Positions 1 to 64,000 of a stretch of 64,000 nt of DNA are shown here, piece after piece. Made by a program: the position numbers and the translations under genes. The stretch is from Lentisphaerota bacterium (GTDB lineage: Bacteria > Verrucomicrobiota > Lentisphaeria > Victivallales > Victivallaceae). The DNA is taken from the NCBI GenBank assembly GCA_015061605.1, contig SUWH01000003.1, positions 1 through 64,000 of the forward strand. The letters run 5' to 3'. Within the stretch, counting starts at the first letter, position 1. Every line of letters starts with the position of its first letter. Under the pieces are notes generated by a model. That model was not told where the DNA came from, searched no databases, and saw only the letters and a list, made by a program, of their open reading frames with translations.

Positions 1-806
1 GTTCCGTTTTGCAACCGGGCGGGCCGTGACACCGTGGAAGGTCTTGCCGGAGCGGTTCCGATTTGCGACCGGGCGGGCCGTGACACCGTGGAAGGTCTTG
101 CCGGAGCGGTTCCGATTTGCGACCGGGCGGGCCGTGACACCGTGGAAGGTCTTGCCGGTTTGCTTCCATATTTCGGACGGACCGGTTTTGATACCGTTGC
201 CGGTCTTGCCGGACTGGTCGGTTTACGATTCTTTGGAGGATGATAGCCCGGTTTGCTGCGGTGATCGTGTTTGTTGTCGATGATCACAATCGGCGCGGGA
301 GCCGGAGCCACCGGAACGACTGCCGCCGGAACGACTGCCGCCGGAGCCGGTTGCGGAGGAGGCGGCAGCGGACGGCGGTTGAAATCAGGTGCCCATGCCG
401 GAGGAACCGGACGGTATCCGCGTCCACCCCATTCCCAGGTGCCGTGATACCAGTACCAATCCTGATAACGGGGAACCCAGGTGCCTTTCCACCAGTCGTA
501 ACCGTATTCGGGGATCACCACAGCGGGGGCGGTGACGACGACCGGTTGCTGGGCGACAACGACCGGAGCCGGTTCAGCGACAACGACCGGTTGCTGGGCG
601 ACAACGACCGGAGCCGGTTCAGCGACAACATAGCCCTGTTCCGGCGGGAAGAGGATGTAATCGAGATTACAGAAAAACATATCGATCCCGCCGGGATTCT
701 GACCGTGATCGATGTGCCGTCCCGGGACATGAGTGCTGTAACAGGTGCATCCGGCGAGGATGCACCCGGTTAAAACCATTGCGATGGTTTTGATTTTATT
801 TTTCAT
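1..806 (-). CDS. Repeat-rich lipoprotein, C-terminus outside the window
   Basis: Read on the minus strand from the ATG at 806-804, the frame is open for 268 codons to the window edge, so the C-terminus is missing. The N-terminus has a short basic stretch, a hydrophobic core and the lipobox LAGC with lipid-accepting Cys near residue 20, so an envelope-anchored lipoprotein is expected. The chain then shows a 15-residue unit EPAPVVVAQQPVVVA in two tandem copies, a Trp/Tyr-rich block (GYDWWKGTW, QDWYWYHGTWEWGGRGY), Pro/Ala-rich linkers, and at least three 18-residue tandem units PARPSTVSRPARSQIGTA that are Arg/Pro-rich. Such low-complexity basic tails often contact the cell wall or other envelope polymers, but this is inference. 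It overlaps the DUF805 gene by 11 bases and is probably cotranslated with it. There is no strong ribosome binding site. Function unknown. Confidence 0.75.
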   Translation of the reverse strand, partial: MKNKIKTIAMVLTGCILAGCTCYSTHVPGRHIDHGQNPGGIDMFFCNLDYILFPPEQGYVVAEPAPVVVAQQPVVVAEPAPVVVAQQPVVVTAPAVVIPEYGYDWWKGTWVPRYQDWYWYHGTWEWGGRGYRPVPPAWAPDFNRRPLPPPPQPAPAAVVPAAVVPVAPAPAPIVIIDNKHDHRSKPGYHPPKNRKPTSPARPATVSKPVRPKYGSKPARPSTVSRPARSQIGTAPARPSTVSRPARSQIGTAPARPSTVSRPARLQNG

Positions 807-1209
807 TTGACGGACCATATTGATTGGCTTCTTTACTTCCATCGGGAATACAGAAAAACAGCACGATCAATCCGCCGATGACCGGGAGCAGGGCGAGCAG
901 CAGGAACCAGCCGGATTTGCCGACATCATGCAAACGGCGGCAGGTGATGCCCAGTGTGGGCAGGAGCGTGGCAAGCACGAAAAGCTGACCGATCACCGGA
1001 ATTATGCACAGCACGATGACCGGCAGGATATACCGCCAGAAATCTTTTGCACCGGTTCTGCCGTCAAAACAGAAATATCCGGTTGTAATGACTGTTTTGA
1101 TATGATCAATGATCTCTTTGGGCTCTGTCCCTTTGAATGCTTCCGGAATCTGATTGTAATCAGCCTCTTTGATTTCCTTTATCAAATCCATTTCAAACCT
1201 ACTGATCAT
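796..1209 (-). CDS. DUF805 family small membrane protein
   Basis: A 137-residue protein with an N-terminal soluble stretch of about 50 residues followed by hydrophobic segments. The block ending LGITCRRLHDVGKSGW is the hallmark of the DUF805 family, inner-membrane proteins of unknown function with about four transmembrane segments. The start at 1209 overlaps the stop of the beta-helix gene as ATGA. A second ATG at 1191 (MDLIKEIK) has a better ribosome binding site (GTAGG about seven bases upstream) and may be the true start. The stop overlaps the start of the lipoprotein gene downstream. A longer frame reading upstream to 1353 is a shadow of the beta-helix gene. The family call is fairly sure; the role is not known. 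Confidence 0.75.
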   Translation of the reverse strand: MISRFEMDLIKEIKEADYNQIPEAFKGTEPKEIIDHIKTVITTGYFCFDGRTGAKDFWRYILPVIVLCIIPVIGQLFVLATLLPTLGITCRRLHDVGKSGWFLLLALLPVIGGLIVLFFCIPDGSKEANQYGPSNEK

Positions 1210-2531
1210 TTGGGCATCTGGGCGCCGTAGTTGGCGACTGCGCCGAAAAGTTTCAATGCATCTTCCTGCGGGTAGCGGTTGGCGTACATATCGCAGGTGG
1301 TGGTGATAGTGCCCTGAAGCGGCAGACCGAGGACGCTGCGCAGCGCGTTGCACTTGTTGGGATCAAGTTTGGTCTTTTCGGAATACTTCATGGAAAGGAA
1401 CGCGTTGAGATATTTGGCGTTGATGCGTCCGGCGAAGATTTTGGGATCTTTGAGATCGATATTACCTTCTATGGATTCGATGCCGTCGACCTCTTCCAAA
1501 TCTTCAAAGCCATCCACGCGGACTTTGGCGATGGAGGGCGAAACTGTCATCTGCACATCGGATTCGCGGTTCAGGAAAAAGATGTTGTTGTCAAGGAATG
1601 TCTTTTTCTGCTTTGGGTTGCCCTTGGTGTTGTCGAAGCCGGTCAGTACATTGAGTCCGATGATGTTGTTGTGGATTTTTGCGTGGCAGTTGGTGTTGTT
1701 GCGGATGGCAAAACCCATGTCCGCCAAATCATTGAGGCGGCTCCAGGTAAAAAGAATGGTGTTGTTTGCACATTCCCATTCCAGAATGCTGCTGCCGCTG
1801 CTGCAGGTCACATTGACCGAGATCATACGGTTATTGCAGAAAACATTGTTAACGATCGAAACTTTACCTTTGTACCAGTTGAGGTTCAAGGCATAGTTGG
1901 AACCGTTGACAAAAGTACAGTTGCGGATCGTTATGTTGCCTTCGCCGCGTGAAGCGGTGGCGGAATAGATGCTGTAACGGTTGGCACTGGGGAACTTGTC
2001 AGCTTTGTTTTTTGCCGGGCCTTCCAGCCACATACCGGTGTCAAAACCGGCTGGCTTGCCCTTGACGGCGTGATAACTGGAAGCAAAACCGTCATCAAAG
2101 ATGAGACCGTCGATAACGATGTTGAAACCTTTGGGGGCTTTCATCGGAGATTTTTCAAATTCAAGATGCAAAATGCCCAATGCTCCGCCTTTTTTGTCGT
2201 TATTTTCATTTTTCGGCTGAAACATGGTTTTGTATTTCAGCGGGTCGCGTTTGGAGAAGTCTGCGGAATATCCTCCGAAAATGGAAACCGGCTTTTCCAT
2301 TTTGAACCATCCGCACTTCATTCTGCCGGGATAGTTACCTTCAGCGACATGTATGACGTCACCGTTTTTTGCAACGGAAAGAGCCTTCCACAAATTCTTG
2401 TACGGAGCTTCTTTCGTTCCTGCATTTTTGTTTTTTCCCTTTGACAGCGATACGAAAATATCTTTGGCATCCAAAGATAAAAACAATCCTGCTGCTGCCG
2501 TTATTGCCAGAAATGCGCGTTGAATTTTCAT
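1206..2531 (-). CDS. Secreted right-handed beta-helix protein (pectate-lyase-like fold)
   Basis: A 441-residue protein with a clear signal peptide (MKIQRAFLAITAAAGLFLSLDA). Residues 25-90 resemble the DUF1565-type start of parallel beta-helix proteins (ALSVAKNGDVIHVAEGNYPG). The middle is rich in Asn-containing coils such as ITIRNCTFVNGSNY, VSIVNNVFCNNR and KIHNNIIGLN, the rung pattern of right-handed beta-helices that bind or cleave polysaccharides. No pectate-lyase catalytic residues can be assigned by eye, so polysaccharide binding or lysis is inferred. It has a good ribosome binding site (GGGAGG, five bases before ATG) and its own promoter facing away from the GntR regulator, which makes that regulator a candidate controller. 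It heads an operon with the DUF805 and lipoprotein genes. Confidence 0.7.
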   Translation of the reverse strand: MKIQRAFLAITAAAGLFLSLDAKDIFVSLSKGKNKNAGTKEAPYKNLWKALSVAKNGDVIHVAEGNYPGRMKCGWFKMEKPVSIFGGYSADFSKRDPLKYKTMFQPKNENNDKKGGALGILHLEFEKSPMKAPKGFNIVIDGLIFDDGFASSYHAVKGKPAGFDTGMWLEGPAKNKADKFPSANRYSIYSATASRGEGNITIRNCTFVNGSNYALNLNWYKGKVSIVNNVFCNNRMISVNVTCSSGSSILEWECANNTILFTWSRLNDLADMGFAIRNNTNCHAKIHNNIIGLNVLTGFDNTKGNPKQKKTFLDNNIFFLNRESDVQMTVSPSIAKVRVDGFEDLEEVDGIESIEGNIDLKDPKIFAGRINAKYLNAFLSMKYSEKTKLDPNKCNALRSVLGLPLQGTITTTCDMYANRYPQEDALKLFGAVANYGAQMPK

Positions 2532-2635
2532 CCCTACCTCCCTGTTAAGTCAGAGCTGATACACTCTGTTTTTTGGAAAAATTTTTTGCTCACGGATGAA
2601 GCTGAATACCAGCAATTCCACCCTCGACCTGCTGT

Positions 2636-2663
2636 AAATTAGCATAAAAAAAACTTTTTTCAA
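2636..2663 (-). promoter_or_regulatory. Promoter for the beta-helix operon
   Basis: On the minus strand TTGAAA (2663-2658) is followed after 16 bases by TAATTT (2641-2636), preceded by TGC, an extended -10. It lies about 105 bases before the beta-helix start. Confidence 0.5.
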
Positions 2664-2694
2664 GTTTTGTTCAGAAAAAATGTAATGTTTTTTA

Positions 2695-2716
2695 AGTTAT
2701 TATGTAAAAAATAACT
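2695..2716. promoter_or_regulatory. Inverted repeat, possible operator between divergent promoters
   Basis: AGTTATT (2695-2701) and AATAACT (2710-2716) form a perfect 7-base dyad with an 8-base centre. It lies between the beta-helix promoter and the regulator promoter, where an autoregulatory GntR-type operator would be expected. AT-rich context lowers the weight of a short dyad. Confidence 0.35.
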
Positions 2717-2743
2717 GAAAAAGTTTTTTTATCTCCGTTCTTG

Positions 2744-2771
2744 TGGACAAAAAATTTTTTTATGCTATATT
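2744..2771 (+). promoter_or_regulatory. Promoter for the GntR-type regulator
   Basis: TGGACA (2744-2749), 16 bases, then TGC-TATATT (-10 at 2766-2771), an extended -10, 25 bases before the chosen ATG at 2797. Confidence 0.5.
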
Positions 2772-2796
2772 AACCGCAGTGAATTTTGGAGATGTT

Positions 2797-3813
2797 ATGA
2801 AATTACCGGGAAAACTGATTTTTATAAAAGAGGCAATTCTCACCGATATCCGCAACGGCGTGCTGAAAGCGGATGAAAAAATCCCTTCGCGTTCGGCGTG
2901 TATGGAAAGATTTCATTGCGCCCGTGCCACCATTGACCGCGCCATTGCCGATCTTGAGCGTTCCGGAGTGCTTTATTCACGGCACGGTTCCGGAACTTTT
3001 GTCTCTCCTGTGAAGCGGGAACTTCCGGAAGTGACCCGGCTCTTTGTGGTGTGGAAACTTGAAATAGGCAACCGTTTTCTGCCCGGTTCTCCGGAGGCGA
3101 TATTGCGGGAACATTTCCCCGTAACGCTGGTCGACTGGGATAAACTGCCGCTCTTTTTGGAACGCATGGCGATGCCAGGCAGTGCGGTGTTGTGGAAGTA
3201 TCCGCGGTATATGGAAATGACTGCGATGCAGTTTCTGGACAGAGCCGGTATCCCGCAGATATTGATGGGGCGGGATTATGAACCGTACAATTTTATCACT
3301 ATCGATGCAAATTCCGGACTTGCCAAGGGTGTGGATTTTCTGACTTCCGGAGGCGAAACGAAGCTCGGTATCATCCATTCTCCGGCGGAGATCGAACGCA
3401 ACTTCATCGCGGAACGTCAATTGATTTTTTACCGTCTGTTGCTGCAGCGCAATTTACAGCTGCCTCCGGAGTTTGTCGCTTCCGCCAGCCGAAATTCAAA
3501 AGAATATCCGTCAGAACTGGCGCATGCGGCAGAGAAGCTGCTTTCGGGAGACTCGCATTGCCATGCAATATATATGGAGTGTTCGCTGTGGTATAAACAC
3601 TTTATCCGTGCTGCCGCTGCATTGGGTAAATTTCCGGGACGGGATTTCAAACTGCTGGTCTATGATCCTCCGGATGTGGATGTTCTGCCGGAAGGCGTGA
3701 TGGTGATAAAGCAGGATTACGGCAAAGTTTCAGCAATAATCAAACGCTGGCTCGATAATCGTGGCCGGGGAAATATCCATCTCCGTCTGGCACCGGTATT
3801 GCAGATGCATTGA
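2797..3813 (+). CDS. GntR-family regulator with LacI-type ligand-binding domain
   Basis: A 338-residue transcription regulator. Residues 1-70 form a GntR winged helix: KADEKIPSRSACMERFHCAR is the recognition-helix region and SGVLYSRHGSGTFVSP the conserved wing. The rest resembles a periplasmic-binding-protein/LacI ligand domain, so the protein probably senses a sugar or sugar-derived molecule and represses nearby genes. The start at 2797 is chosen because GGAG lies six bases upstream and a -10 lies just before it; an upstream start at 2743 would overlap the promoter. It is divergent from the beta-helix operon and convergent with the alcohol dehydrogenase, either of which could be its target. 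The ligand cannot be named. Confidence 0.82.
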   Translation: MKLPGKLIFIKEAILTDIRNGVLKADEKIPSRSACMERFHCARATIDRAIADLERSGVLYSRHGSGTFVSPVKRELPEVTRLFVVWKLEIGNRFLPGSPEAILREHFPVTLVDWDKLPLFLERMAMPGSAVLWKYPRYMEMTAMQFLDRAGIPQILMGRDYEPYNFITIDANSGLAKGVDFLTSGGETKLGIIHSPAEIERNFIAERQLIFYRLLLQRNLQLPPEFVASASRNSKEYPSELAHAAEKLLSGDSHCHAIYMECSLWYKHFIRAAAALGKFPGRDFKLLVYDPPDVDVLPEGVMVIKQDYGKVSAIIKRWLDNRGRGNIHLRLAPVLQMH

Positions 3814-3852
3814 AAAAAAACTGCCGCAAAGCTTTCCGGTTTTGCGGCAGTT
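3813..3852 (-). terminator. Bidirectional-type hairpin terminator
   Basis: A perfect 12-base stem (3819-3830 with 3841-3852), 10-base loop. On the minus strand it is followed by eight T (3820-3813), so it best serves the alcohol dehydrogenase gene; it also lies right after the regulator stop. Confidence 0.85.
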
Positions 3853-3871
3853 CTTGGTATTATCCGGGATT

Positions 3872-5077
3872 TCAGTTGAGTTTATTGATGGAATCGGCAT
3901 AGATACGGCGCACGGCTTCTCTGTCTCCGGCGGTCGGAGCAAGACCGAGCAAGCCGTCCAGAGAGGGGGTGGTGAATGCAAGTTCCACCAGATGATCGAG
4001 GTCGGCTTCACTGAAACCCTCATCGGCAAGTTTCTGCGGCACTCCGGCGGAAGCAAGCCATTTCTCCACCCCCTGCGCGGCAGAGAGGGCTTCAGATGGC
4101 TCACCTTTCAAACCGGGGACGAGCGGGGAAAGAATATCGGCAAGGACTCCGGCTTTTTCAGCATAGATCTCTTTGACTACTGCCGGGAGCAGGATCGCCA
4201 GCCCCAGTCCATGGGTGAGTTCCGGTTTGATCCCGCTCAAGGGGTGTTCGAGGGCGTGAGTGTAATGGAGCAGACCGTTGTCGAAACAGATTCCGGCGAG
4301 CATGGAAGCATAGAGCAGATAGTAGCGTGCCTCGAGATCGGCGGGATTTTTTTCGGCGGCCGGGAGGTACTGTGCGACCAGAGCGATAGTTTCGCGGGCA
4401 AGCGAAATGGAAAACGCACTGGCAACTTTGGTGGTTGCCGCTTCAACGCAGTGGTTGATGGCATCGATACTGACAAAACGGGTCTGTTCTCTGGAAAGTC
4501 CGGTCATCAGAGCCGGGTCATCAATTGACCATGTGGGATAAATGCAGTCGTAGGCGATCGCCGGTTTGTACTCTTTTTCCGGAATGGTGGCAACGGCGAA
4601 GCGGTCGGCTTCGGTTCCGGTACCGTGAGTGAGGTTCACTGCGATGATGGGGACGGCTTTGTCCGGAGTGAACTTGAATTCATAGAGTTCGGAAGCGGTT
4701 CTGCCGGGGTAGGCGAGCAGAATAGCCGCACTTTTTCCGGCATCGATCGGGCTTCCGCCGCCGATGGCAAGCACTGCCCGGGCATCGGGGGCCATGGCAA
4801 CTGCTTCGTCGATCTGGATGGTGGTCGGATTGGGGGTGACTTTATCAAAGAGGGTGTAGGCGATACCGCGGGATTCCAGTGCCGGGACGATCACATCCCA
4901 TGCTCCGGTGGCTTTATAAGCACCGCGTCCGGAAACGACCAGAATATTTTTGATATTGCGGGCAAGGAGCTGATCGGCAATATCGTTTATCTTGTGGATC
5001 GCTCCGCAGCCGAAGTAAACATGGGTTTTCAGCCGGAATTCGGATACTTGAGTGATGTCAACATTGTTTTTGAACAT
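3872..5077 (-). CDS. Iron-containing alcohol dehydrogenase
   Basis: A 401-residue group III (Fe-type) alcohol dehydrogenase, a cytoplasmic NAD(P)-dependent enzyme interconverting alcohols and aldehydes or ketones. The cofactor motif GGGSPIDAGK is at about residues 108-117. The metal site is visible as DAINHCVEA followed by LHYTHALEHPLSG, giving the Asp and three His ligands of the family. Full length compared with usual family members (380-400). AGAGG lies six bases before the ATG. It is monocistronic, convergent with the GntR regulator and ended by the hairpin at 3813-3852. The substrate is not evident; butanol-, propanediol- and lactaldehyde-type enzymes all share these motifs. Confidence 0.9.
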   Translation of the reverse strand: MFKNNVDITQVSEFRLKTHVYFGCGAIHKINDIADQLLARNIKNILVVSGRGAYKATGAWDVIVPALESRGIAYTLFDKVTPNPTTIQIDEAVAMAPDARAVLAIGGGSPIDAGKSAAILLAYPGRTASELYEFKFTPDKAVPIIAVNLTHGTGTEADRFAVATIPEKEYKPAIAYDCIYPTWSIDDPALMTGLSREQTRFVSIDAINHCVEAATTKVASAFSISLARETIALVAQYLPAAEKNPADLEARYYLLYASMLAGICFDNGLLHYTHALEHPLSGIKPELTHGLGLAILLPAVVKEIYAEKAGVLADILSPLVPGLKGEPSEALSAAQGVEKWLASAGVPQKLADEGFSEADLDHLVELAFTTPSLDGLLGLAPTAGDREAVRRIYADSINKLN

Positions 5078-5120
5078 GGTCTGCCTCTCTTGAAAAACAA
5101 GTTAGTTATTTTTTTAACGA

Positions 5121-5155
5121 TGTTATCAATATAACACCTTTTTCCCGGTTTTCCA
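5121..5155 (-). promoter_or_regulatory. Promoter of the alcohol dehydrogenase with an overlapping dyad
   Basis: On the minus strand TGGAAA (5155-5150), 16 bases, TATATT (5133-5128). The -10 is embedded in a perfect dyad TGTTAT-N4-ATAACA at 5121-5136, a plausible operator position. Confidence 0.4.
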
Positions 5156-5265
5156 GTGAAATATGAAAAGAAAGTAAAAAAAAACTCAGTATTGGTGTTC
5201 GGTGAAACAAAAATCGTTTTTTTCTGATTTGCAAAAAAAATGCGCGAAAAATTTTGAAAAAGAGG

Positions 5266-5294
5266 TGGATTTTTCGGTACAAAGATATTATATT
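5266..5294 (+). promoter_or_regulatory. Probable promoter for the pyrophosphorylase-ftsW-murG operon
   Basis: TATATT at 5289-5294 matches the -10 seen throughout the window; the -35 is weak (TGGATT, 5266-5271, 17-base spacing). About 40 bases before the ATG. Confidence 0.35.
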
Positions 5295-5331
5295 CTCTTA
5301 AAACACATATTGCTTTGGAAAGGGATCGGAT

Positions 5332-6750
5332 ATGATTGAAATTGACTGCGGACTCAAGTCGCGCATCATCGCTGCCGGACAGGCGCATTTGTTGCGGTAT
5401 TTTAATGAATTGGATGAAGCCGGTAAGAGAAAATTAACTGAACAACTGGCAGAAATCAATTGGGAGAACATCCCGGTTCTGGCAAAAGATTATGTGCTGA
5501 AACGCCCGGAAACAGCAATTCCGGCTGATCTCGCTCCGGCTGATTACTACCGCTTGCAGGGCAATGAGGAACTGTTTGCCCGCGCGGAAGCAAAAGGCAG
5601 GGAACTTTTGAGACAGGGAAAAGTCTGCTGTCTTACGGTCGCCGGAGGGCAGGGGACCCGGCTCGGTTTCGACGCCCCAAAAGGAACTTATCCCATCGGA
5701 CCTGTGAGTGACCGGAGTCTGTTTGAATATTTCGGTTCTTCAATTTTGCGTATGAGTGAAAAGTACGGCGCAAAGATCCCGTGGTACATCATGACCAGTC
5801 CGATCAACCGGGAGGCAACGGAAAAATTTTTCCGGGAAAAGAAATTTTTCGGTCTTGATGAAGCTGATGTGTTTTTCTTCACCCAGGGGACCATGCCGGC
5901 ATTCGGTCTTGATGGTAAATTGCTGTTGAGTGCCAGAGATTCGCTGGCACTTTCTCCGGATGGTCACGGCGGTACGCTTCTGGCATTGCGCCGTTCCGGA
6001 GCGCTGGATAAGATGGTGAAGGACGGGACGGAGATAGTTTCCTATTTTCAGGTCGATAATCCGCTGGTGGAGGTGGTTTCCCCCCGCTTTGCCGGATTGC
6101 TGGCTCTCGAAAATTCCGAAGTCGGAGCGATCGTGCTTTCCAAGACCGGCCCTTATGAAAAACTCGGCAACTTCTGTATAAGTTCCGGCAGAACACAGAT
6201 CATTGAATACAGTGATCTGCCTGATGAGTTGGCTGAAAAACGCAACGCGGACGGCTCTCTGCAGTATTCTGCCGGGAGTCCGGCGATCCATGTGTTTTCC
6301 CGGAAGTTCATCGAGGGATTGACTTCCGGAAATTCACTTCAGCTTCCCTGGCACCGGGCCGATAAAAAGATCCCGGTATTGGACGGTAACGGAAACACTT
6401 TCACTCCGGCAGAACCCAATGGCGTAAAACTGGAATCATTTATTTTTGATGCTCTGCCCATGGCGGAAAAAGTGCTTCTGCTTGAGGGCAACCGGGCTGA
6501 ACTTTTTGCTCCGACCAAAAATCTTACCGGAGTCGATTCCGTCGAAAGCTGCCGGAAAATGATTTCTGAACGCAACGCCGGACGTTTGGCTGCTGCCGGA
6601 GTTGCCATTCCCCGGGGAGCGGACGGATCGCTCAATGCGGAGATCGAAATCGATCCGCGCTCCGTTTGTGATGATGAAGATGCGGTTATTCTGGTGAAAA
6701 AATCCGGTTTGAAAGCGATCGAACCGGGTGCAAAGGTGGTACTGGAATGA
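5332..6750 (+). CDS. UDP-N-acetylhexosamine pyrophosphorylase-like (UDPGP/UAP1 family)
   Basis: A 472-residue nucleotidyltransferase of the UDPGP type 1 family, which joins UTP and a sugar 1-phosphate to make a UDP-sugar. The signature GGQGTRLG is at residues 105-112, followed by DAPKGTYPIGP, whose Lys is catalytic in UAP1 enzymes. Also recognisable are YFQVDNPLVEV (metal-binding Asp region) and HVFSRKF. The length fits UAP1-like enzymes rather than bacterial GlmU (about 450 residues with a left-handed beta-helix, absent here). The next gene, ftsW, starts inside its stop (ATGA), and murG follows, so UDP-GlcNAc for peptidoglycan is the natural guess. UDP-glucose or UDP-galactose remain possible; substrate specificity cannot be read by eye. 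Confidence 0.82.
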   Translation: MIEIDCGLKSRIIAAGQAHLLRYFNELDEAGKRKLTEQLAEINWENIPVLAKDYVLKRPETAIPADLAPADYYRLQGNEELFARAEAKGRELLRQGKVCCLTVAGGQGTRLGFDAPKGTYPIGPVSDRSLFEYFGSSILRMSEKYGAKIPWYIMTSPINREATEKFFREKKFFGLDEADVFFFTQGTMPAFGLDGKLLLSARDSLALSPDGHGGTLLALRRSGALDKMVKDGTEIVSYFQVDNPLVEVVSPRFAGLLALENSEVGAIVLSKTGPYEKLGNFCISSGRTQIIEYSDLPDELAEKRNADGSLQYSAGSPAIHVFSRKFIEGLTSGNSLQLPWHRADKKIPVLDGNGNTFTPAEPNGVKLESFIFDALPMAEKVLLLEGNRAELFAPTKNLTGVDSVESCRKMISERNAGRLAAAGVAIPRGADGSLNAEIEIDPRSVCDDEDAVILVKKSGLKAIEPGAKVVLE

Positions 6751-7991
6751 AGCCGGGGCGTTTCAGCAGACTGGAAGAGTACACTTCCATGCTTCAGGAT
6801 GAGGAGAGTTCCGCCGGGGGTTTCCCGGATGAAACCGGATATTCCGGCGCGCCGGGAGCATTCAGCAATGCTATCGGATTGCTTCTGGTAACGATCATGC
6901 TGACCGCATTCGGTCTGATGATGATATATTCTGCGACCAGCCACTTCAGCAAAGAGACGGTTCTGCTTTTCCGCAACCAGTTCACCTGGGTGATAATCGG
7001 TTGCGTATGCGGAATTACGGCATTTTTTATGGGGCACAAACTGCTGGGAAAACTTTCCTACTGGCTGTTGGGCGGGACAGCACTTTTGTTATTGTGGGCG
7101 CGCTGCTGCCGGGAGATCAATGGAGCATACCGCTGGATACAGTTCGGCGGATTCACCTTTCAGCCGTCGGAAATGGCTAAAATCGCGGTGATAATATTTG
7201 TTTCATGGTTCTGTTCGGAAAACATCCGCACTTTTGACCGCTGGGACCGGAAGCGCAACGGAATAATCCATCTCGCCGGAGTTGTCGGTCTGATTCTCGG
7301 CTTGATCCTGCTCGGCCACGACCTCGGCACTACAACTCTGGTCGGAACGGTGGCATTTTTTATCGCCTTTGTCGCCGGTCTGCAGTGGTGGTACTGGGCG
7401 ATCCCGTCGGCAGTTGCCGCGTTGGGGATAATTTATCTCAAATTTTTCGATGCTATGCGCTGGGCGCGTATGACCATCTTTTTTGACCCGGAGAAACAAC
7501 AGCTTGGTAAAGGTATGCAGTTGTGGTTTTCATTTCTTGCTCTGGGCAGCGGACACTGGACCGGGGTCGGTTTGACCAAGAGCCGCTTCAAAGCGGATTA
7601 TCTGCCGGAGAAGCAGACCGACTTTATTTTATCCATCGTCGGAGAAGAGTTGGGATTTATCGGTATCGTAGCGGTATTGATATTGTATACTCTCTGGGGA
7701 TTTTTTGCCGTACGTATCGCGTTGAAAGCCAAAGACCGTTGCGGAATGCTTATGGCGTGGGGCCTGACTGTCGGCGTGATGCTTCAGGCGGCGATCAACT
7801 TCGGCGCGATGTCGGGGTGTTTTCCGACCAAGGGTATGCCGGCACCGTTCATCAGTTACGGCGGCAGCAATCTTCTGGGATGTTTTATTGCCACCGGGAT
7901 ATTGGCTGCTATTGCCGCATATACGGAAAATCCGGGATACCGGAATATATTCCACCGGAAAATGAACGATGATGAAGAGGGGGATTATTGA
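6747..7991 (+). CDS. ftsW: FtsW-type lipid II polymerase (SEDS family)
   Basis: A 414-residue polytopic inner-membrane protein of the SEDS family, the glycosyltransferases that polymerise lipid II during division (FtsW) or elongation (RodA). After a cytoplasmic tail of about 45 residues come some ten membrane segments. Family blocks present: NGAYRWIQFGGFTFQPSEMAK, GHDLGTT, YLPEKQTDFILSIVGEELG with the catalytic-region Asp, and PAPFISYGGSNLLG. I call it FtsW rather than RodA because murG follows directly, as in division/cell-wall clusters. The start overlaps the preceding stop as ATGA, indicating translational coupling. Confidence 0.92.
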   Translation: MKPGRFSRLEEYTSMLQDEESSAGGFPDETGYSGAPGAFSNAIGLLLVTIMLTAFGLMMIYSATSHFSKETVLLFRNQFTWVIIGCVCGITAFFMGHKLLGKLSYWLLGGTALLLLWARCCREINGAYRWIQFGGFTFQPSEMAKIAVIIFVSWFCSENIRTFDRWDRKRNGIIHLAGVVGLILGLILLGHDLGTTTLVGTVAFFIAFVAGLQWWYWAIPSAVAALGIIYLKFFDAMRWARMTIFFDPEKQQLGKGMQLWFSFLALGSGHWTGVGLTKSRFKADYLPEKQTDFILSIVGEELGFIGIVAVLILYTLWGFFAVRIALKAKDRCGMLMAWGLTVGVMLQAAINFGAMSGCFPTKGMPAPFISYGGSNLLGCFIATGILAAIAAYTENPGYRNIFHRKMNDDEEGDY

Positions 7992-7994
7992 AAT

Positions 7995-9113
7995 ATGAAA
8001 GATCTTAAACGTTTGATAATAAGTTGCGGCGGTACCGGAGGACATTTTTTCCCCGGCTTGAGTATTGCCCGGGAATTTAAAGCGCAGGGCGGTGAAGTAT
8101 TGTTGTTGCTCTCCGGAGTAAATGCGGTCAATCAGGCTGAAATCGCTTCCAAATACAGTATCAACGCTGTCGCATTGCCGCAAATGCCGGTCTGGAAACG
8201 TCATCCGCTGCGTTTTATAACCGGAGTGCTGAAAGGTTTTTTCAATTCCCGCAAAGTCATCCGGGAATTTGCTCCGCAGGCGATCCTCGGCATGGGATCA
8301 TTTGCCATGACTCCGGTACTGCTTGCCGGATACTTTGCCAAAATCCCGCTTGCTCTGCATGACGGCAATGCCCGTATCGGCAGAGGCAACCGGATATTTT
8401 CCCGGATTTCAAAAGTTCTCGGCGCCGGTTTCCCTCCGGTCAATCCGGAAAAATGTCATTGCCGCATTGCCGATACCGGTATGCCGGTGCGTCCGGAATT
8501 GCTTCGGGCAAATCAGATGGAACGCAATGAAGCAATCCGTAAGTTGAATGCACTTTTTGACTGTGATTTGCAGGAAGATTTGACGACGATCCTGATTTTC
8601 GGAGGAAGTCAGGGGGCGGCGGTATTCAATACAATTCTGCCGCAGGCGCTGCAGCAAAGTTGCTTCAAAGAACGTTTTCAGGTTTTGCACTTGTGCGGCA
8701 AGGGTAAAAAACTGGATGCTGAAAAAATCTATCTCAACGCTGATTTCCCGGTATTGCTGTTGGAATCAACTGATAAAATGGAATATTTCCTCGGTGCCGC
8801 CGATGCTGTATTCTGCCGTTCCGGCGGCAGTACGCTTGCCGAATTGGCGATATTCGGTAAAGGTGCATTTCTCATACCTTACCCCTATGCCGCCGAAGGA
8901 CATCAGCTTGATAATGCCGGATATTTTGCCCGCAACAATGCCGCTGTGATAATTACCAATGATGAATTTACGGTGGAACGGGCCTGTTCTCTGCTTGAAA
9001 AGGAAGTTTGCAGTCGTGAGCTCATTGCTGTCCGGAATGCCGCGGCTGCAACTCTGGCGCGTCCGGATGCCGCAAAAGTGATGTTGAAAGAAATTTCTTC
9101 AATAATCAATTGA
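7995..9113 (+). CDS. murG: UDP-GlcNAc:lipid I N-acetylglucosaminyltransferase MurG
   Basis: A 372-residue GT28 glycosyltransferase that adds GlcNAc to lipid I to form lipid II at the inner face of the membrane. The N-terminal loop CGGTGGHFFPGLSIA (GGTGGH at 12-17) binds pyrophosphate-lipid. Further family blocks are GMGSFAMTPVLLAG, FGGSQGA and the donor-binding region CRSGGSTLAELAIFGKGAFLIPYPYAAEGHQ. Normal length. It begins three bases after the ftsW stop and is the last cell-wall gene of the operon; a fresh promoter overlaps its stop codon. Confidence 0.95.
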   Translation: MKDLKRLIISCGGTGGHFFPGLSIAREFKAQGGEVLLLLSGVNAVNQAEIASKYSINAVALPQMPVWKRHPLRFITGVLKGFFNSRKVIREFAPQAILGMGSFAMTPVLLAGYFAKIPLALHDGNARIGRGNRIFSRISKVLGAGFPPVNPEKCHCRIADTGMPVRPELLRANQMERNEAIRKLNALFDCDLQEDLTTILIFGGSQGAAVFNTILPQALQQSCFKERFQVLHLCGKGKKLDAEKIYLNADFPVLLLESTDKMEYFLGAADAVFCRSGGSTLAELAIFGKGAFLIPYPYAAEGHQLDNAGYFARNNAAVIITNDEFTVERACSLLEKEVCSRELIAVRNAAAATLARPDAAKVMLKEISSIIN

Positions 9114-9138
9114 AAAAATAACTTTTTGAGTGTATAGT
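9110..9138 (+). promoter_or_regulatory. Promoter for the small secreted protein and dciA-like gene
   Basis: TTGAAA (9110-9115), exactly 17 bases, TATAGT (9133-9138). The -35 overlaps the murG stop codon. Confidence 0.6.
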
Positions 9139-9177
9139 AAATCAATCACAATCAACTTGTCTTTGGAATTACGGAAA

Positions 9178-9552
9178 ATGAGAAAATTTATTGCAGCGCT
9201 TTTGGTTCTGGCGATTTTATTTCCTGTCTGGGTGCCGGAAGCAAAAGCTATCGATCCGGTAACGATGATGGTTCTGGCGCCGATCGCAATAAAGGTCGCT
9301 GATGCTGCCCGTCCGTATATTGAAAAAAGTCTTATCGGCACCGGTACCGGATTGCTGAAAATCGGCAAAGATGTGCTTCATATGCTCTATTTGCCTTACG
9401 GTTTGCTGGAAATAACCTTCGGAGCGCCGTTCAACAAGTTCCGTTCCGGTCTGGTACACATACTGCGCGGCGGAGTGATCGCCCCGATACGTTTGATTCT
9501 GCATACGCTTATTCTGCCGGTTTACATGACAGGAGCCCAGATAAATATATGA
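9178..9552 (+). CDS. Small secreted or membrane-associated protein of unknown function
   Basis: A 124-residue protein starting MRKFIAALLVLAILFPVW, a typical signal peptide with likely cleavage after AKA. The mature part is hydrophobic with amphipathic stretches (APIAIKVADAARPYIEK, GLLEITFGAPFNKFRSG, APIRLILHTLILPVY), suggesting membrane association. I do not recognise the family. The start at 9178 is preferred over one at 9130 because it gives the signal peptide and lies downstream of the promoter at 9110-9138. Its stop overlaps the next start as ATGA, so it is coupled to the DUF721 gene. Confidence 0.6.
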   Translation: MRKFIAALLVLAILFPVWVPEAKAIDPVTMMVLAPIAIKVADAARPYIEKSLIGTGTGLLKIGKDVLHMLYLPYGLLEITFGAPFNKFRSGLVHILRGGVIAPIRLILHTLILPVYMTGAQINI

Positions 9553-9989
9553 GTGACAAGCCGAAAGTCCGGCTTTCTGCCAAAGGTATCCCGGTTGGTA
9601 AAATGGGGCGTTTCAAACGCCGGGAGCGTTTTGATTTGCTTGCCTCATGGTATGGTTCAGAACGCGCGGCGGTGGAGATAAGTTCTCACACCTGTCAGCC
9701 GGTGGCGATAAAAAATCTGGTCAATGAGGTCATGCTGGAACCGGGAAGACGTAATAATTCCAATATCATCGCCGGATTGCAGTCTCAATGGAAGCAGTTG
9801 GTCGGCGGTTGTTTTGCCGCGTATACTGCTCCAAAATCATTGCGGGACGGCAAACTTACCATCGAAGTCCGTCACAGTGCATTGATTGCTGAATTATCTC
9901 CGTCAAAAGATCTGTTTATAAAAGCGGTCAACAAACTTTCGGAAAATCTCTGTACTGAAGTCGTTTTTATCATCGGAAGCAAACGCTGA
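9549..9989 (+). CDS. DUF721/DciA-like protein
   Basis: A 146-residue protein whose C-terminal half has the DUF721 pattern: IIAGLQSQWKQLVGGCFAAY, then PKSLRDGKLTIEVRHSALIAELSPSKD and a final TEVVFIIG. DUF721 proteins include DciA, the ancestral loader of the replicative helicase DnaB in bacteria lacking DnaC or DnaI. The N-terminal 50 residues are basic (KMGRFKRRERF), consistent with DNA or protein contact. It starts inside the stop of the secreted-protein gene. The family assignment rests on pattern alone; a helicase-loading role is inferred. Confidence 0.7.
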   Translation: MSDKPKVRLSAKGIPVGKMGRFKRRERFDLLASWYGSERAAVEISSHTCQPVAIKNLVNEVMLEPGRRNNSNIIAGLQSQWKQLVGGCFAAYTAPKSLRDGKLTIEVRHSALIAELSPSKDLFIKAVNKLSENLCTEVVFIIGSKR

Positions 9990-10002
9990 AAGCCGCAACC
10001 GT

Positions 10003-11679
10003 TTAAAAATAGATGGTTTTATCGCAGACGGCAAGGGTTTCCGGACGGTGGCTGATGACGATCACGGTCACTTTGCCGCGCAGATTTTCCAGAACTTTGA
10101 GAAATTCCGTTTCAGTATTCTGATCCAGCGCGCTGGTCGCTTCGTCAAGAATCAGTACCCCGGGCGAAGTGTAAAGGGCGCGGGCGATGCCGATGCGCTG
10201 TTTCTGTCCACCGGAAAGTCCGGCAAATGAATTCAGCATCATCTCCGGGGTTCCTGCGAAATCGGCAAGCTGGGCATCGCGCAGTGCGGCGGCAACTTTG
10301 GCATCATCGATATTTTCTGTATCGCACCCCAGTGCCACATTTTCCCGCAGTGTTCCGTCAAAGATGAAAACATTCTGCGGTACATATCCGAGCTGTTTGC
10401 GCCATGCCGGGATGTTTTCTGAAATATCGCATCCATTTACTTTGATACTGCCGGAATCCGGATGGAAAAGCGATGACAGCAGATTGATCAAGGTGGTTTT
10501 ACCGGAACCGGAACGACCGGCGATCCCGGTGATCCGGCGTGCAGGGATCATACATGAAAAGTCTTTCAGTACCGGATTTTTTTCATCATAGGAAAAGTTG
10601 AGTTTTTCAACGACGATATCTCCGGAGAAATCCGTTCTTTCAGTTGTAACATCAAGATTTTCCTGCGGCAGTCCGAACAGTTTTCCGGAGAGTTCATCCA
10701 GCATTGCTCCGTTTTGTTTCAGCAACGTGAGGCTGTAGTGCGCACGGCTCAATGCCGGAAGCACCCGTGCCATGGCGGCGATGATCACCGTGAATGTCAA
10801 TATTATTCTCTCCTGACTGGTTCCGGAGAAGAGGAGAATTGCAAATACGGCACAAATCAGCAGCAGCGCAACACATTCCAGCGCCAGCCGCGGGATCTGC
10901 CCCAGAGTGTACAATGAAGCTGAACGCCGGCAGATTGCGGTACTGGCTTGGGAAAAACGGTGGAGAAATTTTTCTCCGGCTCCGGAAATTTTTATCTGTT
11001 CCATCCCCAGAAGGACATTCAGACGCAATTTGTTTTCCTCCCGTTCCAGCAGATGGAATTCCTCTCCGAGTTTCCGGTTGCATACATTGAAACACTTGTT
11101 GATCAACCATGCCGTAACTACGGTCAGAAGTAATACTGCAATTGCCCCCCAGGGCAGCATAAAGAGCGCGGCGCAACTCAAACAGATAATAATGATCACA
11201 TCGGCGACCAATTGCAGCGCCGGAGCAAAAAAACCGTCAAATACCCTCTTGATCCGTTCCAATACGCCGTTGTATTCATCGGTGGAACGGGAGAGGTAGT
11301 CGCGGTATTCGGCGTTGAGGAAACTTTTGAATAACCGGCAGCTTATGGCATTCTGCCGGTTACGGAGAAATTTTGACTGCAATGCGATGATGAAGAGAGA
11401 AAATATATTTTTGATGATCAAAAGCAATGAAACAAACCCAATTGCACTGATGATAAAGATATTGTAAGAACTTTCCGGAAACAGTGATCGGAACCGGTCG
11501 AAAAGCGCAATCGCCCGGGCATTGTCCGGATTGAAAAAAATCGCTACTGTTCCGGCAAGCAGTCCGATGCCCGCCATTTCCATCAATCCGGCGATCGCCA
11601 TAAGGATGGTGAGTTCGAGAAATTTGCATTTGTCCGCCGGTGAAAAGAGCTGACGGAATTGTTGAAGCCGTTTATTCAT
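10003..11679 (-). CDS. ABC exporter, fused permease and ATPase (MsbA/PglK-like)
   Basis: A 558-residue half-transporter. Residues 1-310 hold about six membrane segments; residues 340-558 form the nucleotide-binding domain with Walker A GRSGSGKTT (386-394), Q-loop GYVPQNVFIFDG, signature LSGGQKQRIGIARAL, Walker B VLILDEATSALD and H-loop ISHRPE. Such homodimeric exporters move lipids, lipid-linked sugars, peptides or drugs outward. The overall size and unadorned architecture are like MsbA or the PglK lipid-oligosaccharide flippase. It follows the DinG gene by 15 bases on the same strand. The substrate is unknown. Confidence 0.88.
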   Translation of the reverse strand: MNKRLQQFRQLFSPADKCKFLELTILMAIAGLMEMAGIGLLAGTVAIFFNPDNARAIALFDRFRSLFPESSYNIFIISAIGFVSLLLIIKNIFSLFIIALQSKFLRNRQNAISCRLFKSFLNAEYRDYLSRSTDEYNGVLERIKRVFDGFFAPALQLVADVIIIICLSCAALFMLPWGAIAVLLLTVVTAWLINKCFNVCNRKLGEEFHLLEREENKLRLNVLLGMEQIKISGAGEKFLHRFSQASTAICRRSASLYTLGQIPRLALECVALLLICAVFAILLFSGTSQERIILTFTVIIAAMARVLPALSRAHYSLTLLKQNGAMLDELSGKLFGLPQENLDVTTERTDFSGDIVVEKLNFSYDEKNPVLKDFSCMIPARRITGIAGRSGSGKTTLINLLSSLFHPDSGSIKVNGCDISENIPAWRKQLGYVPQNVFIFDGTLRENVALGCDTENIDDAKVAAALRDAQLADFAGTPEMMLNSFAGLSGGQKQRIGIARALYTSPGVLILDEATSALDQNTETEFLKVLENLRGKVTVIVISHRPETLAVCDKTIYF

Positions 11680-11694
11680 CGTGTTTCCTGCATG

Positions 11695-13776
11695 TTATAT
11701 AAGTTTGTAAGGTATGGAATCCAGAAATGTTCTCCCGTAACCCTTGGAAATTATCCGCGGGTCGAGGATGACGATGTATCCGGTATCACTGCGGCTGCGG
11801 ATGAGTCTGCCGACCCCCTGCCGGAACTTCAACACCGCTTCAGGGAGACTGTAATGGGCAAAAGAACTTTTGCCTGATGCGGTGATTTTTTCCAATCTGG
11901 CGGCAATGAGCGGATGGCCCGGGGAGGCGAATGGCAGCCGGGTCAATATCACATTGCTCAAACTCTCTCCCGGGACATCGACTCCGGTCCAGAAACTGTC
12001 GGTGCCGAACAGTACCGAGTTGACATCGTTGCGGAATTCTTCCAGCATCCGGTTTCTGCTCAACTCCCCGCCTTGTACCAGCAACCGCCAGTCGCGGTCG
12101 TAGAATTCATCTTTAAGCATATCGGCGCAGTAACGCAGCGCCTGATAACTGGTGAAAAGCACAAAGGCTTTACCGGAAGTAAGTTCCACATGGGTGCGGA
12201 TATTCTGCACCAGAGAAGAGAGATAATCTTCATCATTGGGGTCGCGCAGATTTTTCGGAATGATCACCCGCGCCTGATCCGGAGAAAACGGCGAATCCAA
12301 TCTGATCGCCGCGCCGCCGGTGAATCCGGTTCGGCTGAAAAAGTAGTCAAATGAGTTGCGTACGGTCAATGTCGCACTGCACAGCATCACCGGAACTTCT
12401 CCGTTGAAAAGAATTTCCTGAAGCAGTTCCGGGATATTCAGCGGAGAAGCGTACAAGGCGGTCGCGCTGTTGCTTTCTTCAATATAGTACACCGCATCTT
12501 CCATCTGCCGTTGGCTGAATATGTTGATCGAATCGACCATGCTGCCGCATTTGTCGCGCATACTTTCCAGTTCGATGCGGAGCGGGTTTTCATCCATATC
12601 TTCCAGAGTTTCATCCAGTTTTCTGCCCAGAGCCATCAGGGCGGGGGAGAGGCGGTCGGGGGTGTTGTCGGGAGTATTTTTCAAGCGCAGTGCGTTTTCC
12701 TGTGAACGGCGGAGCATCTCGGTGTAAGGTGCAAAAAATCCGTATGCTTCATCGCGGGCGGCAACGGTCAATTGACGCAGTTCCGGCATGGTTGAACCGG
12801 GATTCATCAGCAGTCCGCGCATTTTTTCCGGGTTGAAAAGTTTATTGAGCATGCTCAACATTCCCGGTTGTGAGATCCGTAATCCGAGATATTCTGCGGC
12901 GTTGTTTTCCAGCGTGTGGGCTTCGTCGATAAGCACCGCACCGTAGTCCGGCAGCAATGCACTTGAATTGTTTCCCGAACTGCGGCGGATGGCGAGGTCG
13001 GTGAGGAACAGCGCATGGTTGGCGACGACAATATCCGCTTCATCCCATTGACGGCGCGCTTTGAAGTAGTAGCAATTGCGGTAAAATTCACATTTCGGTC
13101 CGGCACAGTTGCCGCTTTCGGAGCAGACGAGGTTCCAGACTGCCGGATCGATGGAATCCCCCGCGCTGCCGCGTTCACCGTCCATGCCGCTTTCCAGTTT
13201 GGCAATGAGCCGTTCGGTGTCCAGCACCAAAGAGGGAACTGGGAGCAGAGCATCGCGCTGTTCTCCGGAAAGCAGTGCCAGACGGCGGCGGCAGAGATAG
13301 TTCTGTCTTCCTTTGGCGAGGGCGGCACGGAAATTTATTCCGGTAGCATCCTTGAGAAACGGAAGGTCTTTCTCAATAAGCTGCTGCTGCAGATTGATGG
13401 TTTCTGTGGAAATCAGCGACGGGCGGCGGCAGATCTGCGAACGGTAGATCAGCGGGATGAGGTAGGCAAAACTTTTGCCGATACCGGTCGGTGCTTCAAC
13501 ACAGAGATTTTCCCCTTTCTGCAGCGCATCGGCGATGGCAAGCGCCATCGACAACTGCTGGGGGCGTTCTTCTGCCGGTCGGCCGTTGATAGCGGCGATC
13601 GAAGCAAGTTTTCCACCGGGGGCAAAAAAGTTGCGGCATTCCAGATGGAGGTCGATTTCCGGTTCGGCATCCGGGAGATAATCGACCTCAAATTCATCGA
13701 GTTCAAAGCGGCATTCATCGCCATTGAAATCATTTTCCGGCATGAATTGAGCCGGGTCATCAACCAACCGGATCAT
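11695..13776 (-). CDS. DinG/XPD-type superfamily 2 DNA helicase
   Basis: A 693-residue ATP-dependent 5'-3' helicase of the DinG family. Motif I is APTGIGKSF (about residue 94), motif II IDEAH, motif VI QGVGRLIRS. Between I and II a cysteine cluster (YLCRRR, then CSESGNC, KCEFYRNC) is the expected 4Fe-4S site. DinG enzymes unwind R-loops and damaged DNA. The start at 13776 (MIRLVDDPAQF) is chosen because it overlaps the stop of the AlbA_2 gene as ATGA; the frame extends upstream to 13878 but that part lies within the neighbour. Residues before motif I (about 65) lack an exonuclease domain, unlike Firmicute DinG. Coupling to an AlbA_2 protein is unusual. Confidence 0.88.
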   Translation of the reverse strand: MIRLVDDPAQFMPENDFNGDECRFELDEFEVDYLPDAEPEIDLHLECRNFFAPGGKLASIAAINGRPAEERPQQLSMALAIADALQKGENLCVEAPTGIGKSFAYLIPLIYRSQICRRPSLISTETINLQQQLIEKDLPFLKDATGINFRAALAKGRQNYLCRRRLALLSGEQRDALLPVPSLVLDTERLIAKLESGMDGERGSAGDSIDPAVWNLVCSESGNCAGPKCEFYRNCYYFKARRQWDEADIVVANHALFLTDLAIRRSSGNNSSALLPDYGAVLIDEAHTLENNAAEYLGLRISQPGMLSMLNKLFNPEKMRGLLMNPGSTMPELRQLTVAARDEAYGFFAPYTEMLRRSQENALRLKNTPDNTPDRLSPALMALGRKLDETLEDMDENPLRIELESMRDKCGSMVDSINIFSQRQMEDAVYYIEESNSATALYASPLNIPELLQEILFNGEVPVMLCSATLTVRNSFDYFFSRTGFTGGAAIRLDSPFSPDQARVIIPKNLRDPNDEDYLSSLVQNIRTHVELTSGKAFVLFTSYQALRYCADMLKDEFYDRDWRLLVQGGELSRNRMLEEFRNDVNSVLFGTDSFWTGVDVPGESLSNVILTRLPFASPGHPLIAARLEKITASGKSSFAHYSLPEAVLKFRQGVGRLIRSRSDTGYIVILDPRIISKGYGRTFLDSIPYKLI

Positions 13777-15005
13777 TTTTTCTCCAGATATTGATGCACT
13801 GTCTGCTGCATTTGTTTCATCGGAAAAGCCGGGATTTTGAACTGCTCCCCGATGGCGGAAGCAAGCTGCGAAGCGCACTCCTGCAAAGCAGCGGCAAATT
13901 CTGCGGCACTGCTTTTGAGTTCCGCGATACAGCGGTTATCGTCAGTGTGATGCGATCGTCCCTGATAAATCATCGTTACCTTTTGCGGGTTGACGATCTC
14001 AAGTGCAAGGTACAATGTTTTATCTTTCATCCCGAGTGCGGTGTAGAGCCGGGCAAAAAAATCCACCGAGACGGCGCAGAGCCGGATGATTTCGGAAAAA
14101 TCCAGTTCAGCTTTTTGCAGAACCGCAAAAAAACAGAATAAGCCGCTGTCGAAAAGCTGCCACATCCGTTTGGTATTCATGGAAATATAGCGCAATGAAC
14201 TTGGCGTCGGCAGAGCTTCGGCTTCATCTTTGTGGAGAAAATGCAGTTCTTCGCGCAGAGCTTTGAAAAATGCTGAACGCAGCTCCTGCAAGGTGAATTT
14301 ACCCGGCAGGAAATTCTCCGGACAGGCGGTGAATTTTATTTGCGGCAGATCAAAACTGGAAGTGCGGCGGTGAAAATAGTGTTCACTTGCTTCAATGGCA
14401 TCCTCCCGGTTGCCTTTTGACTGTTCCGGAGCGGCAAGACCGGTATCCTGAAGCACTGAACGCAGCACATTGCCCAGAGCTTCACGTTCATTGCGCAAGG
14501 CGCGGTGGATAAGCTCCTGCATCTCCATTGCCCGCCGTGCCGGACGGCTGGATGCTTCAACGGTACGGATATAAAATACCCCGCTCTGGATCTCTCCTTC
14601 AATGCTGTTGGTGCAGACATGGGGGAGGTGCTTGAATGGACGGATGACGAAAATCACATACTTTTTGCCCCGGACGACCGGCCGTTCGATGGTGAAGTCG
14701 ATGGGCGGTTCCACATGACTGTTGACAAAACTCCCGACTGCTGACGGATCGAAACTCCCGGCTTCCGCCTGACTTACTCCGGTACAGATATTGGGATTGC
14801 CGAACTGGTCTTCGCTGACCCCTATTACCAGATAGCCGCCGCGGGTATTGGCAAAGGCTATCAGATGGCGGAGCAGTTTGCCCTTGGCGGCGCGGGACAT
14901 GGTGCGCCAGGACATGTGGGTTTTGTAGTCGAGTTCATCGGACTCCACTCCCCGGTAGACCAACTCTTCAAAACTCTGCTCTTTTTGGTCAAAAAATCCT
15001 GCCAT
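13773..15005 (-). CDS. AlbA_2 (Schlafen-type) domain protein
   Basis: A 410-residue protein. Residues 10-150 match the AlbA_2/AAA_4 domain of Schlafen-like proteins: ESDELDYKTHMSW, then LIAFANTRGGYLVIGVSED, and a GVFYIRT strand. This domain binds nucleic acid and occurs in regulators and RNA- or DNA-acting stress and defence proteins. There is no ATPase or HATPase module behind it; residues 200-410 are of unknown fold. It follows the zinc-ribbon gene by six bases and is ATGA-coupled to the helicase gene. This suggests a joint nucleic-acid job, but no partner function is proven. Confidence 0.72.
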   Translation of the reverse strand: MAGFFDQKEQSFEELVYRGVESDELDYKTHMSWRTMSRAAKGKLLRHLIAFANTRGGYLVIGVSEDQFGNPNICTGVSQAEAGSFDPSAVGSFVNSHVEPPIDFTIERPVVRGKKYVIFVIRPFKHLPHVCTNSIEGEIQSGVFYIRTVEASSRPARRAMEMQELIHRALRNEREALGNVLRSVLQDTGLAAPEQSKGNREDAIEASEHYFHRRTSSFDLPQIKFTACPENFLPGKFTLQELRSAFFKALREELHFLHKDEAEALPTPSSLRYISMNTKRMWQLFDSGLFCFFAVLQKAELDFSEIIRLCAVSVDFFARLYTALGMKDKTLYLALEIVNPQKVTMIYQGRSHHTDDNRCIAELKSSAAEFAAALQECASQLASAIGEQFKIPAFPMKQMQQTVHQYLEKK

Positions 15006-15011
15006 ATCAGA

Positions 15012-15719
15012 TCAATCCGCCATGTAAATGAGGTGCTGACAGTTATCGCAGTTTTCCAGTTCGCCTTTGGAAAGCTGGTTCATGGTCTGCAAGGTGACTT
15101 TCATGTGGCAGTTGCCGCAGCAGCCGTTTTCAAGCTGTACCACCGGAGCGCCCTGATCTTTGCCTTTGAGGAGCCGTTCATAGCGGGCGAGCAGATCGGT
15201 ATTTATGCCGGAAAGAAGTGCCGGACGGGAAGCGATAAGTTTTTTTACTTCCGCTTCACAGGTTTTGGAAAAGGCGAGAAGTTCTTCAAACTCCTGTCTT
15301 GCACTGCGCATTTCGGCGGCGTTGGTGCGTTTGATTTGATCGGCAGTTTTTTTGAGCTGCTCAAGTTCATCAAATTTCATCAGCAGTTCTTCTTCGATAG
15401 CACCGATTTTCTCTTTGTTCCGGGCGATACCGGAGAGCATTGCCTGATATTCATTGTTTTTCTTTACCAGAGCGGATTGCTGCTGGAGCTTGGTGTTTTC
15501 TGCTGAAAGCGTCTGGATCTCCCCCTCTTTGGCTTTGATGGAAAGTTCCATCTTTTTTACCTTTTCTGCGGCGGCGTTGGTGTCGGCATTGAGGGCGTCG
15601 CGGCGGGCGATTATTTTATCCAGTTCTTTGGGGATGGAAACCTGACGCAGTTTGAGGTCGCGCATCCGCATATCCAACGCCTGAAGTTTGAGCAGGGCGG
15701 CAATTTTGGGACCGGGCAT
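15012..15719 (-). CDS. Coiled-coil protein with C-terminal C4 zinc ribbon (DUF164/zf-RING_7 type)
   Basis: A 235-residue protein. Residues 10-170 are a long heptad-rich, charged coiled coil (QLKKTADQIKRTNAAEM and similar); residues 197-230 carry CCGNCHMKV and CDNCQH, a four-Cys zinc ribbon. This architecture is typical of the widespread DUF164 family, similar in shape to Chlamydia CT398-type proteins, proposed to act as adaptors for nucleic-acid or secretion-related factors. AAAGGAG lies about eight bases before the ATG. It heads the minus-strand operon that continues with the AlbA_2, DinG and ABC-exporter genes. Biochemical role unknown. Confidence 0.78.
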   Translation of the reverse strand: MPGPKIAALLKLQALDMRMRDLKLRQVSIPKELDKIIARRDALNADTNAAAEKVKKMELSIKAKEGEIQTLSAENTKLQQQSALVKKNNEYQAMLSGIARNKEKIGAIEEELLMKFDELEQLKKTADQIKRTNAAEMRSARQEFEELLAFSKTCEAEVKKLIASRPALLSGINTDLLARYERLLKGKDQGAPVVQLENGCCGNCHMKVTLQTMNQLSKGELENCDNCQHLIYMAD

Positions 15720-15861
15720 GGTAATTTCTCCTTTTGAAAGTACAATTTACTATATTTTTTTATACTATAAACGGTGTTTTTGACTCTGTCAAGCGGCAAT
15801 GAAAAAAATCTGCAAAAATCGATAAAAAAGGCGAGTAGGCGAGTTTTTTTATTGTCCGGGC

Positions 15862-15890
15862 TTGACATTGTTATTGGTTGGTTATAAATT
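15862..15890 (+). promoter_or_regulatory. Promoter for the pseudopilin gene
   Basis: A consensus TTGACA at 15862-15867 with TAAATT 17 bases on (15885-15890), overlapped by TATAAA at 15 bases; 47 bases before the ATG at 15937. Confidence 0.5.
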
Positions 15891-15936
15891 AAAGTGCGAT
15901 ACAAAAGCGAAATGAACCCCAAAAGGAGAAATGGTT

Positions 15937-16644
15937 ATGATTTTAACACATGTTCCGCTGCAGCGGGTGAAGCAGTACTGCTTCACCTTAATAGAACTCC
16001 TCGTTGTCATTGCGATTATCGCCATATTGGCGGCGATAATGCTTCCGGCGTTGCAGAGTGCACGTCAGCGCGGACGCGCCAGCAGCTGTGTGAATAATCT
16101 TGCGCAAACAGCAAAGAATCATTTTATGTATGCCAATCAGAGTGATGACTGGATCGTACCATACTATGTCGCTTATCCCGATAACGCAACGAAATGGATG
16201 GATGCCTTTGTCGATCTTAAATTGGCAACGAATTCATCTTTGATCAACTTCCGCTGTCCGTCTTTGGCAGTGTCGGCTGGAAAAGAAGCTTCGACTGACC
16301 AGTTTTACGGTATGATGCGCAACAAAAATAAATATTACAAGATAGGACGGTTCAAATTTGAAAACATGGCTGCGGATTATCCTGAAGTTACTCCGTCAAA
16401 ATTTCCTTTTGTTATGGATTCTGTTTTAAATTCCAAAACACCTTTCCTGCAGACTTATTTTGTCGCCTGGGCGGGGACGAGCAACTTTGATCCGACAAGA
16501 AGGATCCATCTGCGTCATTTGAATAAAGCTGCTGTTGCAGCAGGAGACGGTCATGTGGTGACGTTGAGCCGCAATGACATATTGTCAGAATTTTACTGGT
16601 ACAATGTACCTGGAGATAACTTTTTTCAACTTGGAGAAAAATAA
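15937..16644 (+). CDS. Type II secretion/type IV pilus-like pseudopilin
   Basis: A 235-residue protein with a class III prepilin leader: after about 14 residues the segment [19 protein letters not shown] gives the peptidase recognition site, the Glu at position +5 and the hydrophobic helix. Residues 50-235 form a globular head with [22 protein letters not shown], then [20 protein letters not shown] near the end, the pattern of the H-X9-DG pseudopilins that are hugely expanded in Lentisphaerae and Planctomycetes. Start 15937 rather than 15931, since AGGAG lies eight bases before it. The next gene starts right after the stop, so the two are cotranslated. Its role beyond pilin-like assembly is unknown. 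Confidence 0.88.
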
Positions 16645-19600
16645 ATGAGATCAGGAATTTTTCTTTTTTCGATGTTGACCGTCGCCGCTGTTTCGACGGG
16701 GGGCGCTGAATTGTCACCGCTTTCACTGAAATATCTCAATGGCGCGTGGGCAGGTAACACCACGTTGTGTATTCCTGAAGCAAAGACCGTTCCGGCTCTG
16801 GATGGTAAACTTAGCAATGCCGAATGGGATGATGCGGTTAAAATCAGCGGATTTTCAGTCAAAAACCGTCTGGTCCCTGAACGCAGCGGCTTCGTTGCAA
16901 TGAAGCGGGACAAAAAATATCTCTACTGTCTGGTGCGTACTTCGGCAAAAAACAACGATCCGGGCGGCGGACTTGTCACGACCGCCAGCGGACGTGACAG
17001 CGCAGTGTACGATGATGATTCGATCGAATTTGTTTTCAAAGGAGTCGACGGCGGTATCCGGCATTTGATTTTTAACGATAATTGCGCTGTTTTTGACCGT
17101 ATGGTAAAAGAAAATCCCAAATCCAGCAATGCAAAATGGAATATACAGGATTATCAGGCGCAGTCCATCGCTGAATCCGGCTGGTGGACGTTTGAAGTGA
17201 AGTTGTCTCTCGCTGAACTGGGGGCTGCCCGGAACGGCTTCAAATTCAATATCGCCCGCAATTGGAGCGGTTACGGACCATCCGCATTGAACAGTACCCA
17301 GAGTCATACCGATATGAAACTGGCGATCAATGGCGTTTTCGGAAATAAACTGCCGACTTTTCAGATGGAGGATATTCCCGCTGCCGCCGCCGGGGAATGG
17401 GATTTGCAGTTTTCTTCCGATAATCCGACTCCCCGGGATTTGATGCTTGCGGTTTCAATGCGCAGTTTTTCGTGGCCCAAAATCAATGGCAAAGTTACCC
17501 GGCAGATCAAAACTGTTTTTGCGGAAGAAAAACTGATTCCGTCCGGTAAGAGTGCTTCTATCATCAAAAAATATACCGCTGACCGGAATATCCATTATTT
17601 GAGCGTGGTACTTTATGATGTAAAAACCAAGCGGGTTTACTATACCCGGCTGCTCACCGCTAAAAAAGAGATTTTCACCGGACGCCGTCCGGTAACGGGA
17701 ACTTTCAGCATCCCCGGTTACGGCAGCGGGCTCTACCGCCACTACCCCGGTTACAACAAGGCGGTGTTTGAAGTGACTCCGTCAAGCTCTGCCGACAGTT
17801 GTGAAATCGAATTCTTTTCTGACGGAAAGAGGGTCGTTCCACGTGCTGTCAAGCGTTCGAAAGTTGCGGTCATTGAACTCCCGCAGAAAACGGTCACGGT
17901 CTGCTGCACAGTAAAAAAAAATGGGAAAATCATCGCCGATAAAAAAGTTCTGGCAAAGATCCCTTTTAAAAAATGGAAGTGGCTCAATAATCAGGAAGGA
18001 AAGCAACGCGTTCTGCTTGAACCATTTACCAGAATCAAGGCTGTCGGCGGAGATGGTTTCAGTACGCTGCGCGGACAATACCGGTTCGCCCCGTCCGGTT
18101 TGATGGAAAATATCCTTGCTGACGGCAAAGCGATCCTTGCCGGAAAACCGGAAATGGAAATGGTTGTCAACGGCAAAACGGTTAAATTTGATAAAGGTAC
18201 TGTAAAAACTTCGGTCGCTTCCGACGGTCTGGATGCCGCAACCGAAACCGTTGCAAATGCCGGAGGGATCACAGTAAAAAGCCGCATCCACAGTGAATAT
18301 GATAACTTCAATATCCACAATATTTCACTCTTTGGCGTTGCCGGGAAAAAAATCGACCGCTGGACGATCCGTTTCCCGTTCAAAAAAGAGGAAGCGTGGC
18401 TTTTTCATGCGGTTGCCAATACCATCCGCCGCAACCCGGCGGGCAAAATCCCCGACGGCAGCGGAGTGGTCTGGAGCGGCAGTAAACTTCCCAGAGCCAA
18501 TGTTTTCGGAGAGGAGATCATTCATCCGATGGTCGTGCCATACATCTGGCTCGGCGGTTTGGAACGCGGACTTTCATGGTTTTTTGACACCAGCAACGGT
18601 ATGAAACTTGACCGTAAAAAGGAGGCAGTGCGCATTGTCCGTAACGGAGATAAAGTTATTCTCGAAATCGACCTCATCAACCGTCCGGCAAAACTCAAAG
18701 ATGGTCATAATGTAGAATTCGGCACCCAGTCTACTCCGGTCAAACCGGTCGACTTGCGGGTGGTCAATCTCACCTTTGATGCGCTCGGAGTCGGTGTCCC
18801 GTCCCGCCCCAATGAATTGACCATAAGCGAACATATCCTCGGTTATCCCTACCGTTGGTCAAAACAGCCGGTCAATGGAGACTGGACTCTCTTCGATAAG
18901 TTGGTGAAACTTACTGGAGAAATTGATAAAAGTGCGGCAGGGGCGGCGGTCAATGACTATATGAAAAAACATTCAGCCAAAATCCGGCAGATGTTTTTGA
19001 AAGCAAACAGCAATCCGGCTTTTGCCAATAAAATGGAAAAGAGCCGTCCGGTCTGGGTTTCTCTCAACTTCAAAAGTAAAAAAGTTTCGATCCCGACCAA
19101 ATATTCTGATCCGCGTCTGGCGTATACTTCTGAACCGGAGACCGATTACTTCAAATCCGAGTGGTTCAACCCTGCTGCGCAGAATTATTATGGAGCTCTG
19201 CGTACTTCGCTTACCCCGTCGTGGGTGGATTTTATAATTTACAGCTATGCCCGTGAATTTGATCACGGCATGGTCGGCTGCTATCTGGATGACACCTTTA
19301 TCATGCCGGATACCAATTGCCATACTCTGGCAAAGATCGATGAAGATGGCGAACTCCACTCTGCGACCGGTATCTTTGCCATGCGCGAGATCGTCAAGCG
19401 CATTGCAACTTTGCAGCATTTGAAAGGATATTCACCGCGTGTGCTGCAGGTGCACATGACCAATGCGCAGATCATTCCTGCATTCTCCTTTGCCACCAGT
19501 CAGCTCGGATGGGAATCGGATTTCGGTGAAAAACCGCTGCAGCTGCGTTACAGAAAGGATTTGATTTTAGCTGAAAGCACCGGTTTGCAGATCGGTAACG

Positions 19601-20058
19601 CTCCGCTTTCACTGGGAGGCGTGGTGCGCAAAACTACTGCTGCAGACAAATGGAAACCGAAATTTGATTATCTGACCCGTACACTTCTGGCGATGACTAT
19701 GCCCTACAATGTCGGCGTCAAACTCCGGGCTTCGCCGCAGGATGCTTCGCGCAAAGTCGTGCTTGCCGCGCAGGATATTCTCGGTAAATTCGGCATTGCT
19801 GAAGCCGATTGCAAGTTTGAGCCATTCTATGATCCGGCAAATGCTCCCAAGGAAATAAGCGGCAAAGATCTGATGATTTCCGCTTACGTCAGAAAAGGAC
19901 GCAAACTTATGATCATCGCCAATGAGTGCGGCGAAGAGCGCAGGTTTGTCATCAACGGAAACTTTACTGTACTTGATGCTGAAACCGGAAAAGTACTTGC
20001 GGAATATGACCGGAGCGTGAAGCCTTACGATTTCCGGTTGATCGAACTCAAAAAATAG
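16645..20058 (+). CDS. Large secreted protein with CBM9/DOMON-like and glycosidase-like (DUF6067-type) regions
   Basis: A 1137-residue protein with a signal peptide (MRSGIFLFSMLTVAAVSTGG). Residues 30-215 look like a CBM9/DOMON-type carbohydrate-binding module (DGKLSNAEWDDAVKI, DDSIEFVFKG, WWTFEVKLSLAELG). The region from about 440 to the end resembles the glycosidase-like DUF6067/GH123-related proteins common in PVC bacteria, with the landmark FGTQSTPVKP and a TIM-barrel-like core including GCYLDDTFI, whose acidic pair is a candidate catalytic site. A polysaccharide-degrading or -binding role outside the cytoplasm is inferred; the substrate is unknown. GGAG lies eight bases before the ATG, and the start abuts the pseudopilin stop. 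A strong terminator follows. Confidence 0.72.
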   Translation: MRSGIFLFSMLTVAAVSTGGAELSPLSLKYLNGAWAGNTTLCIPEAKTVPALDGKLSNAEWDDAVKISGFSVKNRLVPERSGFVAMKRDKKYLYCLVRTSAKNNDPGGGLVTTASGRDSAVYDDDSIEFVFKGVDGGIRHLIFNDNCAVFDRMVKENPKSSNAKWNIQDYQAQSIAESGWWTFEVKLSLAELGAARNGFKFNIARNWSGYGPSALNSTQSHTDMKLAINGVFGNKLPTFQMEDIPAAAAGEWDLQFSSDNPTPRDLMLAVSMRSFSWPKINGKVTRQIKTVFAEEKLIPSGKSASIIKKYTADRNIHYLSVVLYDVKTKRVYYTRLLTAKKEIFTGRRPVTGTFSIPGYGSGLYRHYPGYNKAVFEVTPSSSADSCEIEFFSDGKRVVPRAVKRSKVAVIELPQKTVTVCCTVKKNGKIIADKKVLAKIPFKKWKWLNNQEGKQRVLLEPFTRIKAVGGDGFSTLRGQYRFAPSGLMENILADGKAILAGKPEMEMVVNGKTVKFDKGTVKTSVASDGLDAATETVANAGGITVKSRIHSEYDNFNIHNISLFGVAGKKIDRWTIRFPFKKEEAWLFHAVANTIRRNPAGKIPDGSGVVWSGSKLPRANVFGEEIIHPMVVPYIWLGGLERGLSWFFDTSNGMKLDRKKEAVRIVRNGDKVILEIDLINRPAKLKDGHNVEFGTQSTPVKPVDLRVVNLTFDALGVGVPSRPNELTISEHILGYPYRWSKQPVNGDWTLFDKLVKLTGEIDKSAAGAAVNDYMKKHSAKIRQMFLKANSNPAFANKMEKSRPVWVSLNFKSKKVSIPTKYSDPRLAYTSEPETDYFKSEWFNPAAQNYYGALRTSLTPSWVDFIIYSYAREFDHGMVGCYLDDTFIMPDTNCHTLAKIDEDGELHSATGIFAMREIVKRIATLQHLKGYSPRVLQVHMTNAQIIPAFSFATSQLGWESDFGEKPLQLRYRKDLILAESTGLQIGNAPLSLGGVVRKTTAADKWKPKFDYLTRTLLAMTMPYNVGVKLRASPQDASRKVVLAAQDILGKFGIAEADCKFEPFYDPANAPKEISGKDLMISAYVRKGRKLMIIANECGEERRFVINGNFTVLDAETGKVLAEYDRSVKPYDFRLIELKK

Positions 20059-20075
20059 GTTTGCGAAAAATTATC

Positions 20076-20112
20076 ACAGTGTCATCTTTTTACGGATGGC
20101 ACTGTTTTTTTT
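20076..20112 (+). terminator. Intrinsic terminator after the large secreted protein
   Basis: An 11-base stem (20076-20086 with 20095-20105, one G-T wobble), 8-base loop, followed by seven T. Confidence 0.85.
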
Positions 20113-20122
20113 GAAAAAATCT

Positions 20123-20151
20123 CTGGAATTTGGAAATAAATATGCTATATT
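20123..20151 (+). promoter_or_regulatory. Promoter for the 20180-30254 gene run
   Basis: Extended -10 TGC-TATATT (20146-20151) with a weak -35 CTGGAA (20123-20128) at 17 bases. The 12-base stretch around the -10, TATGCTATATTA, is identical to that of the GntR-regulator promoter. Confidence 0.45.
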
Positions 20152-20179
20152 ATCTATCGATATTGTATGGAGATGTCAA

Positions 20180-20500
20180 ATGAAAAATAAAGCTGTTGAA
20201 TTATTCAATGCTGTTCCAAAAATCTATAACTGCGCGCAGACGGTCGCCGCAGCTGCCGGACGGAATGAGCTGATTGAAGATATGAAACTTTGCGGCGGCG
20301 GCAAGGCTCCGGAAAATCTCTGCGGAGCCCTCTATGCCGCTATGGTCATTGCCGGAGAAGAAAAAGGTTTGAAAATACGTGAAGATTTTGAATCGGCTCT
20401 GGGCGCGTCAACTTGTTCCGATCTGAAAAATTATGAGATGGTCCCCTGTGTCCGCTGCGTTGAAAAAGCCGCTGAACTTCTGGAAAAATACGGGAGATGA
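20180..20500 (+). CDS. C_GCAxxG_C_C-type putative redox protein
   Basis: A 106-residue cytoplasmic protein with the cysteine layout of the C_GCAxxG_C_C family: YNCAQTVAAAAG, then LCGGGKAPENLCGALYAAM, ASTCSDL and VPCVRCVEKAAELLE. Members are thought to bind a metal or cluster or act in redox chemistry, often beside transporters or reductases. The start at 20180 is chosen because GGAG lies seven bases upstream and the frame before it contains the promoter. The aminopeptidase gene begins four bases after its stop, so they form an operon. Function unproven. Confidence 0.72.
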   Translation: MKNKAVELFNAVPKIYNCAQTVAAAAGRNELIEDMKLCGGGKAPENLCGALYAAMVIAGEEKGLKIREDFESALGASTCSDLKNYEMVPCVRCVEKAAELLEKYGR

Positions 20501-20503
20501 AAT

Positions 20504-21727
20504 ATGGATCGTGACCGTTTGAATAATTACGCTGAACTTCTGGTCAGAAAAGGCATCAATCCCGCTCCCGGACAGGAGGTGATAATCATCGCCGGACTCG
20601 ATGAGATCGACTTCACCCGGCTGGTCGCGGAAAAGTGCTACCAATCCGGTGCCGCCAAGGTCATCGTTGAGTGGAAAGATATGCCGCTTGCCAAGCTCGA
20701 CCAAATTTATCAGAGCGAAGAAACTCTTTCTTCCATCGAAAACTGGGAAGTGGAAAAACTCAAGTGGCGCTGTGAAAAACTTCCCGCCCTCATCTGGCTG
20801 GATTCCGAAGATCCCGACGGCATGGACGGTATCGATCAGGGCAAGCGCGCCCGCGCCCAGATGGCACGTTTTCCCAAGATCAAACCTTACCGCGACGAAA
20901 TGGAAAATAAGTTCCAGTGGTGTATCGCCGGTGTCCCAGGTGTGGCGTGGGCGCAAAAGGTTTTTCCGGGACTGCCGGCAGATGAAGCTGTGGAAAAACT
21001 CTGGGAAGCAATTCTTGACGCATCCAGAGCCAACGGAGATCCCCTTGCCAACTGGGAGGAACACAATAAAACCATCCACCGCCGCTGTGATGAGCTCAAT
21101 GCCAGAAACTTGACCGCATTGCATTACCGTTCCGCCAACGGAACTGATTTCAAAGTCGGTCTGATGAAACAGGGGATTTTTGCCGGTGGCGCGGAAAAAG
21201 ATCTCTCCGGCAGAGTTTTCAATCCCAATATCCCCTCGGAAGAAATTTTTACCACTCCGGAACGCGGAAAAGCAGATGGTCTGCTCGTGGCGACCAAGCC
21301 GCTTTCATGGCAGGGGACTTTGATCGAAGATTTCTCCATCCGGTTTGAAAACGGTAAAGCCGTCGAAGTCAAAGCCGCCAGAGGGCAGGAGGCTCTGGAA
21401 CGGATGATCGCCATGGATGAAAACGCCGCTTTCCTCGGTGAATGTGCGCTTATTTCGTGGAATTCACCCATCAACAACACCGGCATACTTTTTTACAACA
21501 CCCTCTTTGATGAGAACGCCTGCTGCCATCTCGCGCTCGGACGCGGATTTGACAACTGTGTCAAAGATTATGAAAAGTATTCACAACAGGAACTGCGTGA
21601 AATGGGGGTCAACGACAGTATGATCCACGTCGATTTTATGATCGGTTCAAAGGATCTGGAAATAACCGGTGTTGCAGAAGACGGCAGCGAAGTCGATATT
21701 TTCCGCAACGGAGTCTGGTGTTTCTGA
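20504..21727 (+). CDS. M29-family metallo-aminopeptidase
   Basis: A 407-residue cytoplasmic peptidase of family M29 (aminopeptidase T/AmpS/PepS), which removes N-terminal residues from peptides using a two-metal site. Visible family blocks: FNPNIPSEEIFTTPERGKADG (first metal-ligand Glu), FLGECALISWNSPI (second Glu), CHLALGRGF (His ligand) and IHVDFMIGS (His and Asp ligands). The length is normal (about 410). GGGAG precedes the ATG. It probably supplies amino acids by peptide turnover and shares an operon with the small cysteine-rich protein upstream. Confidence 0.9.
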   Translation: MDRDRLNNYAELLVRKGINPAPGQEVIIIAGLDEIDFTRLVAEKCYQSGAAKVIVEWKDMPLAKLDQIYQSEETLSSIENWEVEKLKWRCEKLPALIWLDSEDPDGMDGIDQGKRARAQMARFPKIKPYRDEMENKFQWCIAGVPGVAWAQKVFPGLPADEAVEKLWEAILDASRANGDPLANWEEHNKTIHRRCDELNARNLTALHYRSANGTDFKVGLMKQGIFAGGAEKDLSGRVFNPNIPSEEIFTTPERGKADGLLVATKPLSWQGTLIEDFSIRFENGKAVEVKAARGQEALERMIAMDENAAFLGECALISWNSPINNTGILFYNTLFDENACCHLALGRGFDNCVKDYEKYSQQELREMGVNDSMIHVDFMIGSKDLEITGVAEDGSEVDIFRNGVWCF

Positions 21728-21750
21728 TATTGGAACAGTGCGGCTGAAAA

Positions 21751-23550
21751 ATGAATCTTAAATATCTCTTCAAACGCGGCATCGTGGTGATGACCATGGT
21801 TATGCTGATGTTCATTTCCGGTGCATCGGCATTACTGCTGTCCCGTTTTTCGCAGGCTGGATTTCTGGTCACCTGGCCGGTTTTGGGAGATTTTTTTCTG
21901 CCGTTATGTTTTGTGCTTCTGGCGCAGATATTCCGCAACCGGGTGTGCGCTGTTATTGCAGTATTATTGGCATTTGTCAGCGTGATTTTGCGTATTTTTG
22001 CCATGGTGATACGCAACGAAACCTTTATGCCGCTGGGGTTGGATTCTCTTTCTTTATTGTGGGAACACACTGACCATAACGGTTTGCGGGCGATTTTCGG
22101 AGATTTCTATTATTTGTGGCTGATTCCGTTGGTGATCGCGGTCGTCGGAGCAATGATCTATTTCTGCGCCCGGGTGTGGTACGCCACTCGCAACAAACGA
22201 CGGATCATCCCGGATTCCTGGATAACGGTTTTTGCAGTATTGTTTGTGATTTCGATTTGCAGCAGTACGGTGTATATGTTCCGTCAGAAACGCACCACCG
22301 CCGAGGAGATAATGGAATCCAAACTGGTGCGCCCGGTTCCGCTGGTGGTGGCTAAACTGGCGGGAGATATTGTTGACCGGGCGTTGAAAGATGATGGCGT
22401 CGGCGGCTATTTCCCGGAACGGCTTCCTGAAGAATCCGCTGAACTGCTTTTTGCCTGGAATGTGGAAACTTTGAAGCCTCAAGGCGCGGAAAATTTTCCG
22501 GAACCTGCGGCGTATGATAGAGTTATCGTGATCGCCGTGGAATCGCTTGATCTTGCTTTTATAAAAGCGTATAACCCCGCTATGCCTTCAGGGATCACTC
22601 CTGAACTGGATAAATTGTTCAAAGAAAATCTCTCTTTTACCAACTGTTTTTCTGCGGCCCAGCCGACCAGCTGGGGATTGACTGCCCTGTTGATGTCACG
22701 CCTGGATTACCGGCGGGAGTTGAATCAGCCGGGCAATCCCTCTTTGTTTGCCATCGGTAACAAGATCGGGTATGCCGGGTACTATTTTTCGCCGGTTTCA
22801 GGTAGTTTCGGCGGCAACCGGAAAACCTATATGAAACTTTTTGATGGTGCTTTGGAACGCTTTTTCTTCTGGGAGGAGTTGCGCAAAAAATTCAATTCTG
22901 TTTCTCATGAAGCGTGGGGAATGGCGGACTATGAACTTTTTGATGCCGTTTACCGGCAGTTGAAATCTCCTGATATGCCGGAAAAATTTGTCGCAGTCAT
23001 CAGTACGATCGACATACATCCGCCTTATACCGTTGCCGGAAACGATGACTGCAAACACGATTTCAAATCGGATTTCCTCAATTCGCTTCACTCCTTTGAC
23101 CGCCATCTGGGGAATTTTATCCGCAGAATAAAGAGTGATCCGGAACTTTACAATCAGCGGACTTTGCTTGTCGTTACTGCCGACCACTCTGCCACTCACG
23201 GTGAAAATTATCTTAAACGAACTGATTTCAATCCGGCACGTATTCCGTTGATATTTATCTCTCCAAATTTGAAGCCTCTGGAAAATCTGAAAAAAGATAA
23301 ATACTGTTCAACATTGGATATCACTCCGACTCTCGTCCGGCTGATCGGCGGGCAGATCCCCCGCAGTTTTATGGGCAGGGATTTGAGAGAAAGGAAAAAT
23401 TGTGCGATCTCCCGGATCCCCGGAGATCTGCTTTTTGTTAATGCACCTGAACTTCCGGAACCGCTGTGTGTCAAACTCGGAGAGAAAAAATATGATTCTC
23501 CTGAAGCGCAGGCATTAAATGATTACTTCAATTTGTATTACAGCAACTGA
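21751..23550 (+). CDS. LtaS-like phosphoglycerol/phosphoethanolamine transferase (alkaline-phosphatase fold)
   Basis: A 599-residue inner-membrane enzyme. Residues 1-200 hold about five membrane segments; the rest is a periplasmic sulfatase-fold domain. VIVIAVESLD gives the first metal ligand (Glu), SAAQPTSWG holds the candidate nucleophile Thr, and VVTADHSATHGEN the distal Asp-His metal ligands. LtaS in Gram-positives polymerises glycerol phosphate; Gram-negative relatives transfer phosphoglycerol or phosphoethanolamine to glucans or lipid A, so envelope decoration is the likely role here. It follows the aminopeptidase by 23 bases. The exact donor and acceptor cannot be told. Confidence 0.85.
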   Translation: MNLKYLFKRGIVVMTMVMLMFISGASALLLSRFSQAGFLVTWPVLGDFFLPLCFVLLAQIFRNRVCAVIAVLLAFVSVILRIFAMVIRNETFMPLGLDSLSLLWEHTDHNGLRAIFGDFYYLWLIPLVIAVVGAMIYFCARVWYATRNKRRIIPDSWITVFAVLFVISICSSTVYMFRQKRTTAEEIMESKLVRPVPLVVAKLAGDIVDRALKDDGVGGYFPERLPEESAELLFAWNVETLKPQGAENFPEPAAYDRVIVIAVESLDLAFIKAYNPAMPSGITPELDKLFKENLSFTNCFSAAQPTSWGLTALLMSRLDYRRELNQPGNPSLFAIGNKIGYAGYYFSPVSGSFGGNRKTYMKLFDGALERFFFWEELRKKFNSVSHEAWGMADYELFDAVYRQLKSPDMPEKFVAVISTIDIHPPYTVAGNDDCKHDFKSDFLNSLHSFDRHLGNFIRRIKSDPELYNQRTLLVVTADHSATHGENYLKRTDFNPARIPLIFISPNLKPLENLKKDKYCSTLDITPTLVRLIGGQIPRSFMGRDLRERKNCAISRIPGDLLFVNAPELPEPLCVKLGEKKYDSPEAQALNDYFNLYYSN

Positions 23551-23564
23551 AAGGATTTTTGCTT

Positions 23565-24770
23565 ATGTATAATTGTGTCATTTGCCGCTATCACGAAATA
23601 GCTACCAAAGGCAACAACCGCAATATGTTTGAAAAGTGTCTGGTGGAAAACATCCGCCGCCAGCTCAAGCGGGCAGAGGTTTTCTGCAAAGTTTTGCGGG
23701 TTCGCGGCCGCGTCTGGCTGGAACCGGAAAACGGCGGAGTTTTTGAAAATTCCGAACTGGAAAAGATTATTAAAATCCTGCCGGATGTTTTCGGTCTGCA
23801 ATCCTTTTCTCCGGCGGTGCTGCTTCCTGTTGATATGGATGAAATCAAAAAGTGCGTCAGCGATGTTCTTCCGGGGAAATTTCAGAAACATTGTACTGAC
23901 GGACACAAGCCGGGTTTCCGCATCCGGGCGCGCCGCAGCAACAAGCGTTTTCCTCTGACTTCCAAAGATATTGAGATCGAACTTATTACTTATGCTGCTG
24001 AATTGCTTGGAGAAAATGCCTTCACCATCGACCTCGATCATGCCGAACTTACTCTGGGCTGTGAAATAAGAGATGAATTTGCTCTGCTGTACTTCGACAT
24101 CATCGAAGGGGCAGGGGGACTTCCCGTGGGCAGCAATCCCCGGGTGATGACTCTGCTTTCGGGCGGCATAGATTCCCCGGTAGCCGCATGGTTGATAATG
24201 AAGCGCGGTTCAGCGACCGATTTTATCACTTTTCACAGCTCGCCGTATACTCCGCCTGAAACGGTGGACAAAGTGCGCGGAATCGCTGAAAAACTCAATA
24301 CGTTTCAGCGCAACGGCAGACTTTATTCGGTGAACCTCGCTCCTATGCAAAAGGCGATCCGCGATTTTTGCAACGAACGTATGCGTACCGTATTGTACCG
24401 CCGCGCCATGCTCCGCATCGCCGGTATCCTCGCTGAACGCAACGATTGCCGCGCTCTGGTCACCGGAGATGCCCTCGGTCAGGTCGCCAGTCAGACCGTG
24501 ATCAATATGGATACCATAAACCGGGCAAGCGATTTGCTCGTACTGCGCCCGCTGGTGGGAGCGGATAAACTTGAAACGATCCGCATCGCCGAAAGAATCG
24601 GCACCATGGAGCAATCCAAAGTGCAGGTTCCGGACAGTTGCACCGTCTTTGCCCCCGCCAATCCCAGTACCTCCGTTCCGGCGGCTCTGGCAGAGCTTGA
24701 AGAGGCAAAAATTGCCGATTATGGACTTTTGCTTGAAAAAATTGCATCAGAAGCGGTGTTGGAGGCTTGA
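23565..24770 (+). CDS. thiI: tRNA 4-thiouridine synthetase ThiI (no rhodanese domain)
   Basis: A 401-residue enzyme that adenylates U8 of tRNA for sulfur insertion and can serve thiamine synthesis. An N-terminal ferredoxin-like and THUMP region (up to about residue 165, with KPGFRIRARRSNKRFPLTS) precedes the PP-loop domain with LLSGGIDSPVAAWL, GDALGQVASQT and RPLVGADK. The C-terminal rhodanese domain of the E. coli enzyme is absent, so sulfur must come from elsewhere, as in B. subtilis. The start is the ATG at 23565, with AAGGA nine bases upstream; an in-frame TTG lies just before it. It follows the LtaS-like gene by 14 bases. Confidence 0.92.
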   Translation: MYNCVICRYHEIATKGNNRNMFEKCLVENIRRQLKRAEVFCKVLRVRGRVWLEPENGGVFENSELEKIIKILPDVFGLQSFSPAVLLPVDMDEIKKCVSDVLPGKFQKHCTDGHKPGFRIRARRSNKRFPLTSKDIEIELITYAAELLGENAFTIDLDHAELTLGCEIRDEFALLYFDIIEGAGGLPVGSNPRVMTLLSGGIDSPVAAWLIMKRGSATDFITFHSSPYTPPETVDKVRGIAEKLNTFQRNGRLYSVNLAPMQKAIRDFCNERMRTVLYRRAMLRIAGILAERNDCRALVTGDALGQVASQTVINMDTINRASDLLVLRPLVGADKLETIRIAERIGTMEQSKVQVPDSCTVFAPANPSTSVPAALAELEEAKIADYGLLLEKIASEAVLEA

Positions 24771-24795
24771 CAAAACGCATTTGCGGGGTTAACTT
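24767..24795 (+). promoter_or_regulatory. Probable promoter for the pilB-pilC operon
   Basis: A consensus TTGACA (24767-24772) overlapping the thiI stop, 17 bases, then TAACTT (24790-24795). A second TATATT at 24805 lacks a good -35. Confidence 0.4.
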
Positions 24796-24840
24796 TTCTA
24801 CATGTATATTTTTTGAACCATTTTCAGGGGATTTTTAAGA

Positions 24841-26550
24841 GTGATCAAAGATACTGAATTTGCTATCAAGCTGCTCCGGGAATACGGTATGGCAGACGCC
24901 GCGCAGGTCGTTGATGCACGCAATGCAGCTCTGGAATCCGGCAGCGGTGATGTGATCGGCGAGCTGATCAAAGCCGGGGTCGTCGGCGCTGATGAACTGC
25001 TCAATATGCTGGCACAGCAATACGGCATGGAAGTAATGGATATCAAAGGATATGATATCCCGCAGGAGGTCATTGACAACTTCAGCGGAGACTATGCCCG
25101 TTATTATACGGTTATCCCGGTTGCGATGGATAATACGCTTATCACCATCGCTATGAGTGACCCGACCGATGTCGAGGTGCTGGATACTCTCCGGTATCTG
25201 GTCGGCGGTGATATTGATGCGGTGATCGTTCCCCGGGAACAGATACTTGCCGCCATTGAAAAGTATTATCCGGAGGAAAATGACGATGTTTCCAGTTCAA
25301 ACAAGGACGTTGATATCAGCGTTACCGATGAACTGGTTTACAATGAGTCTGCAAATGATACTCCGGGGCATGAGGATGATGATACCCCTCTGATCCGCCT
25401 GGTTTCCAAACTGATCATCGATGCCTACAAGATGCGGGCATCGGATATCCACTTTGAACCGCAGGAGAAGCGCTACCGGGTGCGTTACCGTATCGACGGT
25501 GCTTTGCGCGAGGTCAGCGGACCGCCCAAGTATATGCAGGCGAACTTCACCAGCCGTATCAAAATCATGTCCAATATGGACATCACGGAAAAGCGTATCC
25601 CGCAGGACGGACGTATCCGGATCATGGCGGGGGACAAAGAGCTGGACTTGCGCGTATCTTCCATCCCGACAGTTTTCGGTGAAAGTATCGTAATGCGTAT
25701 TCTGGATAAGAGCAGTATTCAGCTTGACATCCCGCGTCTGGGCTTCTATGCGGACGATTTGGAACTGGTCACCAGGATCATCAACTATCCGGATGGCATC
25801 TTCCTGGTTACCGGACCTACCGGTTCCGGTAAAACGACCTCTCTTTATGCCTTTTTGAATACCATCAACACTTCCGCACGAAAACTTATCACCGTCGAAG
25901 ACCCGATCGAATATCAGCTCCCCGGTGTCAATCAGGTGCAGGTCGACCGTCACGTGGATATGACCTTCGCCGCAGCTCTGCGAAGCATGCTCCGTCAGGC
26001 GCCGAACATCATCATGGTCGGTGAAATCCGAGACCTTGAAACTGCCGAGATCGCCATCAACGCCGCCCTTACCGGTCACTTGGTGTTCAGTACGCTTCAC
26101 ACCAACGACGCTCCCGGTGCCGTGACCCGTCTGGTCGACATGGGGGTGAAGCCGTTTCTGGTCGCCACCGCGCTCCGGGCGGCTATGGCACAGCGTCTGT
26201 TGCGGCGGGTCTGCAAAGAATGCGCTGAACCCCATATCCCGACTGCGGCGGAAAAGCGCATTCTGGGCTTGAGTGATGAATATATCGCCAATCACAAGTT
26301 CGTTAAAGGTAAAGGCTGCCGCAATTGCGGTTTCACCGGATACCGCGGACGTGTCGGTATTTATGAAATTTTCCTTATTACAGAAGAAATTGCCCGGTTG
26401 ATCTTCTCCAATGAAACCAGCGGTACTTTGCGTTCCTATGCCCGTAAAAACGGAATGCGCAGTTTGCGTGACGATGCTCTGCGTAAAGCCGAAGCCGGTA
26501 CCTCCACGCTGGAAGAGGTGATCTTTGTAACCCTGCGCGACGAAAGCTAA
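24841..26550 (+). CDS. PilB/GspE-type assembly ATPase, first copy
   Basis: A 569-residue cytoplasmic hexameric ATPase that powers pilus or pseudopilus assembly. The N-terminal MshEN-like domain (about 1-150) is followed by the ATPase: SDIHFEPQEKRYRVRYRIDG, Walker A GPTGSGKTTS (about residue 325), Asp box GEIRDLETAEIA, His box STLHTNDAPGA, and a zinc-binding CKEC...CRNC insertion as in PilB/GspE. Translation starts at a GTG (24841), with a poorly placed AGGGG upstream. It lies 23 bases before a second, diverged ATPase and then PilC, so both probably serve one secretion or pilus machine. Confidence 0.92.
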   Translation: MIKDTEFAIKLLREYGMADAAQVVDARNAALESGSGDVIGELIKAGVVGADELLNMLAQQYGMEVMDIKGYDIPQEVIDNFSGDYARYYTVIPVAMDNTLITIAMSDPTDVEVLDTLRYLVGGDIDAVIVPREQILAAIEKYYPEENDDVSSSNKDVDISVTDELVYNESANDTPGHEDDDTPLIRLVSKLIIDAYKMRASDIHFEPQEKRYRVRYRIDGALREVSGPPKYMQANFTSRIKIMSNMDITEKRIPQDGRIRIMAGDKELDLRVSSIPTVFGESIVMRILDKSSIQLDIPRLGFYADDLELVTRIINYPDGIFLVTGPTGSGKTTSLYAFLNTINTSARKLITVEDPIEYQLPGVNQVQVDRHVDMTFAAALRSMLRQAPNIIMVGEIRDLETAEIAINAALTGHLVFSTLHTNDAPGAVTRLVDMGVKPFLVATALRAAMAQRLLRRVCKECAEPHIPTAAEKRILGLSDEYIANHKFVKGKGCRNCGFTGYRGRVGIYEIFLITEEIARLIFSNETSGTLRSYARKNGMRSLRDDALRKAEAGTSTLEEVIFVTLRDES

Positions 26551-26573
26551 CATCAGAAGAAAAGAGTGATGCA

Positions 26574-28262
26574 ATGATCGATATAAACAGTTCAGCATTG
26601 ATCGACCTGCTCAGAAGTGAGCGCGCTGCCGGTAATCCGGAGTTGATGCAGCATTTGAACGAGGTCGCAGAAGAGTGTGAAAGTTCCGGCAAGAGTGCAT
26701 TGGCGGTTGTGGAGAACTTCGGTTTGTTCACCCGGCAGGAGATGTTGGAACTTATGGCGGAAAACCTCGGTTCTTATGTCTGGAATCCCCGAAATCAGGA
26801 TATCGAACGCTATCTGATCGATCTTCTTGAGGTCAATACCGCCCGTACCAACGGTGTCATCCCGATCGCCGAGCAGGCGGGGGAACTTCATCTGGCGATG
26901 CGCCATCCTCTGGATTACCAGGTGATAGAATCTTTGCGTTTCATTCTCGGACGTCCGCTGTTGGCAGTGGTCTGCGATCCGGATGTTTTTGAAAACGAAC
27001 TTGACCGTTATTATCCGGCAAAAGAGGACTCCATTCAGGATATTATCTCTGAACTTGGAGAATATCAAATCGAGGAAGAGGATGTCCCGGATGAAGATAA
27101 GGCAAATGAAATGCCGATCATCAAATTCGTGGATGTTGTCATTCAGCAGGCGATCCGGGATAAGGCATCAGATATCCATTTTGAACCGTTTGAGAAGAAC
27201 TTCCGTATCCGTTACCGCGTGGACGGTGCGTTGTATGAAATGCCGCAGCCGCCGCGAAGTCTGGCAACTCCCGTTATAAGCCGTATCAAAATCATTTCCG
27301 GTTTGAATATTTCAGAACGCCGCCGCCCGCAGGACGGACGTATCCAGCTGCGCTATAACGGCCGTCCGGTCGACTTGCGTGTGTCATGTCTTCCCACCAG
27401 TCACGGCGAATCTGTGGTGCTCCGCGTGCTTGACCGTACTGTGGTGAACTTGCAGCTGGATTCTCTGGGTATCGGTGCCGATGTGTTGGAAAAACTTCGT
27501 GAAATCATCCAGTTGCCCAACGGTATTCTGTTGGTGACAGGTCCTACCGGTTCCGGTAAAACGACTACTCTTTATTCGGCATTGAGCGAGATCAACAAGA
27601 TCGAGGATAAGATCCTTACTGCAGAGGACCCGGTGGAATATGATATCGCCGGACTTATCCAGTGTCCCATCAATGATGCGGTCGGAATGACCTTCCAGAA
27701 AGCGCTGCGCGCCTTTTTGCGTCAGGACCCCGACCGGATCCTCGTCGGTGAGATCCGTGACTTTGAAACTGCGCAGATCGCTATTGAAGCTTCGCTTACC
27801 GGACACTTTGTGTTCAGTACGCTTCACACCAACGACGCCGCCAGTACCGTTACCCGTCTTATGGATATCGGTGTGGAACCGTTCCTTATCGCATCTTCAC
27901 TGGCAGGTGTGCTGGCGCAGCGTCTTATCCGTCGGGTCTGCCCCAACTGTAAGACATTCTACACGCCTACGGAAAATGACCTTGAGCGGCTCAATCTTGA
28001 ACCCGGTCAGGTCGGCGACCGTAAATTCTGTTACGGTAAGGGATGCGAAGTTTGCAACAATACCGGTTACAAGGGGCGGAAAGCCTTGACCGAACTCATG
28101 CTTATCAACGATGAACTCCGCGAAATGATCGCTAACAGTACTCCCGCCAATATCGTGCGTGACCGCGCGTGTGAACTCGGTATGAGAATGCTCCGTGAGG
28201 ATGGTCTGCAAGCGATTTTCAACGGCGAAACCACCGTGGACGAAGTGGTGAGATATACGTGA
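26574..28262 (+). CDS. PilB/GspE-type assembly ATPase, second copy
   Basis: A 562-residue paralogue of the preceding gene with the same layout: N-terminal MshEN-like region, SDIHFEPFEKNFRIRYRVDG, Walker A GPTGSGKTTT (about residue 323), GEIRDFETAQIAIEASLTG, STLHTNDAASTVTRL and a zinc site CPNC...CEVC. The catalytic motifs are intact in both copies, so neither is a pseudogene. Both keep the PilB/GspE-type Cys4 site, so this is not a PilT retraction ATPase. The N-terminal thirds differ strongly, suggesting different partners. Followed after 49 bases by PilC. Confidence 0.92.
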   Translation: MIDINSSALIDLLRSERAAGNPELMQHLNEVAEECESSGKSALAVVENFGLFTRQEMLELMAENLGSYVWNPRNQDIERYLIDLLEVNTARTNGVIPIAEQAGELHLAMRHPLDYQVIESLRFILGRPLLAVVCDPDVFENELDRYYPAKEDSIQDIISELGEYQIEEEDVPDEDKANEMPIIKFVDVVIQQAIRDKASDIHFEPFEKNFRIRYRVDGALYEMPQPPRSLATPVISRIKIISGLNISERRRPQDGRIQLRYNGRPVDLRVSCLPTSHGESVVLRVLDRTVVNLQLDSLGIGADVLEKLREIIQLPNGILLVTGPTGSGKTTTLYSALSEINKIEDKILTAEDPVEYDIAGLIQCPINDAVGMTFQKALRAFLRQDPDRILVGEIRDFETAQIAIEASLTGHFVFSTLHTNDAASTVTRLMDIGVEPFLIASSLAGVLAQRLIRRVCPNCKTFYTPTENDLERLNLEPGQVGDRKFCYGKGCEVCNNTGYKGRKALTELMLINDELREMIANSTPANIVRDRACELGMRMLREDGLQAIFNGETTVDEVVRYT

Positions 28263-28311
28263 TATGTATTTTATTTCAACAGTAAAACTGTTAGAGAAAG
28301 GATTTTAAGTT

Positions 28312-29556
28312 ATGCCGCAATTTATATACACCGCAATGGATGCAGCCGGCAAGGAGCAGAAGGGCAAAATAAATGCCGCTACTGAAGAAGCCGCAAAGGC
28401 GGAACTTAAGGGAAAAAAGCTTTATGTGACCTCGATCCGGGTTCAGGTGGAAACCAAAAAGAGCAAAGGAGCAAAGAAAAAAGGCGGTCTCAATGTCAAC
28501 CTCGGACCGATGGTTATCAATCGTAAAGATTTGACCGTGGTGACCCGGCAGTTGGCAATTCTTCTCGGCGCCGGTCTGCCGCTTATCCGTTCTTTGCGGA
28601 CTCTTGAGAAACAGGCGCAGAACCCTGCGGTGCAGGGCGTTCTCGGTAAAACATGCGAAATCGTTGAAGGCGGTGCAACGTTTGCCGAAGCATTGTCCCA
28701 GAGTCCGAAGTCGTTTGATAAACTTTATTTGAACATGATCCGCGCCGGAGAGGCTTCCGGTGCGATGGAGGTCATTCTCGACCGTCTGGCAAACTTTATG
28801 GAATCGGCGGCCCGTATCGCCGGGAAAGTCAAATCCGCCTTGATTTATCCGTGTGTGATTTTGTTCATTGCGCTGTTGGCATTGGTCGGTTTGATGATCT
28901 TCATCGTTCCGAGCTTCAGTAAAATTTTTGACGATCTGCTGGAAGGTGAGCCTTTGCCCGGTATCACCCAGTTTTTGATCAATACGAGTAATACGATGAT
29001 GAACCAGTGGTGGTGGTATGTCGTCGGTATTGTCACTATTATTGTGGTTTTCAAGATAGTTGTTAAAATCCCGCAGGGTAAATATGCGGTTGACTTCTGC
29101 AAATACCGGATGCCGCTTTTTGGTCCGATCATTTCCAAAACTGCGATTTCCCGGTTCAGCCGTACGCTCGGTACTCTGATGAGTTCCGGTGTGCCGGTGT
29201 TGAGTGCGCTTCAGATCGTTAAAGACACCAGCGGTAATGAAGTGGTTGCCAACGGTGTTCAGCAGGTTTATGAAGCGGTCAAAGAGGGAGAGGGGATCGC
29301 TGTCCCGCTCGGCAAAACCAAAATTTTCCCTGAAATGGTGATAAGTATGGTCGAAGTCGGAGAGGAAACCGGTAAACTTCCTGAAATGCTTGATAAGATC
29401 GCCGATACCTACGAGGAAGAGGTCAACAACGCCGTGAGCGCATTGACTTCACTTATTGAACCGATCATGATCGTCGGTTTGGCAGGTATGGTCGGTACCA
29501 TCGTTATCGCATTGTTCCTCCCCTTGACCAAGATCATCGAAAAGATGTCCGGTTAG
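28312..29556 (+). CDS. PilC/GspF-type inner-membrane platform protein
   Basis: A 414-residue inner-membrane protein that forms the platform on which PilB/GspE ATPases assemble pilins. The N-terminus PQFIYTAMDAAGKEQKGKI is the classic PilC/GspF start. Two T2SSF domains follow (about 80-200, with VVTRQLAILLGAGLPLIRSL; about 280-405, with RFSRTLGTLMSSGVPVLSAL), each leading into membrane segments near 180-205, 230-250 and 385-405. Normal length. AAGGA lies ten bases before the ATG. With the two ATPases upstream it makes the core of a pilus or type II-like system; no peptidase, secretin or major pilin lies nearby. Confidence 0.93.
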   Translation: MPQFIYTAMDAAGKEQKGKINAATEEAAKAELKGKKLYVTSIRVQVETKKSKGAKKKGGLNVNLGPMVINRKDLTVVTRQLAILLGAGLPLIRSLRTLEKQAQNPAVQGVLGKTCEIVEGGATFAEALSQSPKSFDKLYLNMIRAGEASGAMEVILDRLANFMESAARIAGKVKSALIYPCVILFIALLALVGLMIFIVPSFSKIFDDLLEGEPLPGITQFLINTSNTMMNQWWWYVVGIVTIIVVFKIVVKIPQGKYAVDFCKYRMPLFGPIISKTAISRFSRTLGTLMSSGVPVLSALQIVKDTSGNEVVANGVQQVYEAVKEGEGIAVPLGKTKIFPEMVISMVEVGEETGKLPEMLDKIADTYEEEVNNAVSALTSLIEPIMIVGLAGMVGTIVIALFLPLTKIIEKMSG

Positions 29557-29561
29557 TCCTT

Positions 29562-30254
29562 ATGTTTCAAATTCTGGATATCGGAAACACTCACAGTCGC
29601 ATCGCGCTCTGGGATAACGGGAAATTTATTTCGATCAAAGTGGTGGATACCGCCGCTTTGGATTGTTGTGAATTTTCTTCCATCCCGACTGTTGCTGCGT
29701 GTGTCAGTGCTGAAGTACGCAAAAAACTGGAACATTGCGGCATAAAATTTATTTCTGCGTTGAATCAGCAGTCTGAAGTTGATTTTTCTCCGGTCGATCG
29801 TTCCACTTTAGGTGCCGACCGGGTGGCTAATGCCGCCGCGCTGGCTGAATTTTATCCATTGCCAGGAGCTGTTATTGATTGCGGCACAGCTGTTACCTTG
29901 GAGCTGGTTGATGAAAATAAACGTTTTGTCGGCGGGGCGATAGCCCCGGGACGGGCGTTGATGCGTTCCAGTCTGGCGCGCGGAACCAGTCTGCTTCCGG
30001 AAAGCGGATTGCTGGATGCGCTTCCAGATAAACCCGGACGCAACACCATTGATGCCATCGGGTTCGGAGTCGGGTGCGGGGCCAAGGGCATTGTGCGTGA
30101 GCTTGCCGAAGCTGCCAAAAAGCACTTGAATATCAAAACATTGATATTGACTGGCGGAGATGCGGAGTTTTTCCGTCCGGTGCTGCCGGATGCCATTGTT
30201 CCGGGAATCGAATTTACCCTCCATGGGGTGCGTCTTGCCGCAGGGGTCAAATAG
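29562..30254 (+). CDS. coaX: Type III pantothenate kinase
   Basis: A 230-residue enzyme of the ASKHA fold that phosphorylates pantothenate in the first step of CoA synthesis. The P-loop-like motif DIGNT is at residues 6-10. Further family marks are LGADRVANAAAL, VIDCGTAVTLELVD (phosphate/Asp motif), GGAIAPGRALMRSSL and LILTGGDA. Slightly shorter than usual (about 250) but with all motifs. It starts five bases after the pilC stop and is followed by an intergenic repeat. Confidence 0.92.
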   Translation: MFQILDIGNTHSRIALWDNGKFISIKVVDTAALDCCEFSSIPTVAACVSAEVRKKLEHCGIKFISALNQQSEVDFSPVDRSTLGADRVANAAALAEFYPLPGAVIDCGTAVTLELVDENKRFVGGAIAPGRALMRSSLARGTSLLPESGLLDALPDKPGRNTIDAIGFGVGCGAKGIVRELAEAAKKHLNIKTLILTGGDAEFFRPVLPDAIVPGIEFTLHGVRLAAGVK

Positions 30255-30267
30255 GGCAGGGCAGCAG

Positions 30268-30323
30268 CTGGCGCATGGCCAGAGTGCCACATGGAGCGAT
30301 GTCGTCTGACGGACGGTAACGGA
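30268..30323. repeat. Intergenic repeat A, copy 1
   Basis: 56 bases that recur at 49350-49405 with six mismatches and no gaps (about 89% identity by direct comparison). It lies 13 bases after the coaX stop. The rest of the gap to 30427 has only a 6-base inverted repeat (30392-30397 with 30408-30413) and no convincing gene. Confidence 0.8.
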
Positions 30324-30427
30324 CAACAGCCGCCCATTGTCTTTATGTCTGCGAGTGTTGCTTGGCGCGCATCCAACCAGTCCGATCACGTCCGACTCAA
30401 CGCACCAAGTCGGTCAATTTGCGTTAC

Positions 30428-30464
30428 AAAAAAAAAGACACCCGAAATAACGGATGTCTTTTTT
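30428..30464 (-). terminator. Intrinsic terminator of rpsU
   Basis: On the minus strand an 8-base stem (30458-30451 with 30444-30437, one G-T wobble that would be a C-A mismatch on the other strand) extended by A/T pairs, 6-base loop, followed by nine T. Confidence 0.8.
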
Positions 30465-30479
30465 CTGCACTCATGCAAA

Positions 30480-30653
30480 TCAGTGACGACGCTGTTTGGC
30501 TTCACGACGTTTGATTTCGCTCGGTTTCTCATAGTGGCGGCGGTTGCGCAGCTCTTTGAGGGTGCCTTCTTTGTCGAGTTTTTTCTTCAACCGGCGCAAT
30601 GCACGGTCGATGACCTCGCCTTTCTTTACGCGAACTTCGGTATCCATTGACAT
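30480..30653 (-). CDS. rpsU: Ribosomal protein bS21
   Basis: A 57-residue protein that is easy to miss for its size. It reads [20 protein letters not shown] and continues with [19 protein letters not shown], then [18 protein letters not shown], the canonical bS21 pattern (basic, YEKPS..RR). bS21 sits on the 30S platform and aids initiation complex formation. An AAGGGGG ribosome binding site lies three bases before the first ATG (30653) and nine before the second (30647), so either may be used. It has its own promoter (30699-30726) and terminator, so it is monocistronic. Confidence 0.95.
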
Positions 30654-30698
30654 TCACCCCCTTTCAGAGCATTAGAGTTTACAATTGCATATCTCCTT

Positions 30699-30726
30699 AA
30701 TATATCACAGAACGGCAACTTTTCAA
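30699..30726 (-). promoter_or_regulatory. Promoter of rpsU
   Basis: On the minus strand TTGAAA (30726-30721), 16 bases, TATATT (30704-30699); about 46 bases of leader before the ATG. Confidence 0.65.
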
Positions 30727-30769
30727 GTGGTTTCTATTGCAAAATAGTATATTTTCTGAAGAAAAAGGG

Positions 30770-30797
30770 TTGTAAAAAATTTTTCAGGAGGTATATT
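30770..30797 (+). promoter_or_regulatory. Promoter for the CE7-type esterase
   Basis: TTGTAA (30770-30775), 16 bases, TATATT (30792-30797). A strong AAAGGAG follows at 30812-30818, seven bases before the ATG. Confidence 0.6.
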
Positions 30798-30825
30798 ATC
30801 CCCAAATACTTAAAGGAGATTTTAC

Positions 30826-32184
30826 ATGAAAAAGTGCTTTTTTGCAACACTGCTGTCTGTGTTTGCCCTGATCGCCGCCGCTGCTGAATATGAAATGGTA
30901 TTTGAAAGCAGTAAACCCGGTTCGATCTTTAATTGCGGCGAAGATATGACTTTTACCGCACAACTGCTGATAAATGGCAAAGTTGCAGAAAACTCGGTGG
31001 TGGAATATGTTCTTTATCACAACGGACAAAAGGTCAGAGAGGGTAAACAGCAGATTTCAGAAAAGCAGCTCACTGTTACCACCAAACTCGATAAACCCGG
31101 CTGGGCGCATATCTACTGTACCTTCAAAGATGCCAGAGGAAAAGTTTACCGCCGCCCGGTACTGTGGCGCGGCAAAAAAGAGATGCGCAACGTTTCCGGC
31201 GGTATCGGCGGTATGGTCGAACCGCATAAAATCGACATCGCCATCAAAGAACCGGCGGACTTCGATGAATTCTGGGGCAATATCAGAAAAAATGTGCTCG
31301 CCCAGCCGATCAAAGAATTGGAAAAAATCGACATTACCCCGGCAGAACAGAAAAAGAATTTCGTCGTTTATGACATGAAGGTCAACTGCATTTCCAACCG
31401 TCCGGTTTCAGGTTATCTGGTCATTCCAAAAAATGCCCAACCGAAATCTCTTCCGGCGATAGTCTCATTTCATGGAGCCGGATTCCGCAGTTCGGCGATG
31501 CAGTTCGGTTATGCCGGTAAAGGCATGATCGCTTTTGATGTCAACGCCCACGGTATTCCCAACGGAAAAAGCAAGGAATTTTATCTGGATATCCGCAAGC
31601 AGATCGGCAAAGAGTGCGGCGGACGCTACAATCACTCCGGTAAAGAAGACCGCGAAAAATATTTCTACAAAAATGTTTATATGCGGGTTATACGTGCTTT
31701 GCAGTATGTCAAATCACTTCCGGAATGGGATGGCGAAAATCTGATCATCGTCGGCGGCAGTCAGGGTGGTGCGCAGGCGATCGTTGCCGCCGCACTTGAT
31801 CCGGATGTGACCTTGTGCCGTGCGATGGTTCCGGCAATGAGCGACCACTCCGGCTGCTTTGCCGGCCGTCAGAGCGGCTGGCCCCGGGTCTATCAGGATT
31901 TGAAAGACAAAGCTGAAGTGGAAAAAGCGGTCAAAACCATGGCTTATTACGATGATGTTTTCTTCGGCCGCCGGATCAAATGTCCGATCTACACCTGTAC
32001 CGGATTTATTGATACGGTCTGTTCTCCGACCAGTGTTTATGCGTTCTACAATAATCTGCCAGCAACGACATTCAAATCAATGACCACGACGCCGACGGCA
32101 CCGCATACTGCCAAAGAAAAATATTTCAGCAAGGCTTTGGATGACTATCTTGCCGGAATAAAAAAGCAAAAGGCAGCGAAATAA
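30826..32184 (+). CDS. Secreted acetyl-xylan-esterase-like hydrolase (CE7/AXE1 type)
   Basis: A 452-residue protein with a signal peptide (MKKCFFATLLSVFALIAAAA). Residues 20-125 form an extra beta-rich domain; residues 145-445 are an alpha/beta hydrolase of the acetyl xylan esterase (AXE1, CE7) type. Visible: DFDEFWGN near the domain start, GYLVIPKNA, VSFHGAG (oxyanion region), nucleophile elbow GGSQGG with Ser, the acid in GFIDTVCSPTS and the base in APHTA. CE7 enzymes remove acetyl groups from xylo-oligosaccharides and cephalosporins. Export and the extra N-terminal domain suggest work on extracellular polysaccharide. It has its own promoter and precedes the zinc-ribbon membrane protein by 40 bases. 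Confidence 0.85.
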   Translation: MKKCFFATLLSVFALIAAAAEYEMVFESSKPGSIFNCGEDMTFTAQLLINGKVAENSVVEYVLYHNGQKVREGKQQISEKQLTVTTKLDKPGWAHIYCTFKDARGKVYRRPVLWRGKKEMRNVSGGIGGMVEPHKIDIAIKEPADFDEFWGNIRKNVLAQPIKELEKIDITPAEQKKNFVVYDMKVNCISNRPVSGYLVIPKNAQPKSLPAIVSFHGAGFRSSAMQFGYAGKGMIAFDVNAHGIPNGKSKEFYLDIRKQIGKECGGRYNHSGKEDREKYFYKNVYMRVIRALQYVKSLPEWDGENLIIVGGSQGGAQAIVAAALDPDVTLCRAMVPAMSDHSGCFAGRQSGWPRVYQDLKDKAEVEKAVKTMAYYDDVFFGRRIKCPIYTCTGFIDTVCSPTSVYAFYNNLPATTFKSMTTTPTAPHTAKEKYFSKALDDYLAGIKKQKAAK

Positions 32185-32224
32185 AACAACTGCAGAATAT
32201 CTCAACGCGATAAAGGTGGGAAGA

Positions 32225-33655
32225 ATGACACATTCAGAATTTGTAAAGAAAGTTCGTCTGCTGAAACTTATTGATTTCAAATTCTGGTGCATGCTGATCG
32301 TTTTCGGAGCTTATGCTCTCGGTTTTATTTTTCAGATTGAGGGTAAAGCGGTAGAGTTGTTATTGTATATACCGATGATTTTTTTGCTTGAAGCGGCGGT
32401 CAACGGCAAAAATTTTTGTTGTCCGCATTGCAAAACACCATTTAAACTGCGCCATGCCGGATTGATCATTGCCACCGGCCGATGTTATTGCTGCAATAAT
32501 AAACTTTTTGAACTTCCGCCCGCTTCGGCTCCGGTCTTTGACCGTATGGAATTCATTGCATTTCATCGCCGTAAACTGCCGTGGAAAAATATTTTTGCCG
32601 CAATCATTATCACTTTTGTAATAACAAATTGCGGAATGATTATCGCCATTCCGGAAATGGTACGGCTTCATCCGTTGATCCTGGATTTGTTTTTGATTTG
32701 GGAACATCTGCATATCGAACTTGCCGGAGTGGTATTTTTGTTTTTTGCTTTGTTTTACGCCGGATCGCGGATTTTTTCTTCCGGCGGCAGATTTGCCGTC
32801 TGTCCGCATTGCCGGGGGAAACTGGATGGCATTTTGCCTCAAATCGCGATCGCCTCCGGGCGGTGCGGTCATTGCGGGAAAACGTTGTTATTCACTCAAA
32901 GTACAATGCCGGAAAATCTCTTTTGCCGGGAATCAAAAAGTGAGCGTTTCCCCGCAGAATTTCATTGGTTCTTTCAGCCGTGGATCGCGCTGATTATACT
33001 GGGATTTTATCTGGCGGCATCAGCAAATGGTGATTTGCTTATACCATTACTCATAACTGCCGCAGATCTGATGTTTCTGGCTTATCTTGCGCTACCGCCC
33101 CGGTGCAATCATAAGCGGATCGACCGGATCATCCAGCGTACCGGATGTTGCGGGATTTGCGGCGAAAATCTTGTGAATAATAAAAGTTTATTCTTTTTTC
33201 CGGAGGGAGACGGAATTTTTATTCCGGCTTGTGACCGGGGAAACAGCGGTAAATTGATGTTGACGGTATGGCTCTTTATATTGCTGATTTTCATCGCTAT
33301 CGGCGGAAAAGTCTTGCTGGATGGCGGCGGAATGCGGGCATTGGCGGCTCCGGTCATTCCGGCGATATTGTTGACATTGTATGTTATTGGACGGAAAAAG
33401 AATATTCCGGTATACGGTATCGGGCTGAATGTAGATCATATAACGTTGATGAGCCGTGAAAAAATCCTTATAAAACACTCTGATATAATAAGTGTGAAAA
33501 AATCTTTTTATACCGGAAATGATAAAAAAACTGCCGTTACAGTTTATACGGTCAAAACGGCGCAAAGGTGCTATAATTTGAAAGATTCCGCTTTTACCGA
33601 TCCGGAACAGTTCTGTCAGTATATGGATAATCTGGCTGCTCCGGAAAAAGAGTGA
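32225..33655 (+). CDS. Membrane protein with three zinc-ribbon-like motifs
   Basis: A 476-residue protein alternating hydrophobic segments (about 20-40, 45-62, 125-150, 165-190, 255-300, 345-385) with cysteine motifs: CCPHCKTPFK...GRCYCCNNKLF, CPHCRGKLD...GRCGHCGKTLL, and a weaker third, CNHK...GCCGICGENLV. Each has the form CxxC-about 15-GRCxxC, as if one module had been repeated. The C-terminal 90 residues look like a PH-like soluble domain (HITLMSREKILIKHSDI). The start is the ATG at 32225, with AAAGGTGGG just upstream; an in-frame GTG at 32216 lies within that site. I do not recognise the family. It nearly touches the convergent rluD gene. Confidence 0.65.
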   Translation: MTHSEFVKKVRLLKLIDFKFWCMLIVFGAYALGFIFQIEGKAVELLLYIPMIFLLEAAVNGKNFCCPHCKTPFKLRHAGLIIATGRCYCCNNKLFELPPASAPVFDRMEFIAFHRRKLPWKNIFAAIIITFVITNCGMIIAIPEMVRLHPLILDLFLIWEHLHIELAGVVFLFFALFYAGSRIFSSGGRFAVCPHCRGKLDGILPQIAIASGRCGHCGKTLLFTQSTMPENLFCRESKSERFPAEFHWFFQPWIALIILGFYLAASANGDLLIPLLITAADLMFLAYLALPPRCNHKRIDRIIQRTGCCGICGENLVNNKSLFFFPEGDGIFIPACDRGNSGKLMLTVWLFILLIFIAIGGKVLLDGGGMRALAAPVIPAILLTLYVIGRKKNIPVYGIGLNVDHITLMSREKILIKHSDIISVKKSFYTGNDKKTAVTVYTVKTAQRCYNLKDSAFTDPEQFCQYMDNLAAPEKE

Positions 33656-33656
33656 C

Positions 33657-34607
33657 TCATTGTTTTATTTTTACATTGAGTTTGGTGAGAATGTTTCTCA
33701 TATCTTCCGGTACCGGGGCGGTGAATTCCATGATTTCACCGCTTGCCGGATGGGGCAGGGAGAGTTTCCAGGCATGAAGCTGCTGTCTTGTCACCCCGGG
33801 AAATCCGGTATTGCTCCCGTAAAGTTCATCACCTGCCACCGGCAGGCCGATACTGGACATGTGGACTCTTATCTGATGAGTTCTTCCGGTTGCGATATTG
33901 ACCTTTGCCAGTGCCAACGGAAGTTTATCCACCGTCTGCGCGGTAACGATTTGGTAACTGGTTACCGCTTCTTTGCCGTTGCGGTCAACGATCGCCATTT
34001 TCTGCCGGTTCACCGGATGCCGCCCGATAAGTGTGGTCAAGGTACCGGAGTTTTCCTGCGGGACCCCCCGGCAGATCGCAAGGTAACACTTTTTTGCGGT
34101 ATGGTCGGCAAAAGCTCTGCCCAGTTTGAACATCGCTTCAGGAGTTTTGGCAATGACCAGACAGCCGCTGGTATCTTTATCCAGACGGTGGACGATGCCC
34201 GGTCTGCCGTCGGAATCCGGAAAGAGTTTTTCCATCCCCGGATAACGCCCCAGAAGCGCATTGACCACAGTTCCCTGATGATTCCCTGCGCCGGGATGGA
34301 CGACCACACCGGCAGGCTTGTTGATGACAAGAAGTGAATTATCTTCAAAAAGTATTTCAAACTCAAAATCTTCGGCGGCAAGTTCCGGCGTTTGAACTTC
34401 CGGAATCAGAACAGTCAATTGGTTGCCGGTTTTCAAAATCGTACGGGGCAGGGCGGTCGTTTTGCCATTGATCGCCACTTTGCCATCTTTGATCAGCTTC
34501 TGAAGATAAGCTCTTGATGAGTCCGGGATCAGCTTCGCCAACACCGCATCCAGCCGGCAGTCGGCAAATGTTCCGTCGATGGTAAATTCAAGCTGCCGGT
34601 TCATCAT
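33657..34607 (-). CDS. 23S rRNA pseudouridine synthase, RluD/RluC family
   Basis: A 316-residue RNA pseudouridine synthase. An N-terminal S4 domain (about 10-60, RAYLQKLIKDGKVAINGK) precedes the catalytic domain with the signature GIVHRLDKDTSGCLVIAKT (catalytic Asp), NKPAGVVVHPG and ATGRTHQIRVHMSSIGLPVAGDELYG. The presence of the S4 domain and the closeness to lgt point to RluD, which modifies helix 69, but RluC is not excluded. The start at 34607 lies within the last 20 bases of lgt; ATGATG gives two candidate starts. It is the distal gene of the DUF368-lgt-rluD operon. Confidence 0.9.
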   Translation of the reverse strand: MMNRQLEFTIDGTFADCRLDAVLAKLIPDSSRAYLQKLIKDGKVAINGKTTALPRTILKTGNQLTVLIPEVQTPELAAEDFEFEILFEDNSLLVINKPAGVVVHPGAGNHQGTVVNALLGRYPGMEKLFPDSDGRPGIVHRLDKDTSGCLVIAKTPEAMFKLGRAFADHTAKKCYLAICRGVPQENSGTLTTLIGRHPVNRQKMAIVDRNGKEAVTSYQIVTAQTVDKLPLALAKVNIATGRTHQIRVHMSSIGLPVAGDELYGSNTGFPGVTRQQLHAWKLSLPHPASGEIMEFTAPVPEDMRNILTKLNVKIKQ

Positions 34608-35355
34608 GTTTCCGGGCAAAGTGGTAAAGCAGGATCGCGCCGCCAGTGCACAGAAGAATTCCGATCCATTGCGCCGGAGTCAATCCGGCATACAAGACAT
34701 TGTCGCCGCGCAGAGTTTCGTTGAAAAAGCGTATCACCCCGTAGATGATGAGGTAGACCGAAATGACGATACCGCGCTTCGTTTTACGCAGAAGCCAGCA
34801 GAAAAAGGCGCAAAGCAGAAAATTTTCTCCGGCTTCCAGGAGCTGAACCGGATGCAGCGGCAAAGTGCCTGCAGACATTTCCAAAACGCTCCCCGCCGGA
34901 GCTTTTATACCCCACCACGCATCGGTAGCACGGCCGTAGCAGCAGCCGTTGAGAAAACAGCCGATACGTCCGAGCCCGTGTGCCGCGGTCAGTGCCGGAA
35001 CGAAAAAATCCAGTATCCGGATTATATCCAGTTTCTTTTTCCAACTGTACAGGACCACGCTGAAAAACGCCAGCAGAAATCCGCCGTAAAAGACCAGTCC
35101 GCCCTGATCGATGCGGATGATGCTCCACAAATCATCGCGGTAATAGTGAAAAAACTGAACGACGTAAAAAATCCGCGCTCCGAGTACACCGGTGATCATC
35201 GCCAGAAAGAGCAGTGTCGAACACTGATCTTTGGAAACATTGGCAAAACGGCGGTTGAATTCCAGCAAAAACATCGCAACGATAAAACCCAGTGCCGCCA
35301 TTACTCCATACCAGCGGATGGTCAATGCCCCGATTTGAAAAGCGATTGGATCCAT
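34588..35355 (-). CDS. lgt: Prolipoprotein diacylglyceryl transferase
   Basis: A 255-residue inner-membrane enzyme with about seven membrane segments that transfers diacylglyceryl from phosphatidylglycerol to the lipobox cysteine of preprolipoproteins. The signature HGLGRIGCFLNGCCYG (residues about 126-141) is complete, and IRWYGVMAALGF, FYGGFLLAF, PLHPVQLLEA and RFFNETLRGDN are the other conserved blocks. It serves lipoproteins such as those at 1-806 and 37747-38841. It lies 10 bases after the DUF368 gene and overlaps the rluD start. Confidence 0.95.
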   Translation of the reverse strand: MDPIAFQIGALTIRWYGVMAALGFIVAMFLLEFNRRFANVSKDQCSTLLFLAMITGVLGARIFYVVQFFHYYRDDLWSIIRIDQGGLVFYGGFLLAFFSVVLYSWKKKLDIIRILDFFVPALTAAHGLGRIGCFLNGCCYGRATDAWWGIKAPAGSVLEMSAGTLPLHPVQLLEAGENFLLCAFFCWLLRKTKRGIVISVYLIIYGVIRFFNETLRGDNVLYAGLTPAQWIGILLCTGGAILLYHFARKHDEPAA

Positions 35356-35365
35356 AATATTTTCC

Positions 35366-36331
35366 TTATTGTTCCTGATTTTTCCGGACTTTTTTTGCGT
35401 AATATTCTATGCCCATGACCAAGCCGAGACCGGCAATGGCACACAGGATGGTGAATAAAGTTTTTCCATCAAAACTTTGCGGCATATCGTAGACTATCCG
35501 GGTGGCGACCGGTTTGCCTTTCTGAAGCACGATACTGCTCAAATCAGCATGCTGAAACGGCCAGATGCGGGGCAGTGAGCCGAGCATGAAGCCGATCAAT
35601 GCTGCAATGGTGATGCTTTCAAAATTTTTCATCAGATAATTGAGCAAATGAACAAATGCGCCAAGTCCGAGAATACAGCCGATGATAAGCAGTACGATCA
35701 TTGAAATATCATCAAAACTCAATTTCAGCCGGGCTACATTGCCGACCGCGTTCCAGACCCGGTCGTACTGCCCCAGAATGAGCAGCAGAAATGAACCGGA
35801 CAATCCCGGCAAAATCATTGCAATAATTGAAATCGCTCCGCAAATGATCATGGTGTACCAGGCATTTCCGGTATTCACCGGAACCAGCGAAATGATGGCA
35901 AAGGCGGCGATTCCGGCTGCAACGAGTGAGATTCCCGCCGGAACGGTCCATTTTTTTATCTGATGGTTGACGGTGATGATACTGGCAAGGATAAGACCGA
36001 AGAAAAAGGCGCGGGTGGGTTCAGCGTGTTCATTGAGCAGATAGACCACCAGTTTGGCAAGTGTGGCAAATGAGAACAGGACACCGATAACAAGGAAAAG
36101 CAGAAAACGCCAGTCGATCCGGTGATAAAGAGCTTTGAAATCTCCTTTGAAAACCATTTTTACGGTTTCGAGCGATCCGATCGTCCGCAACGTGTCGACC
36201 AGTTTATTGAATGCCCCCATGATAAAGAGCATCGTGCCGCCGGAAACACCGGGAATAACATTGGCACTGCCCATAAAAAAACCAACCAGAAAGTTGTAGA
36301 AGTCCTCTTTGAACTTGGAATAGAGTTTCAT
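35366..36331 (-). CDS. DUF368 family membrane protein (PopT-type undecaprenyl-phosphate translocase)
   Basis: A 321-residue membrane protein with about nine helices. The repeated signature is visible twice: GSANVIPGVSGGTMLFIMG near the N-terminus and MILPGLSGSFLLLILGQYD near residue 170, as in all DUF368 members. The family has been shown in other bacteria to translocate undecaprenyl phosphate back across the membrane, recycling the carrier for peptidoglycan and other polymers. The function here rests on that family link. It heads the operon with lgt and rluD. A tRNA gene lies just upstream on the same strand. Confidence 0.85.
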   Translation of the reverse strand: MKLYSKFKEDFYNFLVGFFMGSANVIPGVSGGTMLFIMGAFNKLVDTLRTIGSLETVKMVFKGDFKALYHRIDWRFLLFLVIGVLFSFATLAKLVVYLLNEHAEPTRAFFFGLILASIITVNHQIKKWTVPAGISLVAAGIAAFAIISLVPVNTGNAWYTMIICGAISIIAMILPGLSGSFLLLILGQYDRVWNAVGNVARLKLSFDDISMIVLLIIGCILGLGAFVHLLNYLMKNFESITIAALIGFMLGSLPRIWPFQHADLSSIVLQKGKPVATRIVYDMPQSFDGKTLFTILCAIAGLGLVMGIEYYAKKVRKNQEQ

Positions 36332-36378
36332 AAAATACCTGCGTTTGATTTTTAAGCACTTCGCTGCTTATAAAAAAA

Positions 36379-36452
36379 TGGCAACCCCACCAGGATTCGA
36401 ACCTGGGCTAACTGGACCAAAACCAGTTGTGCTACCGTTACACCATGGGGTT
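36379..36452 (-). tRNA. tRNA-Gln (anticodon TTG), CCA encoded
   Basis: A 74-base cloverleaf on the minus strand. Acceptor AACCCCA pairs with TGGGGTT, then discriminator G and an encoded CCA. T8 is present, the D-stem is GTG/CAC, the anticodon stem ACTGG/CCAGT encloses the loop TTTTGGT (anticodon TTG), and the T-arm CCAGG-TTCGAAT-CCTGG is canonical. A run of T follows directly. Confidence 0.95.
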
Positions 36453-36595
36453 GCGCGTTATGGTACTGTTACGAACCATGATATTTTATAATATAGTACG
36501 CAAAATGTGATTTTTCCAGATGGTTTTCAAAAAAAGTCAAATATATTATGTGCGGATTTTATTTTTCTTAATTAAAATGCATTCCCCGGCAGAAA

Positions 36596-37723
36596 TCACT
36601 TCAATTTTTTGACGGCGGCAACTTTTCCGGATTTGTCAGTGTAAAATTCGGCATCAACACTTTTGTCGCTGATTTTAAGATAGACGAAACCGGTCGCATT
36701 GGAATAGAGTTCAAATGTTTCAACATTGAGCGTTTTAAGATGAGCCAACGGAGCTTTGGCGCGTTTATTGTTTTGCTTTGCAGGGGTGAGGCATTTAAAA
36801 AACTCATCCCGGTTGCTTATACGGTTTCCGAATGGCTTTCCGGTGTTCCAGTTATATCCGATGCTGCTGGCGACCAGCTGGGAAATACTGCCTTTTTCAC
36901 CTTTTACCTTTATCAGTGACGGGACGTGAGTGTGTGCAGCAAGAATAACGGTGTTGTGTTGAATGAGCATGTCGAAAATTTCACGGCTCCGGGGCGCGAG
37001 CCAGCCGGGAACTCCGGTAGAGCAGGGGAGAACCGGCAAATGGGTGATAAAAAAGACATAACGGTTTTTTGGATTCTTTTTCAGCGTATCGCGGAGAAAA
37101 TTGATTGAAACACGGGCTTTGATCATGCCGTCAAAGAAGATAAAAAGGTCTTCACCCTGACGGAACGCGAAATTGCTTCCGGCTTTCTGTCCGAGTTCCT
37201 TTTCGATAATCGGTACAAAAACTTTGGCGTAGGTGGGATTGTCCCATCCCTGCGCGATGGCGGCGGTCTCTTTGCCGTTTTTACCTTTTACCATGACTAC
37301 TGTTTCTTTGCCGTCTTTGTCTTTGACGATTTTGGGACCATGTACTTTGGTGTCGTGGTTGCCCTTGGTAAAAAGGAGTTTGTGGTCAGGGTAATAGCTT
37401 TTGACGGCGTTGAAAGCATCGACCAGCATTTTTGCCCGCTGTTCTTTGAGGGCAAGATAGCCTTGGGTGAAATCTCCGAGCTGAACAACAAAAGGGACAT
37501 CTTTATTCAACAGCTTTGCGGAAGCTGTAAAGAGTTCCGGCATTGCTTTCTGCCACATATTATCGTATGCTTTAGAGTATTTTGTGGGATATTTTACTCC
37601 CGGATAGACGTGGTATTTCGCATTTTCAAAGTGGATGTCACCCAGTACCAGCACCCGGTATTCGGAAGCTGAAGCAAACAGCGCGGCAAAAGCCGCAACA
37701 AAAATAAAGATGATTTTTTTCAT
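36596..37723 (-). CDS. Secreted calcineurin-like metallophosphoesterase, copy 1
   Basis: A 375-residue protein with a signal peptide (MKKIIFIFVAAFAALFASAS). The metallophosphoesterase motifs are complete: LVLGDIHFE, VVQLGDFTQG, TKGNHD, FITHLPV and AAHTHVPS, giving the dinuclear metal ligands. Compared with its neighbour it carries an insert of about 15 residues rich in Lys/Gly (KDKDGKETVVMVKGKNGKET) after GNHD. The natural substrate of such exported enzymes may be a nucleotide or phosphorylated glycan; not known. The start is the second ATG, eight bases after AAGGAG. It lies 23 bases after its paralogue and is cotranscribed with it. Confidence 0.85.
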   Translation of the reverse strand: MKKIIFIFVAAFAALFASASEYRVLVLGDIHFENAKYHVYPGVKYPTKYSKAYDNMWQKAMPELFTASAKLLNKDVPFVVQLGDFTQGYLALKEQRAKMLVDAFNAVKSYYPDHKLLFTKGNHDTKVHGPKIVKDKDGKETVVMVKGKNGKETAAIAQGWDNPTYAKVFVPIIEKELGQKAGSNFAFRQGEDLFIFFDGMIKARVSINFLRDTLKKNPKNRYVFFITHLPVLPCSTGVPGWLAPRSREIFDMLIQHNTVILAAHTHVPSLIKVKGEKGSISQLVASSIGYNWNTGKPFGNRISNRDEFFKCLTPAKQNNKRAKAPLAHLKTLNVETFELYSNATGFVYLKISDKSVDAEFYTDKSGKVAAVKKLK

Positions 37724-37746
37724 ATTCATATCTCCTTGAACAATTA

Positions 37747-38841
37747 TTATTTCAACCTTTTGCTCGCGGCAGCTTTTCCGGATTTGTCAGTGTAAAATTC
37801 GGCAAAAACACCTTTGTCGCTTACATTGAGATAGACAAAACCGGTTGCATTGTCATAAAGTTCGTAACTTTCGATTTTCAGCGATTTGAGGTAATCTATC
37901 GGATTTTTATGCATCGGTTTTTTCAGTCTTACCGGCAGCACTTTTTTCAGCATTTCATCAAAACTGCGGCAGCGGATGCCGAATGGTTTTCCGGTGTTCC
38001 AGGCGTAACCGATACTGCTGGCAACCATCTGGGTGATGCTACCCTTGCCGTTGCTGACTTTTATCACAGAAGGAACATGGGTGTGTGCGGCAAGAACGAT
38101 GGCGTTTTGCTTAAAAAGAATATCTGCAACTTTCCGGTAATACGGCATCAGCCACCCCGGACTGGCGGTACAGCTGGCAAACAGCGGCAGATGGGTAAGC
38201 AGAAAGACGTAGCGGTTTTCCGGATATTTCTTAAAAGTTTCGTTGAGAAATTTTATGGAATCATCCGGTTTGATGTAGGTGTCATAAAAAATATAGAGAT
38301 CTTTGCCGTGACGGATGACATAATTGTGGTCGATCTTTCTTCCCAGTTCTTTTTCGATATGCGGAGTGAATACTTCGGCGTAAGTTTGGTAATCCTTCAG
38401 ACTTTTGACCACATTTTTGGGACCATAGCATTGATTGTCATGGTTGCCGGGGACAGACAGGAGCTTATGGTTCGGATAATAAGGTTTAACTGCTTTGAAA
38501 GCATCATCGAGCATTTTTGCGCGCTGTTCTTTCAACGGCAGATAGCCTTGGATAAAATCGCCGAGCTGGGCGACAAACGGGACATCTTTATCCAGCAATT
38601 TTGCCGAAGCAGTGAAAAGGTCCGGCATTGCGTTTTTCCACATTTCGTCATATTTTTTTGAATATTTTGTACGGTATGTCATCCCCGGAATAGTGTGGTA
38701 TTGTTTGCCTTCGAAGTGGATATCACCCAATACCAGTACCCGGTATTCGGACGCGACGGTCTCTGCGGTTGAAGCTTGTTTCTGATCGAATGCGCACCCC
38801 GCACTCAAAACGGCAATAAAAAGTGCAATAAATTTATTCAT
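37747..38841 (-). CDS. Lipoprotein calcineurin-like metallophosphoesterase, copy 2
   Basis: A 364-residue paralogue of the next gene: the two share the blocks SEYRVLVLGDIHFE, ASAKLL.KDVPFV.QLGDF, GNHD, VASSIGY.WNTGKPFG, and the ending NATGFVYL..SDK....EFYTDKSGK. Instead of a cleavable signal peptide it has a lipobox, VLSAGC, so it is membrane-anchored. Active-site residues appear intact. The start at 38841 (MNKFIALF) has GGGGAG nine bases upstream. A terminator hairpin of the preceding gene ends about 10 bases before that site, leaving little room for a separate promoter, so expression may depend on readthrough. Confidence 0.85.
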   Translation of the reverse strand: MNKFIALFIAVLSAGCAFDQKQASTAETVASEYRVLVLGDIHFEGKQYHTIPGMTYRTKYSKKYDEMWKNAMPDLFTASAKLLDKDVPFVAQLGDFIQGYLPLKEQRAKMLDDAFKAVKPYYPNHKLLSVPGNHDNQCYGPKNVVKSLKDYQTYAEVFTPHIEKELGRKIDHNYVIRHGKDLYIFYDTYIKPDDSIKFLNETFKKYPENRYVFLLTHLPLFASCTASPGWLMPYYRKVADILFKQNAIVLAAHTHVPSVIKVSNGKGSITQMVASSIGYAWNTGKPFGIRCRSFDEMLKKVLPVRLKKPMHKNPIDYLKSLKIESYELYDNATGFVYLNVSDKGVFAEFYTDKSGKAAASKRLK

Positions 38842-38860
38842 TGATTTATTCTCCCCGGTC

Positions 38861-38892
38861 AAAAAAACAGCATATCCAACGTGGATATGCTG
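38861..38892 (-). terminator. Strong intrinsic terminator after the acidic protein
   Basis: On the minus strand a perfect 11-base stem (38892-38882 with 38878-38868), 3-base loop, followed by seven T. It ends directly before the ribosome binding site of the lipoprotein phosphoesterase. Confidence 0.85.
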
Positions 38893-38912
38893 CCTGTTTT
38901 GTCTGAACTGCT

Positions 38913-39287
38913 TCAGCGCTCCTTTTCTTCATCCTCTTCCAAATCGTCGAGGAAAGAATTTTCCAGATCTTCATCGGAATCGCTGAATCCGGTGTCGATG
39001 TCGAATTCCTCATCAGCAAATTCACTGTCCAGATCATCATCGAGGAAGATGTCATCTTCATCCAGATCGGCGCGGGCGAAGTCATTGTCATCGTCATCGA
39101 GTTCACTGAAAACATCTTCGCCGATATCAGCCTCATAATCGTCAGCGTATTCGTCCATATCATCCGGATCATCCAGAAAGGAACTTACCGCACCGATGGA
39201 TGCTCCGCACTCCGGGCAGCAACCGTCTTCGGCTTCGATTTCACTTTCACGTACTTCGACGTTGCAATAGGGGCAGGTTGTAGCCAT
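38913..39287 (-). CDS. Small zinc-ribbon protein with long acidic tail
   Basis: A 124-residue protein. Residues 1-30 contain CPYCNVEV and CCPECGAS, a four-Cys zinc ribbon. From about residue 37 the chain is extremely acidic (FLDDPDDMDEY, LDDDDNDFARADLDEDDIF, SDSDEDLENSFLDD), probably disordered. The reading frame on the opposite strand is poly-Ser and is a shadow. Acidic tails of this kind mimic nucleic acid or bind basic proteins; nothing more can be said. The ATG is preceded by AGGA at seven bases and by a strong promoter; a strong terminator follows. It is therefore a well-expressed single gene. Confidence 0.75.
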   Translation of the reverse strand: MATTCPYCNVEVRESEIEAEDGCCPECGASIGAVSSFLDDPDDMDEYADDYEADIGEDVFSELDDDDNDFARADLDEDDIFLDDDLDSEFADEEFDIDTGFSDSDEDLENSFLDDLEEDEEKER

Positions 39288-39350
39288 GTCTTATCCTTAA
39301 TATTGGTTTTTTTTGTTTCTGCATGAAAGCACAACAGTATATGGAATGGT

Positions 39351-39378
39351 ACTATATTATATATTTGCGATTTGTCAA
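39351..39378 (-). promoter_or_regulatory. Promoter for the acidic zinc-ribbon gene
   Basis: On the minus strand a consensus TTGACA (39378-39373), 16 bases, TATAGT (39356-39351). The 342-base gap 39288-39629 holds this, the proB promoter and AT-rich sequence without a gene. Confidence 0.65.
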
Positions 39379-39549
39379 GTGGTTTTTTGAAAAAAACAGT
39401 AAAATTTTTCCGGTGAAAAACAGATATAACAGAATCACTTTTTTTAATTCAATTTTCTTCCGCAGAAAAACTTGAGGAAACAGATTTTTTTGATTTTACG
39501 GGATAGTTGCGGGCAGATAAAAATATCTGCGGAAATTTTCAAAAAAACA

Positions 39550-39579
39550 TTGGCAATAGTGTGTGAGCGGTGTTATATT
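39550..39579 (+). promoter_or_regulatory. Promoter for the proB-miaB operon
   Basis: TTGGCA (39550-39555), 18 bases, TATATT (39574-39579). The nearest ribosome binding site, AGGAG at 39610-39614, is 15 bases before the proB ATG, unusually far. Confidence 0.5.
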
Positions 39580-39629
39580 AGAAGGTGATTATGGTATGCT
39601 TTTCTTAAAAGGAGAACTTTTCCGGTATT

Positions 39630-40763
39630 ATGGATACTGAAAAAAATATTGCTTTGCGAAAACAGGCGGTCGCCGCTTCCCGGCAGATCATCGTCAAAGC
39701 CGGCACCAGGCTGCTCATCGACCGGGCTTCCATTGCCAAGCTGGTCGACGGCATCGCTATGCTCCGGAAGCGCGGACACCGGGTACTGCTGGTGACCAGC
39801 GGCGCAGTCGGCATGGGAATGGAGCTTGCCGGTCTGGAAAAACGCCCCAAAGAGTTGGCGCAGAAACAGGCGCTTGCCGCCATGGGGCAGACCCGGTTGA
39901 TGAATATTTACGCTGAAGAAGCCGCCCGGCACGGATTTCAGGTGGCCCAATTGCTGCTTACTGCTTCCGATTTGCGCAACCGCAGCCGCTATTTGAATGT
40001 CATGAACTGCATCAACGCTCTCTGGGAGCGCGATGTATTGCCCATCGTCAACGAAAATGACTCGGTTTCGGTTGCTGAATTGAAGTTCGGCGACAACGAT
40101 ACTCTCGCCGGTATGCTCACCAGTCTGACCGGTGCGCAGATGACGGTTCTGCTTACCACCGTCGATGGTCTGCTCGGACGCAACAGCGACGGCACGCTCG
40201 GTGAAAGAATTCCGGTCGTGGAAAAAATTACCGAAAAGATCCGCAGTCTTGCCGGAGAAACCGATGATTCCGACCTGTCCACAGGCGGGATGGCATCCAA
40301 GCTCCGCGCCGCCGGATTGTCCACCGCTTCCGGAGCATGGCTCTGGATCGCAGACGGGCGGATGCCTGATATTATCTCCCGGATACTTGACGGTGAAGAT
40401 ACCGGAACATTGTTCCTGCCCGAAGAACATAAAGTTCCCGGACGTAAACGCTGGTTCGGATTTTTCAGCCGTATTTCAGGAGAGATCACCGTCGATGCCG
40501 GCGCGCAGAAAGCGGTTCTCGGTAAAGGCGGCAGTCTTCTGCCTTCCGGAGTTACCGGCGTTGACGGCGAATTCAAGCGCGGCGATACCGTGGATATCTG
40601 CGGTGCAGACGGCCGTCCCTTTGCCCGGGGACTGGTCAATTTTGACAGTTCCGACTGCCGCAAAATAATGGGAAAACATACGGCGGAACTTCCGGAAATA
40701 CTCGGAACTTCTGCTGAAGCTGAACTTATTCACCGCGATCACCTCATTTTGCTTGAACGATGA
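39630..40763 (+). CDS. proB: Glutamate 5-kinase with PUA domain
   Basis: A 377-residue kinase that phosphorylates glutamate in the first step of proline synthesis. The amino-acid kinase domain (about 15-260) shows IIVKAGTRLL, VLLVTSGAVGMG, INALWERDVLPIVNENDSV, FGDNDTLAGMLTSL and LSTGGMASKLRAA; the C-terminal 90 residues (about 285-370) form the PUA domain (GEITVDAGAQKAVL.GGSLLPSGV). Normal length. The motif VGTAGSS-type Gly/Thr loop at the N-terminus reads VKAGTRLL here. The proA partner is not adjacent. The miaB start lies inside its stop (ATGA). Confidence 0.93.
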   Translation: MDTEKNIALRKQAVAASRQIIVKAGTRLLIDRASIAKLVDGIAMLRKRGHRVLLVTSGAVGMGMELAGLEKRPKELAQKQALAAMGQTRLMNIYAEEAARHGFQVAQLLLTASDLRNRSRYLNVMNCINALWERDVLPIVNENDSVSVAELKFGDNDTLAGMLTSLTGAQMTVLLTTVDGLLGRNSDGTLGERIPVVEKITEKIRSLAGETDDSDLSTGGMASKLRAAGLSTASGAWLWIADGRMPDIISRILDGEDTGTLFLPEEHKVPGRKRWFGFFSRISGEITVDAGAQKAVLGKGGSLLPSGVTGVDGEFKRGDTVDICGADGRPFARGLVNFDSSDCRKIMGKHTAELPEILGTSAEAELIHRDHLILLER

Positions 40764-42094
40764 AAATTTTTATCAAAACCTACGGCTGCCAGATGAATGA
40801 GCGCGATTCCGAAGCGCTCGGAGCAATGCTCTGCCGTAACGGTCACACGTTGACTGATGTGGAAAAAGATGCCGATGTGTTGCTTTTCAACACTTGCAGT
40901 GTCCGCGATGCCGCTGAACGCAAGGCAAAAGGCAAGATCGGTTTCATGCGCAAACTGAAAAAACAGAAGCCGGAAATAATCATCGGTGTCCTCGGCTGTA
41001 TGGCACAGCGGCTCGGCGATGAACTGCTCGCTGAACTGCCCCATCTGGATTTCGTTCTCGGTACCGGACAGATCCACCGGGTGCCGGAGATGATCGAAAA
41101 TATCCAAAAAACACGGTGCCGGGTTTCTGAAACAGAGTTTTTTCCCGACGAGATCGAAATGCTCGGTGCGCACGGTGAAGCCTCCTGGAGCGGACAGATC
41201 GCCATCACCCGGGGCTGCAACCGCTTCTGCAGTTACTGTATCGTGCCGTATGTCCGGGGGCGTGAAGTGAGCCGTTCCCGCGAATCGATCCTTGCTGAAG
41301 CGCGTGCCATGGTCGATGCCGGAGTGAGAGAGATCCTGCTCCTCGGTCAGAATGTCGCCGCCTACGGTCTCAATGGCGATATCCGTCCGCCGGCGGACGA
41401 TCATTCACCTTTTGCCGAACTTCTGGAAGAGTTGAATGAGATCCCCGGATTGCTCCGCATCCGTTACACTTCGCCTTATGTGAGCTACTTCAACAAAAGG
41501 CTTATTTCCGCATTGGCGAACTGTTCCAAGGTCTGCCACAATATCCATCTGCCCTTGCAGAGCGGGTCGGACCGGATCTTGAAAGCGATGAACCGCCAGT
41601 ACACCGCCGCCGGTTATCTGGAAAAGGTCGCCGAATTGCGGCAGGCGATCCCTGATCTTACTTTTTCCACCGATGTCATAGTCGGATTTCCCGGCGAAAC
41701 GGAGGAGGATTTCAATATGACCCGGCAGCTGATGAACGAGGTTGGTTTTGAACAGGCATTCATATTCAAATATTCCCCGCGCCCGGGCGCGAAGTCGGCG
41801 GAGATCGCCGATACCGTTTCAGAAGAAGTGAAACTTGAACGCAACAATATTTTGCTTGATGACCTCAAAGCGCGGATAAGCGGCAAATTGCAGACTCTGT
41901 CCGGCAGCGTGGTCGAAGTTCTGGTCGAAGGAGTCAGCTCCCGCAATCAGGAACGCTGGACGGGCAGGACCGGAACCAATTTCGTCGTCCACTTTGAGCC
42001 GGATGATGATTGTGTCCCCGGCACGCTGCGTAAAGTTGAAGTGAGCCGCAGCGGAGCGGTTTCAGTTTCCGGCAAACTTTTACCATTGGATTAA
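40760..42094 (+). CDS. miaB: tRNA-2-methylthio-N6-isopentenyladenosine synthase
   Basis: A 444-residue radical-SAM methylthiotransferase that modifies A37 of tRNAs reading UNN codons. The N-terminal UPF0004 domain carries FIKTYGCQMNERDSE with the first cluster Cys, NTCSVRDAAERK and GVLGCMAQR; the radical-SAM motif ITRGCNRFCSYCIVPYVRGRE gives CxxxCxxC; the C-terminal TRAM domain ends near residue 440. PLQSGSDRILKAMNR is the other family block. ATGA overlap with proB implies translational coupling, though the two pathways are unrelated. Confidence 0.95.
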   Translation: MKIFIKTYGCQMNERDSEALGAMLCRNGHTLTDVEKDADVLLFNTCSVRDAAERKAKGKIGFMRKLKKQKPEIIIGVLGCMAQRLGDELLAELPHLDFVLGTGQIHRVPEMIENIQKTRCRVSETEFFPDEIEMLGAHGEASWSGQIAITRGCNRFCSYCIVPYVRGREVSRSRESILAEARAMVDAGVREILLLGQNVAAYGLNGDIRPPADDHSPFAELLEELNEIPGLLRIRYTSPYVSYFNKRLISALANCSKVCHNIHLPLQSGSDRILKAMNRQYTAAGYLEKVAELRQAIPDLTFSTDVIVGFPGETEEDFNMTRQLMNEVGFEQAFIFKYSPRPGAKSAEIADTVSEEVKLERNNILLDDLKARISGKLQTLSGSVVEVLVEGVSSRNQERWTGRTGTNFVVHFEPDDDCVPGTLRKVEVSRSGAVSVSGKLLPLD

Positions 42095-42114
42095 TTTATA
42101 TGGAGGATGTGACA

Positions 42115-42927
42115 ATGGCGATCAATGAACTTTCAATAAGTACATGTGTTTTCGGTGCCGAGCGCGGTGTCGGACAAATGTTGAACGATTATATGGAGCT
42201 GGCGCTGAATGCCGGATTCAAAATGGTGGAAATTTCTCATCGCGTTCCGGAAAGCGAGAGTTCCATGAATGCTTTCCGCACTTCCGGTATCAAAGTCTGG
42301 TCGATCCACGGTATCATGGGAATGGGGGCAATTTCTCCGGATAAAGCAGAACGGGACAAAGCCGTCGAAGAAGCCTACCGCCACGCCGCCGGATACGCCG
42401 AATTCGCCCCCTGTCCGCTGGTCGAACACTATCTCGACCGCCACACCGACCGGAAAGTCGCCGGCTACTACCGGTACAGTGTCGAAAAATTGTTCGAAAA
42501 AGTTTCCGCTCTGGGCTACATCCTCTGTATCGAAACTGCTCCCTACAAGCCCAAAGAGTATGACCGTCACCCCAACAGCGTGGAGATCGCTGAATTTATC
42601 CGTTCTTTCAACTCTCCCCAGTTGCAGATGACCGTCGATGTCAACCACTCCAATCTCTATGAAAATCTGCTTGCAACCGCTGACATCACCCACGGTCTGG
42701 TCAAAAACATCCATGTTTCCAACAATTACGGCGTTTACGAGAACCATCTGCCGCCGGATATCGGTGTCATCGACATCAAACAGGCTTTTGATGCTCTGCG
42801 TCTGCATGGCTATGCCGGTCCCTGCAATCTGGAATTCAGCTTCCCGGGGCAGAAGGGGATCACCCCGTCTCTCACCCAGCTTATCGATGTCCGGCGTTAT
42901 ATGGAAAAACTGCTGTGGAACCGTTGA
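42115..42927 (+). CDS. Sugar phosphate isomerase/epimerase-like TIM-barrel protein
   Basis: A 270-residue protein of the xylose-isomerase-like/AP-endonuclease-2 TIM-barrel superfamily. Metal-ligand blocks typical of the fold can be picked out: MVEISHRVPE, WSIHGIMG, LCIETAPY, MTVDVNHSNLYENL, NIHVSNNYG and NLEFSFPGQ. Members isomerise or epimerise free or phosphorylated sugars, or act in inositol catabolism; the substrate is not evident. The start at 42115 is chosen for the GGAGG eight bases upstream. It stands between miaB and pyrR in a continuous plus-strand run. Confidence 0.8.
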   Translation: MAINELSISTCVFGAERGVGQMLNDYMELALNAGFKMVEISHRVPESESSMNAFRTSGIKVWSIHGIMGMGAISPDKAERDKAVEEAYRHAAGYAEFAPCPLVEHYLDRHTDRKVAGYYRYSVEKLFEKVSALGYILCIETAPYKPKEYDRHPNSVEIAEFIRSFNSPQLQMTVDVNHSNLYENLLATADITHGLVKNIHVSNNYGVYENHLPPDIGVIDIKQAFDALRLHGYAGPCNLEFSFPGQKGITPSLTQLIDVRRYMEKLLWNR

Positions 42928-42964
42928 GGTTTCACAGCTTATTTTTTATCGGGAAATATTGCAA

Positions 42965-43507
42965 ATGAATACTGTCAAACAACTTTATGACGCTGTTGCC
43001 GTAGAAAAAGCTATCGCGCGGATCGCAGATCGCATCGCTGCTGATTTTTCCGGAAAACCGGATGATTTTGCCTTGGTCGGCACCCAGCAGATGGGCGTGC
43101 CGCTCGCTGAAAAATTGTGCGCCCTTTTGAAAGAAAAAGGATTGAAACCGGATTTCGGTAAACTGGATATCACCATGTACCGCGATGACTTCGGCACCCG
43201 GGATATCCTGCCGATGATCAATGAAACGCGCATCCCGTTCGATGTCAATGGTAAAGATATAATTCTGGTCGATGATGTCCTTTCCAGCGGCAGAACCATC
43301 CGGGCAGCACTGGATGCTTTGACCGACTTCGGCAGACCGGGGATGATCCGGCTCGCCGTGCTGGTCGACCGCGGTGAACCGGAATTCCCTATCCGGGCGG
43401 ATTATGTCGGATTTGAAGTTTCTCTGCCGCCTGATCGCAAAGTCAAAGTGCGCTTTGAAGAGTGTGCCGATTCCCCGGCAGGAATTTATGATGTTAAATG
43501 GCAATAA
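42965..43507 (+). CDS. pyrR: PyrR: uracil phosphoribosyltransferase/pyr regulator
   Basis: A 180-residue type I phosphoribosyltransferase. The PRPP site is IILVDDVLSSGRTIRAALDAL, near residue 100; the N-terminus (MNTVKQLYDAVAVEKAIARIADRI broken by eye into the family helix), DFALVGTQQMGVPLAEKL and LDITMYRDDFG match PyrR. Family members bind pyr mRNA and also make UMP from uracil. No attenuator hairpin with a U run is visible before pyrR (42928-42964) or between pyrR and pyrB (43508-43535), so mRNA-binding attenuation at this locus is doubtful. The start at 42965 sits after a weak ribosome binding site. Confidence 0.9.
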   Translation: MNTVKQLYDAVAVEKAIARIADRIAADFSGKPDDFALVGTQQMGVPLAEKLCALLKEKGLKPDFGKLDITMYRDDFGTRDILPMINETRIPFDVNGKDIILVDDVLSSGRTIRAALDALTDFGRPGMIRLAVLVDRGEPEFPIRADYVGFEVSLPPDRKVKVRFEECADSPAGIYDVKWQ

Positions 43508-43535
43508 TTTATAATATAAACAGGAATCAAAAACT

Positions 43536-44459
43536 ATGCAGTGGACAAGAAAAGATTTGCTCAGCATTTATGATTTGAGCGCCGAAGAGATCACCTGCAT
43601 CCTCGATACCGCGGAGAAGTTCAAGGAAGTCTCCGAACGGCGGGTAAAAAAAGTCCCCGCTCTGCGCGGTATGACGGTGGTCAACTTTTTCGTCGAACCC
43701 AGTACCCGTACCCGGGTCTCTTTTGAACTTGCCGAACAGCGGCTCAGTGCCGACGTCGTCAATATGCAGGCGCAAGCCAGCAGTCTGCTCAAAGGAGAAA
43801 CCCTCCTTGATACGGTGAAAAATATTGAAGCGCTTCAAGTCGATCTGGTCGTCATGCGCCACAGCGCCCCCGGTGCCCAGAACTTCATCGCCGACCACCT
43901 CCAGTGCGGCGTGGTCAATGCCGGTGACGGCGCTCATGAACACCCGACCCAGGCTCTGCTTGACCTCTTTACCATCCGCGAGAAAAAAGGCGGTTTCAAA
44001 GGTTTGAATGTCACCATTTTAGGCGACATCCTCCACAGCCGCGTCGCCCGCAGCAACATCTGGGGCTTGCTCAAACTGGGAGCCAATGTCACTCTCGCCG
44101 GACCTTCCACTCTGGTTCCCCGGGAATTTGAAGAGATCGGATGCCGGGTCTGCCACCATCTGGACGAAGCCATCAAAGATGCCGATGTGGTCAACTTGCT
44201 CCGCATCCAGCATGAACGCCAGACGGTCGGTTTCTTCCCCAGCACCGGAGAATATTCCTCATGGTTCGGCATTAAAGCATCCTCTATGGAAAAGATGAAA
44301 AAAGATGTCCTCATCATGCACCCCGGCCCCATTAACCGGGATGTCGAGTTGGCAAGTGAAGTCGCTGACGGCAGCAATTCAGTCATCCTTGAACAGGTGA
44401 CCAATGGTCTTGCCGTCCGCATGGCAGTATTGTTCCTGATCGCCGGAGTACAGAAATGA
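43536..44459 (+). CDS. pyrB: Aspartate carbamoyltransferase catalytic subunit
   Basis: A 307-residue transcarbamylase condensing carbamoyl phosphate with aspartate in pyrimidine synthesis. The carbamoyl-phosphate loop FVEPSTRTRVSFE, the catalytic-loop region SASSLLKGETLLDT-type (here ASSLLKGETLLDT), MRHSAPGA, GDGAHEHPTQALLDL and MHPGPINRDVELA are all present. No regulatory pyrI gene is adjacent. The length is normal for the PyrB class that pairs with PyrC-like proteins. pyrC begins inside its stop codon (ATGA). Confidence 0.95.
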   Translation: MQWTRKDLLSIYDLSAEEITCILDTAEKFKEVSERRVKKVPALRGMTVVNFFVEPSTRTRVSFELAEQRLSADVVNMQAQASSLLKGETLLDTVKNIEALQVDLVVMRHSAPGAQNFIADHLQCGVVNAGDGAHEHPTQALLDLFTIREKKGGFKGLNVTILGDILHSRVARSNIWGLLKLGANVTLAGPSTLVPREFEEIGCRVCHHLDEAIKDADVVNLLRIQHERQTVGFFPSTGEYSSWFGIKASSMEKMKKDVLIMHPGPINRDVELASEVADGSNSVILEQVTNGLAVRMAVLFLIAGVQK

Positions 44460-45724
44460 AAGATTTGATTTTGAAAAATGCCCGGGTCATCGACCCGGCA
44501 CGCGGAATAGATTCAATCGGAGATATCGCCGTTTCCAACGGGGTTATCATTGAAGCCAAAGATGCAAAAAATCCGGAAGTTGTCGATTTGACCGGAAAAA
44601 TCCTTTCTCCGGGATTTATTGATGTTCACGTCCACTTGCGTCAGCCGGGCAACACCGCCGCTGAAACCGTTGCCACCGGTTCCATGGCCGCCGCCGCCGG
44701 AGGCTTTACCAGTATCGTTGCCATGCCCAACACCACCCCGGCAGCTGATACCGCCGGTTCCATCGAATTGCTCAAGCGCACCGCCGCCGAGACTGCGGTC
44801 GTCCGGGTGTTGCCCTGCGGTAATATGACCAAAGGCGGCAAAGGCGAAGAAATGGCGGGTATCGGTTCTTTGAAAGCCGCCGGAGTCGTTGCATTGAGCG
44901 ATGACGGCAAATGTATTCAGGATCATGCGCTGATGCGCCATGTGGTCGAATACGCCAAAAGCTTTGATCTGCCCATTCTGGATCATTGTGAAGAAAACAC
45001 ACTCGCCGCCGGTGGGGTCATGCACGAAGGCAAATGGTCGGTCCTGCTCGGTTTCAATGGTATTTCCAGCGCGTCAGAGGAACTCATGGTCGCCCGTAAC
45101 ATCATCCTCGCCCGGCAGATCGACTGGAAGATCCATATGCAGCATATCAGTGCCGCCGAAAGTGTCGCACTGCTCCGCCGCGCCCGCAAACGCGGTATCC
45201 GCGTTACCGGTGAAGCTACTCCGCATCACATCACTCTTACTGATCAGTGCATCAAAAAGTTCGATACCAACTACAAGATGAATCCGCCGCTTCGCAGTGA
45301 AGCCGACCGTCTGGCGGTCATCGAAGGTCTGGCTGACGGAACTCTGACCGCTATTGCCACCGACCACGCACCGCACACCCGGACGGCGAAAATGGTCGAA
45401 TTCGACCACGCCCCATTCGGCATCATCGGTCTGGAAACCGCTTTGCCGCTTTCTTTTACTGAACTTGTGACCAAAGGTGTCCTCTCCATCCCGCAGTTGA
45501 TCGAAAAATTCACCACCGGTCCTGCTGACATTCTCGGTATGAAAAATTACTCTCTTGCCGTCGGCAATCCGGCGGATATCACCGTGATCGATCCTGATGC
45601 AAAATGGACGGTCGATAAAAATAAATTCTTCTCCAAAGCCCGCAATACGCCGTTTGACGGCTATGCAGTTCAGGGACAGGTTATTATGACCATTGTCAAC
45701 GGAAAGGTGGTGTTTCGACGATGA
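44456..45724 (+). CDS. pyrC: Dihydroorotase (class I)
   Basis: A 422-residue amidohydrolase that cyclises carbamoyl aspartate to dihydroorotate. Metal-binding motif FIDVHVHLRQPG, SDDGKCIQ, LDHCEEN, MQHISAAESV, GEATPHHITLTD and the Asp motif AIATDHAPHT show an active class I enzyme, so it is not a non-catalytic PyrX. GLETALPLSFTELV is another family block. It is coupled by ATGA overlaps both to pyrB upstream and to the M20 amidohydrolase downstream. Confidence 0.95.
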   Translation: MKDLILKNARVIDPARGIDSIGDIAVSNGVIIEAKDAKNPEVVDLTGKILSPGFIDVHVHLRQPGNTAAETVATGSMAAAAGGFTSIVAMPNTTPAADTAGSIELLKRTAAETAVVRVLPCGNMTKGGKGEEMAGIGSLKAAGVVALSDDGKCIQDHALMRHVVEYAKSFDLPILDHCEENTLAAGGVMHEGKWSVLLGFNGISSASEELMVARNIILARQIDWKIHMQHISAAESVALLRRARKRGIRVTGEATPHHITLTDQCIKKFDTNYKMNPPLRSEADRLAVIEGLADGTLTAIATDHAPHTRTAKMVEFDHAPFGIIGLETALPLSFTELVTKGVLSIPQLIEKFTTGPADILGMKNYSLAVGNPADITVIDPDAKWTVDKNKFFSKARNTPFDGYAVQGQVIMTIVNGKVVFRR

Positions 45725-46881
45725 GCATCAGCGCATTTCAAAGTGTTGTTCAGGAGATGACAGAGTTCCGCAAACTTCTGCACCGCCATCCGGAGCTTGC
45801 CGGATGTGAAAAATGGACCTGTTCCGAGATCCGCCGCCGTCTGGCGGAGATCCCGGGTGTGGAAGTTCTGCCTCCTTTCCTTGAAACCGATACCGTTGCC
45901 TTTATCCACGGTAAAGCTCCCGGAAAAAATGTCACATTGCGGGCAGATATCGACGCACTCACCGTGACCGAAGAAACCGGTTGCGATTTTGCTTCAGAAA
46001 ACCCCGGTTTGATGCATGCTTGCGGGCACGATGTCCACACGGCGGTGCTTATGGGAGCGGCGAAGATGCTCGCTGCGAAACGGAATGAATTTTCCGGCAG
46101 TATCCGGCTGGTCTTCCAGCCCGGTGAGGAAAACAAAGCGATGGCGCGTCCCTTGATCGCCGCCGGAGCATTGGATGATCCTCCGGCTGATTTCGTTGCC
46201 GCACTGCACTGTATGCCCGGACTTGAAGTCGGCAAAGCGCGGCTGCGTATCGGTGCGATGATGAGTTCCTGTGTCCACTTTGAAGTGTCCTTTTATGGCG
46301 TTGGCGGTCACGGCAGCCGCCCCCATGCGGCACGCAATCCGCTGATCGCCGCCTGTTCCGCCGTTATGGAATTACAGACCGCCATTCCCAACCGGATCAA
46401 TTCCCAGCGGGCAGGGGTGTTGAGTATCTGCGCCATAAACGGCGGCAAACTTGACAATGTCATTCCGGAGAAGTGTTCATTTATCGGTACCATCCGGGCT
46501 CTGGATGATGAAACCGCAGCCGAACTGCGTACTGCGCTGGTCGATATGTGTCAGGCGATCGGTACGCTTCACCGCTGTAAATGTGATGTTCACCTTGCCG
46601 AGGGCGGGTATCCGGCGACCATAAACAGTGAAAGCGGTTTTGCTCTGGCAAAACAGACCCTTGAAAATTGCAATATCGGTGTGGAGGTGATGCCGGAATC
46701 TTTTATGGCTTCAGAAGACTTTTCCTACTATCTCAATAAAGCTTCCGATGGTGTCTTTATCATGATGGGCGCCGGAGAAGATCAGCTGCCGCTTCACAAC
46801 TGCCGTTTCCTTGCCGATGAAAAAATGATCGGTCACGGTATAGCTTACATGACGGAAATCGCATTGGCGGCTCTCAAGTGA
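45721..46881 (+). CDS. M20-family amidohydrolase (hippurate hydrolase/IAA-amino acid hydrolase-like)
   Basis: A 386-residue zinc hydrolase of peptidase family M20D. Conserved parts: LRADIDALTVTEETG, LMHACGHDVHTAVLMGAA, VFQPGEENKA, the lid-domain VGGHGSRPHAARNPL and FMASEDFSYYLNKA. Such enzymes deacylate N-acyl amino acids; a role for acetyl-lysine-type or peptidoglycan-derived substrates is also possible. Translation start overlaps the pyrC stop (ATGA), and hemW starts at a GTG over its own stop, so it is embedded in a coupled run. Its substrate and link to pyrimidine synthesis are unknown. Confidence 0.88.
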   Translation: MSISAFQSVVQEMTEFRKLLHRHPELAGCEKWTCSEIRRRLAEIPGVEVLPPFLETDTVAFIHGKAPGKNVTLRADIDALTVTEETGCDFASENPGLMHACGHDVHTAVLMGAAKMLAAKRNEFSGSIRLVFQPGEENKAMARPLIAAGALDDPPADFVAALHCMPGLEVGKARLRIGAMMSSCVHFEVSFYGVGGHGSRPHAARNPLIAACSAVMELQTAIPNRINSQRAGVLSICAINGGKLDNVIPEKCSFIGTIRALDDETAAELRTALVDMCQAIGTLHRCKCDVHLAEGGYPATINSESGFALAKQTLENCNIGVEVMPESFMASEDFSYYLNKASDGVFIMMGAGEDQLPLHNCRFLADEKMIGHGIAYMTEIALAALK

Positions 46882-47957
46882 ATTACTATATCCATGTGCC
46901 ATTCTGCGCGTCAAAGTGCGGATACTGCGCCTTTTATTCCGAATGTGGAAGCGATGGCGCACGCATGGATCGCTATCTGGATAAATTGGAGTCAACGCTC
47001 TCCGGAAGCCGGGGGAAATGCGAAACTATTTACATAGGGGGCGGTACTCCCACGCTATTTGATCTTGACCGCTTGAAACGTTTTACCGGATCGGTTTTTG
47101 ACCGGCTGCAGCCCGATGGGGATACCGAAATCTCCATCGAAGCCAATCCGGAAACCCTTGATGAAGCCAAAGTTGCATTTTTGCGGGAACATTACACCCG
47201 CTTGAGTATGGGTATCCAGAGTTTTGATCCGGAATCACGGGCGCGTATCGGGAGGCGTTGTTCGCAGGCTAAACTCCTTGAGGCGGTAAAACTGGTTCAG
47301 GAGGCGAAGTTTCCGCACTGGAACTGCGATCTGATCTATTCGCTTCCCGGTCAGAGCCGGGAAATGTGGGAAAATGATTTGCATACAGCTGCTTCGCTCG
47401 GTGTCGATCACCTTTCCTGCTATGCGCTGACTCCGGAGGAAAACGCCGCTCTCGGTGCAGAATTTTCCGAAGACGATGAGCGCGAAAGTGAATTTTATCA
47501 CCTCGCTCAAAATATCCTTGCTCAATACGGCATTGCACGCTATGAGATATCCAACTATGCCAAATCCGGCGGCGAATGCCGCCACAATATGAATGTCTGG
47601 CGCGGCGGTTTGCTGCGCGGTTTCGGACCTTCCGCCGCCGGTTTTAACGGGGTTTCCCGGATGATCGAAGTTGAAAATCTTGATATGTGGTTGAATGATT
47701 CTCTTCCTGAATTGGACGATATTCCGCATGAGTCCCGGCTCAATGAGATATTTGCCGTCAATTTGCGTACCGTTTCCGGCTGGACTCCTCAAACATGGGC
47801 AAAGGTACCGGGCGCTGACAGCTGGGAGAAAAGACGAAAAATTACAGAAAAATTGCAGAAAATGTTTCCGGATTGCTTGCTCAATGAGCAATCACGGATT
47901 ACATTAACTGAAAATGGTTTACTTTTTTGGAATATGATCGCACAGGAATTGTTTTAA
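46878..47957 (+). CDS. hemW: HemW-type radical SAM heme chaperone
   Basis: A 359-residue radical-SAM protein. The N-terminus YYIHVPFCASKCGYCAFYS carries CxxxCxYC with the extra HemW-type residues instead of the HemN form; IYIGGGTPTLF, SIEANPETLDE, LSMGIQSFDP and DLIYSLPGQS follow. HemW binds heme and passes it to target proteins and is often misannotated as coproporphyrinogen oxidase. Translation starts at a GTG overlapping the previous stop (GTGA). The last about 60 residues form the C-terminal HemN_C-like domain. truA begins two bases after its stop. Confidence 0.9.
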   Translation: MNYYIHVPFCASKCGYCAFYSECGSDGARMDRYLDKLESTLSGSRGKCETIYIGGGTPTLFDLDRLKRFTGSVFDRLQPDGDTEISIEANPETLDEAKVAFLREHYTRLSMGIQSFDPESRARIGRRCSQAKLLEAVKLVQEAKFPHWNCDLIYSLPGQSREMWENDLHTAASLGVDHLSCYALTPEENAALGAEFSEDDERESEFYHLAQNILAQYGIARYEISNYAKSGGECRHNMNVWRGGLLRGFGPSAAGFNGVSRMIEVENLDMWLNDSLPELDDIPHESRLNEIFAVNLRTVSGWTPQTWAKVPGADSWEKRRKITEKLQKMFPDCLLNEQSRITLTENGLLFWNMIAQELF

Positions 47958-47959
47958 AT

Positions 47960-48784
47960 ATGGGTATTGAATTTACTTCTTACGTTCCCGTAAAACGTTA
48001 TCTTATGGAGATCGCCTACGATGGCGGCAGTTACAGCGGCTGGCAGATCCAGCCTCACTGTCTGGCGGTGCAGCAGGTGATCCAGGAACATCTGACCAAA
48101 ATGTACGATAAACAGCCGATCCATCTTATCGGCAGCAGCCGTACCGATGCCGGAGTTCACGCACAGAATTTTGCCGCCACCTTTCTGGCTCCGGAACAGC
48201 CCGCCATTCCGATGGAACGCGTTTTCAAAGCATTGAACCGCCGTCTGCCGCCGGATATAAAAATTCATACGATCAGAGAGGTTCCGCTTGAATTTCACGC
48301 CCGCTACGACACCTGCGGCAAGGCGTACACCTATGTGCTAAATTTGGGTGAAAACGATTCTCCGTTTGTCGGGCGTTACAGTTGGAAACCCTATCGCAAA
48401 CAATCGGTCGAATTGATCAAAGCCGCCACTGAACGGCTGGTCGGTACTCACGATTATTCCAGTTTTGTGGTCGAGCGGCGCGAAATCGACGATGCAGTGC
48501 GCACCATCTACCGCATCGACGTGGAGGAAATCGGGGATTTCTGCTGCATCACCTTTGTCGGCAACGGATTCCTCTATAAGATGATCCGCTGTCTGATGGG
48601 GATGATCGAAGCTGTCGGGGCAGGGGTGTATTCCCCCGATGCAGTCACCCGCATTCTTGAAGCGCGCGACCGCACCCAGGCTCCGGAAACCGCTCCTGCC
48701 AACGGCCTTTTTTTGATGAAAGTTTTTTACAACGAAACCGACCGGGAAAACTTCCGTCTCCCCGGTTTGCCGTTTCTGCAATAA
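47960..48784 (+). CDS. truA: tRNA pseudouridine(38-40) synthase TruA
   Basis: A 274-residue pseudouridine synthase acting on positions 38-40 of the tRNA anticodon arm. The catalytic motif SSRTDAGVHAQNF holds the Asp; MEIAYDGGSYSGWQIQP, FHARYDTCGKAYTY and FLYKMIRCLMGMIEAVGAG are family blocks. The start at 47960 (MGIEFTSY) is chosen because the frame upstream (from 47927) lies inside hemW. The ribosome binding site is weak, consistent with coupling to hemW. Confidence 0.93.
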   Translation: MGIEFTSYVPVKRYLMEIAYDGGSYSGWQIQPHCLAVQQVIQEHLTKMYDKQPIHLIGSSRTDAGVHAQNFAATFLAPEQPAIPMERVFKALNRRLPPDIKIHTIREVPLEFHARYDTCGKAYTYVLNLGENDSPFVGRYSWKPYRKQSVELIKAATERLVGTHDYSSFVVERREIDDAVRTIYRIDVEEIGDFCCITFVGNGFLYKMIRCLMGMIEAVGAGVYSPDAVTRILEARDRTQAPETAPANGLFLMKVFYNETDRENFRLPGLPFLQ

Positions 48785-48796
48785 GGAAGATTTATT

Positions 48797-49150
48797 ATGA
48801 ATGACAAAGCTGTTGAAAAAATTTCCGCCGTCTTGAAAACCGGTTCCCCCATTATCACTGCCGCCGATGTCAAACACGGCATAATGGAGCAGGTACAACT
48901 CTACTTTGAAGCCGACGGCGAAGCGGTTATGGATGTGATAAACAAAGATGATCTGGTTCAGAATTTCCCCGATGAGGGCGTGTTTGTGCTGAATAAAAAC
49001 GGCAACCCGGTCAAACTCGTGATGTTTGAAGGCGAAGAGGATATGTATTTCCGCACCGACGGTAGTACCGAAGAGAGCGATGAATTCGGCGATGTGCCAT
49101 CCGTCGCATTCATGGAAGCCGTCGAAGCCATTTCGATGCTTAAGTTGTAA
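48797..49150 (+). CDS. Small acidic protein of unknown function
   Basis: A 117-residue soluble, acidic protein without signal peptide, membrane helix or cysteine motif. The sequence has an alpha/beta look (EKISAVLKTGSPIITAADV, GVFVLNKNGNPVKLVMFEG, VAFMEAVEAISML). I do not recognise it. It is a real gene by its ribosome binding site (AAGGAAG, seven bases before ATG), its position 12 bases after truA on the same strand, and codon usage like its neighbours. It is the last gene of the long plus-strand run, followed by a terminator and repeats. Confidence 0.6.
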   Translation: MNDKAVEKISAVLKTGSPIITAADVKHGIMEQVQLYFEADGEAVMDVINKDDLVQNFPDEGVFVLNKNGNPVKLVMFEGEEDMYFRTDGSTEESDEFGDVPSVAFMEAVEAISMLKL

Positions 49151-49161
49151 CGGAGCGATCT

Positions 49162-49290
49162 CGCTTTGCCGGAGCGCGCCTTGGACGACTGGCTTTTGCG
49201 CCTGTCGTCCGGCAAATGCCGGACAGGCGTGAGGCAGTGGTTGAGTTGCGCCGCTTGCGCGGCGTATTTTTTTTGTCCCCCGGTCAAGCC
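49162..49290. repeat. Intergenic repeat B, copy in reverse orientation
   Basis: The reverse complement of this stretch aligns with 58379-58490: a run of A after GGGAGC/GGGGAC, a short GC hairpin, CAACCACT, and an asymmetric long hairpin (here 49198-49229). The long hairpin pairs CGCCTGT with ACAGGCG and TCCGGC with GCCGGA, with a two-base bulge on the same side in both copies. Confidence 0.75.
49248..49274 (+). terminator. Intrinsic terminator inside repeat B
   Basis: A perfect 6-base GC stem (49249-49254 with 49259-49264), TTGC loop, then TA and eight T. It would end the transcript of the truA run. Confidence 0.75.
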
Positions 49291-49317
49291 CGACCGACGG
49301 AAGGGCACGACACCTCG

Positions 49318-49337
49318 CAGCGGCACGTTTGCCGCTG
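49318..49337. repeat. Perfect 8-base hairpin in the intergenic gap
   Basis: CAGCGGCA (49318-49325) and TGCCGCTG (49330-49337) with a 4-base loop, no T run. It lies between repeat B and repeat A in the 439-base gap 49151-49589. Confidence 0.6.
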
Positions 49338-49349
49338 GCAGGAGGGAGG

Positions 49350-49405
49350 CTGGCGCACGGTCAGAGTGCCACAGAGAGCGATGTTGTCTGACGGACGATA
49401 ACGGA
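49350..49405. repeat. Intergenic repeat A, copy 2
   Basis: Same orientation as 30268-30323; 50 of 56 bases identical. No stable gene can be assigned to it: frames reading through it are open by chance on both strands. Confidence 0.8.
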
Positions 49406-49515
49406 CGGATACGGACTTGAACAGACAACAACCTGCTCTGTTTTGCCGCCGATTACCGCACTGCATATCAGACCGCTGTGCCGTTAATTATCCTGCCAAT
49501 TTTTCCGCTCCGGAT

Positions 49516-49543
49516 TTGACATTTGCTTTTTTGCGGTTATATT
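49516..49543 (+). promoter_or_regulatory. Promoter of the AraC-type regulator
   Basis: A consensus TTGACA (49516-49521), 16 bases, TATATT (49538-49543). Confidence 0.65.
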
Positions 49544-49589
49544 ATACACGTAATGTTTGATTTTTTGTCAATCAAGTGTCAGGTGCAGT

Positions 49590-50471
49590 ATGGCGATGAA
49601 TAAGCGTAAAATGCGGGTCGTACACGGAAACAGTCTCCTTTTTGGCAATAATTACGGTCCATATCCCAAACGGACGACTTACAATTTTTCTGCATTGGGC
49701 AAGATGCGTCCCCGGGTTCCCATATCCTACTTTTCCTGTTCCACTGAAGAGTGGCATAAAGAGGTTTTCCGCGAACGGGTCAACTCGGACACTTTCAGTA
49801 TTGAGCTGGTTTTAGAGGGGATTTTCAATTATACCCGTGACGGAAAATCCTATCAGGTGCATCCGGGAGAGATATTTTTTGTCCAACTCGGGAAAAATTC
49901 CTCCATGTGTACTGCTACCGAAACCGCAACCAAACGGACGGTCATTATCGAAGGATCCGGCCTGCAGCATACTCTTGAATATCTTGAACTGGATAATCTT
50001 GTTATTTTCAAGCCGGTAACTCTTGAACGCATCACTTCCATTATGGATAAATTTGTTGAACTCGGTGCACGTGCTACTTTTGACAACTTCCGTATGGCGT
50101 GTGTTGAGTCCTACAAGCTGTTATTGGAAATTTCTGCACAAAGCAAAGAGCTGCGCCGTCCGGCAGAGCTGCAGCGCGCTATTGAGTTTATTCACGAAAA
50201 TCTGGAAAACAACCTGACTCTTCATGATATCGTGGTCAATGCGCAGGCATCCTGCGCTACATTGCACCGGCAATTCCGGAAATATCTCAATGTCTCTCCT
50301 GTAGAATACTTTATCAATGCCAAAATGGATATGGCACACGGACTGCTCGCCAGCAGCAGTCTGTCGGTAAAAGAGATCGCTTCCAAACTCAACTACTCGT
50401 CCCAGCAATATTTTGCCAGTGAATTCAAAAAACGTTACGGTAAAACCCCGAGCGAGATCCGCAATCAGTGA
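49590..50471 (+). CDS. AraC-family transcription regulator
   Basis: A 293-residue regulator. Residues 60-165 are an AraC-type cupin sensor (LVLEGIFNYTRDGKSYQVHPGEIFFVQLG). The C-terminal 100 residues hold two helix-turn-helix motifs: LTLHDIVVNAQASCATLHRQF and SVKEIASKLNYSSQQYFASEF, ending KKRYGKTPSEIRNQ, the usual family signature. It probably responds to a sugar. The start at 49590 has AGGTG four bases upstream, and 49596 is an alternative. It is convergent with the 654-residue orphan protein, a likely but unproven target. Confidence 0.85.
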   Translation: MAMNKRKMRVVHGNSLLFGNNYGPYPKRTTYNFSALGKMRPRVPISYFSCSTEEWHKEVFRERVNSDTFSIELVLEGIFNYTRDGKSYQVHPGEIFFVQLGKNSSMCTATETATKRTVIIEGSGLQHTLEYLELDNLVIFKPVTLERITSIMDKFVELGARATFDNFRMACVESYKLLLEISAQSKELRRPAELQRAIEFIHENLENNLTLHDIVVNAQASCATLHRQFRKYLNVSPVEYFINAKMDMAHGLLASSSLSVKEIASKLNYSSQQYFASEFKKRYGKTPSEIRNQ

Positions 50472-50501
50472 GTCCGGGCACGGTGTTGTAAAACAAGCCG
50501 C

Positions 50502-52466
50502 TCAATCAAATGCCAGATAACCGATGCCCCATGCCGGGATCTCCGGAACGGCGGCGATGATATTTTCACCATCACGGATATATTCAACTTTTTGCGGAGT
50601 TCCGGCTGGAACGTTCCACGTTATTTTTGCACCTCCGGGAACACCTCGCAGCTTGAGTTTGAATCCGGCATGAGTTCCGATCGTCACATTGAGAATTGTA
50701 ACTGTATGCAGATTTCCCTGTTTTCCGCACCGGGGGACGATCAATGTCTGCACCGCTTCCTGCGGAACTGCCGGGAGCGTGTTACCAGACACCCAGTCGG
50801 CAATGTTGTTGAGCATCATTACCCGGCTGGATGGCAGATAGCGGGTGTGGAAGCCATCATAACCGATAAGCGCACAGCGGGTATTGTCCTGCCGTTCAAA
50901 AATCACGGTGGCGGCACCGCATTCATTCATTTTTCCATCACGGTAGATTGAAAGTATCCGGCAGTTCAATTCAGCCGGGAGCTTAAATACGTAACGTTCA
51001 TCGGAAAATGGAAAATTTTTCATTCCGGAATATTTTCCATTGAGCGGATCATTGGTACAATAGTCAAAGATACTGCGGTCAAGTTCAGACACTGCGATAT
51101 TGCCGATATGATCGCCGAAACCGCGTTCAATGATTTTTTCTGCAGCCGCTCCGTCGAGGATGATGTTGTGTTTGAGTACGGCTTCAAGTTTTTCATCATC
51201 CATTTCGTTTACCGCAAATGCTGTGAGTTGTAAACACTTGCTGCCCGGGGCATAGCCTGCCTGCGGGATCCCGATCAGAGGGAATCCGAGATTTTGAGTG
51301 CGGAAAGTGTAACACCCTTTTTCCAGCCGTCCGACTCCGGAAGGGATACTGTTTTCGTTGCGGCGGATGAAATCCCGGAATACCGGTGCATCTTCTGCCA
51401 GTGGAGCAAGCAGATTTTTGCCGTACCATGAAACCTCTTCACAAATGGGATCCATCACAAAATAACTCATGCTGTCGCCGCCGCCCAATGCCAGATAAAG
51501 CATGGTTTCAAGGCGCAGACCGTGAGCGGTTTTGCAGCAAAAGGTGCGGGGGTAGGATTCGATTTCCGGACAGTTCTGTCCGATGATCTCATATCCCGGC
51601 TGGTTGTAGGTCTGCTGTGAACACAAATAAGCTTTGTCTATGAGCCAGTGCGGTTCCTGATCGCTGTCCACGCCGCCGCCGGGGCGGGTGCCGACCTTTG
51701 TCCCGGAACTTCCGGCAAGAGTTTGAAGTACATCGATACGTTCCTGGCGGTTGCCGTGCTGCAAGCCGAAGCGGCTTCCCGGAGAAACCTGCTGTACGCT
51801 TTTCACGATAACATCGACAAGGTTGGTAACACTACGGGTGGCAAAGCGGAGCCACCGGGAGTTTAATTCAGGATCATTATCGCAGGCTTCGACCAGTTCG
51901 GCGCGGGAAAAGTTTTTATTTTCAAGTTTTGAAAAGGCTGCAATACAATCATCGCAGTGACAGCCGCCGGGGCCATTTGCCGGCCAGTGCCAGTCCAAAC
52001 GCAGATCGTCATCGATCCAGACCGAACCGGGCTGCCATGTTGCGTAGATGCGGGCGACTTCTGCCATGTAATTGATGAATCCGGGCTGATTGGGACAGTT
52101 GCACGTACGGGAGATTTCGCCGTTGCGTCCGACATAGTTGCCCCAGGTTTTGCCCTCAAGCGAATTATCGGCAAAGGTCCGGTCTCCATGTCCGATCGTC
52201 GCCTGGATCTGCAATGACGGGATGATGCCGATGGAACGAAGTTGTGCAGCATATTTGGCAAAAAGTTCTGATTTTTTGCGGTGCTCATCCAATGCCGGAA
52301 AGGCGATCCCGGTGGAAAACCAGACTTCATCGCAAATATCACGGCATTTTTTCAATTCTTCAAAAAGTTCATTCCATATCTCCGGAGCTTCGTGACCGGC
52401 GCGCAGCCGGATTATCATTTTCGGACGTTCCGGATCAGGTGAAGCAAAATAATCGTATTTTTTCAT
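50502..52466 (-). CDS. Large cytoplasmic protein with glycosidase-like TIM-barrel features
   Basis: A 654-residue protein without signal peptide. The first about 400 residues look like a TIM barrel of glycoside-hydrolase type: GIIPSLQIQATIGHG, GSVWIDDDLRLDWHWP, followed by CHCDDC, and LALGGGDSMSYFV. The WIDDDLR acids are candidate catalytic residues and the HCDDC cluster may bind metal. The last 150 residues are beta-rich, as in accessory domains behind such barrels. Similar-looking hypothetical proteins are frequent in Victivallis-type genomes, but I cannot name a family or substrate. It has a strong promoter of its own and a neighbouring AraC regulator. Confidence 0.6.
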   Translation of the reverse strand: MKKYDYFASPDPERPKMIIRLRAGHEAPEIWNELFEELKKCRDICDEVWFSTGIAFPALDEHRKKSELFAKYAAQLRSIGIIPSLQIQATIGHGDRTFADNSLEGKTWGNYVGRNGEISRTCNCPNQPGFINYMAEVARIYATWQPGSVWIDDDLRLDWHWPANGPGGCHCDDCIAAFSKLENKNFSRAELVEACDNDPELNSRWLRFATRSVTNLVDVIVKSVQQVSPGSRFGLQHGNRQERIDVLQTLAGSSGTKVGTRPGGGVDSDQEPHWLIDKAYLCSQQTYNQPGYEIIGQNCPEIESYPRTFCCKTAHGLRLETMLYLALGGGDSMSYFVMDPICEEVSWYGKNLLAPLAEDAPVFRDFIRRNENSIPSGVGRLEKGCYTFRTQNLGFPLIGIPQAGYAPGSKCLQLTAFAVNEMDDEKLEAVLKHNIILDGAAAEKIIERGFGDHIGNIAVSELDRSIFDYCTNDPLNGKYSGMKNFPFSDERYVFKLPAELNCRILSIYRDGKMNECGAATVIFERQDNTRCALIGYDGFHTRYLPSSRVMMLNNIADWVSGNTLPAVPQEAVQTLIVPRCGKQGNLHTVTILNVTIGTHAGFKLKLRGVPGGAKITWNVPAGTPQKVEYIRDGENIIAAVPEIPAWGIGYLAFD

Positions 52467-52503
52467 ATGTGAACAACTCCATTTTTTCTGACTTTGTTAT
52501 GGG

Positions 52504-52532
52504 AATATACACGCTTTTTGCCGGTAATGCAA
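52504..52532 (-). promoter_or_regulatory. Promoter of the 654-residue protein gene
   Basis: On the minus strand TTGCAT (52532-52527), 17 bases, TATATT (52509-52504). Confidence 0.6.
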
Positions 52533-52595
52533 GTCCGGAGAGTAAAGATGCCGGATGTCCGGAGCAGAAAATCAATGATTTTTTTGCATGTAATA

Positions 52596-52624
52596 TTGCT
52601 TTTTTTATTTTTTTGTGTTATATT
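52596..52624 (+). promoter_or_regulatory. Promoter of the HTH-cupin-ligase gene
   Basis: TTGCTT (52596-52601), 17 bases, TATATT (52619-52624). It leaves a leader of about 84 bases, with AGGAG eight bases before the ATG. Confidence 0.55.
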
Positions 52625-52714
52625 TTAAGGATTGCTCCGGTGATCGGGCAGGAGTCCGGTCGCAAAAAAAGGTGTGGAGCTGAACTGTTAATGTAAATGT
52701 GAAGGAGTAAAAAA

Positions 52715-55036
52715 ATGTCTTCCCGTCCCGCAGAATCCGGTAACTTGGAAACTCAACTCAAACAGATCGGCGGCCGAATCCGCGAGATCCGCAATATTTT
52801 GAATATTGCTGCTATTGAGATGGCTTCCATTATCGGCATTAGCGAAGCGGAGTATCTCGCTCACGAGAGCGGCGAAAAAGATTGCTCATTTACTTTTCTT
52901 AACAAGTGTGCCAAACACTTCGGTGTCGATATCAGCGTTCTGGTCAGCGGTGAATCTCCCAAACTTTCTTTTTACACCCTTACCCGGCGCGGCGGCGGTA
53001 TGTCGATCAAACGGCGTGAAGAGTTTGAATATCATCACCTTGCTCCCATGCTTAAAAACCGCAACGCCGAACCCTTTACCGTCAAGGCCCGTCCGGAACG
53101 TCCCGATACTCCGATAACTCTGGCGACTCACCCGGGGCACGAATTCGACTATATACTTCACGGTAAACTGAAAGTGCAGATGGGAGATAAAATCGAAATT
53201 CTCGAAGAGGGCGACTCTATATATTATGATTCCAGCCATCCTCACGGCATGGTCGCGGTCGGCGATACCGACTGTGAATTTCTGGCGATCGTTATCAACG
53301 GAGAAGGCGATTTTGTTCCGATGCACGACAAAAAAGAGTGTGTAAAAAGTGTTCTGCCCGGCAGATCCCGGCTGCTTTATCACAACTTTGTCGAAGAAAC
53401 TCTGGATGAAAGCGGTTATCTCAAAGGTTTCAACTTCAACTATCCGGACAACTTCAACTTCGCTTACGACGTCCTCGATGTCATGGCGGCAAAAGAGCCG
53501 GATAAACTGGCGATGAAGTGGTTGAGTTCCAAACGGGAATGTCTGGAATTTTCTTTCAAAGATATTTCGACCGCCAGCTCCCGGGCTGCCAACTACTTTA
53601 CCTCTCTGGGCATCGGTAAGGGCGACCGGGTCATGCTGGTCATGCGCCGTCATTACCACTTCTGGACCGTATTGAATGCCCTGCACAAGATCGGTGCGGT
53701 GGCGATCCCGGCGAGCAATCAGCTCACCGCCAAAGATTTTGTCTATCGTTTTGAATCCGCCGGAGTCAAAGCCATCGTTGCTGCCGATGATGCCCACATT
53801 CTCGATTGCATCGATGAAGCAGTTGCCCAGTACCCCGCTCTCAAAGAACGGATCATGGTCGGTGAAAAACTCGATTCCCGTGCCAACTGGCGCAAACTTG
53901 AAGACGATATCGACCGGTACAGTGACAGTTTCAAGCGTCCGGCTGATTTGAAAGCCACCGATACCATGCTGATCTTTTTCAGCAGCGGTACTACCGGATA
54001 TCCCAAGATGGTCGAACACAGCTTTACCTATCCACTCGGCCATGTCATCACTGCCCGCTGGTGGCAGCAGGTCGATCCGGACGGTCTTCACTTCACCATC
54101 AGCGATACCGGCTGGGGAAAGGCGCTCTGGGGCAAAATCTATGGACAGTGGCTCTGCGAAGCGGCAGTTCTCACTTATGACTTCGACCGCTTTGAAGCAC
54201 ACGATATCTTGACTCTCTTCAAAGAGCATCATATCACTACTTTCTGTGCGCCGCCGACCATGTTCCGTTTCTTTATCAAGGACAACCTTGCGGCATATGA
54301 TCTTTCCAGTTTGCAGAATGTCTGTACCGCAGGTGAAGCTCTCAATCCGGAAGTTTATCAGCAGTTCTACAAAGCTACCGGCTTGAAGATGATGGAAGGC
54401 TTCGGGCAGACCGAAACCACCCTCACCCTCGCCAACCTCGCCGGTATGACTCCCAAACCCGGTTCCATGGGCAAGCCCACGCCGCAGTACGATGTGCACT
54501 TGATGGATGCCGACGGCAATCTGGTCAAACCCGGTGAAACCGGTGAAATCGTTATTTTTGCCGAAAAAAATCAGGTCTGCGGCATCTTCCAGGGCTACCG
54601 CAATGCCCCCGAACTCAATGAAAGCGCATGGCATGACGGAGTCTATCACACCGGAGATACTGCATGGCAGGATGAGGACGGATTTTTCTGGTATGTCGGA
54701 CGGACGGACGATGTGATCAAATCTTCCGGTTACCGTATCGGACCGTTTGAAATCGAAAGTGTTATCATGGAACTGCCCTATGTCCTTGAATGTGCGGTCA
54801 TCGCTTCTCCGGACGAGATCCGCGGTCAGGTGGTCAAGGCGGTCATCGTCCTCACCAAAGGCACCGAAGGCAGTGATGCACTGAAAAAAGAGATCCAGGA
54901 GTATGTGAAAAGTCATACTGCTCCCTATAAATACCCGCGCAAGATCGACTTTGTTGAATCTCTGCCCAAGACCACCAGCGGCAAGATCCGCCGTACCGAG
55001 CTGCGGGCAATGGAACTGAAAAATCTTCAGAAGTAA
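52715..55036 (+). CDS. XRE helix-turn-helix + cupin + AMP-forming acyl-CoA ligase fusion
   Basis: A 773-residue single chain with three parts. Residues 15-78 are an XRE-type helix-turn-helix (IGGRIREIRNILNIAAIEMA, ending in FGVDISVLVSG). Residues 130-200 are a small-molecule-binding cupin (THPGHEFDYILHGKLKVQMG, HPHGM). Residues 240-773 are an ANL-family ligase: LIFFSSGTTGYPKMVEHS (P-loop, near 425), GEALNPEVYQQF, EGFGQTETTL, YHTGDTAW, GRTDDVIKSSGYRIGP and PKTTSGKIRRTEL with the catalytic Lys at 757. The first two parts look like a complete HTH-cupin regulator. The ligase resembles medium-chain/aryl acyl-CoA synthetases. No stop or frameshift separates the parts. It precedes aroA by 21 bases. 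Substrate unknown. Confidence 0.88.
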   Translation: MSSRPAESGNLETQLKQIGGRIREIRNILNIAAIEMASIIGISEAEYLAHESGEKDCSFTFLNKCAKHFGVDISVLVSGESPKLSFYTLTRRGGGMSIKRREEFEYHHLAPMLKNRNAEPFTVKARPERPDTPITLATHPGHEFDYILHGKLKVQMGDKIEILEEGDSIYYDSSHPHGMVAVGDTDCEFLAIVINGEGDFVPMHDKKECVKSVLPGRSRLLYHNFVEETLDESGYLKGFNFNYPDNFNFAYDVLDVMAAKEPDKLAMKWLSSKRECLEFSFKDISTASSRAANYFTSLGIGKGDRVMLVMRRHYHFWTVLNALHKIGAVAIPASNQLTAKDFVYRFESAGVKAIVAADDAHILDCIDEAVAQYPALKERIMVGEKLDSRANWRKLEDDIDRYSDSFKRPADLKATDTMLIFFSSGTTGYPKMVEHSFTYPLGHVITARWWQQVDPDGLHFTISDTGWGKALWGKIYGQWLCEAAVLTYDFDRFEAHDILTLFKEHHITTFCAPPTMFRFFIKDNLAAYDLSSLQNVCTAGEALNPEVYQQFYKATGLKMMEGFGQTETTLTLANLAGMTPKPGSMGKPTPQYDVHLMDADGNLVKPGETGEIVIFAEKNQVCGIFQGYRNAPELNESAWHDGVYHTGDTAWQDEDGFFWYVGRTDDVIKSSGYRIGPFEIESVIMELPYVLECAVIASPDEIRGQVVKAVIVLTKGTEGSDALKKEIQEYVKSHTAPYKYPRKIDFVESLPKTTSGKIRRTELRAMELKNLQK

Positions 55037-55057
55037 GTTTTTCGGGAGAATATAAAA

Positions 55058-56326
55058 ATGATTTTGCGGGTGCGCAAATCTTCATTGTCGGGGACGATCG
55101 CCGTCCCCGGTTCCAAGTCTCACACCATCCGGGGAGTTGTAGCTGCGCTGCAGAGCTCCGGTAAGTGCATATTACGTGCGCCGCTGGATTCAGAGGATAC
55201 CCGTTCTGCACTGGAAGCAGCCAAACTCTTCGGAGCTGATGTCGCCGAATTCCCCGACCGCTGGGAGATCGGCGGCATGAACGGGAAACTGTCTGCTCCC
55301 GCTCGCGTGGTCAATATGAACAACTCCGGCACCGGATTGCGGATGCTGACCTCGCTGGCAGCAATGCAGGATTTTCCCGTTACCTTTGACGGCGATGATT
55401 CTCTGCGGACACGGCTGATGACCGGGCTTTTTGGAGCTTTGGAAGAACTTGGTGCAAAGATACAGTCCAGCAACGGGCATTGTCCTTTTACTGTCTGCGG
55501 TCCATTGACCGGCGGCAAGGCAAAAGTTGACGGCAAGAGTTCCCAGTTCCTTACCTCGTTACTCTTTGCGCTCCCGGCTGCGAAAGCTGATTCAACATTG
55601 GTGCTGGATTATCTCAATGAGCAGCCGTATGCGGAGATTTCCGCCCGGTGGCTAACAGAACTTGGGATAAAGTTTTCCAAACAGCCGGATAATTTGAAGT
55701 GGGATATTCCCGGCAACCAGAAGTTTCCCGCTTTTGACCGGGTGATACCGGCAGATTTTTCCACCGCCTGTTTTGCATTGGCGGCAGGGGCTTTGTGCGG
55801 GGGAAAGGTCGATATACTCAATCTGGATTTCAATGATGCGCAGGGCGATAAAAAGGTATTTGATTTTTACGCTCAAATGGGGTGTGAGATCATCCGCGAA
55901 GCCGGTAAATGTACTGTTTCGGGCGGAAAAAATCTGCATGGCGTAACGCTGGATTTGAATTCAACTCCGGATGCATTGCCGGTCATTTCCGCTACCGCCG
56001 CGCTCATTCCCGGCGAAACACGTCTGCTCAATGTTGCACAGGCACGCAATAAAGAAACCGACCGCATCGCCGCGATGACAGAAGAGTTGCGCAAAATGGG
56101 TGCCGATATCGATGAGCTTTCCGACGGTATGATCATCCGGGGCGGCTCGCTTCATGCGGCAAAGGTCGACAGCCGTAACGATCACCGGATCGCCATGGCG
56201 CTGGCAATCGCCGGAATGTGTCTGGATGGAGAGACGGTCATTGATCATGCCGAAGGCATCCCGGTGTCTTATCCCGGTTTTGTTACCGACTTCAAAGCAC
56301 TCGGAGCCGATTTTGTTCTTGAATAA
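55058..56326 (+). CDS. aroA: 3-phosphoshikimate 1-carboxyvinyltransferase (EPSP synthase)
   Basis: A 422-residue enzyme of the shikimate pathway that joins PEP and shikimate 3-phosphate. VPGSKSHTIRG (residues 16-26) binds phosphate; NNSGTGLRML (88-97) is the PEP-loop, which keeps the Gly but has Met at the place of the usual Pro; DGKSSQFLTSLLFALP, RNKETDRIAAMTEELRKMGA and DSRNDHRIAMALAIAG follow. Slightly atypical but with all catalytic residues I can check. It follows the HTH-cupin-ligase gene and is followed after 35 bases by xseB. Confidence 0.93.
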   Translation: MILRVRKSSLSGTIAVPGSKSHTIRGVVAALQSSGKCILRAPLDSEDTRSALEAAKLFGADVAEFPDRWEIGGMNGKLSAPARVVNMNNSGTGLRMLTSLAAMQDFPVTFDGDDSLRTRLMTGLFGALEELGAKIQSSNGHCPFTVCGPLTGGKAKVDGKSSQFLTSLLFALPAAKADSTLVLDYLNEQPYAEISARWLTELGIKFSKQPDNLKWDIPGNQKFPAFDRVIPADFSTACFALAAGALCGGKVDILNLDFNDAQGDKKVFDFYAQMGCEIIREAGKCTVSGGKNLHGVTLDLNSTPDALPVISATAALIPGETRLLNVAQARNKETDRIAAMTEELRKMGADIDELSDGMIIRGGSLHAAKVDSRNDHRIAMALAIAGMCLDGETVIDHAEGIPVSYPGFVTDFKALGADFVLE

Positions 56327-56361
56327 AAACAACCGTTCCGGATAATATGATGGAGGATTTT

Positions 56362-56664
56362 ATGAGTGAAGATGTGCCGCAGGAGCTTTCGTTTGAAGCA
56401 GCTCTCAACGAATTGGAGATACTGGTCGGCAAGATGGAAAACGGCCGCCTCTCTCTGGATGAACTTATTTCCGGTTTTGAACGCGGGCAGAAGCTTGCCG
56501 GTTTCTGCCGGAGCAAACTGGATAATTTGGAACGCAAAATAACCTTGCTTGCCAAAGATGACGGTAATAACGGCGTATGGCAGGATTTCGGAACTGCAGA
56601 CAGCGGGGAAAACAGTTCTCCGCGCGCGGCTGCTTCAATTCAGGATCAGAATATACCGTTTTAA
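56362..56664 (+). CDS. xseB: Exodeoxyribonuclease VII small subunit
   Basis: A 100-residue protein. The core LSFEAALNELEILVGKMENG and SLDELISGFERGQKLAGFCR is the XseB helical hairpin that binds the large subunit XseA. The C-terminal 35 residues (Asn/Ser-rich) extend beyond the usual length. The start at 56362 has GGAGG five bases upstream; ATGs at 56347 and 56350 would place that site inside the gene. xseA is not in the window. Confidence 0.88.
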   Translation: MSEDVPQELSFEAALNELEILVGKMENGRLSLDELISGFERGQKLAGFCRSKLDNLERKITLLAKDDGNNGVWQDFGTADSGENSSPRAAASIQDQNIPF

Positions 56665-56679
56665 TTCAGGATAGATATT

Positions 56680-57654
56680 ATGAAAAAAATTCTTGTTGCC
56701 GGAGGTGCCGGATATATCGGAAGTGCGTGTGCGGAATATCTGCTTGACCGCGATTATGAAGTTGTGGTACTGGATGCGCTTCTTACCGGACACCGGGATG
56801 CTGTCGATCCACGCGCCCGTTTTATCAAGGGGGATCTTGCCGAAAGAGACGAGCTTATCGCGCTGTGCAAAAAGGAGAAGTTTGATGCAATAATGCATTT
56901 TGCCGCCTTTTCTCTGGTCGGGGAATCGATGAAAACTCCGTCGAAATATTTCCGCAACAACCTCGCCAGTGCGATAAATCTGGCAGATGCCGCCGTGGAA
57001 AGCGGTGTTGAAGCGTTTGTATTTTCTTCCACTGCCGCTACTTTCGGTATCCCTGATGAGATGCCGATTTCAGAAAGTGCTTCACAAATCCCGATCAATC
57101 CCTATGGCGAATCCAAGCTCTGTTTTGAAAAAGTCCTGCACTGGTACAGTGCCATCCACGGCTTGAAATATGCCGCATTGCGCTATTTCAACGCCGCCGG
57201 AGCCACCAAACTTCACGGTGAAGATCACCGTCCGGAAACTCACCTTATTCCGCTGGTGCTGCAAACTATCCGGGGCAAACGGGATAAATTCATGCTTTTC
57301 GGTGATGATTACGACACTCCGGACGGCAGCTGTATCCGTGATTATATCCACATCCTTGATCTGGCGCAGGCGCATGAAAAAGCGCTTTACGCCAAAGAAA
57401 GCGGTCATTATAATCTCGGTACCGGCAACGGTCTTTCGGTCTTTGAGATCGTTCGCGCCGCCGAAGAAATCACCGGTAAAAAGGTCAATCTGGAAATTTC
57501 TCCGCGCCGTCCCGGCGATCCGCCGCGTTTGATCGCATGCAGTACCCGCGCTAGACAGGAACTGGGATGGAAACCGGAATTTGAAAACGCTTCCGCGATC
57601 ATCGAATCCGCGTGGAAGTGGCAGCTGGATCATCCGGACGGTTACGCCGATTGA
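56680..57654 (+). CDS. galE: UDP-glucose 4-epimerase
   Basis: A 324-residue short-chain dehydrogenase-type epimerase interconverting UDP-glucose and UDP-galactose (or the N-acetyl forms). NAD site GGAGYIGS (residues 8-15), MHFAAFSLVGES, catalytic SSTAATFG and YGESK (Tyr and Lys), RYFNAAGA, CIRDYIHILDLAQAH and YNLGTGNGLSV are all present. It shares the plus-strand run aroA-xseB-galE-exonuclease with 15-35 base gaps. It may feed surface polysaccharide synthesis. Confidence 0.94.
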   Translation: MKKILVAGGAGYIGSACAEYLLDRDYEVVVLDALLTGHRDAVDPRARFIKGDLAERDELIALCKKEKFDAIMHFAAFSLVGESMKTPSKYFRNNLASAINLADAAVESGVEAFVFSSTAATFGIPDEMPISESASQIPINPYGESKLCFEKVLHWYSAIHGLKYAALRYFNAAGATKLHGEDHRPETHLIPLVLQTIRGKRDKFMLFGDDYDTPDGSCIRDYIHILDLAQAHEKALYAKESGHYNLGTGNGLSVFEIVRAAEEITGKKVNLEISPRRPGDPPRLIACSTRARQELGWKPEFENASAIIESAWKWQLDHPDGYAD

Positions 57655-57680
57655 TTTATAACGGGGAGAGGGGAAATACG

Positions 57681-58214
57681 ATGCAATGGTTTGAACTTGG
57701 ACCATTTACCGTTTTTGACGTTGAAACGACCGGAATGAGTCCGGTCAATGACCGTATCGTTCAGATAGCAGCGGTGCGTATAGATAAAGACGGAATAATT
57801 TCCCGCTGGTCGAGTTTTATCAATCCCGGTCGTTCGATACCTGCCGGAGTGGTGGCGGTCCACCATATTACCGATGAGATCGTTGCCAATGCGCCGTTTT
57901 TTGCCCGGGCAGGGCGGGAATTTATTGAGTTTGCCAAAAATTCGACACTGGTCGCTCACAATGCCCGGTTTGATCTCGGCTTTCTGCAGGAGAGTTTGAA
58001 CCGTACCGGTCTACCGCTGTGGAAAGGGAAAACGCTGGACACCTTGCGTTTGATCAAAACGACCCATCCCCATTTGCCCTCATATAAATTGCAGAGTCTG
58101 CGGGCGATATTTCAGTTGGATTCCAATGATTCGATGCAGGCGCACCGCGCCGATGCTGATGTCGAATGGACATTGCAGATATTGGAAATCGCCCTTAAAA
58201 GCGCAATGCGCTGA
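57681..58214 (+). CDS. DEDDh 3'-5' exonuclease (DnaQ/epsilon-like)
   Basis: A 177-residue exonuclease domain. VFDVETTG holds Asp13 and Glu15; HNARFDLGFL gives the second Asp motif; HRADADVEWT the His and last Asp, completing DEDDh. Such free-standing domains proofread for DNA polymerase III or trim RNA/DNA ends. The start at 57681 is chosen because the upstream frame lies in galE and GGGG lies about nine bases before. It is the last gene of the plus-strand run, followed by a long perfect hairpin. Confidence 0.88.
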   Translation: MQWFELGPFTVFDVETTGMSPVNDRIVQIAAVRIDKDGIISRWSSFINPGRSIPAGVVAVHHITDEIVANAPFFARAGREFIEFAKNSTLVAHNARFDLGFLQESLNRTGLPLWKGKTLDTLRLIKTTHPHLPSYKLQSLRAIFQLDSNDSMQAHRADADVEWTLQILEIALKSAMR

Positions 58215-58228
58215 ATGTTGGCTTTATG

Positions 58229-58276
58229 GGGAGGGGAAAACTCTCTTTTCACGGGAAAAGAGAGTTTTCCCCTCCC
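58229..58276. repeat. Perfect 22-base-pair inverted repeat (long hairpin)
   Basis: 58229-58250 pairs without mismatch with 58255-58276, 4-base loop, 15 bases after the exonuclease stop. There is no T run on either side, so it is not a classical terminator on sequence alone. Confidence 0.85.
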
Positions 58277-58378
58277 ATATCCCACCCCTTTCAGAGAAAA
58301 GCGAGGTATTTTGCCGCTCCGTTGTCGCAGCAGGATGACGTTTCTCAAATGGTATTGTACACTTTGGCGTTGAGAGCC

Positions 58379-58397
58379 GCAAGGCTTGCGGGAGCAA
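58379..58397. repeat. 19-base direct repeat, copy 1
   Basis: GCAAGGCTTGCGGGAGCAA is found again, exact, at 58572-58590. The pair flanks repeat B in the 400-base gap between the exonuclease and fabG genes (58215-58614), which holds no gene. Confidence 0.8.
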
Positions 58398-58418
58398 AAA
58401 AAAATTCGCCGTCCGGCG
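58396..58418 (-). terminator. Short hairpin with T9, possible fabG terminator
   Basis: On the minus strand the palindromic CGCCGGACGGCG (58418-58407) is followed by AA and nine T (58404-58396). The stem is only 4-5 bases. It lies about 200 bases beyond the fabG stop, inside repeat B. Confidence 0.5.
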
Positions 58419-58571
58419 TAATCAAAACAACCACTCGCCTGTCCGGCAAACAGCCGGACGACAGGCGCAACAGCCAGCGACCGAGGGGCGTTATCGCGCC
58501 GCTATCCGGAAGTTTTGCAAAAGAAAAGCCCGGGGAGCGTACTTGCGTACGTGACCCGGACTTTGAATGCG

Positions 58572-58590
58572 GCAAGGCTTGCGGGAGCAA
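58572..58590. repeat. 19-base direct repeat, copy 2
   Basis: Exact match to 58379-58397, 193 bases downstream, ending 25 bases before the fabG stop codon. Confidence 0.8.
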
Positions 58591-58614
58591 GCGAGAACGC
58601 CCCGCATATTACTA

Positions 58615-59361
58615 TTACATCAGCATGCCGCCATCGACATTGATGCACTGACCGGTGACATAGTCTGAATCCGGTGAGCAGAGGAAGTAGACCACGTTGG
58701 CAACATCTTCCGGTTTACCACCGCGCTTGGCGGGGATGATGGTAAGGAAAGCTTCGCGGGCAGCTTCGGGGAGCTGGGCGGTCATATCGGTGACGATGAA
58801 ACCGGGAGCAACAGCGTTGACCTGGATATTGCGGGCACCGAATTCTTTAGCGGTGGTTTTGGCAAGTGCGATAACACCGGCTTTACTGGCGGAATAGTTT
58901 GCCTGACCGACATTACCCATACGGCCGACGACGGAAGCGATATTGACGATCTTTCCGGCGCGCTGTTTCATCATCGGGCGGACGACAGCTTTGGTGAAGT
59001 TGAAAGTACCTTTGAGGTTGACGGAAATAACAGCATCCCACTGATCTTCAGTCATTTTGAGCATCAGAGTATCTTTGGTGATACCGGCGTTGTTGACGAG
59101 GATATCGACCTTGCCGAAATCGTTGACGACGGCGGCGACGGTGGCTTCGGCATCTTCCATTTTGGCGACGTTGGCGGCGTAGGCTTTGGCTTCAAAACCG
59201 GCGGCGTTGAATTCATCGGCGGTCTGCTGGGCGGTTTCGAGCAGGATGTCGACGATGGCGAGTTTTGCACCTTCGGCAGCGAGACGGGCGCAGATGGCTT
59301 TACCGATACCGCGGGCACCGCCGGTGACGATGGCGACTTTGTCTTTGAGAGTCTGGCACAT
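58615..59361 (-). CDS. fabG: 3-oxoacyl-[ACP] reductase
   Basis: A 248-residue short-chain dehydrogenase that reduces 3-oxoacyl-ACP in fatty acid elongation. NADP site TGGARGIG, VNNAGITKDTLMLKM, catalytic Ser in NIASVVGRMGN, YSASKAG (Tyr and Lys), APGFIVTDMT and the end GQCINVDGGMLM are the FabG blocks. The start at 59361 (MCQTLKDK) has GGAGAA eight bases before it; a further ATG at 59376 is less likely. It has its own strong promoter and no other fab gene beside it. Confidence 0.92.
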   Translation of the reverse strand: MCQTLKDKVAIVTGGARGIGKAICARLAAEGAKLAIVDILLETAQQTADEFNAAGFEAKAYAANVAKMEDAEATVAAVVNDFGKVDILVNNAGITKDTLMLKMTEDQWDAVISVNLKGTFNFTKAVVRPMMKQRAGKIVNIASVVGRMGNVGQANYSASKAGVIALAKTTAKEFGARNIQVNAVAPGFIVTDMTAQLPEAAREAFLTIIPAKRGGKPEDVANVVYFLCSPDSDYVTGQCINVDGGMLM

Positions 59362-59397
59362 AAATAAATTCTCCATGTTATTTGCAAGTTGTTATAC

Positions 59398-59426
59398 AAT
59401 ATAGCATACAATAAATGATTTTTCAA
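59398..59426 (-). promoter_or_regulatory. Promoter of fabG
   Basis: On the minus strand TTGAAA (59426-59421), 17 bases, extended -10 TGC-TATATT (59403-59398). Confidence 0.65.
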
Positions 59427-59429
59427 ATC

Positions 59430-59461
59430 AAAAACGGCGGAAGGAATGCCCCTGCCGCCGT
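59430..59461 (-). terminator. Intrinsic terminator of the GMP synthetase gene
   Basis: On the minus strand ACGGCGG (59461-... reading 59461-59455) pairs with CCGCCGT (59440-59434), 14-base loop, followed by four to five T. It sits between the guaA stop and the fabG promoter. Confidence 0.7.
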
Positions 59462-59482
59462 ATTGAGATCAAAATTTGCAGA

Positions 59483-60745
59483 TCATTCCCATTCGATGGT
59501 GCCGGGAGGCTTCTGGGTGATGTCGTAGACAACGCGGTTGACACCGTCAACTTCGCTGATGATACGTTTCATCATGATGTCCAGGAGAGCCCAGGGGAGC
59601 TGAACCACTTCGGCGGTGACGGCATCGACACTGTTGATGGAACGGATGGCGATGACGTAATCATAGGAACGCTGGCCGTTTTTGATACCGACGGTTTTCA
59701 CCGGAAGGAAGATGGCAAAAGTCTGCCAGGTTTTGTGATACCAGTCAGCTTTGATCAGCTCTTCGGTAACGATAGCATCGGCTTCGCGGAGTATTCTCAA
59801 AGTGTCACGTTCGATGGGGCCGACGTGGCGGACACCGAGGGAGGGACCGGGGAAGGGGTGGCGGTCGAGCAGTTCGGAGGGCATACCGAGCAATCTGCCG
59901 ACGGCGCGGACTTCATCTTTGAAGAGCCGTTCGACCGGTTCGACCAGTTTGAATTTGAGGTTTTCGGGGAGTCCGCCAACATTGTGGTGGCTCTTGATGA
60001 CGCCTTTGGGGTCACCGTCGAGGGGGATGCTTTCCAGAATATCGGGGTAGATGGTTCCCTGACCGAGGAATTCGGCACCGGTTTTAGCGGCGGCTTCGGC
60101 GAACACTTCAATAAATTCTTTACCGATGATCTTGCGTTTCTGTTCCGGATCGGCGACATTTTTGAGTTTGTCGAGGAAGCGGTCGGAAGCATCGATATAG
60201 CAGAGGTTCATTTTGAAGTTTCTGGCGAAAATCTTCTGAACCATTTCCGGTTCATTTTTGCGCAGCAGACCATGGTTGACGAAAACACAGGTGAGCTGAT
60301 CGCCGATGGCTTTGTGGAGCAAAGCGGCGACAACGGATGAGTCGACGCCGCCGGAAAGTCCGAGGACGACTTTGCCGTTGCCGACCTGGGCGCGGATATC
60401 GGCGATGGCTTCATCGATGAAGTTTTCCATTTTCCAGCTGCCGGAGCATTTGCAGGTATCGGTGCAGAAGTCAACAGCCTTATCCACATCGGCATTGCCA
60501 TTGGAAAGGTCAAGAGTCGGCAGATTGAGAGTGGCAAATTTTGCCATGGCTTCCGGACGGGCGGGAACTCCGGCATCGGCGCAGATGATCAGGCCGACGG
60601 GATTTTCCTGACTGACACGTTCAGCGGTGACGGTGTAGGGCATCACCATCGTGTAGATGTGACGGTCGCGGATGGCGCGGGCGAATTTCTGGATGTCGTT
60701 GCATCCGAAATTCAACAATACAACAGTTTCACGGGTCTGTTTCAT
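59483..60745 (-). CDS. guaA: GMP synthetase with degenerate, shortened glutaminase domain
   Basis: A 420-residue protein; usual GuaA has about 515-525. The synthetase part is complete: LGLSGGVDSSVVAALLH (PP-loop, 131-137), GKEFIEVF, QGTIYPDILES, KSHHNVGGLP, HPFPGPSLGVR and the end VYDITQKPPGTIEWE. The N-terminal about 100 residues still resemble the class I glutaminase start (TVVLLNFGCNDIQKFARAIR, GLIICA), but the nucleophile elbow GVCYG reads DLSNG (Ser81 for Cys), and the following roughly 105 residues, which carry the catalytic His and Glu, are missing: the chain jumps to FCTDTCKC. It should therefore use free ammonia or a separate glutaminase. There is no frameshift, and the gene has its own promoter and terminator. 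Confidence 0.93.
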   Translation of the reverse strand: MKQTRETVVLLNFGCNDIQKFARAIRDRHIYTMVMPYTVTAERVSQENPVGLIICADAGVPARPEAMAKFATLNLPTLDLSNGNADVDKAVDFCTDTCKCSGSWKMENFIDEAIADIRAQVGNGKVVLGLSGGVDSSVVAALLHKAIGDQLTCVFVNHGLLRKNEPEMVQKIFARNFKMNLCYIDASDRFLDKLKNVADPEQKRKIIGKEFIEVFAEAAAKTGAEFLGQGTIYPDILESIPLDGDPKGVIKSHHNVGGLPENLKFKLVEPVERLFKDEVRAVGRLLGMPSELLDRHPFPGPSLGVRHVGPIERDTLRILREADAIVTEELIKADWYHKTWQTFAIFLPVKTVGIKNGQRSYDYVIAIRSINSVDAVTAEVVQLPWALLDIMMKRIISEVDGVNRVVYDITQKPPGTIEWE

Positions 60746-60790
60746 AAATATCCTTCCAAATAGTTTGGTTTTGGATTTTGCTTATTTCAA

Positions 60791-60819
60791 AAAATACACC
60801 GGAAACGGTGATTTTTCAA
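60791..60819 (-). promoter_or_regulatory. Promoter of the GMP synthetase gene with internal dyad
   Basis: On the minus strand TTGAAA (60819-60814), 17 bases, TATTTT (60796-60791). The spacer contains the perfect dyad CACCG-GAAA-CGGTG (60797-60810), a possible operator. Confidence 0.5.
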
Positions 60820-60862
60820 GTTGAAAACAATGATTTTTTTCAATAATATTCACCGGAAGCTC

Positions 60863-60891
60863 TTGTAAAAAGAGTACACAGACAGTATATT
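60863..60891 (+). promoter_or_regulatory. Promoter of the HlyD-like gene
   Basis: TTGTAA (60863-60868), 17 bases, TATATT (60886-60891). Confidence 0.6.
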
Positions 60892-60946
60892 ACCGTATAA
60901 TTATCTTTATTGTTTTTGAAATTTGCATTCAGGGGGGATTTTTGTA

Positions 60947-62011
60947 ATGAAAAGTTGGGTCATTGCGTTACTCGGTGTGCTTGTCGGGATATTTGTCGCA
61001 GTTGCAGTGATTCTGGTCATGGGCAGTCAGGGCAGTTCAAACGGTAACAAGCCGGTAATTTCCCTGAAGCCGCAGAAAAAGGTCATCACCGGTTTCGGGT
61101 ATATCCGCGGAAGTTCGCAGTATGCGCTCAAAAACAAGTATGCCTCATTTGTTTCCAAAGTTCACATTTACTCCTATAAGCGGGTCAAAAAAGGTGATTG
61201 CATCCTTGAATACGACGACTACGATCTCCGGGTTAAAATCGCCGATGTTGAAAACGATATCGCAGCGATGAAAAAGGATATAGCGTTGCAGGAAACCAAA
61301 CTTCAACTGGTGAAACTTGATCCGCTTCCCTCGGATTACCGCAATATAAACTGGAAGACCGCCCGGGCCAAAGAGCTTCTGGAACGTACCGAAAACGAGT
61401 GGATCGTTTACCGCCGTCTGTACCGGAGCAAGAGTGTTTCCGATCTGGATATGCGCGGCAAAAAACAGGCTTATCTGGATGCGAAAGCCGCTTATCAAAT
61501 CACCGTCAGTGATCAGGAAAAGGTCAACAGTGGTTTGAAAAAACTTTATCTTTTGCAGGCGGAACAGCAGCTTGAACAACTTAAAACCAAGCTCGCCGGT
61601 CTGGAACGCGACCTTGAACTGCTCAATGAACAGCGCAAATACTACAAAATAATCGCTCCGCATGACGGCTTGATCCAGACTCACTCTGATACCGTCGGGG
61701 CATGGAACGCCGCGGCGACCGAAGCCGCCTGTCTGCACAAGGAAGCCCATTACAAACTTTACGCCTACTTTCCGGAAGAAGATATTCCTTATATAAAAGA
61801 CGGTATGAAAGCCAGATTTTTCAGCCATGATTCCGGAAAATGGTACGAGGCACAGGCTTTTGAATTGACCCGCACCCGGACAGCGGTTGGCGACGGGATC
61901 TACCATCTGGTGAAGTTTAAAGTCACCTCTGATATTTCCAAAGATATCCGTGTCGGCAAACAAGGTTCCATCCGCATCGAAGGTGCGGTAACGGTCGAGT
62001 TTGAAATTTAA
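60947..62011 (+). CDS. HlyD-family periplasmic adaptor/membrane fusion protein
   Basis: A 354-residue protein with one N-terminal membrane anchor (KSWVIALLGVLVGIFVAVAV). Then follow a first half of a lipoyl-like domain (SKVHIYSYKRVKKGDCILEYDD), a long alpha-hairpin with coiled coil (about residues 90-230), the second lipoyl half (YKIIAPHDGLIQTHSDTVG) and a beta-barrel (YKLYAYFPEEDIPYIKDGMKARF). This is the architecture of HlyD/EmrA-type adaptors linking an inner-membrane pump to the outer membrane. No pump or outer-membrane channel is adjacent, so its partner is unknown. The start at 60947 has AGGGGGG nine bases before it. Confidence 0.8.
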   Translation: MKSWVIALLGVLVGIFVAVAVILVMGSQGSSNGNKPVISLKPQKKVITGFGYIRGSSQYALKNKYASFVSKVHIYSYKRVKKGDCILEYDDYDLRVKIADVENDIAAMKKDIALQETKLQLVKLDPLPSDYRNINWKTARAKELLERTENEWIVYRRLYRSKSVSDLDMRGKKQAYLDAKAAYQITVSDQEKVNSGLKKLYLLQAEQQLEQLKTKLAGLERDLELLNEQRKYYKIIAPHDGLIQTHSDTVGAWNAAATEAACLHKEAHYKLYAYFPEEDIPYIKDGMKARFFSHDSGKWYEAQAFELTRTRTAVGDGIYHLVKFKVTSDISKDIRVGKQGSIRIEGAVTVEFEI

Positions 62012-62090
62012 GGCACGTATCTCTTGTAAAAAACGACGGACGGCGGCAGCGGAACGCTGCTCTGCCTTGCATTGAGGGGGCAGGAGAGGC

Positions 62091-63164
62091 TTATCCCTTT
62101 AACTTTTCGCGGCAGAGCTGGGCGCGGAGGATGTCCCGGGCATTGGAGTTGAGCTTGTGTCCGGCGTTTTTCTGCAAATGTGCTTCGCCGGTGGCGATAA
62201 AAAGTTCATTGACTTTGGCTAAATCTATTGCACTGAAAAGCCCAAGATCGACGCCGAGCCGCACGCCGGAAAGGGATTGCATGGCTTCTTTGCCGGAAAG
62301 TTTGTAGCTGTGGCGCAGCACACCGTAGGCTCTGCCGATGTAATCAAGCAGGCTGTACCGGTCATTGTCGAGCAGGGTTTGTCTGGCGCGTTTTTCGTGG
62401 TAGATGATTTGTTCAATGACCGAAGCAAGATCATTGATGGTTTTTTCTTCACTTTCGCCGAGGGTGGACTGGTTGGATATCTGGAACAAATTTCCGAGAT
62501 TTTCCGAACCTTCACCGAAAATACCGCGTGCCGCCAGATGAAGTTTATTTATCCCGTGGATGGTCGGGGCGATCTGTCCGGAAAGCACCAACCCGGGCAG
62601 GTGGAGCATCACTGAAGCGCGCATTCCGGTACCGACATTGGTGGGGCAACTGGTGAGATAACCCAATTGTTCATCAAAAGCGTAATCGATTTTCTGACTC
62701 AAGGCGTCGTCGATAGCACTGATTTCGGAGTAGACTTCGGGAAGCTGGAATCCGGGGCGGATGGACTGCATCCGGATCTGATCCTCTTCATTGATCATAA
62801 TGGAACAGCGTTCAAGCGGGCAGACCAACAGATTTTTTCCGGCAGCTTCGCCGGAGATGAATTCACTGCTTGCCAGCCGCCGTTCCAGAAAAATCTTGCG
62901 GGAAGTTTCATCGAGAGCTGACAAGTCGAATTCCCGGCATTCGCCGTCAAAGTCAAGGATATTTCCGCTTTTTACCGCATCGGAAACGATTTGGCAGATT
63001 TCCTGTTTTTCCTCTGCATCAGCAGAGCAGGGGAAGCGGTGGTGTGCCAGATTGCGCGCCAGCCGGACACGGGAGGAGATTGCAATGCCGTCACCGGAAA
63101 CGGCATTAGTGTTATCGAGGAAACTTACCGGACGGGAGAGGAGTTCTTCAATAGTGCCAAGCAT
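62091..63164 (-). CDS. mcsB: Protein-arginine kinase McsB
   Basis: A 357-residue phosphagen-kinase-fold enzyme that phosphorylates arginines on proteins, in Firmicutes marking them for ClpCP degradation. Landmarks: ISSRVRLARNLAHHRFP, NEEDQIRMQSIRPG, the catalytic Cys in YLTSCPTNVGTGMRASVMLHLP and GSENLGNLFQISNQSTLG. The C-terminal DGVRLGxDLG-type allosteric segment is SLSGVRLGVDLGLFSA. It starts two bases after the mcsA stop. Neither clpC nor ctsR lies in the window. Confidence 0.92.
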   Translation of the reverse strand: MLGTIEELLSRPVSFLDNTNAVSGDGIAISSRVRLARNLAHHRFPCSADAEEKQEICQIVSDAVKSGNILDFDGECREFDLSALDETSRKIFLERRLASSEFISGEAAGKNLLVCPLERCSIMINEEDQIRMQSIRPGFQLPEVYSEISAIDDALSQKIDYAFDEQLGYLTSCPTNVGTGMRASVMLHLPGLVLSGQIAPTIHGINKLHLAARGIFGEGSENLGNLFQISNQSTLGESEEKTINDLASVIEQIIYHEKRARQTLLDNDRYSLLDYIGRAYGVLRHSYKLSGKEAMQSLSGVRLGVDLGLFSAIDLAKVNELFIATGEAHLQKNAGHKLNSNARDILRAQLCREKLKG

Positions 63165-63166
63165 GA

Positions 63167-63700
63167 TCAGAGTTCCTCCAGCTGTTTTTTGATCTCATTG
63201 ATGCGGTCGCGGCAGACGGCGGCGTTTTCATACTCTTCGGAAGCTACTGAACGGGCAAGTTCTGTCTGCAATCGTTTGAGTTCCTGCCGCAATATTCCGG
63301 TGTTGTCATCTTTGGCAACGGGGTGTTTGCCCAGATGGAGTGTGCCGCGCTGGACTTTGGAAAAGGCTTCGGCGAGGATGGGGGCGAAAACTTTGTAGCA
63401 CTCCGGGCAGCCGACTTTGCCGCTGCTTTCGCGGATCTTTGCGGTGGTCCAGGAACACTCCGGACAGACGGCGATGGAATCCGGGGCAGTGTTTTCCGGT
63501 TTTTCGTGGATGAATTTATCCAGTTTTTCCGGATTGAAAAGTATCTCGGACAGCTTGAAACCGAGTGAACCGAAGTCTCCCTGCTGTTCTTTTTTACTGG
63601 CGCATTCGGCACAGAGGTGGTGGGTTTCGCACTGACCGTTGTGAAATTCTTTTATATGTACGGTCGCCTCATTTTTTTTACAATCATCGCAAAGCATCAT
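63167..63700 (-). CDS. mcsA: McsA: zinc-finger activator of McsB with UvrB/UvrC motif
   Basis: A 177-residue protein. Two zinc-binding parts are visible: CDDCKKNEATV...HLCAECA near the N-terminus and VCPECSW...GCPECYKVF near residue 95. The C-terminal helix LQTELARSVASEEYENAAVCRDRINEIKKQL is best read as the UvrB/UvrC (UVR) motif. This is the usual layout of McsA, which activates McsB. The ATG pair at 63700/63697 follows AGGAG at four or seven bases. It is cotranscribed with mcsB from a strong promoter. Confidence 0.9.
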   Translation of the reverse strand: MMLCDDCKKNEATVHIKEFHNGQCETHHLCAECASKKEQQGDFGSLGFKLSEILFNPEKLDKFIHEKPENTAPDSIAVCPECSWTTAKIRESSGKVGCPECYKVFAPILAEAFSKVQRGTLHLGKHPVAKDDNTGILRQELKRLQTELARSVASEEYENAAVCRDRINEIKKQLEEL

Positions 63701-63729
63701 AATACTCCTGAAATACAGTTCATCTGTTT

Positions 63730-63758
63730 ACTATACCATCAATTCAATAAAAATGCAA
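63730..63758 (-). promoter_or_regulatory. Promoter of mcsA-mcsB
   Basis: On the minus strand TTGCAT (63758-63753), 17 bases, TATAGT (63735-63730). Confidence 0.6.
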
Positions 63759-63776
63759 ATTTTCATTATTCAAGGG

Positions 63777-63804
63777 TTGAAAAATTTTTTTCCGGTGCTA
63801 TCTT
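63777..63804 (+). promoter_or_regulatory. Promoter pointing to the right window edge
   Basis: TTGAAA (63777-63782), 16 bases, extended -10 TGC-TATCTT (63799-63804). The first good start downstream is ATG 63857 with AAAGGCGG before it, but that frame meets TGA at 63935-63937 after 26 codons and then stays open to the edge. What the promoter serves cannot be decided here. Confidence 0.45.
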
Positions 63805-64000
63805 TTATCCGTGTATTTACTCTTTTTTGAATATCAACTCTAACCAAAGGCGGAAAATGAGCAGTATAGACGACCCCGGACCCCGACGGTGCAATGCCGG
63901 AATGTTCAGCGTGTTTTCCGCAGGGAAGAGTTGCTGAAAAAGTTTCCGGCATCCTGTCGCGGCGTCGAGTCACCATGTGCTTGAACCTTTTGCACAAAAG

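Follow-up and report, generated by a model that had tools for sequence, protein, structure and literature searches.

The guaA gene studied here very probably encodes a functional GMP synthetase that would depend on ammonia, as we infer from a protein whose synthetase half is complete and whose glutaminase site is gone. "The window" below means the whole stretch of DNA analyzed, 64,000 nucleotides from a Lentisphaerota bacterium. GMP synthetase is a textbook case of a fused glutamine amidotransferase (GATase), and it has been studied for its allosteric coupling and as a drug target. In the short protein (form B1), the synthetase half would adenylate XMP using ATP, and free ammonia from the cytosol, not ammonia tunnelled from glutamine, would then displace AMP to give GMP. 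The first ~57 residues, a remnant of the glutaminase domain, probably stay folded on the synthetase, as helix alpha-1 of the normal enzyme packs on helices alpha-11 and alpha-12, and this stub might support or cap the active site. A natural family that lacks the glutaminase but keeps a selected fragment of it offers a direct route to separating the parts of the enzyme that couple glutamine from those that carry out the chemistry. It also lets one ask if free ammonia can sustain purine amination in bacteria.

Gene Architecture

The features of the gene are listed in Table 1. The open reading frame begins with ATG and has no internal stops, and positions 59000-61200 contain no N. The GuaA C-terminal model TIGR00884 (NCBIfam) matched residues 108-420 over positions 1-310 of 310 (458.8 bits, cut-off 338.75), and PF00958 (Pfam) was matched over positions 1-92 of 92 (130 bits). 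The N-terminal GATase model TIGR00888 matched residues 8-61 only, over positions 1-54 of 188 (24.1 bits, cut-off 172.15), and Pfam reported no GATase family in the protein at E up to 1. In the alignment to E. coli GuaA (1gpm), residues 6-56 correspond to 8-58 and residues 93-420 to 197-525, and thus ~102 residues are missing between the two blocks. The deleted block held the nucleophile elbow, the catalytic His and the catalytic Glu of the glutaminase.

Table 1. Short guaA and its flanking features in the window.
Feature	Position	Strand	Evidence
Short guaA (form B1), 420 aa + stop	59483..60745	(-)	ORF list, Pfam, NCBIfam, E. coli alignment
Retained N-terminal GATase stub, residues 1-57, with interface helix alpha-1 equivalent	60575..60745	(-)	TIGR00888 positions 1-54, dN/dS
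Variable stretch, residues 58-92; nucleophile elbow and next ~100 residues missing here	60470..60574	(-)	Alignment, dN/dS
Conserved domain linker F93..C98.C100...W104	60434..60469	(-)	Alignments
Complete synthetase half (N-type ATP pyrophosphatase + C-terminal domain), residues 105-420	59486..60433	(-)	TIGR00884, PF00958
ATP pyrophosphatase P-loop SGGVDS, residues 131-136	60338..60355	(-)	Invariant, 37-row alignment
Helix alpha-11 motif DILES, residues 235-239	60029..60043	(-)	D235, E238, S239 invariant in 50/50 short rows
Lid motif IKSHHN, residues 250-255	59981..59998	(-)	Six of six positions invariant, 50/50 short rows
XMP-contact loop, residues 353-360, GIKNGQRS	59666..59689	(-)	Alignments of short versus full-length rows
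GGAAGG, likely ribosome-binding site	60752..60757	(-)	Read from sequence
Possible terminator: stem ACGGCGG/CCGCCGT, then T-run	59426..59461	(-)	GC-rich hairpin read by eye

The first-pass annotation had described the product of this gene as a GMP synthetase that is intact and conserved apart from a lost glutaminase site, and that core reading was borne out. It correctly placed the retained start of the N-terminal domain and the resumption of the sequence at FCTDTCKC, the equivalent of FVRDICQC in E. coli GuaA, and its estimate of about 105 absent residues, with the catalytic His and Glu among them, is close to our alignment. Its picture of a fully conserved synthetase half agrees with the full-length TIGR00884 match and with the known residues, which are invariant in all 50 short rows. 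An intact Cys-His-Glu triad was looked for in the full alignment: the His and Glu columns are gapped in all 50 short rows, and the Cys column has Cys in none.

The annotation had also read a Cys-to-Ser change in the nucleophile elbow, which does not hold as a conserved substitution. The elbow itself is gone, and the position aligned to the nucleophile Cys is S in 8 of 31 short proteins, the remaining 23 having D, R, T, A, I, E, M, G, K, V or N there; a second alignment gave S in 10 of 50. A conserved Cys-to-Ser change was thus rejected as an accident of alignment at a position that holds many residues among the relatives. A promoter and a terminator belonging to the gene itself are hinted at by one promoter-like match 5' of the start (60819-60791(-), 9 of 12 positions, with five such matches in the region versus 1.6 expected by chance) and by the hairpin and T-run read by eye, whose loop is 14 nt long (the hairpin scan covered loops of up to 8 nt).

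Selection on the Retained Stub

Selection was estimated from 14 close pairs, which share sequences and several of which are saturated (dS >1). For these, dN/dS was 0.02-0.07 over residues 105-420 (14 of 14 pairs). Over residues 1-57, all but one of 13 usable pairs had 0.09 or less, the exception having 0.22, and over residues 58-92 the range was 0.05-0.51 (12 usable pairs). Mean pairwise identity among 31 B1 rows was 83%, 66% and 28% for the same three segments. The low dN/dS of the stub, near that of the synthetase, together with its 66% identity, indicates that selection maintains it, if less tightly than the synthetase, and the retained half-domain looks functional. In full-length enzymes, helix alpha-1 is described as contributing to the domain interface (PMC10526850, section 6). 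In its (K/R)(K/R)xRE motif, 47 of 49 readable B1 rows no longer have the second basic residue; 38 of 39 readable full-length rows have Arg there. This loss is as expected if coupling to glutamine has gone.

Distribution of Short GuaA

One contig scan yielded 42 loci, 31 of which (L002-L032, two of them partial) had the short form. Their record titles name Lentisphaerae, Lentisphaeria, Victivallis, Victivallaceae and Oligosphaera, plus one Verrucomicrobia MAG. Two isolates carry B1, Victivallis vadensis DSM 14823 (L008) and Oligosphaera ethanolica DSM 24202 (L024), and both of their genomes also contain a full-length GuaA. Short GuaA is a natural, clade-wide form and not an assembly error.

For the class, 148 genomes were sampled evenly out of a larger set, and B1 was present in at least 64 of them (a lower bound, given fragments), spanning 24 genera and three families. 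TIGR00888 exceeded its cut-off in 104 of the 148, mostly in long frames and in a few short ones. Thirty-six of the 64 carriers had both B1 and such a match, and 28 genomes from nine genera, the window genome included, had B1 without one; these are called short-only below. Twelve of the 28 are at least 90% complete. Among the 77 sampled genomes with at least 90% completeness and at most 5% contamination, 56 had TIGR00888 over cut-off, 12 had B1 only and nine were in neither group. The short gene is the sole match to the query in 27 short-only genomes; G070 has a second. The window genome is a draft of 52 contigs at 88.7% completeness. A full-length copy could be missing from any one of the draft short-only genomes, but hardly from all 28.

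The remaining 16 genomes had neither B1 nor a full-length match over cut-off. Six of them carry form C, a synthetase-only GuaA of ~326 aa; G067 has a fragment of the synthetase part, G104 has a short B1-like fragment, and eight are unclear or matchless. Loci of this bacterial form C include L133, L156:8384-9358 and L174. Across the genomes, form C is the sole match in G039, G063, G086, G108, G136, G159 and G171 and the sole sizeable match in G047. It stands alongside a full-length copy in G172, and in G115 it lies directly downstream of full-length guaA. Two other forms, B2 (G127, G101) and B3 (G043), keep the stub, which ends at about the break point of B1.

Search for a Glutaminase Partner

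The presence of a separate glutaminase was investigated by whole-genome profile search. TIGR00888 exceeded its cut-off in none of the 28 short-only genomes, among which drafts may miss genes, versus all 14 control genomes, which included four archaea, M. jannaschii among them. In the window genome, specifically, neither a stand-alone GuaA-type glutaminase nor a second, full-length guaA was found over cut-off. All 28 short-only genomes had TIGR00888 matches below the cut-off (E 5e-4 to 3e-25, the best being 2.6e-25 in G105). Those with an assigned identity, a set apart from the matches in G040, G044, G105, G117 and others, were the stub, Peptidase_C26 or TrpG/PabA. The single PF00117 match of the window genome is a Peptidase_C26.

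A further scan took eight class I GATase-family proteins from the genus, of which six came from genomes in which CTP synthase was not found. The stand-alone GATase of G078 is a TrpG/PabA, with 201.2 bits to TIGR00566 (cut-off 121.05) and 88.3 of the 172.15 bits called for by TIGR00888. The others were Peptidase_C26 (G034, G164, G137, G170), HisH (G047) and TrpG/PabA (the cluster genomes G124 and G080; the gene order of G124 is given below). PF00117 had no match in 7 of the 34 genus genomes, five of which carry B1. The class II glutaminase family PF13522 was present in 30 of 34 genus genomes, and the protein in the window genome is asparagine-synthase-like. The search took in class I in the 28 genomes and class II in the genus.

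A partner encoded in an operon with short guaA was considered and rejected. Leaving aside guaA itself and its antisense frames, no neighboring gene was shared by more than 5 of the 32 B1 loci, several of which are short; a fabG-like gene occurred at 5 of 32 and an HlyD-like gene at 4 of 32.

Conserved Residues and the XMP Loop

Twelve residues of the synthetase half were followed in the 50 B1 rows and all are invariant: D235, E238, K251, H253, H254, N255, K276, R359, R404, K412, E418 and E420. They were equated to residues in PMC10526850 by motif or by distance from the C-terminus, with D235 and E238 matched to Pf D371 and E374, and the matched residues are reported there to be required for forming adenyl-XMP or for binding XMP (sections 5 and 6).

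The loop that contacts XMP has changed. The GVMGDxRT of full-length rows has become GIKNGQRS in the protein encoded in the window, with Gly356 and Asp357 lost and Arg359 kept; by our count, positions 356 and 357 correspond to Gly461 and Asp462 of E. coli GuaA. Eighty-six synthetase columns are invariant in the 41 full-length rows, and B1, B2 and B3+C each lack seven of these. Three losses (M355, G356 and D379) are common to all three groups, compared with 0.046 expected under independent draws; none of 100,000 simulated draws gave as many, a descriptive figure that ignores shared ancestry and unequal column rates. Only G356 among the three is kept by the five solved glutamine enzymes compared, including the archaeal two-subunit 2dpl. 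It lies in the XMP-contact loop that corresponds, by distance from the C-terminus, to Mj Gly243-Glu250. Position 356 is Gly in 41 of 41 full-length rows and in 0 of 65 glutaminase-free rows, and it is Asn or Asp in all 50 B1 rows.

Phylogeny

Trees were built from a 106-row alignment of 148 ORFs, with duplicates and cores shorter than 300 residues left out; the full-length rows L033 and L188 are trimmed at an inner Met, which leaves 39 and not 41 readable N-termini. The first tree had 83 rows, with rows at least 95% identical removed and distant outgroups in, and the second had 56 rows, with the distant outgroup rows out and B1 thinned from 34 to 16. B1 was monophyletic in both (100/100 and 99/97) and was nested within the full-length enzymes of its class, at a place with modest support (93/54 and 91/79). 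Its stem branch is long (0.67 in the first tree).

B1, B2 and B3+C fell apart in the tree with distant outgroups and formed one clade, at 100/99, in the tree that left them out. An AU test did not reject a single clade of the three (p 0.156). The first tree brings long branches together, and in the second such branches may attract one another. From these trees, one to three origins of the glutaminase-free forms would fit, and we do not claim convergence of the deletion limits or of the loop change.

Nitrogen Source and Alternative Explanations

If short GuaA works on ammonia, the short-only relatives of the gut bacterium Victivallis probably make guanine nucleotides with free ammonia. PF00478 (IMPDH/GMP reductase) was detected in 27 of the 28 short-only genomes, the miss being G153, which is 80% complete. 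The PF00478 protein of the window genome is a CBS-containing IMP dehydrogenase (TIGR01302, 564.9 bits), and hence XMP can be made there. In all GMP synthetases studied, according to PMC10526850, the ATPPase module works with external ammonia independently of the GATase. The Km values for NH4+ given there are 174 mM for the human enzyme, 103 mM for E. coli, 26 mM for M. tuberculosis and 10.8 mM for P. falciparum. Given this poor affinity, a dedicated ammonia enzyme would need either better affinity or ammonia-rich surroundings. A glutamine-synthetase-family protein (PF00120) was present in 34 of 34 genus genomes, so a lack of glutamine is no obvious reason for the loss of the glutaminase.

Of the two nitrogen sources proposed in the first-pass annotation, ammonia and a separate glutaminase subunit, free ammonia is the one that the searches favor over a GuaA-type glutaminase. 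We consider it unlikely that a glutaminase from a different family supplies the ammonia by docking on the stub, in the manner of the archaeal two-subunit type but with an unrelated partner. A conserved stub with the equivalent of the interface helix, under selection, is what docking would call for; class I glutaminase-fold proteins do occur in short-only genomes (Peptidase_C26, and TrpG/PabA in G078), and some of the weak TIGR00888 matches have no assigned identity. Against such a partner, TIGR00888 separates the short-only genomes (0 of 28) from the controls (14 of 14), the 32 loci have no widely common neighbor gene, PF00117 is absent from seven genus genomes, five of them B1 carriers, and in 47 of 49 readable short rows the alpha-1 coupling motif is missing its second basic residue.

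It is more doubtful still that short GuaA is a paralogue acting on another substrate or in regulation, with GMP supplied by salvage of guanine or guanosine. The long stem branch (0.67) and the full-length GuaA found in 36 of 64 B1 carriers would suit a paralogue; the invariance of the known substrate and catalytic residues, the retention of PF00478 in 27 of 28 short-only genomes and the strong purifying selection on the synthetase would not. To an assembly deletion or a decaying gene we attach practically no weight. The sole point in its favor is that the assembly of the window is a 52-contig draft. The first-pass annotation had raised a deletion in this one contig as a possible objection, yet the same architecture recurs in 31 of the 42 loci, in separate records and two isolates, and at least 64 of the 148 sampled genomes have it. 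Its statement that the gene is not decaying agrees with the intact frame, with purifying selection (synthetase dN/dS 0.02-0.07 in 14 of 14 pairs) and with a form that is common across the class.

Comparison with Known Synthetases

Short GuaA shares the synthetase domain, catalytic residues and C-terminal domain of two-domain GuaA (NF000848/PRK00074; E. coli 1gpm), but it lacks the glutaminase triad, with ~102 residues gone. NF000848, the glutamine-hydrolyzing equivalog, still matched it at 522.1 bits (cut-off 400), and one truncated protein each of B1, B2, B3 and C, when scanned, all passed as 'glutamine-hydrolyzing GMP synthase' (4 of 4). Automatic annotation will therefore mislead. Short GuaA should act in the manner of ammonia-dependent synthetases, and the glutaminase test that defines the enzyme named in its annotation is one that it fails. 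If this is true, both the name 'glutamine-hydrolyzing GMP synthase' and any metabolic model that relies on it are in error for these organisms.

Archaeal GuaAb (P. horikoshii 2dpl, M. jannaschii 6jp9) is likewise a synthetase without a fused active glutaminase. It pairs with a separate glutaminase subunit (PMC10526850, section 3), whereas a separate GuaA-type glutaminase gene, the mark of the two-subunit enzyme, was not found over cut-off in the window genome (G000) or the other 27 short-only genomes. Two further differences are that 2dpl keeps the Gly-Asp of the XMP loop, of which short GuaA has lost the Gly, and that the two-subunit type begins at the ATPPase domain, whereas short GuaA retains the 57-residue GATase stub under purifying selection. 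Type N NadE (PMC3376133) is also an N-type ATP pyrophosphatase without a glutaminase, although it differs in substrate and family, and the same free-ammonia logic would apply here. As in type N, the synthetase domain is intact and a dedicated glutaminase was neither fused nor detected (class I; class II in the genus). The short form of NAD synthetase makes up 44% of arrangements and is proposed to be ancestral (PMC3376133), unlike short GuaA, which nests inside the full-length enzymes of one class.

In the survey table of PMC3376133, which covers 730 genomes, GMP synthetase is 100% fused to its glutaminase and no glutaminase-free form of it is entered; NAD synthetase alone has such an entry. 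The types of GMP synthetase described in PMC10526850 are the two-domain and the two-subunit enzyme. No report of a glutaminase-free bacterial GMP synthetase was found among the matches listed, as judged by titles and abstract openings (most subscription papers and all bioRxiv preprints lay outside the search), and none of the literature retrieved with Lentisphaer/Victivallis terms concerned short GuaA by title or abstract opening.

Nucleotide and Nitrogen Genes in the Genus

Related pathways were compared across 34 genomes of the genus of the window, several of which are less than 80% complete. CTP synthase (PF06418) was found in 6 of the 34 (2 of 14 high-quality genomes) and the CarA N-domain in the same six, so both went undetected in 28. 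The CarB domain PF02787 was found in all 34 genomes, with two CarB matches in five of the six genomes that have CTP synthase (one partial) and in two of the other 28 (one weak). G000 (C35) encodes a complete CarB at L203:5491-8700 (+) (1070 aa, 1480.5 bits), and CarA was undetected there; this CarB is possibly an ammonia-dependent carbamoyl-phosphate synthetase.

In G124 (L155:1-11442) the gene order is GSIII, PurF-like, CarA, PyrG, CarB and full-length GuaA, and glutamine synthetase thus adjoins glutamine-dependent nucleotide enzymes. The PurF-like protein (L155:2034-3905 (+)) scores 135.5 bits versus the purF equivalog cut-off of 350, in a match that begins at residue 145. G000 encodes two glutamine synthetases, a GSIII and one that is divergent and type I-like (210 of 429 bits), at L217:5718-7214 (+) and L218:3410-5602 (+). 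Of the 28 genus genomes without CTP synthase, 27 have the type I-like protein (one of them in two fragments), and none of the six with CTP synthase has it. This pattern fits a shift away from glutamine in nucleotide synthesis, and it may equally reflect nucleotide scavenging. We can imagine, tentatively, a lineage-wide move of nucleotide amination from glutamine to ammonia, in which the GSIII-purF-carA-pyrG-carB-guaA block present in relatives was lost and a glutaminase-free GMP synthetase, with or without a stub, and a CarB working without CarA were left; the stub would then be a lid that increases ammonia affinity, and the loss of Gly356 a mark of decoupling.

Elsewhere in the window, a 357-aa ORF at 62091-63164 (-) may encode a McsB-type protein arginine kinase.
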